Source: Desulfatitalea sp.
GTDB lineage: Bacteria; Desulfobacterota; Desulfobacteria; Desulfobacterales; Desulfosarcinaceae
Reading direction: 5' to 3'
Assembly (NCBI GenBank): GCA_013041835.1
Contig: JABDRH010000630.1
Coordinates: forward strand, 1 to 12,448
Length of the DNA: 12,448 nt
In this document: in pieces, positions 1 through 12,448 of the stretch
Layout of the letters: each line of letters begins with the position of its first letter
How positions within the stretch are numbered: position 1 is the first letter of the stretch
Program-made: the position numbers and the translations under genes
Notes under the pieces: model-generated
Database searches by the model: none
The model's input: the letters and a program-made list of their open reading frames with translations, nothing else
Told to the model about the DNA's origin: nothing

Positions 1-1093
1 AGACATTGGGGCCCTTGATCCATATTTCGCCGATTTCCCCCGGCCCGAGATGATCTCCTTGCCTGCCCACGACCGCCAATTGAAGATGAAACAGCGGCAC
101 CCCGGCCGAACCCGGTTTGTTCGACGCCTGCTGCGGCGCCAGCATGCTCACACCGGCCGCAGATTCGGTCATGCCGTACCCTTGGACAAAACGAACCCCT
201 TTTTGCAGGTAGGCATCGATCAGCACGGGCGGACAAGGCGCCCCGCCACTAATGAAATAAATCACGTGGGAAAGATCGCAGTCGGGCCATCGCGGCACAT
301 TCATCATCAATTGGAACATCACCGGAACACCGAACATCGTCGTTACCTTCTCGGATTCTATGAGACGCAACGCTTCCGCCGGCTCAAAGAAACGCTGAAG
401 GACCAACCGGCATCCGGCGTATAGAAATGGCATGGCGATCACATTGAAAGCGCCGATGTGAAAAAGAGGCGCATTGCACAGGCTGATCTCATGCCCCTTG
501 TACGCATTGAAATGCTGCGCGTTGATGCTGTTCCAGGCAATATTGCCATGGCTGAGCACGGCCCCTTTTGGCCGCCCCGTGGTCCCCGACGTATACATGA
601 TCATCACCGCGTCATCCATGCCCACCGGTGAATCCGGCATCGGTTCAGCCGCGGGCGATGAATCAATCCAGGATTCAAAAACAAGTTCGTCAGCCGGCCC
701 CATGGCGGTTTCGCATACCCAGGTGGACACCTCCGGACAGGTTTCCTTCAGGGCATTGACCAATTCTTTGAATTCAGGGGCGTAAACCAGGATCTTGGGA
801 TGGGTTTCGTTGATTTGATAAGCCAGTTCCGGAGGAGACAGCCTGAAATTGAGTGGTACGAAAATCACGCCAAGCTTGGCCGCGGCGAAAAAAACCTCTA
901 AAAACACGTTGGAATTGCCCAAAAGAACCGCCAACCGATCCCCTTTTTTCATCCCCGCCGCCTGGATCGCGTGCGCCGCCTGATTGATCCTTGTGTTGAA
1001 TTCATTCCAATTGAGCGATAAATCGCCGTATTTTATCACTGTCTTGTCAGGGGCGATCTTGCTCCAGCGTGTCGGCCAATGACCTAACTCCAT
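1..1093 (-). CDS. AMP-forming acyl-CoA synthetase (ligase), C-terminus cut by window edge
   Basis: This would activate a carboxylic acid to its acyl-CoA through an acyl-adenylate, feeding the CoA-ester enzymes encoded nearby. 364 residues are visible; family members are usually about 500-560 residues, so the C-terminal third lies beyond the left edge. The phosphate-binding motif MYTSGTTGRPKG is at residues 166-177, followed by LSHGN, and the A5 motif GYGMTE is at 305-310. All are intact. The ATG at 1093-1091 is preceded by GGGAGG at good spacing, which fixes the start. The gene is divergent from the thiolase/DUF35 cluster. The substrate cannot be read from the sequence; the family (ANL superfamily, FadD-like) covers fatty, aromatic and bile-acid-type substrates. 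Confidence 0.93.
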   Translation of the reverse strand, partial: MELGHWPTRWSKIAPDKTVIKYGDLSLNWNEFNTRINQAAHAIQAAGMKKGDRLAVLLGNSNVFLEVFFAAAKLGVIFVPLNFRLSPPELAYQINETHPKILVYAPEFKELVNALKETCPEVSTWVCETAMGPADELVFESWIDSSPAAEPMPDSPVGMDDAVMIMYTSGTTGRPKGAVLSHGNIAWNSINAQHFNAYKGHEISLCNAPLFHIGAFNVIAMPFLYAGCRLVLQRFFEPAEALRLIESEKVTTMFGVPVMFQLMMNVPRWPDCDLSHVIYFISGGAPCPPVLIDAYLQKGVRFVQGYGMTESAAGVSMLAPQQASNKPGSAGVPLFHLQLAVVGRQGDHLGPGEIGEIWIKGPNV

Positions 1094-1122
1094 ACGTCCT
1101 CCCTTCCGGTATTCGGAAATTC

Positions 1123-1164
1123 GGGCTCGCACATAAAAGTAGTGAACCAACTTTATGCGCGCCC
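1123..1164. repeat. Divergent copy of the ~40-bp palindromic repeat family
   Basis: The left arm GGGCTCGCACATAAAAGT (1123-1140) is an imperfect inverted match to the right arm ACTTTATGCGCGCCC (1150-1164). The GGGCTCGC start, central A-rich part and TTTATGCGC end resemble the repeats at 6897-6935 and 8877-8915, so it looks like a diverged member of one family. It lies about 30 bp upstream of the synthetase start codon, so a transcript from further upstream would carry it in its leader as a hairpin. Confidence 0.5.
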
Positions 1165-1213
1165 CCCCATGATGTGGTTGTCCATGGAGCCCAAGACCAT
1201 ATTGAATATTATT

Positions 1214-1242
1214 CATGTAAATCATTCGATTTGCTTTGTCAA
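1214..1242 (-). promoter_or_regulatory. Candidate promoter for the acyl-CoA synthetase
   Basis: On the minus strand a perfect -35 hexamer TTGACA (1242-1237) is followed after 17 bp by TACATG (1219-1214), a weak -10 match. It would give a leader of about 115 nt that includes the palindromic repeat at 1123-1164. This rests on consensus matching only. Confidence 0.3.
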
Positions 1243-1378
1243 ACACATAAAATCCCAAAGGGAATTTCGTGGTATATTCTATGAAAGTTCCGCCATCGAC
1301 TATAGCCCTATATATTTGTATTATCTGTTTTTATTTGACATTTGGACAAACACGGACGATGCGACCCGGCGATTGATG

Positions 1379-1407
1379 TTGACATGAAAAAATTGGGGAT
1401 ATATGAC
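1379..1407 (+). promoter_or_regulatory. Candidate promoter for the plus-strand thiolase/DUF35 cluster
   Basis: TTGACA (1379-1384) is followed after 17 bp by TATGAC (1402-1407), or after 15 bp by TATATG (1400-1405). It lies about 65 bp before the first gene, which has a clear ribosome binding site. A second TTGACA at 1335-1340 has no -10 partner. This rests on consensus matching only. Confidence 0.35.
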
Positions 1408-1473
1408 ATGAATATTACTCACTATTAAATCTATTGGCAATGCCATTTGGAAAATCGAGAAGGAGAAGACACT

Positions 1474-1935
1474 ATGCCCAACTGGGTCGACGAAGTAGAA
1501 CCCATGACCTTTAAAGGCCAGATCGCGGTTCCCTACACATGGTGGGTAGGAGACACCGGCAGCCGATTTTTAGAGGCCATTCGGGATCAAGCAACATTTC
1601 TCGGGACGCGATGCCCTGATTGCGATACCGTCTATGTCCCCCCCAGGAAAAATTGCGGCCGCTGTTTCACCGCCCTGGATCAATGGGTCGAAATAGCACG
1701 TCGAGGTGTCGTCACAGCCTTCACCATCGTGCGCGCGAACCATCCGCTGCAGCCGGTCAAAAGCCCATTCGCCTATGCCTTGATCCGGTTGGACGGCGCC
1801 AGCGTAAGTATACTCCACCTCATCACCAAGGACCTGGCCAGACTGTCGATCGGTGTGACCGTCGAGGCCCATTTCAAGGAAGCGTCTCAGCGAACAGGCC
1901 ATATCCTTGACATCGATCATTTTCAAATCATCTGA
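1474..1935 (+). CDS. DUF35 Zn-ribbon/OB-fold protein, partner of thiolase-like protein 1
   Basis: Predicted 153 residues. DUF35 proteins are small subunits that bind thiolase-fold proteins; known pairs include BbsA with BbsB in anaerobic toluene degradation and the DUF35 domain of ChsH2 with Ltp2 in steroid side-chain cleavage. The rubredoxin-like ribbon has Cys47, Cys50, Cys61 and Cys64 in a CX2CX10CX2C pattern with the family-typical VYVPPR between. The OB-fold follows (ALIRLDGA near the middle, DIDHF at the end). The ATG at 1474 is chosen because AGGAG (1461-1465) sits 8 bp before it; a TTG at 1447 would be in frame but lacks a comparable site. It opens the plus-strand cluster, 15 bp before thiolase 1, and probably shares its transcript. 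Cytoplasmic. The exact reaction partner is inferred from adjacency. Confidence 0.9.
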   Translation: MPNWVDEVEPMTFKGQIAVPYTWWVGDTGSRFLEAIRDQATFLGTRCPDCDTVYVPPRKNCGRCFTALDQWVEIARRGVVTAFTIVRANHPLQPVKSPFAYALIRLDGASVSILHLITKDLARLSIGVTVEAHFKEASQRTGHILDIDHFQII

Positions 1936-1950
1936 GGCGGGAGAACCGAC

Positions 1951-3093
1951 ATGGATAACATCGCGATTATCGGTCTGGCGCAGACCCGATACGAACGGCG
2001 CAAGAAAGACAAGATTTTCCTGGATCTCGTCTATGAAACAACCACCGCCGCCCTGGACGATGCAGGGTTGACCATCGATGACATCGACAACGTCGTGACC
2101 GTTTCCAATGATTTCTTCGACGGCCGCACCATTTCGGGAATGGCTGTAGGTGACGCTGCAGGGGCCTATGATAAAAACATCTCCACGGTGGAAGGGGACG
2201 GCGCCTTCGGCGCCATGTACGGCGCCATGAGGGTGCTCGGCGGCGCCGGGACCACCCTGGTGGTGGCCCACTGCAAAGGCAGCGAAGGCGATACGGCCAC
2301 CATTACAAATGGCATGTTCGATCCCATCTACCAGCGCCATTTGGGGATTAACGCCGTGACGTCGTCGGCAATCCAGGCCAACGCCTATCTGCACCGCTAC
2401 GGAATCACGGAGCAAGACATTGCCATGGTGTCGGTCAAAAACCACGGCAATGCCAAGAACAATCCCTTTGCTCAGTTGCCCATGGACATTTGCGTTGACG
2501 ATGTGATGACTTCCAAAAAAATTGCCGACCCGTTGAAACTTCTCGATTGCAGCCCCGTCAGCGATGGGGCTGCGGCCATCATCATTGCCGATGAGAAAAC
2601 CGCCGGCCGCGCCGCAAAGCCGCCGGTGTGGATCAAGGGCATGGCCCATTGCGCGGACGAATACTTTCTGGGAGACCGGGATTTGACCAACCCCAGATCC
2701 TTGCGCCAGGCGGCCCAGAAAGCGTATGCCATGGCCGGCATCACCGATCCGTTCAAAGAGATCCATGTGGCGGAGATTTACGAGGCCTTCACCTACATGG
2801 AGCCTTTGTGGCTCGAAGGATTGGGGTTCTGCGAACCGGGACAAGGCCCAAGCCTGCTCAAGGACGGCGTAACGACCATGGACGGGCGGCTGCCCGTGAA
2901 TCCGTCGGGAGGAGTCTTGTCCGCTCACGCGGTTCTCGTTGCCGGGTTGGCCCGGATCATCGAAATCGCCGAGCAACTCAGGGACACGGCCGGCGCTCGT
3001 CAAGTCACCGGCGCCGGGATGGGACTGGCCCACGGTATCAATGGCCCTTGTGGTCAGAGCCACTGTGTCTGGATTCTAAGCAAAGAGAAATGA
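1951..3093 (+). CDS. Thiolase-fold protein 1 (SCP2/lipid-transfer type), apparently lacking the nucleophilic Cys
   Basis: 380 residues, the normal length for an SCP2-type thiolase. Family signposts include VPVNPSGG-like VNPSGG (316-321), the NP-containing loop KNNPFAQL near 170, and GFCEPGQGP (292-300). Where thiolases have the nucleophile in VEN-A-C-A-S-G, this protein reads VEGDGAFG (80-87), so Gly84 appears to replace Cys. The NEAF/HDCF position is YEAF (277-280). His is kept in SAHAV (His326), and GPCG is at 365-368. This pattern argues against ordinary thiolysis and fits a repurposed enzyme such as an Ltp2-type retro-aldolase, acting on a CoA thioester with the DUF35 protein encoded 15 bp upstream. 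The motif alignment was done by eye. A GGCGGGAGAA ribosome site precedes the ATG. Confidence 0.9.
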   Translation: MDNIAIIGLAQTRYERRKKDKIFLDLVYETTTAALDDAGLTIDDIDNVVTVSNDFFDGRTISGMAVGDAAGAYDKNISTVEGDGAFGAMYGAMRVLGGAGTTLVVAHCKGSEGDTATITNGMFDPIYQRHLGINAVTSSAIQANAYLHRYGITEQDIAMVSVKNHGNAKNNPFAQLPMDICVDDVMTSKKIADPLKLLDCSPVSDGAAAIIIADEKTAGRAAKPPVWIKGMAHCADEYFLGDRDLTNPRSLRQAAQKAYAMAGITDPFKEIHVAEIYEAFTYMEPLWLEGLGFCEPGQGPSLLKDGVTTMDGRLPVNPSGGVLSAHAVLVAGLARIIEIAEQLRDTAGARQVTGAGMGLAHGINGPCGQSHCVWILSKEK

Positions 3094-3102
3094 GAGGGCA
3101 AA

Positions 3103-4263
3103 ATGCCGCAACGCGTTGCGATCGTCGGTACCGGCCAGACCGACCATAAAAGCCATCGGCCGGATGTCAACCAAAGGGAAATGATAAACGAAGCCGTGGT
3201 TCGGGCGCTTGAAGATTGCGAGATGACCATCCGCGATATCGACGCCATCATCATCGGCAATATGGACCATTTTGAATCCATCAACTATGTCGACACCTGG
3301 TCGGTGGAAGGTTCCGGCGGCGTCATGAAACCGATCATGAAGATCACGACAGGCGGCACCACCGGCGCGTCGGTCGCCATTGCCGCATACTATCACGTGG
3401 CTTCCGGTCTTTTCGACAAAGTCCTTGCCATTGGATGGGAAAAGAATTCGGAAAGCGATACAACGGCGGCCATTGTTACCTGTAGTGATCCCGTATGGGA
3501 CCGTTTTTCCTACTCGGGCGCCATCCCGAGCTTGGCTTCGGAAGCCAGCGCCTATATGGAGCAATACGGAGCGACGCAACACGATGCCGCCCGGGTGGCG
3601 GTCAGGGATCGCAAAAACGCCATGAACAATCCCCATGCCCATCTTCGAAAACCGGTGACCATCGAAGATGTGATGGCTTCGCCCATGCTGGCCTACCCGG
3701 TCAAACTCGGCGATGTCTGCCCGCGAACGGACGGCGCCTGCGCCGTGGTGCTGGCCGCCGACGGCATCGCCCAAAAAGTGACCCCCAGGCCGGCGTGGTT
3801 TGTCGCCAGCGCCGTCCGCCACACCTATACCTGGTTCGGCGATTCTACCGATTACGACCAAGGGCTGGTCTCTTTGAAGAATGCTTCGCGCGAGGCGTAT
3901 CAAAAAGCCGGGATCCGGAATCCCGCCGATGAACTGGACGTCGCCGAGCTTTATCTGCCCTACACCTATGCAGGCCTGAAGTACATCGAAGCATTGGATT
4001 TTTGCGCGCCGGGCCATGGGCCCCGGTTTGTCGCGGACGGCCACACGGAAATCGACGGCAAAATTCCGGTCAACCCCTCCGGCGGCGTTATCAGCACCAA
4101 CTGTATCGGCGCGACAGCGCTACTCCGCGTGGCCGAAGCCGCGATTCAGATCATGGGCAAAGGTGGCAAGCGTCAAGTGCATGGCGCCAACCTGGCCCTG
4201 GCGACGGGGTTCGGCGGATGCTTCTGGTCCGACGTTGTACTTCTTTGTGGTGACCGCCCCTGA
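3103..4263 (+). CDS. Thiolase-fold protein 2 (SCP2/lipid-transfer type), apparently lacking the nucleophilic Cys
   Basis: 386 residues, starting 9 bp after thiolase 1 with GAGAGGG before the ATG, so almost certainly co-transcribed. The nucleophile segment reads ITTGGTTG (81-88), placing Gly85 at the catalytic Cys. The NEAF-equivalent is YLPY (284-287). The canonical GHP of the C-terminal loop is TNC (332-334) within VNPSGGVISTNCIGA, so the catalytic His also appears lost. The segment HVASGLFDKVL (98-108) and the TNCIGA loop are shared with thiolase-like protein 3 at the right edge, making those two closer paralogs of each other than of protein 1. Likely partner: the DUF35 protein 69 bp downstream. 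The chemistry is uncertain: a retro-aldolase, a Claisen-type condensing or cleaving enzyme, or a non-catalytic subunit are all possible. Confidence 0.9.
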   Translation: MPQRVAIVGTGQTDHKSHRPDVNQREMINEAVVRALEDCEMTIRDIDAIIIGNMDHFESINYVDTWSVEGSGGVMKPIMKITTGGTTGASVAIAAYYHVASGLFDKVLAIGWEKNSESDTTAAIVTCSDPVWDRFSYSGAIPSLASEASAYMEQYGATQHDAARVAVRDRKNAMNNPHAHLRKPVTIEDVMASPMLAYPVKLGDVCPRTDGACAVVLAADGIAQKVTPRPAWFVASAVRHTYTWFGDSTDYDQGLVSLKNASREAYQKAGIRNPADELDVAELYLPYTYAGLKYIEALDFCAPGHGPRFVADGHTEIDGKIPVNPSGGVISTNCIGATALLRVAEAAIQIMGKGGKRQVHGANLALATGFGGCFWSDVVLLCGDRP

Positions 4264-4297
4264 TCGGGCGAGAATCGGCGCGTTTCGTATACAACGG

Positions 4298-4311
4298 ATT
4301 CAAAAGAATCG
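4298..4311. other. Small inverted repeat between thiolase 2 and DUF35-2
   Basis: GATTC-AAAA-GAATC forms a 5-bp stem in the 69-bp gap before the second DUF35 gene. There is no T-tract, so it is not a convincing terminator; it might stabilise or separate the two messages. Weak evidence. Confidence 0.25.
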
Positions 4312-4332
4312 TAATGGATAGGGAGAAAATAA

Positions 4333-4812
4333 ATGGCACATGAGTACGAGAACCACGCCCCGATGACCATGCGGATGGAAACCCCCATGCCGTACGAGTG
4401 GTCGATAGGCAAGTATGGCAGCCGCTTTTTCCAGGAAATCAGGGAGAAAAATCAATTTATCGGCATCCGTTGTCCGGGATGCGGCAAAGTCTACATCCCG
4501 CCCCGGCGGGTCTGCGGCCCTTGCTTCAAGGAATTGGATGAGTTGGTTGAACTGCCCAATCAAGGCGCCATTACCGCCTTTTCCATCGTCAATTACCCGT
4601 TCATCGACCCAAACACGGGAATTCAGCGCCCCATTCCGTATACCTATGGATATATCCGCATTGACGGCGCGGATAATATCTTTTCGCACATCATCGATGA
4701 AACGGATGAGAACAAAATCAAGGTTGGCATGCGCGTCAGGGCCGTCTTCAAAGAGAAAGACGCCATGCAAGGACACATCAATGATATCAAACACTTTGAA
4801 ATCGTGGACTGA
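4333..4812 (+). CDS. DUF35 Zn-ribbon/OB-fold protein, probable partner of thiolase-like protein 2
   Basis: 159 residues. The Zn ribbon has Cys47, Cys50, Cys61 and Cys64 (CX2CX10CX2C, with VYIPPR between), and an OB-fold follows (GYIRIDGA, then GMRVRAVF and DIKHFEI). The N-terminal helix SIGKYGSRFFQEIREK matches the segment by which the family packs on its thiolase partner. The start is supported by GGGAGAA about 6 bp upstream. It closes the plus-strand cluster, giving a mirrored order DUF35-thiolase-thiolase-DUF35. No clear terminator follows. Its role is inferred from BbsA and ChsH2(DUF35): it probably helps organise substrate access and CoA binding in the thiolase-fold partner. Confidence 0.9.
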   Translation: MAHEYENHAPMTMRMETPMPYEWSIGKYGSRFFQEIREKNQFIGIRCPGCGKVYIPPRRVCGPCFKELDELVELPNQGAITAFSIVNYPFIDPNTGIQRPIPYTYGYIRIDGADNIFSHIIDETDENKIKVGMRVRAVFKEKDAMQGHINDIKHFEIVD

Positions 4813-5131
4813 TCAAAAGCGTCAGCCAATGGGTTGCGGCAATACCACCATCCACCAGGGAGAACACCGTTTCCCCGGTTCATCAAAAAAGTCGCCCGTG
4901 AAAGAATCGATGCTTATTTGCCTTCCATAGCCGGAAAGGTAACCCCAATGGTGCAAAAGCCGGAGGGTAAAAAAGATGGCCTACCATCGACCCAATCCTC
5001 AAGTTCACCTTTTGTTAAATCCACTTAAATGGTAAAATCGAAGCAATTGAAATAACCAAGGCATTAAGGGCGACGACAAAAAGCCGCCGCGTCTTATGCC
5101 CGCCGTTAGGCAAACATGCGAAGGAGAGAGT
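4813..5131. other. Intergenic region with no convincing gene; carries an attC-like site
   Basis: The 319 bp after the second DUF35 gene mark a shift toward more AT-rich DNA. A 64-residue open frame (4834-5028) lacks a ribosome site and any recognisable motif, so it is not called. The right end contains the attC-like hairpin described separately and the ribosome binding site of the next gene. Confidence 0.5.
5050..5111 (+). other. attC-like integron recombination site (candidate)
   Basis: The right end is GTTAGGC (5105-5111), a perfect match to the attC R' box consensus GTTRRRY. Its TAAC partner is at 5053-5056, in a degenerate R'' box. Inside, GGCATTAAG (5060-5068) pairs with CTTATGCC (5093-5100), leaving a single unpaired A, as in the extrahelical bases that mark attC sites. 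Spacers of 3 and 4 nt separate the two paired boxes on each side, and the centre can form a small terminal stem. A gene starts about 20 bp downstream, typical cassette spacing. The weak R'' box and absence of a clear second site keep confidence moderate. Confidence 0.45.
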
Positions 5132-5758
5132 ATGAACTGGAAAAACTATTTTGAAATGTTAGCGGATTGGAAAAAGTTGCCAGCTTATAAAGCTGAACCA
5201 AGAATTGACAGTCTGATTGGTTTTTTTCTTCCTCAATTCATTGAGGCATATCTAAAGATTAAAGTTGCCGGGACGATACCTGAATTGCCAATTCGGTTAG
5301 CTACCGTAAAACCAAAGCATGAGGGAACAAATTATGCCGACAGGTCATACAAGGTTGACTTTTTAATAGTTGGAAAAAATGGCATGAATTACCTTGTGGA
5401 ATTTAAATCTGACTCGGGATCAAGAAGAGATAAGCAAGATATATATTTGGAAGAGGCCAAATCTGCTGGTACCAAATCGATTGTTGAAGGCATTTTAAAA
5501 ATTGCCAGTGTCAGCACCTATAAAGCTAAATACAATCATTTGTTATTAAAACTTGCCTCTTTTGGGCTTCTCAACAACGGTGAATACTCTGGGTTAAATC
5601 CATCTTTCGAAGTGATATATGTTCAGCCTTCCAATCCAAACAATCAAAAAAACGTTATCGATTTCGTGTGGATTTCCAATTGGCTTGCTGAAAAATATCC
5701 TGTTTCTGAATTCGAAATGGAATTTTCAGAAGCATTAAAAGTATGGGCAATGGATTGA
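5132..5758 (+). CDS. PD-(D/E)XK nuclease-like protein of unknown role
   Basis: 208 residues. The start is fixed by AAGGAG (5121-5126) 5 bp before the ATG; an upstream in-frame ATG at 5096 would read through the attC-like site and is less likely. The central segment has Asp76 in KVDFLIV and Glu90-X-Lys92 in YLVEFKSD, the D-X13-ExK arrangement of the PD-(D/E)XK nuclease fold, followed by KQD at 101-103. That suggests a metal-dependent DNA-processing or defence nuclease, but I do not recognise a specific family. Codon use is strongly AT-rich compared with the CoA-metabolism genes on both sides, indicating a different origin, and the attC-like site just upstream suggests a captured cassette. There is no signal peptide or membrane segment. 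Confidence 0.75.
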   Translation: MNWKNYFEMLADWKKLPAYKAEPRIDSLIGFFLPQFIEAYLKIKVAGTIPELPIRLATVKPKHEGTNYADRSYKVDFLIVGKNGMNYLVEFKSDSGSRRDKQDIYLEEAKSAGTKSIVEGILKIASVSTYKAKYNHLLLKLASFGLLNNGEYSGLNPSFEVIYVQPSNPNNQKNVIDFVWISNWLAEKYPVSEFEMEFSEALKVWAMD

Positions 5759-5844
5759 TGGTCCAAGAAATACGGTATCCGTTGATAAAAAGTACGAAGT
5801 GCAATATGAGAGGCAATGGCTTAAAGGCCGCTATTCATCAAGCG

Positions 5845-5902
5845 CATTGAGGGGTTTCAGCCGCAAGGCGGTCAATTACAAACCCGGGTGCAAGGCTCAA
5901 TG
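5845..5902. terminator. Complex hairpin between convergent genes, possible bidirectional transcription end
   Basis: Three nested inverted repeats share one axis: CATTGAG (5845-5851) with CTCAATG (5896-5902), GGGTTT (5852-5857) with AAACCC (5880-5885), and CCGC (5861-5864) with GCGG (5868-5871) around an AAG loop. A 10-nt bulge interrupts the right arm. It lies between the ends of the nuclease-like and PEP-CTERM genes. It lacks a T-tract, so a classical intrinsic terminator is not certain. Confidence 0.35.
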
Positions 5903-5954
5903 TTCAGTTCATCTATGTTGCTATGCGAACCTGGCATTTCAGGAGACGCGAGCC

Positions 5955-6593
5955 CTAAAGACCTAAAGACCTGCCTTGACTATCCCCAATGTTGGGTTGA
6001 TTTTTCAAACGGAGATGTTCTTGCTGTTTGAAAGAAATCTTTTTTTTTCTTGAAACCATCCATCCAATCATTCCGGAACCGAGCAGCAAAACAGCACCTG
6101 GCACCGGGACCGGCGTGTATTCACCCAAAAGCACGCTCTTATCAATCCATAACCGATCGGTCCCATTGGTGGTTTCGCTGAGCGTTAACTCAAGTGACCA
6201 CGATTCGCCGCTTAACAGGGTTAGCAAATTGGCCGGGACAACAAATTCTTGATCAACCCAATCTGAATTCGAATCGCCTAATTTTCCAATTAAATTATTT
6301 CCCGAATCCGCCAGCAGCCACAGCCTGCCGTTGTCGCTACCGGAATTGCCGTAATGTGACAATGTCATCACAGCGCCCGTAATCTCCGCTGCAGGTGGAT
6401 TGAAGCTGACATCATGAGAATAGTCGAATTCAAATGGTGACCCGCTGCCATTGAGCAATATAGCGTCACGTCCCTTTTTCACACTGCCGGTCCACTCGAC
6501 CGTGTCCTCAAAAAAATATGCATTTGCGGCCCCGGGAGCCGTCAGGGATATGCAAAACACTAACAAAAAGGCAGCTTTTCTCATATTCCTCAT
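5955..6593 (-). CDS. PEP-CTERM sorting-domain surface protein
   Basis: 212 residues, predicted to be exported and anchored or processed by the exosortase system. A signal peptide is visible: basic MRNMRK, a hydrophobic stretch, and a likely cleavage after AANA (residue 25). The mature part is rich in Ser, Asn, Gly and Asp and looks like a beta-sandwich exoprotein. Near the C-terminus are VPVPGA (162-167), a hydrophobic helix and a basic RKKK cluster (182-185), the VPxPGA variant of PEP-CTERM. Unusually, 27 further residues follow the basic cluster, and that junction is encoded by a run of nine A (6040-6048 on the complement). A second ATG at 6584 is possible as the start. No exosortase gene is in the window. 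The gene is convergent with the nuclease-like gene and unrelated to the CoA genes. Confidence 0.82.
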   Translation of the reverse strand: MRNMRKAAFLLVFCISLTAPGAANAYFFEDTVEWTGSVKKGRDAILLNGSGSPFEFDYSHDVSFNPPAAEITGAVMTLSHYGNSGSDNGRLWLLADSGNNLIGKLGDSNSDWVDQEFVVPANLLTLLSGESWSLELTLSETTNGTDRLWIDKSVLLGEYTPVPVPGAVLLLGSGMIGWMVSRKKKISFKQQEHLRLKNQPNIGDSQGRSLGL

Positions 6594-6932
6594 CCAACTG
6601 TCATAGTTTATATGTGTTATTATTGGCGATGCAAAAACAAACCCGTACCAGAGGCTTAGTTCATGTCAAGGGCATTGTGTTCCTAATGATTTGTCAGCAA
6701 AGCACCCTCGATCCTGGCTTTCCTATACCGTCTTTGCTCCAAATGTCAAATCGGAAATGGGTTAGAACCTCAATTTTAAGAAAGCGCTGCGTTCGGTTAA
6801 TCCGACAAAAACACGCCTTGATGCGGTTAACACCACAAGTTGAGGCAACTTTAAAAAACATTTGTGACCGCTTTTATGCGCCAACCATTAGGGTTCGCGC
6901 ATAAAAATGTGACGTTATTTTTGCCCGAGCGC
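6594..6932. other. Intergenic region without a convincing gene
   Basis: This stretch lies upstream of the PEP-CTERM gene and downstream of the acyl-CoA dehydrogenase gene. Its right end holds the paired palindromic repeats (6853-6935). On the minus strand, TATAAA lies about 13 bp before the PEP-CTERM start and a TTGACA/TATAGG pair with 16-bp spacing lies further upstream; either could serve that gene, but neither is strong. Open frames here have no protein character. Confidence 0.5.
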
Positions 6933-6935
6933 TTA
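6853..6935. repeat. Paired inverted palindromic repeats (REPIN-like), downstream of the dehydrogenase
   Basis: TTTTATGCGC (6872-6881) and GCGCATAAAA (6897-6906) form a 10-bp perfect stem, extended inward by AACC/GGTT after one mismatch, around a 5-nt loop. The right half (6897-6935) matches 37 of 39 positions of the repeat at 8877-8915. The left half (6853-6881) is a more diverged inverted copy. The repeat ends on the TAA stop codon (6933-6935) of the acyl-CoA dehydrogenase, so it forms the 3' untranslated region of that gene and could act as a stabiliser or terminator. Confidence 0.7.
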
Positions 6936-8741
6936 GTCATCGAAAAGGGCTGCACTTGCTTCAACGGTCAATCCATCATTTTGGCGCAGCCTTATTTCCA
7001 GGCCGTTGATTTTGGGCAGCTCATAGGCGTAGTAGAATTGCAGCGTCGTCATCTTCCCATTGTAAAAGCGTTCATCCTTGGCACTGCATTTGTCATTCAG
7101 GGCGCTTTGAAGGGCGACTCCCTGCACCAACCACTGCCAGGCGATACAAATGATGCCGAAGTATTCCAGGTACAAGGTCGCGTCGGCCAGGTAAGTCTCA
7201 TCACCTTTTTCCAGGCGCACCTTGTGAAGGTGATCGGTCAAGCCAGATAAGCGCGACATGGCATCCTTCAACGGATCGGCGTACGGGATAAGGTTTGAAT
7301 AGCCGCGGGCGGCCGTGATGGTTTTTTCGACCTCATCGAAATAGAGCCGGATGGCGCGGCCATTGTTCATGACCACTTTGCGGCCCAGAAGATCCATGCC
7401 GTGGATGGCCGTGGTGCCTTCATGGATGGGGTGAATGCGACAGTCCCGGTAGTATTGCTCCAAGGGATAATCGTCGCAGAACCCGGAGCCGCCGAAGCAT
7501 TGAAGGCCCTGGCTGATGGAAAGAATCCCCATTTCGGATGGATAGGTCTTCAAAACGGGGGTCAAAAGATCGAGAAGCAAGCCATAGGGTTCGGTATCCG
7601 CGTGCCCATTGAGCGCTTTTTCCATGTCCACGTACTTGCTGCATTGCATGGCCAAAGCAAGGGCGCCTTCAACGATCGCCCGTTGGAAAAAAAGCATCCG
7701 TTTAACATCGGCATGCTCGATGATGGCCACCTGCGGCAAGGCGGGATCCTTTTGTCCGGTCTTGCGGCCCTGCTTGCGCTCCTTGGCGTATGCCAAGGAG
7801 GCGTAATACGCCGCGGTCGCCATGGCCGTCGCGCCGAGGCCGACGCCGATGCGTGCTTCGTTCATCATCTGGAACATGTATCGAAGGCCATGGTGCGGCT
7901 CGCCCACCAAATAGCCCCGGCAGGCGTCATTATCGCCGAAACTCAGTTGGGCGATGGGGCATCCCCGATAGCCCAATTTATGATACACGCCCGAGGTGTT
8001 GACATCATTGAAGGTAAGCGTTCCGTCATTTTCCACGCGTTTTTTAGGCACCACGAAAAGTGAGATGCCCTTGACCCCTGCAGGTGCGCCATCGATCTTG
8101 CCCAGCAATAAATGCACGACATTGTCCACGGCGTCGCTGTCGCCGGCGGAGATAAAAATCTTTTGGCCTCGGATCTGGTAGTGCCCGTCGCCGGTGGGCG
8201 AGGCTGTCGTGGTGATATCGGAAAGGGAACTGCCGGCCTCGGGCTCGGTGAGGGCCATGGTGCCTTGCCAGATGCCCTCTCTTAATTTCGGCACGTACCG
8301 GTCGTAAAGCGCCTTGCTGCCGAAGCTCTCGATGAGCCGTGCGGCGCCGTCGCTCAGTCCCGGGTAGGCGGCGGCCGAATAGTTGGCCGCCATAAAGATG
8401 AACTGGCAGGCATTGGCGATCATCAAAGGAAGCTGTTCGCCATCCAGGTCATAAGGGACGATCGTGGAGATCCAGCCGCCGCCACCGAATTCCCGAAGGA
8501 TTTTCCTCACATCGGCGTGCACCTTTATCGTGCCGTCCCGCAGTTCCGGGGGCTCGCGGTCCATCTGCTCAAATATCGGCCATAAAAGGTCCCTGGCAAT
8601 TTTGCCCGCCGATTTGAGCACCAGATCGAAACTCTTCCGGTTGTGCGCTTCATAGTAATTGTATTGGGTCAAGGCGTTCACATCAAACGCTTCATACAAC
8701 AAGAATTTCAGATTGCGTTCGCTGTAGAATTTTTTTGCCAT
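6933..8741 (-). CDS. Acyl-CoA dehydrogenase, FadE5-like with C-terminal extension
   Basis: 602 residues, longer than the ~380-400 of short/medium-chain acyl-CoA dehydrogenases and typical of the FadE5/AcdA-like group with an extra C-terminal domain. It would oxidise an acyl-CoA to the 2,3-enoyl-CoA using FAD and pass electrons to an electron-transfer flavoprotein. The flavin/substrate segment MALTEPEAGSS is at 162-172. The catalytic base is Glu441 in IHEGTTAIHGMDLLGRK, equivalent to the YEGT motif. QCFGGSGFCDDYPLEQYYRD upstream is the usual flavin-contact region. The extension after about residue 470 carries helices rich in Tyr and Leu. The ATG has AAGGAGA (8754-8748) about 6 bp upstream; this ribosome site touches the end of the repeat element that separates it from the MaoC gene. 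It is the last gene of the minus-strand cluster. Substrate unknown. Confidence 0.94.
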   Translation of the reverse strand: MAKKFYSERNLKFLLYEAFDVNALTQYNYYEAHNRKSFDLVLKSAGKIARDLLWPIFEQMDREPPELRDGTIKVHADVRKILREFGGGGWISTIVPYDLDGEQLPLMIANACQFIFMAANYSAAAYPGLSDGAARLIESFGSKALYDRYVPKLREGIWQGTMALTEPEAGSSLSDITTTASPTGDGHYQIRGQKIFISAGDSDAVDNVVHLLLGKIDGAPAGVKGISLFVVPKKRVENDGTLTFNDVNTSGVYHKLGYRGCPIAQLSFGDNDACRGYLVGEPHHGLRYMFQMMNEARIGVGLGATAMATAAYYASLAYAKERKQGRKTGQKDPALPQVAIIEHADVKRMLFFQRAIVEGALALAMQCSKYVDMEKALNGHADTEPYGLLLDLLTPVLKTYPSEMGILSISQGLQCFGGSGFCDDYPLEQYYRDCRIHPIHEGTTAIHGMDLLGRKVVMNNGRAIRLYFDEVEKTITAARGYSNLIPYADPLKDAMSRLSGLTDHLHKVRLEKGDETYLADATLYLEYFGIICIAWQWLVQGVALQSALNDKCSAKDERFYNGKMTTLQFYYAYELPKINGLEIRLRQNDGLTVEASAALFDD

Positions 8742-8752
8742 GCAGAGTCTCC

Positions 8753-8915
8753 TTAGGGTTCACGCAAAAATAAATTTACATTCTTAGGTGTTGAGGCGCT
8801 CACCCGGCAAGGCACAAAATTTAAAGAATATCGAGATATTCTGTATTTTTGTAACGCAGCCGGGTGAGATGGATCGGCGCATAAAAATGTGACGTTATTT
8901 TTGCGCGAGCCCTTA
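8753..8915. repeat. 163-bp MITE/REPIN-like inverted-repeat element between MaoC and dehydrogenase genes
   Basis: The ends are 36-bp inverted repeats (8753-8788 and 8880-8915) identical at 28 of 36 positions. Inside are two perfect palindromes: CTCACCCGGC (8799-8808) with GCCGGGTGAG (8859-8868), and AGAATATC-GA-GATATTCT (8825-8842). The whole can fold as one long stem. The right end overlaps the MaoC TAA stop (8913-8915) and the left end overlaps the ribosome binding site of the dehydrogenase. There is no coding capacity, so it is a non-autonomous element or a structured intercistronic RNA. The right arm is nearly identical to the repeat at 6897-6935. Confidence 0.75.
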
Positions 8916-9371
8916 CGTCACCGGCTTCCTTCCGGATAGCAGGCGGGCAATGAACGTCACCACGGTTTCTTCTTTTTGGTTCATGGTTTTATATTCGTAG
9001 ACGACAATCCCCCTGGCTTCGTCTTTTTCGATAAGCTCGACCACCTCGACTTGGGTGCGGATCGTGTCTCCTATTGTGCATGGCGCGGTGAATTTCACGG
9101 ACTCCATGCCATAGAAGGCAATAAAGCTTTTGGGTGTGATCACATGAAGCCCGAGCCTGAAAGGCAGCGCCAAGCCAATGCTCAGGGTCAGCATGCCATG
9201 CGCGATCCGTTCTCCGAAATTACTGTTTTGGGCATATTGCACATCCGTGTGCAGCGGGTGCCAATCTCCGGTCAATGCCGCATACGCGTGAATATCCGAT
9301 TCGGTCACCGTTCGCGCGGGCGATACGAACGTTTCGCCGACCCGATAATCTTCAAAATATTCTTTTTCCAT
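8913..9371 (-). CDS. MaoC-type hot-dog (R)-enoyl-CoA hydratase
   Basis: 152 residues from the chosen start. The single hot-dog fold protein would add water to a 2-enoyl-CoA, the step after the dehydrogenase. The hydratase motif is visible: TGDWHPLHTD with candidate catalytic Asp36 and His41, followed by FGERIAHGML (52-61), the usual MaoC signature. I chose the ATG at 9371 because GGGGA (9381-9377) lies 5 bp upstream; an in-frame ATG at 9383 would add four residues (MGTN) but has no clear ribosome site. It lies 86 bp after the CrtC-like gene and its stop codon is inside the repeat element that precedes the dehydrogenase gene. In steroid side-chain degradation an equivalent hydratase prepares the substrate for an Ltp2-DUF35 aldolase, a useful parallel here. 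Confidence 0.9.
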   Translation of the reverse strand: MEKEYFEDYRVGETFVSPARTVTESDIHAYAALTGDWHPLHTDVQYAQNSNFGERIAHGMLTLSIGLALPFRLGLHVITPKSFIAFYGMESVKFTAPCTIGDTIRTQVEVVELIEKDEARGIVVYEYKTMNQKEETVVTFIARLLSGRKPVT

Positions 9372-9457
9372 GTTCGTCCCCATGATGTCGTGTTGTCCGC
9401 GCGAAATTTTGCGGCCTATGGATCATCTGCCTGGTATCCGGTTTGCCCGTCACGTGC

Positions 9458-10480
9458 TTACAAAATGATGTATTCGTGCAAAAGTTCTCCTTTCGCATGT
9501 TCTTTTACACCATCAATCGTGATGTCCATGGTGTAGTCGGCAATGAAACGGAAATAGTATTGACCGCGCTCGGCGGTGCTGGGCAATTTCATTTTTTCAG
9601 CGATGCGCTTGGATGCGATGACGATGTGGGCTTCGAGCCCTTCCACCGCGGCGCGCAAAACGAGTCGGTTTGCATAGGCCTGGTTGAAAAAAGGTTCGGT
9701 TTGGATATCCCCCGGTTCAACGACGAGCCGGTTGGTGGACAGAACGATCTGCCCGTCGCGCATGACCAAAAACGGATTCACTTTCGGCATCGACGCTTGA
9801 TGGGGGACAACGTTCGCGTATACGATACAAAATTTCTCGTCACGGATTCTCCCCCAATACCAGTAGTCGAAAAATCGGCGCATCGCGCCTTTGCCCCAGT
9901 TGTGATCGTGGTACCCATGCCCCTTGACCTGTATCTCACCTTCTTTCAAGAACAATCGGCCCTTTATGTTTCCGGCCGGAACCGGGACCGACCAGCCGCT
10001 GGAATGACCGGTCTCTTTGTCCAAATAGATCAATCCGGTTCCGGGTTTCCACGAGGGAACCGTCTTCGTCAGTTTTAAATGCGCGCCGAGGCTTCCGATT
10101 TTGATGAACGTCTCGTAGTAATCCCCCATGTCCTTGATATAATTCCCGCCCATTTTTACATCACAGTAATCGGGATGGGCAAATGCATCCTGGGGCTTGA
10201 TCATCTCGTAGCGTTCTTGTTTCGTGCCGTCCGGCTTATAGATAAAAAATTGGATGGTCGGAATCATCGGCATCAGGAAGACATTTCGGAAATGGAAGGT
10301 CAATACAAAGTGATACCCGTTGTCAAAGGCGGCGTCCAGGTACCACCATTCGTAGTATTCCTGTTCATTGGCGAACATATGAGACCCGTCGTCACAGGGC
10401 TGGTATCGGGTTTGCCCTCTTTGCGAGGCCAGCTTGCCGTCGAACAGGGCCAGGTAGTGTTCCGGCTTTATGGTTGCCAC
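9458..10480 (-). CDS. CrtC/AttH lipocalin-like protein (hydratase- or isomerase-like)
   Basis: 340 residues. The protein has the hallmarks of the CrtC/AttH (hydroxyneurosporene synthase-like) family: YYEWWYLDA (42-50), GHGYHDHNWG (187-196) and an aromatic FFDYWYWGRI (203-212). Both halves look like lipocalin-type beta barrels. CrtC itself hydrates an isolated double bond of a carotenoid to give a tertiary alcohol; relatives act in other terpenoid and polyketide pathways, so the reaction here is open. There is no signal peptide. The start is GTG at 10480: a strong AAGGAGG precedes it by 5 bp and overlaps the TAA stop of the DUF35 gene upstream (TAAGGAGG), implying translational coupling. Its place inside a CoA-ester operon suggests an isoprenoid-like or polycyclic substrate. 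Confidence 0.85.
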   Translation of the reverse strand: MATIKPEHYLALFDGKLASQRGQTRYQPCDDGSHMFANEQEYYEWWYLDAAFDNGYHFVLTFHFRNVFLMPMIPTIQFFIYKPDGTKQERYEMIKPQDAFAHPDYCDVKMGGNYIKDMGDYYETFIKIGSLGAHLKLTKTVPSWKPGTGLIYLDKETGHSSGWSVPVPAGNIKGRLFLKEGEIQVKGHGYHDHNWGKGAMRRFFDYWYWGRIRDEKFCIVYANVVPHQASMPKVNPFLVMRDGQIVLSTNRLVVEPGDIQTEPFFNQAYANRLVLRAAVEGLEAHIVIASKRIAEKMKLPSTAERGQYYFRFIADYTMDITIDGVKEHAKGELLHEYIIL

Positions 10481-10490
10481 GCCCGCCTCC

Positions 10491-10955
10491 TTATCCGACC
10501 GGTTCGAAATGGTCGATATCCAACATGGTCCCTTTGGGGTCGCGGTTGAATACCGGTCGCATTCTCATCCCGATCTTCAGCGCGTCGTAATCCACGCCGC
10601 CGATCAGATGCGCCATGCCGCTGCCGGCACCGTCGAGCCGGATCACGCCGTAAATCAAGGGCCCCTTTTTGGGGTGTACCGGTTCCTCGTATGCAATTCG
10701 GGTAAAGGTTTCCAGCGTGCCTTCAGGTCCGATGACCACCAGGTCTTTCTCCCCGAGCATGGAAAAACACCGCCCGCAGGTAGATCGGGGCGGCCAATAG
10801 ACTTTGTCGCAGGTCTCGCACCTTACCCCGGTGATTTTCCGTTCTTTGCCGAGAAGCTCGTAGAATCGGCCGCCGATCTGTCCCACGTAGTACCTGCACT
10901 TGGCGACAATTTGCTGGTCCACTTCAAAGGGACCGTAAGTGTCCTGCTGCGTCAT
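10491..10955 (-). CDS. DUF35 Zn-ribbon/OB-fold protein, the unpaired fourth copy
   Basis: 154 residues. The Zn ribbon has Cys46, Cys49, Cys60 and Cys63 (CX2CX10CX2C, with VYWPPR between), and the OB-fold carries GVIRLDGAG, GMRMRPVF and DIDHFEPV. Of the four copies it shares the CGRCF ending of the ribbon with the first (1474-1935). The ATG has AAGGAGA about 6 bp upstream. It follows another DUF35 gene, so two DUF35 genes lie in tandem next to only one visible thiolase-like gene. Its partner could be a thiolase-fold protein elsewhere, or the tandem pair could form a heteromeric complex with protein 3. It is translationally coupled to the CrtC-like gene downstream. Confidence 0.9.
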   Translation of the reverse strand: MTQQDTYGPFEVDQQIVAKCRYYVGQIGGRFYELLGKERKITGVRCETCDKVYWPPRSTCGRCFSMLGEKDLVVIGPEGTLETFTRIAYEEPVHPKKGPLIYGVIRLDGAGSGMAHLIGGVDYDALKIGMRMRPVFNRDPKGTMLDIDHFEPVG

Positions 10956-11043
10956 GCCATCTCCTTTGCGTCCATCCGGTCAACCCTTGGGTTTCCTTGC
11001 GGCGGCATCCATCGACTTCTTTGCGGGTTGCGCCATGAGCATA

Positions 11044-11532
11044 TCATCCCTCGATGGGATCAAAGTAGAGAATATCGCTCAAATCGCCAATCCGATCTTG
11101 CTTTGGCCGCAACACCACTCGCACGCGCATGCCGATCTTGATGGTTTCCAGGTTGGCAGCCGGGTTGATCATGTGGTCGACCCCGGAATCGCATCCATCC
11201 AGTTTCACGGTGCCGTAGGCAAACGGCGGTTGATGCGGTTTGCCGGTCGTCGGGTCGGTCAACGGCATGTGCATCGTGGTAAACCCTTTGAGCACACCCT
11301 CATTGCCCAGTTCGACCCAGGTTTCATTTTTCACGTGGCACACGGCGCAAACCACCCTCGGCGGAACTTGCACCCGCCCGCAAGCCGGACACTGAATACC
11401 ATAAAAGACGCCATTATCGCGCATTTCAATCAAAAACTTCGATAGGTATTTTCCGGCCGCGAACCGATATGGCACATCCACGGTGATGGGTATGTTGGGT
11501 GACTCCTTTTTGAAATCTTGGCCCGGCATCAT
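11044..11532 (-). CDS. DUF35 Zn-ribbon/OB-fold protein, partner of thiolase-like protein 3
   Basis: 162 residues from the chosen start. Zn-ribbon cysteines are at 48, 51, 62 and 65 (CX2CX10CX2C, with VQVPPR between), followed by an OB-fold (YGTVKLDGCDSG, GMRVRVVL, DILYFDPIEG). The second half of the ribbon reads CAVCH, different from the CGxCF of the other three copies. AGGA lies 4 bp before the ATG at 11532 and 7 bp before the adjacent ATG at 11529, so either may be used; a GTG at 11547 is also in frame. The gene begins about 30 bp after the thiolase-like gene, consistent with one transcript and a physical pair like BbsA-BbsB. Confidence 0.88.
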   Translation of the reverse strand: MMPGQDFKKESPNIPITVDVPYRFAAGKYLSKFLIEMRDNGVFYGIQCPACGRVQVPPRVVCAVCHVKNETWVELGNEGVLKGFTTMHMPLTDPTTGKPHQPPFAYGTVKLDGCDSGVDHMINPAANLETIKIGMRVRVVLRPKQDRIGDLSDILYFDPIEG

Positions 11533-11560
11533 TTTTTCCTTTCTCACCCCTTGCGATCGA

Positions 11561-12448
11561 TTAATCGTCCGTACTGTCCGAGAGCGCCACCAGGACTGTC
11601 CAGTTCGTGCCTCCGTAAGCGGTGGTCAAAGCTCTGCGCACGTTCCTGGGAATCTGGTGACCGCCGGCGTCCCCACGGATCTGCAGTGCAGCCTCCCAGA
11701 CCCGGAGCATCGCCGAGGCGCCGATACAGTTGGTGGCCAAAACGCCGCCGGAAGGATTGACTGGAATAGGACCATCAATCTGTGTTTTTCCCGCTTCGAT
11801 GAGTTTGTACCCCTGGCCCGGACCACACAACCCCAGATCTTCGTACCACACCAGTTCAGCCCAGGTGGCCGGTTCATATACCTCAAACACGTCAAAGTAC
11901 TCAACGGGATGGGTCACCCCCAGCTTTTTGTATATGCGACCGGCCGAGGTCTTTGAAAAGATGGGTCTTGTGGTGGCGACATCCCGCCAATCATATTCAA
12001 ACTGCTCATTGTGGGCCGTATCCATGGCGCGTATCCAGACGGGATGCTTGCATCGATCCCGAGCCGTTTTCTCATCGCTCAGAATCATGGCGCATGCCCC
12101 GTTGGAGGCCGGACACATGTCCAAGAGACGGATGGGATATGCGAGCATGCGTGAGTCGAGCACATCTTGTATATCAATATCGAGCTTGAGATGGGCGTAT
12201 TGGTTCTTTCGGGCGTTTTGCCTGGACTTGACCGCCACCATCGCGGAATGCTCTTCCTTGGCGCCATGAACCGCCATGTAGGAGGCGCCCATCATGGCAA
12301 AGTAGCCCACCGCGGCGCCGGCCATGGACCGGCCGAACAGCGGATGGGCCACGCCACTAAGTATGGCGCCCGTATCCCCCTCTTCCTGTTTTTCGAACCC
12401 GATGCAAAGCACTTTGTCGAAAAGACCGCTGGCCACGTGGTGCGCGCC
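11561..12448 (-). CDS. Thiolase-fold protein 3 (SCP2/lipid-transfer type), N-terminus cut by window edge
   Basis: 295 C-terminal residues are visible; about 90-100 N-terminal residues, including the nucleophile region, lie beyond the right edge. The visible part starts near HVASGLFDKVL, which is the same sequence as in protein 2 (98-108). The NEAF-equivalent is YEPA, GLCGPGQGY follows, and the C-terminal loop reads VNPSGGVLATNCIGA, so the usual GHP is TNC as in protein 2. The C-terminus (AYGGTNWTVLVAL) lacks the Cys-X-Gly of classical thiolases. It is the first visible gene of the minus-strand cluster, followed by its probable DUF35 partner. It is a close paralog of protein 2, suggesting duplication between the two clusters. 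Whether its active-site Cys is present cannot be seen here. Confidence 0.9.
   Translation of the reverse strand, partial: GAHHVASGLFDKVLCIGFEKQEEGDTGAILSGVAHPLFGRSMAGAAVGYFAMMGASYMAVHGAKEEHSAMVAVKSRQNARKNQYAHLKLDIDIQDVLDSRMLAYPIRLLDMCPASNGACAMILSDEKTARDRCKHPVWIRAMDTAHNEQFEYDWRDVATTRPIFSKTSAGRIYKKLGVTHPVEYFDVFEVYEPATWAELVWYEDLGLCGPGQGYKLIEAGKTQIDGPIPVNPSGGVLATNCIGASAMLRVWEAALQIRGDAGGHQIPRNVRRALTTAYGGTNWTVLVALSDSTDD

Follow-up and report, generated by a model that had tools for sequence, protein, structure and literature searches.

Adjacent cysteine-less thiolase-fold proteins between two DUF35 genes in Desulfatitalea sp. as probable subunits of one heteromeric acyl-CoA aldolase

The window analysed here, a stretch of 12,448 nucleotides from a Desulfatitalea sp. 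contig, encodes two adjacent thiolase-fold proteins, A and B, which are flanked by genes for two DUF35 proteins, D1 and D2:

1474..1935, + strand: D1, DUF35 protein (zinc ribbon and OB fold) at the start of the unit; Pfam OB_ChsH2_C and zf-ChsH2 above cut-off
1951..3093, + strand: A (P1), Cys-less thiolase-fold subunit, 380 aa; Thiolase_N and Thiolase_C_1 above Pfam cut-off, predicted model, trees
2200..2202, + strand: A Gly84 (codon GGC), thiolase nucleophile position by alignment
2779..2781, + strand: A Tyr277 (YEAF), position of thiolase HDCF His and Ltp2 Tyr294 by alignment
2926..2928, + strand: A His326, thiolase GHP-His position by alignment
3103..4263, + strand: B (P2), Cys-less thiolase-fold subunit, 386 aa, proposed catalytic subunit; Thiolase_N and Thiolase_C_1 above cut-off, predicted model
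3355..3357, + strand: B Gly85 (codon GGC; ITTGGTTG), thiolase nucleophile position by alignment
3952..3954, + strand: B Tyr284 (YLPY), position of Ltp2 Tyr294 and CtSal Tyr302 by alignment, proposed catalytic base
4099..4101, + strand: B Asn333, GHP-His position by alignment
4333..4812, + strand: D2, the other DUF35 protein, at the end of the unit; Pfam OB_ChsH2_C and zf-ChsH2

Both proteins yield good predicted models of thiolase fold (A: pLDDT 93.9, pTM 0.94; B: pLDDT 88.7, pTM 0.91), and structure searches of these models against solved structures recovered 6esq over 373 residues at 1.6 Å for A and 378 residues at 1.9 Å for B. The fold is thus that of a thiolase, and the nucleophilic Cys is absent from both. 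The motif reads VEGDGAFG in A (residues 80-87) and ITTGGTTG in B (81-88), and HMMER alignments to 6esq place A Gly84 and B Gly85 on the Cys without gaps. B Gly85 is also placed on the Cys, ungapped, in the alignments to 7yvy and 7pxp; those of A to the same two structures open gaps beside the motif, and Gly84 does not fall on the Cys. BLAST pairs the two glycines with each other and MAFFT alignments put both in the Cys column, which confirms, at the level of sequence, that they occupy the nucleophile position. No other Cys lies near this position in A (Cys at 108, 181, 200, 234, 294, 367 and 372) or in B (39, 127, 206, 213, 301, 334, 373 and 382), and a different Cys as nucleophile was therefore rejected. 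As for the thiolase His pair (HDCF and GHP), A keeps one (Tyr277/His326) and B neither (Tyr284/Asn333).

The source genome contains nine matches to PF22691, of which four (two in L011, one each in L013 and L014) retain the Cys; the other five are A, B, a pair on contig C524 and one protein cut before the nucleophile position. At its far end the window carries part of a second pair, A'B', with further genes alongside:

6933..8741, - strand: acyl-CoA dehydrogenase, 602 aa; Pfam Acyl-CoA_dh domains
8913..9383, - strand: MaoC-type enoyl-CoA hydratase, which could supply beta-hydroxyacyl-CoA; Pfam MaoC_dehydratas, 98 bits
9458..10480, - strand: CrtC-like protein, possibly a partner enzyme; no Pfam family, weak NCBIfam CarotHydtaseCrtCRhod match (30.5 bits against a cut-off of 400)
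10491..10955, - strand: second DUF35 protein of the A'B' unit; Pfam
11044..11547, - strand: DUF35 protein of the A'B' unit; Pfam
11561..12448, - strand: B', B-type subunit of the second pair, truncated at its N-terminus where the contig ends; clusters with the B' proteins of L017, L020 and L027
11729..11731, - strand: B' Asn, by alignment
11876..11878, - strand: B' Tyr, by alignment

Conservation of these positions was followed in relatives with at least 50% identity to A (81 proteins) or at least 45% identity to B (74 proteins, including L019_2472 and L021_498, both B' by gene order), counted after removal of ORFs of at most 250 aa (cut copies such as those in L049 and L057), the duplicate loci L001-L010, the distant 501-aa protein L076_12574 and the unannotated L110. 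Gly occupies the nucleophile position in 80 of the 81 A proteins (Ser in one), and Gly, Tyr and Asn are each present in 74/74 B proteins, as against Cys/His/His in all 10 Cys-type thiolases compared, so the Gly reflects neither chance nor decay. An earlier note on this DNA had proposed that Gly84 and Gly85 replace the catalytic Cys and that the genes are not decayed. The first claim is upheld by the alignments and the counts, and the alignments revealed no other Cys at that position, the finding the note had named as contrary to it; decay is rejected by the intact frames, the confidence of the models and the conservation of the Gly.

Outside the nucleophile position A is more variable. Tyr stands at the HDCF-His position in 73 of the 81 A proteins, and the GHP-His position is His in 56, Asn in 24 and Gln in one; six of the eight proteins without Tyr have Leu, with Asn replacing His, as though one of the sites had been abandoned. 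The Cys367 and Cys372 of A are conserved among A proteins and absent from four A' proteins. Among the 11 A' proteins there are eight with Gly and one with Ser (two are cut or gapped) and none with Tyr, while B' proteins have Tyr and Asn in 9/9 and Gly in all eight uncut copies. Further A-type proteins show Tyr in 3/14 (leaving out the Haloterrigena pair, both subunits of which fall on the B side of the tree), and further B-type proteins Gly and Asn in 15/15 and Tyr in 13/15. Tyr is lost in four of six PRK07937-type proteins, and in aerobic-type loci seven of nine A-type ORFs span only 303-355 aa, their B partners keeping Gly/Tyr/Asn. As read from these alignments, the signature is invariant only in B, and A lineages lose parts of it. 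The absence of the Cys from both proteins and of the two His from B, along with SCP2 lipid-transfer domains fused or encoded nearby, would fit thiolase-fold proteins that bind lipids or serve as scaffolds and have no catalytic role; we regard this as highly improbable, since Gly/Tyr/Asn in all 74 B proteins would be unexpected without catalysis.

The order DUF35-A-B-DUF35 was found at 68 of the 81 A genes, the other 13 being cut by sequence ends, with no other arrangement, and B adjoins A in 72/72 cases with enough sequence. D1 and D2 form distinct classes, the nearest DUF35 protein being one from the same position in 136/136 comparisons from the 68 full units; CxxC..CxxC is present in 68/68 D2 proteins. 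Judging from this gene order, A and B are one unit and not two separate oddities. No title or abstract in the literature searched, which covered few subscription papers, deals with a DUF35-A-B-DUF35 unit.

A quick tree with SH-aLRT support, comprising 26 of the 81 A and 26 of the 74 B proteins, unites the A side with PRK07937-type proteins (80) and the B side with PRK08313-type proteins (92), and joins both (99); without the PRK-type proteins the A and B sides receive 98 and 97. This clade of paired subunits includes the PRK07937/PRK08313 pair and excludes Cys thiolases and Ltp2, which branches outside with L035_4659 in both trees (Sal was not included). Neither A (183.5 of 419 bits for PRK07937) nor B (358.4 of 514 bits for PRK08313) reaches the curated threshold of its NCBIfam family; we take these two families to represent Ltp4 and Ltp3, respectively. 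Each of the six PRK07937 genes read has a B-type gene as well as a DUF35 gene of 313-352 aa next to it, the longer DUF35 gene preceding the adjacent pair, and two OB domains were found in 3/3 tested DUF35 proteins of these loci, which thus look like D1 and D2 fused. Ltp3 and Ltp4 bear consecutive locus tags in one paper (PMC6593523) and are called a heteromeric aldol-lyase in a review (PMC6678751).

These observations bear on whether A and B could be separate homodimeric aldolases that act one after the other on a series of substrates, each paired with a DUF35 protein of its own. The A and B proteins of the window both have Gly and Tyr and each adjoins a DUF35 gene of its own class, and both CtSal (PMC12329534) and TcLtp2 (PMC11321319) are central dimers with two flanking DUF35 domains. 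The unbroken adjacency of A and B argues against such independence, as do the loss of Tyr from all A' and most PRK07937-type proteins and the shortened A-type ORFs of aerobic-type loci, in each case beside B partners with the full signature, and the heteromeric state ascribed to Ltp3-Ltp4 in the review; we therefore consider it unlikely. We propose instead that A and B are probably unlike subunits of one heteromeric, Cys-independent acyl-CoA aldolase (aldol-lyase) of thiolase fold, assembled with D1 and D2, probably in the order D1-A-B-D2, with the active site probably in B and A as its partner. The earlier note had suggested retro-aldolases or another repurposed activity rather than thiolases, with Ltp2 as its point of comparison. 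The resemblance holds (no nucleophilic Cys, Tyr for the HDCF His, a DUF35 gene beside each), as does their unlikeness to thiolases, and retro-aldolase activity is what we infer; the part we would revise is that of two Ltp2-like enzymes, because gene order and a tree position separate from Ltp2 suggest one two-subunit enzyme.

Neighbouring genes, given here as raw counts from one clustering at 30% identity across 80 loci of unequal extent, are mostly of a catabolic kind (acyl-CoA ligases, dehydrogenases, hydratases). Genes for aldehyde ferredoxin oxidoreductases occur in 10/80 loci from three phyla, an association that is suggestive only, and CrtC-like homologues adjoin A'B' in 4/80. BKACE-cluster genes occur in 6/80 loci, and in L074 and L081 the A'B' genes adjoin genes for DUF35-BKACE and SCP2-zinc-ribbon fusions. 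The BKACE genes and fusions would suit another Cys-independent step, namely aldol condensation of an aldehyde with an acyl-CoA, decarboxylation of either malonyl-CoA or a beta-ketoacyl-CoA, or a reaction linked to a beta-keto acid cleavage enzyme, as would the very slow malonyl-CoA decarboxylation by TbSLP, which has a CtSal-like active site. No such decarboxylation was found for CtSal in the same study (PMC12329534), and with the catabolic neighbours also speaking against it we judge another step of this kind rather unlikely.

In the proposed aldolase, the MaoC-type hydratase would make the beta-hydroxyacyl-CoA, whose beta-hydroxyl group could be accommodated where the Gly85 region of B takes the place of the nucleophile. 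Tyr284 of B would accept the hydroxyl proton, and the bond between C-alpha and C-beta would break, releasing a ketone or aldehyde and leaving an acyl-CoA enolate, which would be held by the thiolase oxyanion holes and then protonated; Asn333 of B or solvent may assist. A would complete and shape the cleft and may retain a second site in many genomes, not all, and the DUF35 proteins would staple the assembly together like those of Ltp2-ChsH2 and Sal-Shy. Such an enzyme could shorten bulky or branched CoA esters where no beta-keto intermediate can form, or serve an aldehyde-yielding aldolytic route. For beta-methyl substrates a carboxylation route of the geranyl-CoA carboxylase type was rejected on weak evidence, a regular-expression search for the biotin site and biotin-carboxylase loop that matched no ORF above 100 aa in the loci searched (L001-L010 left out).

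Within the window's kin the spread of B appears patchy: in 39 other genomes (40 with its own), the matches listed include four at 62-65% identity and one at 46% (G029), and those in the remaining genomes reach at most 42%, except one of 44% over 80 residues. Most hosts have names that suggest anaerobes, among them sulfate reducers, syntrophs, spirochaetes, some actinobacteria and one archaeal assembly, and the cultivable Desulfosarcina widdelii PP31 and D. alkanivorans PL12 are also hosts; the Myxococcota label of 13 loci is probably an artefact of NCBI names such as 'Deltaproteobacteria bacterium'. In database records these proteins carry the names thiolase or acetyl-CoA acetyltransferase, and reconstructed pathways may therefore include them by mistake as thiolytic beta-oxidation. 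Should they prove to be aldolases, many microbes with names that suggest anaerobes would be able to shorten branched or ring-bearing acyl-CoAs aldolytically. With the unit one can ask directly which of the two subunits carries catalysis, and how the change from thiolase to aldolase, and of its twin to a partner, comes about. More tentatively, and as a possibility we rate below even, these units may form an extensive and as yet uncharacterised family of Cys-free aldolases that always need both subunits, one of them being the enzyme while its counterpart decays into a partner without catalysis, comparable to ketosynthase/chain-length-factor pairs. Several copies would be present in anaerobes, which would use them to degrade branched or polycyclic lipids aldolytically, and some DUF35 proteins, fused to a beta-keto acid cleavage enzyme or sterol-carrier domain, would hold successive enzymes together.

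Ltp2-ChsH2 (TcLtp2, PDB 6ok1) and Sal-Shy (CtSal, PDB 9myr) share with A and B the thiolase fold, Gly for the nucleophilic Cys, Tyr for the HDCF His and a DUF35 partner, two DUF35 genes flanking A-B. The catalytic base is Tyr294 in TcLtp2 and Tyr302 in CtSal, and the Gly at the Cys position renders CtSal incapable of thiolysis (PMC12329534). Ltp2 Tyr294 shares its alignment column with A Tyr277 and B Tyr284. However, these complexes have a single kind of aldolase subunit, Ltp2 forms a separate clade (Sal not being in the trees), and the His or Cys of the Ltp2 and Sal motifs YDHF and YDCY is missing from A (YEAF) and B (YLPY), by which motifs the place of the Sal general acid Cys304 is taken by Ala279 and Pro286; the column of the Ltp2 general acid Tyr344 differs between alignments. 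Unlike A and B, the BbsAB benzoylsuccinyl-CoA thiolase (7pxp/7pyt) and the archaeal acetoacetyl-CoA thiolase with HMG-CoA synthase (6esq) have the Cys, the HDAF/HDCF His and the GHP His. The acyltransferases PhlABC, CsATase and MucABC likewise have a thiolase-fold subunit in a multi-component complex, with a DUF35 subunit in PhlABC, but are distant from B (18-26% identity); since one of the CsATase chains listed carries the substitution C88S, CsATase itself has Cys at the nucleophile position. The actinobacterial Ltp3-Ltp4 pair (taken as PRK08313/PRK07937), which acts on the C24-branched sterol side chain, has adjacent unlike Cys-less subunits with DUF35, belongs to the same two lineages as A and B and has the B-type Gly/Tyr/Asn in common with them, suggesting that the proposed A+B aldolase is akin to enzymes trimming branched sterol side chains. 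It differs in that A-B is flanked by two separate DUF35 genes rather than accompanied by one longer gene, that A is of full length (380 aa) with Tyr mostly kept, and that the hosts of A-B, judged by their names, are mainly anaerobic.

The window is one entire contig of an assembly of 4.32 Mb (693 contigs, completeness 86.9%) and carries on its + strand four genes in tandem, which encode a DUF35 protein (D1), the two thiolase-fold proteins A and B, and a further DUF35 protein (D2):

Principal features of the window
2-1258: acyl-CoA ligase, cut by the left contig end (Pfam AMP-binding, 284.5 bits)
1474-1935, + strand: D1, DUF35 (Pfam)
1951-3093, + strand: A (Pfam)
3103-4263, + strand: B (Pfam)
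4333-4812, + strand: D2, DUF35 (Pfam)
11561-12448, - strand: B', subunit of a second pair, cut by the right contig end

An earlier note had claimed that Gly replaces the catalytic Cys in both proteins (residues 80-87 of A, VEGDGAFG; 81-88 of B, ITTGGTTG), and this is borne out. Gly84 of A and Gly85 of B both fall ungapped on the Cys of 6esq in HMMER alignments and occupy the Cys column in MAFFT alignments; the A versus B alignment (34% over 377 columns) places them opposite each other, in agreement with that column. HMMER also sets Gly85 ungapped on the Cys of 7yvy and 7pxp; for A, the same two references give gaps at the motif, and Gly84 is not on the Cys. Conservation in relatives points the same way, and the loss of the Cys is real, common to several phyla and kept. 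A solved thiolase-like protein from Sulfolobus tokodaii (ST0096, PDB 4yzo) has DNTSGSGG at the nucleophile and retains HD and GHP, which is a different mode of Cys absence.

At the three thiolase positions (nucleophilic Cys, HDCF-His and GHP-His), Cys-type thiolases show C/H/H in 10/10 and B shows G/Y/N in 74/74, while B' has Y and N in 9/9 and G in all 8 long enough to include it. Further B-type proteins (15, as 11+4 rows from two alignments) have Gly and Asn throughout and Tyr in 13, the exceptions being His in L101 and Phe in L109. Among 81 A proteins the Cys position holds G in 80 and S in 1, the HDCF-His position Y in 73, L in 6, C in 1 and F in 1, and the GHP-His position H in 56, N in 24 and Q in 1; all six with Leu have Asn as well. 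A' shows G 8, S 1 and gap 2 at the Cys position and lacks the Tyr in 11/11 rows; further A-type proteins (14, as 11+3) have it in 3. In PRK07937-type (A-like) rows the register is unclear at the Cys position. As G/Y/N is steady in B and variable in A-type proteins, B is the constant subunit and A the drifting partner.

Passages of PMC12329534 describe the steroid aldolase CtSal as having Gly in place of the thiolase Cys, for which reason its authors exclude thiolysis, with Tyr302 and Cys304 essential; in TcLtp2 they name Tyr294 as the base and propose Tyr344 as the acid. The YDHF Tyr of the TcLtp2 structure sequence (6ok1) is residue 294 and shares a column with Tyr277 of A and Tyr284 of B.

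With A as query, the named genome collection gave 143 matching stretches, of which 98 are relatives; the best 80 of these 98, at 54-73% identity, comprise by NCBI name Actinomycetota (27), Thermodesulfobacteriota (19), Myxococcota (13), Spirochaetota (7), Chloroflexota (3), Pseudomonadota (2), Hydrogenedentota (1), Elusimicrobiota (1), one archaeon (Candidatus Methanolliviera) and 6 without phylum. Record titles give MAG for 78/80 loci, the other two being isolate chromosomes of Desulfosarcina widdelii PP31 and D. alkanivorans PL12; to judge by their names the hosts are mainly anaerobes. The family of adjacent thiolase-like pairs is expanded, with 5, 5 and 6 candidate pairs in the genomes of L035, L082 and L020 as counted from match positions. 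In L035, the archaeal locus, positions 4659-7911 after the DUF35-A-B-DUF35 unit encode an Ltp2-like protein (Gly/Tyr/His), a DUF35 protein and an HpaB-family protein.

Counting these 80 and the window, 68/81 A genes lie in the order DUF35-A-B-DUF35, all on one strand; in the remaining 13 a contig or locus end interrupts the unit (after A in 9, after B in 3, before A in 1), so that the 81 provide no exception to the order. In the 68 full units 136/136 DUF35 proteins are nearest to one of their own position; D1 and D2 are two different DUF35 classes. The zinc ribbon (CxxC..CxxC) is intact in 66/68 D1 and 68/68 D2. Distance correlations (A-B 0.88, B-D2 0.88, A-D1 0.83, A-D2 0.83, B-D1 0.80, D1-D2 0.77) are compatible with joint inheritance, being no proof of contact; we infer a stable four-part complex with D2 on B.

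The right contig end is the start of the second Cys-less pair (A'B'), and the - strand group reaching it encodes B', two DUF35 proteins, a CrtC-like protein, a MaoC hydratase and an acyl-CoA dehydrogenase. The CrtC-like protein (9458-10480, -) has no family in a Pfam search and a weak NCBIfam match (30.5 bits); its homologues adjoin A'B' in 4/80 loci, and it could act as a hydratase on isolated double bonds. A 220-aa protein (5096-5758, +), encoded between these two groups of genes, has no match in Pfam or NCBIfam; the protein encoded at 5955-6593 (-) probably carries a PEP-CTERM sorting tail, its Pfam score of 20.3 bits being slightly below the cut-off of 20.7.

Neighbor clusters in the 80 loci, named from representatives (hydratase and hydroxyacyl-CoA dehydrogenase by sight), include enoyl-CoA hydratase (19), acyl-CoA dehydrogenase (14), ordinary thiolase (14), two of acyl-CoA ligase (14 each), hydroxyacyl-CoA dehydrogenase (13), aldehyde ferredoxin oxidoreductase (10), MaoC (8), CoA-transferase (8), Fe-alcohol dehydrogenase (7) and BKACE (6). 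This neighborhood fits breakdown of hydrophobic CoA esters to an aldehyde or keto product and points to no particular substrate. Aldehyde ferredoxin oxidoreductase is matched five times in the genome of the window, each time outside the window itself. Two loci carry fusion genes adjoining A'B' (SCP2 sterol-carrier plus ChsH2-type zinc ribbon; DUF35 plus beta-keto acid cleavage enzyme, BKACE), which by analogy with Shy-Sal may tether successive enzymes:

Fusion genes
L081:2841-5473
L074:2186-4806

Directly downstream of the unit, 13/80 loci (L052:10798-11673, L081:10788-11690 and others) encode a conserved protein of ~290 aa, with no match in Pfam (two copies) or NCBIfam (one copy).

A PRK07937 profile found proteins above cut-off in 12 of 119 genomes of the phylum of L082 (presumably Actinomycetota), and all six loci read combine genes for a DUF35 protein (313-352 aa), a PRK07937-type protein and a B-like protein. 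Two OB stretches each are present (Pfam) in the DUF35 proteins from three of the six loci and from Streptomyces L107. B-like proteins of two loci (753 and 762 bits) and of L107 (713) exceed the PRK08313 cut-off of 514, and that of Rhodococcus L106 (375) falls below it. In a quick-search tree (26 rows each of A and B, 6esq as root), A-like proteins group with A and A' at a support of 80 and B-like proteins with B and B' at 92, and both sides form one clade (99), with Ltp2 and L035_4659 outside; omitting the PRK07937 loci gives 98, 97 and 98. Neighboring genes for a thiolase-like pair, accompanied by one for a DUF35 protein, are also plasmid-borne in Rhodococcus, Streptomyces, Simplicispira and Haloterrigena; adding their rows leaves the A side at only 33 and the B side at 84, and both Haloterrigena members fall on the B side.

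A and B score below the NCBIfam cut-offs of PRK07937 and PRK08313, and we therefore term them relatives, not members. We take PRK07937 to be Ltp4 and PRK08313 to be Ltp3, with which their sizes and adjacency agree. The ltp3 and ltp4 genes have consecutive locus tags and are both termed aldol lyases in part of PMC6593523, and a passage in the review PMC6678751 assigns C24-C25 cleavage of branched sterol side chains to a 'heteromeric aldol-lyase (Ltp3-Ltp4)'. The best reading of each unit would be a single heteromeric Cys-free aldolase, akin to Ltp3-Ltp4, with B as the putative catalytic subunit.
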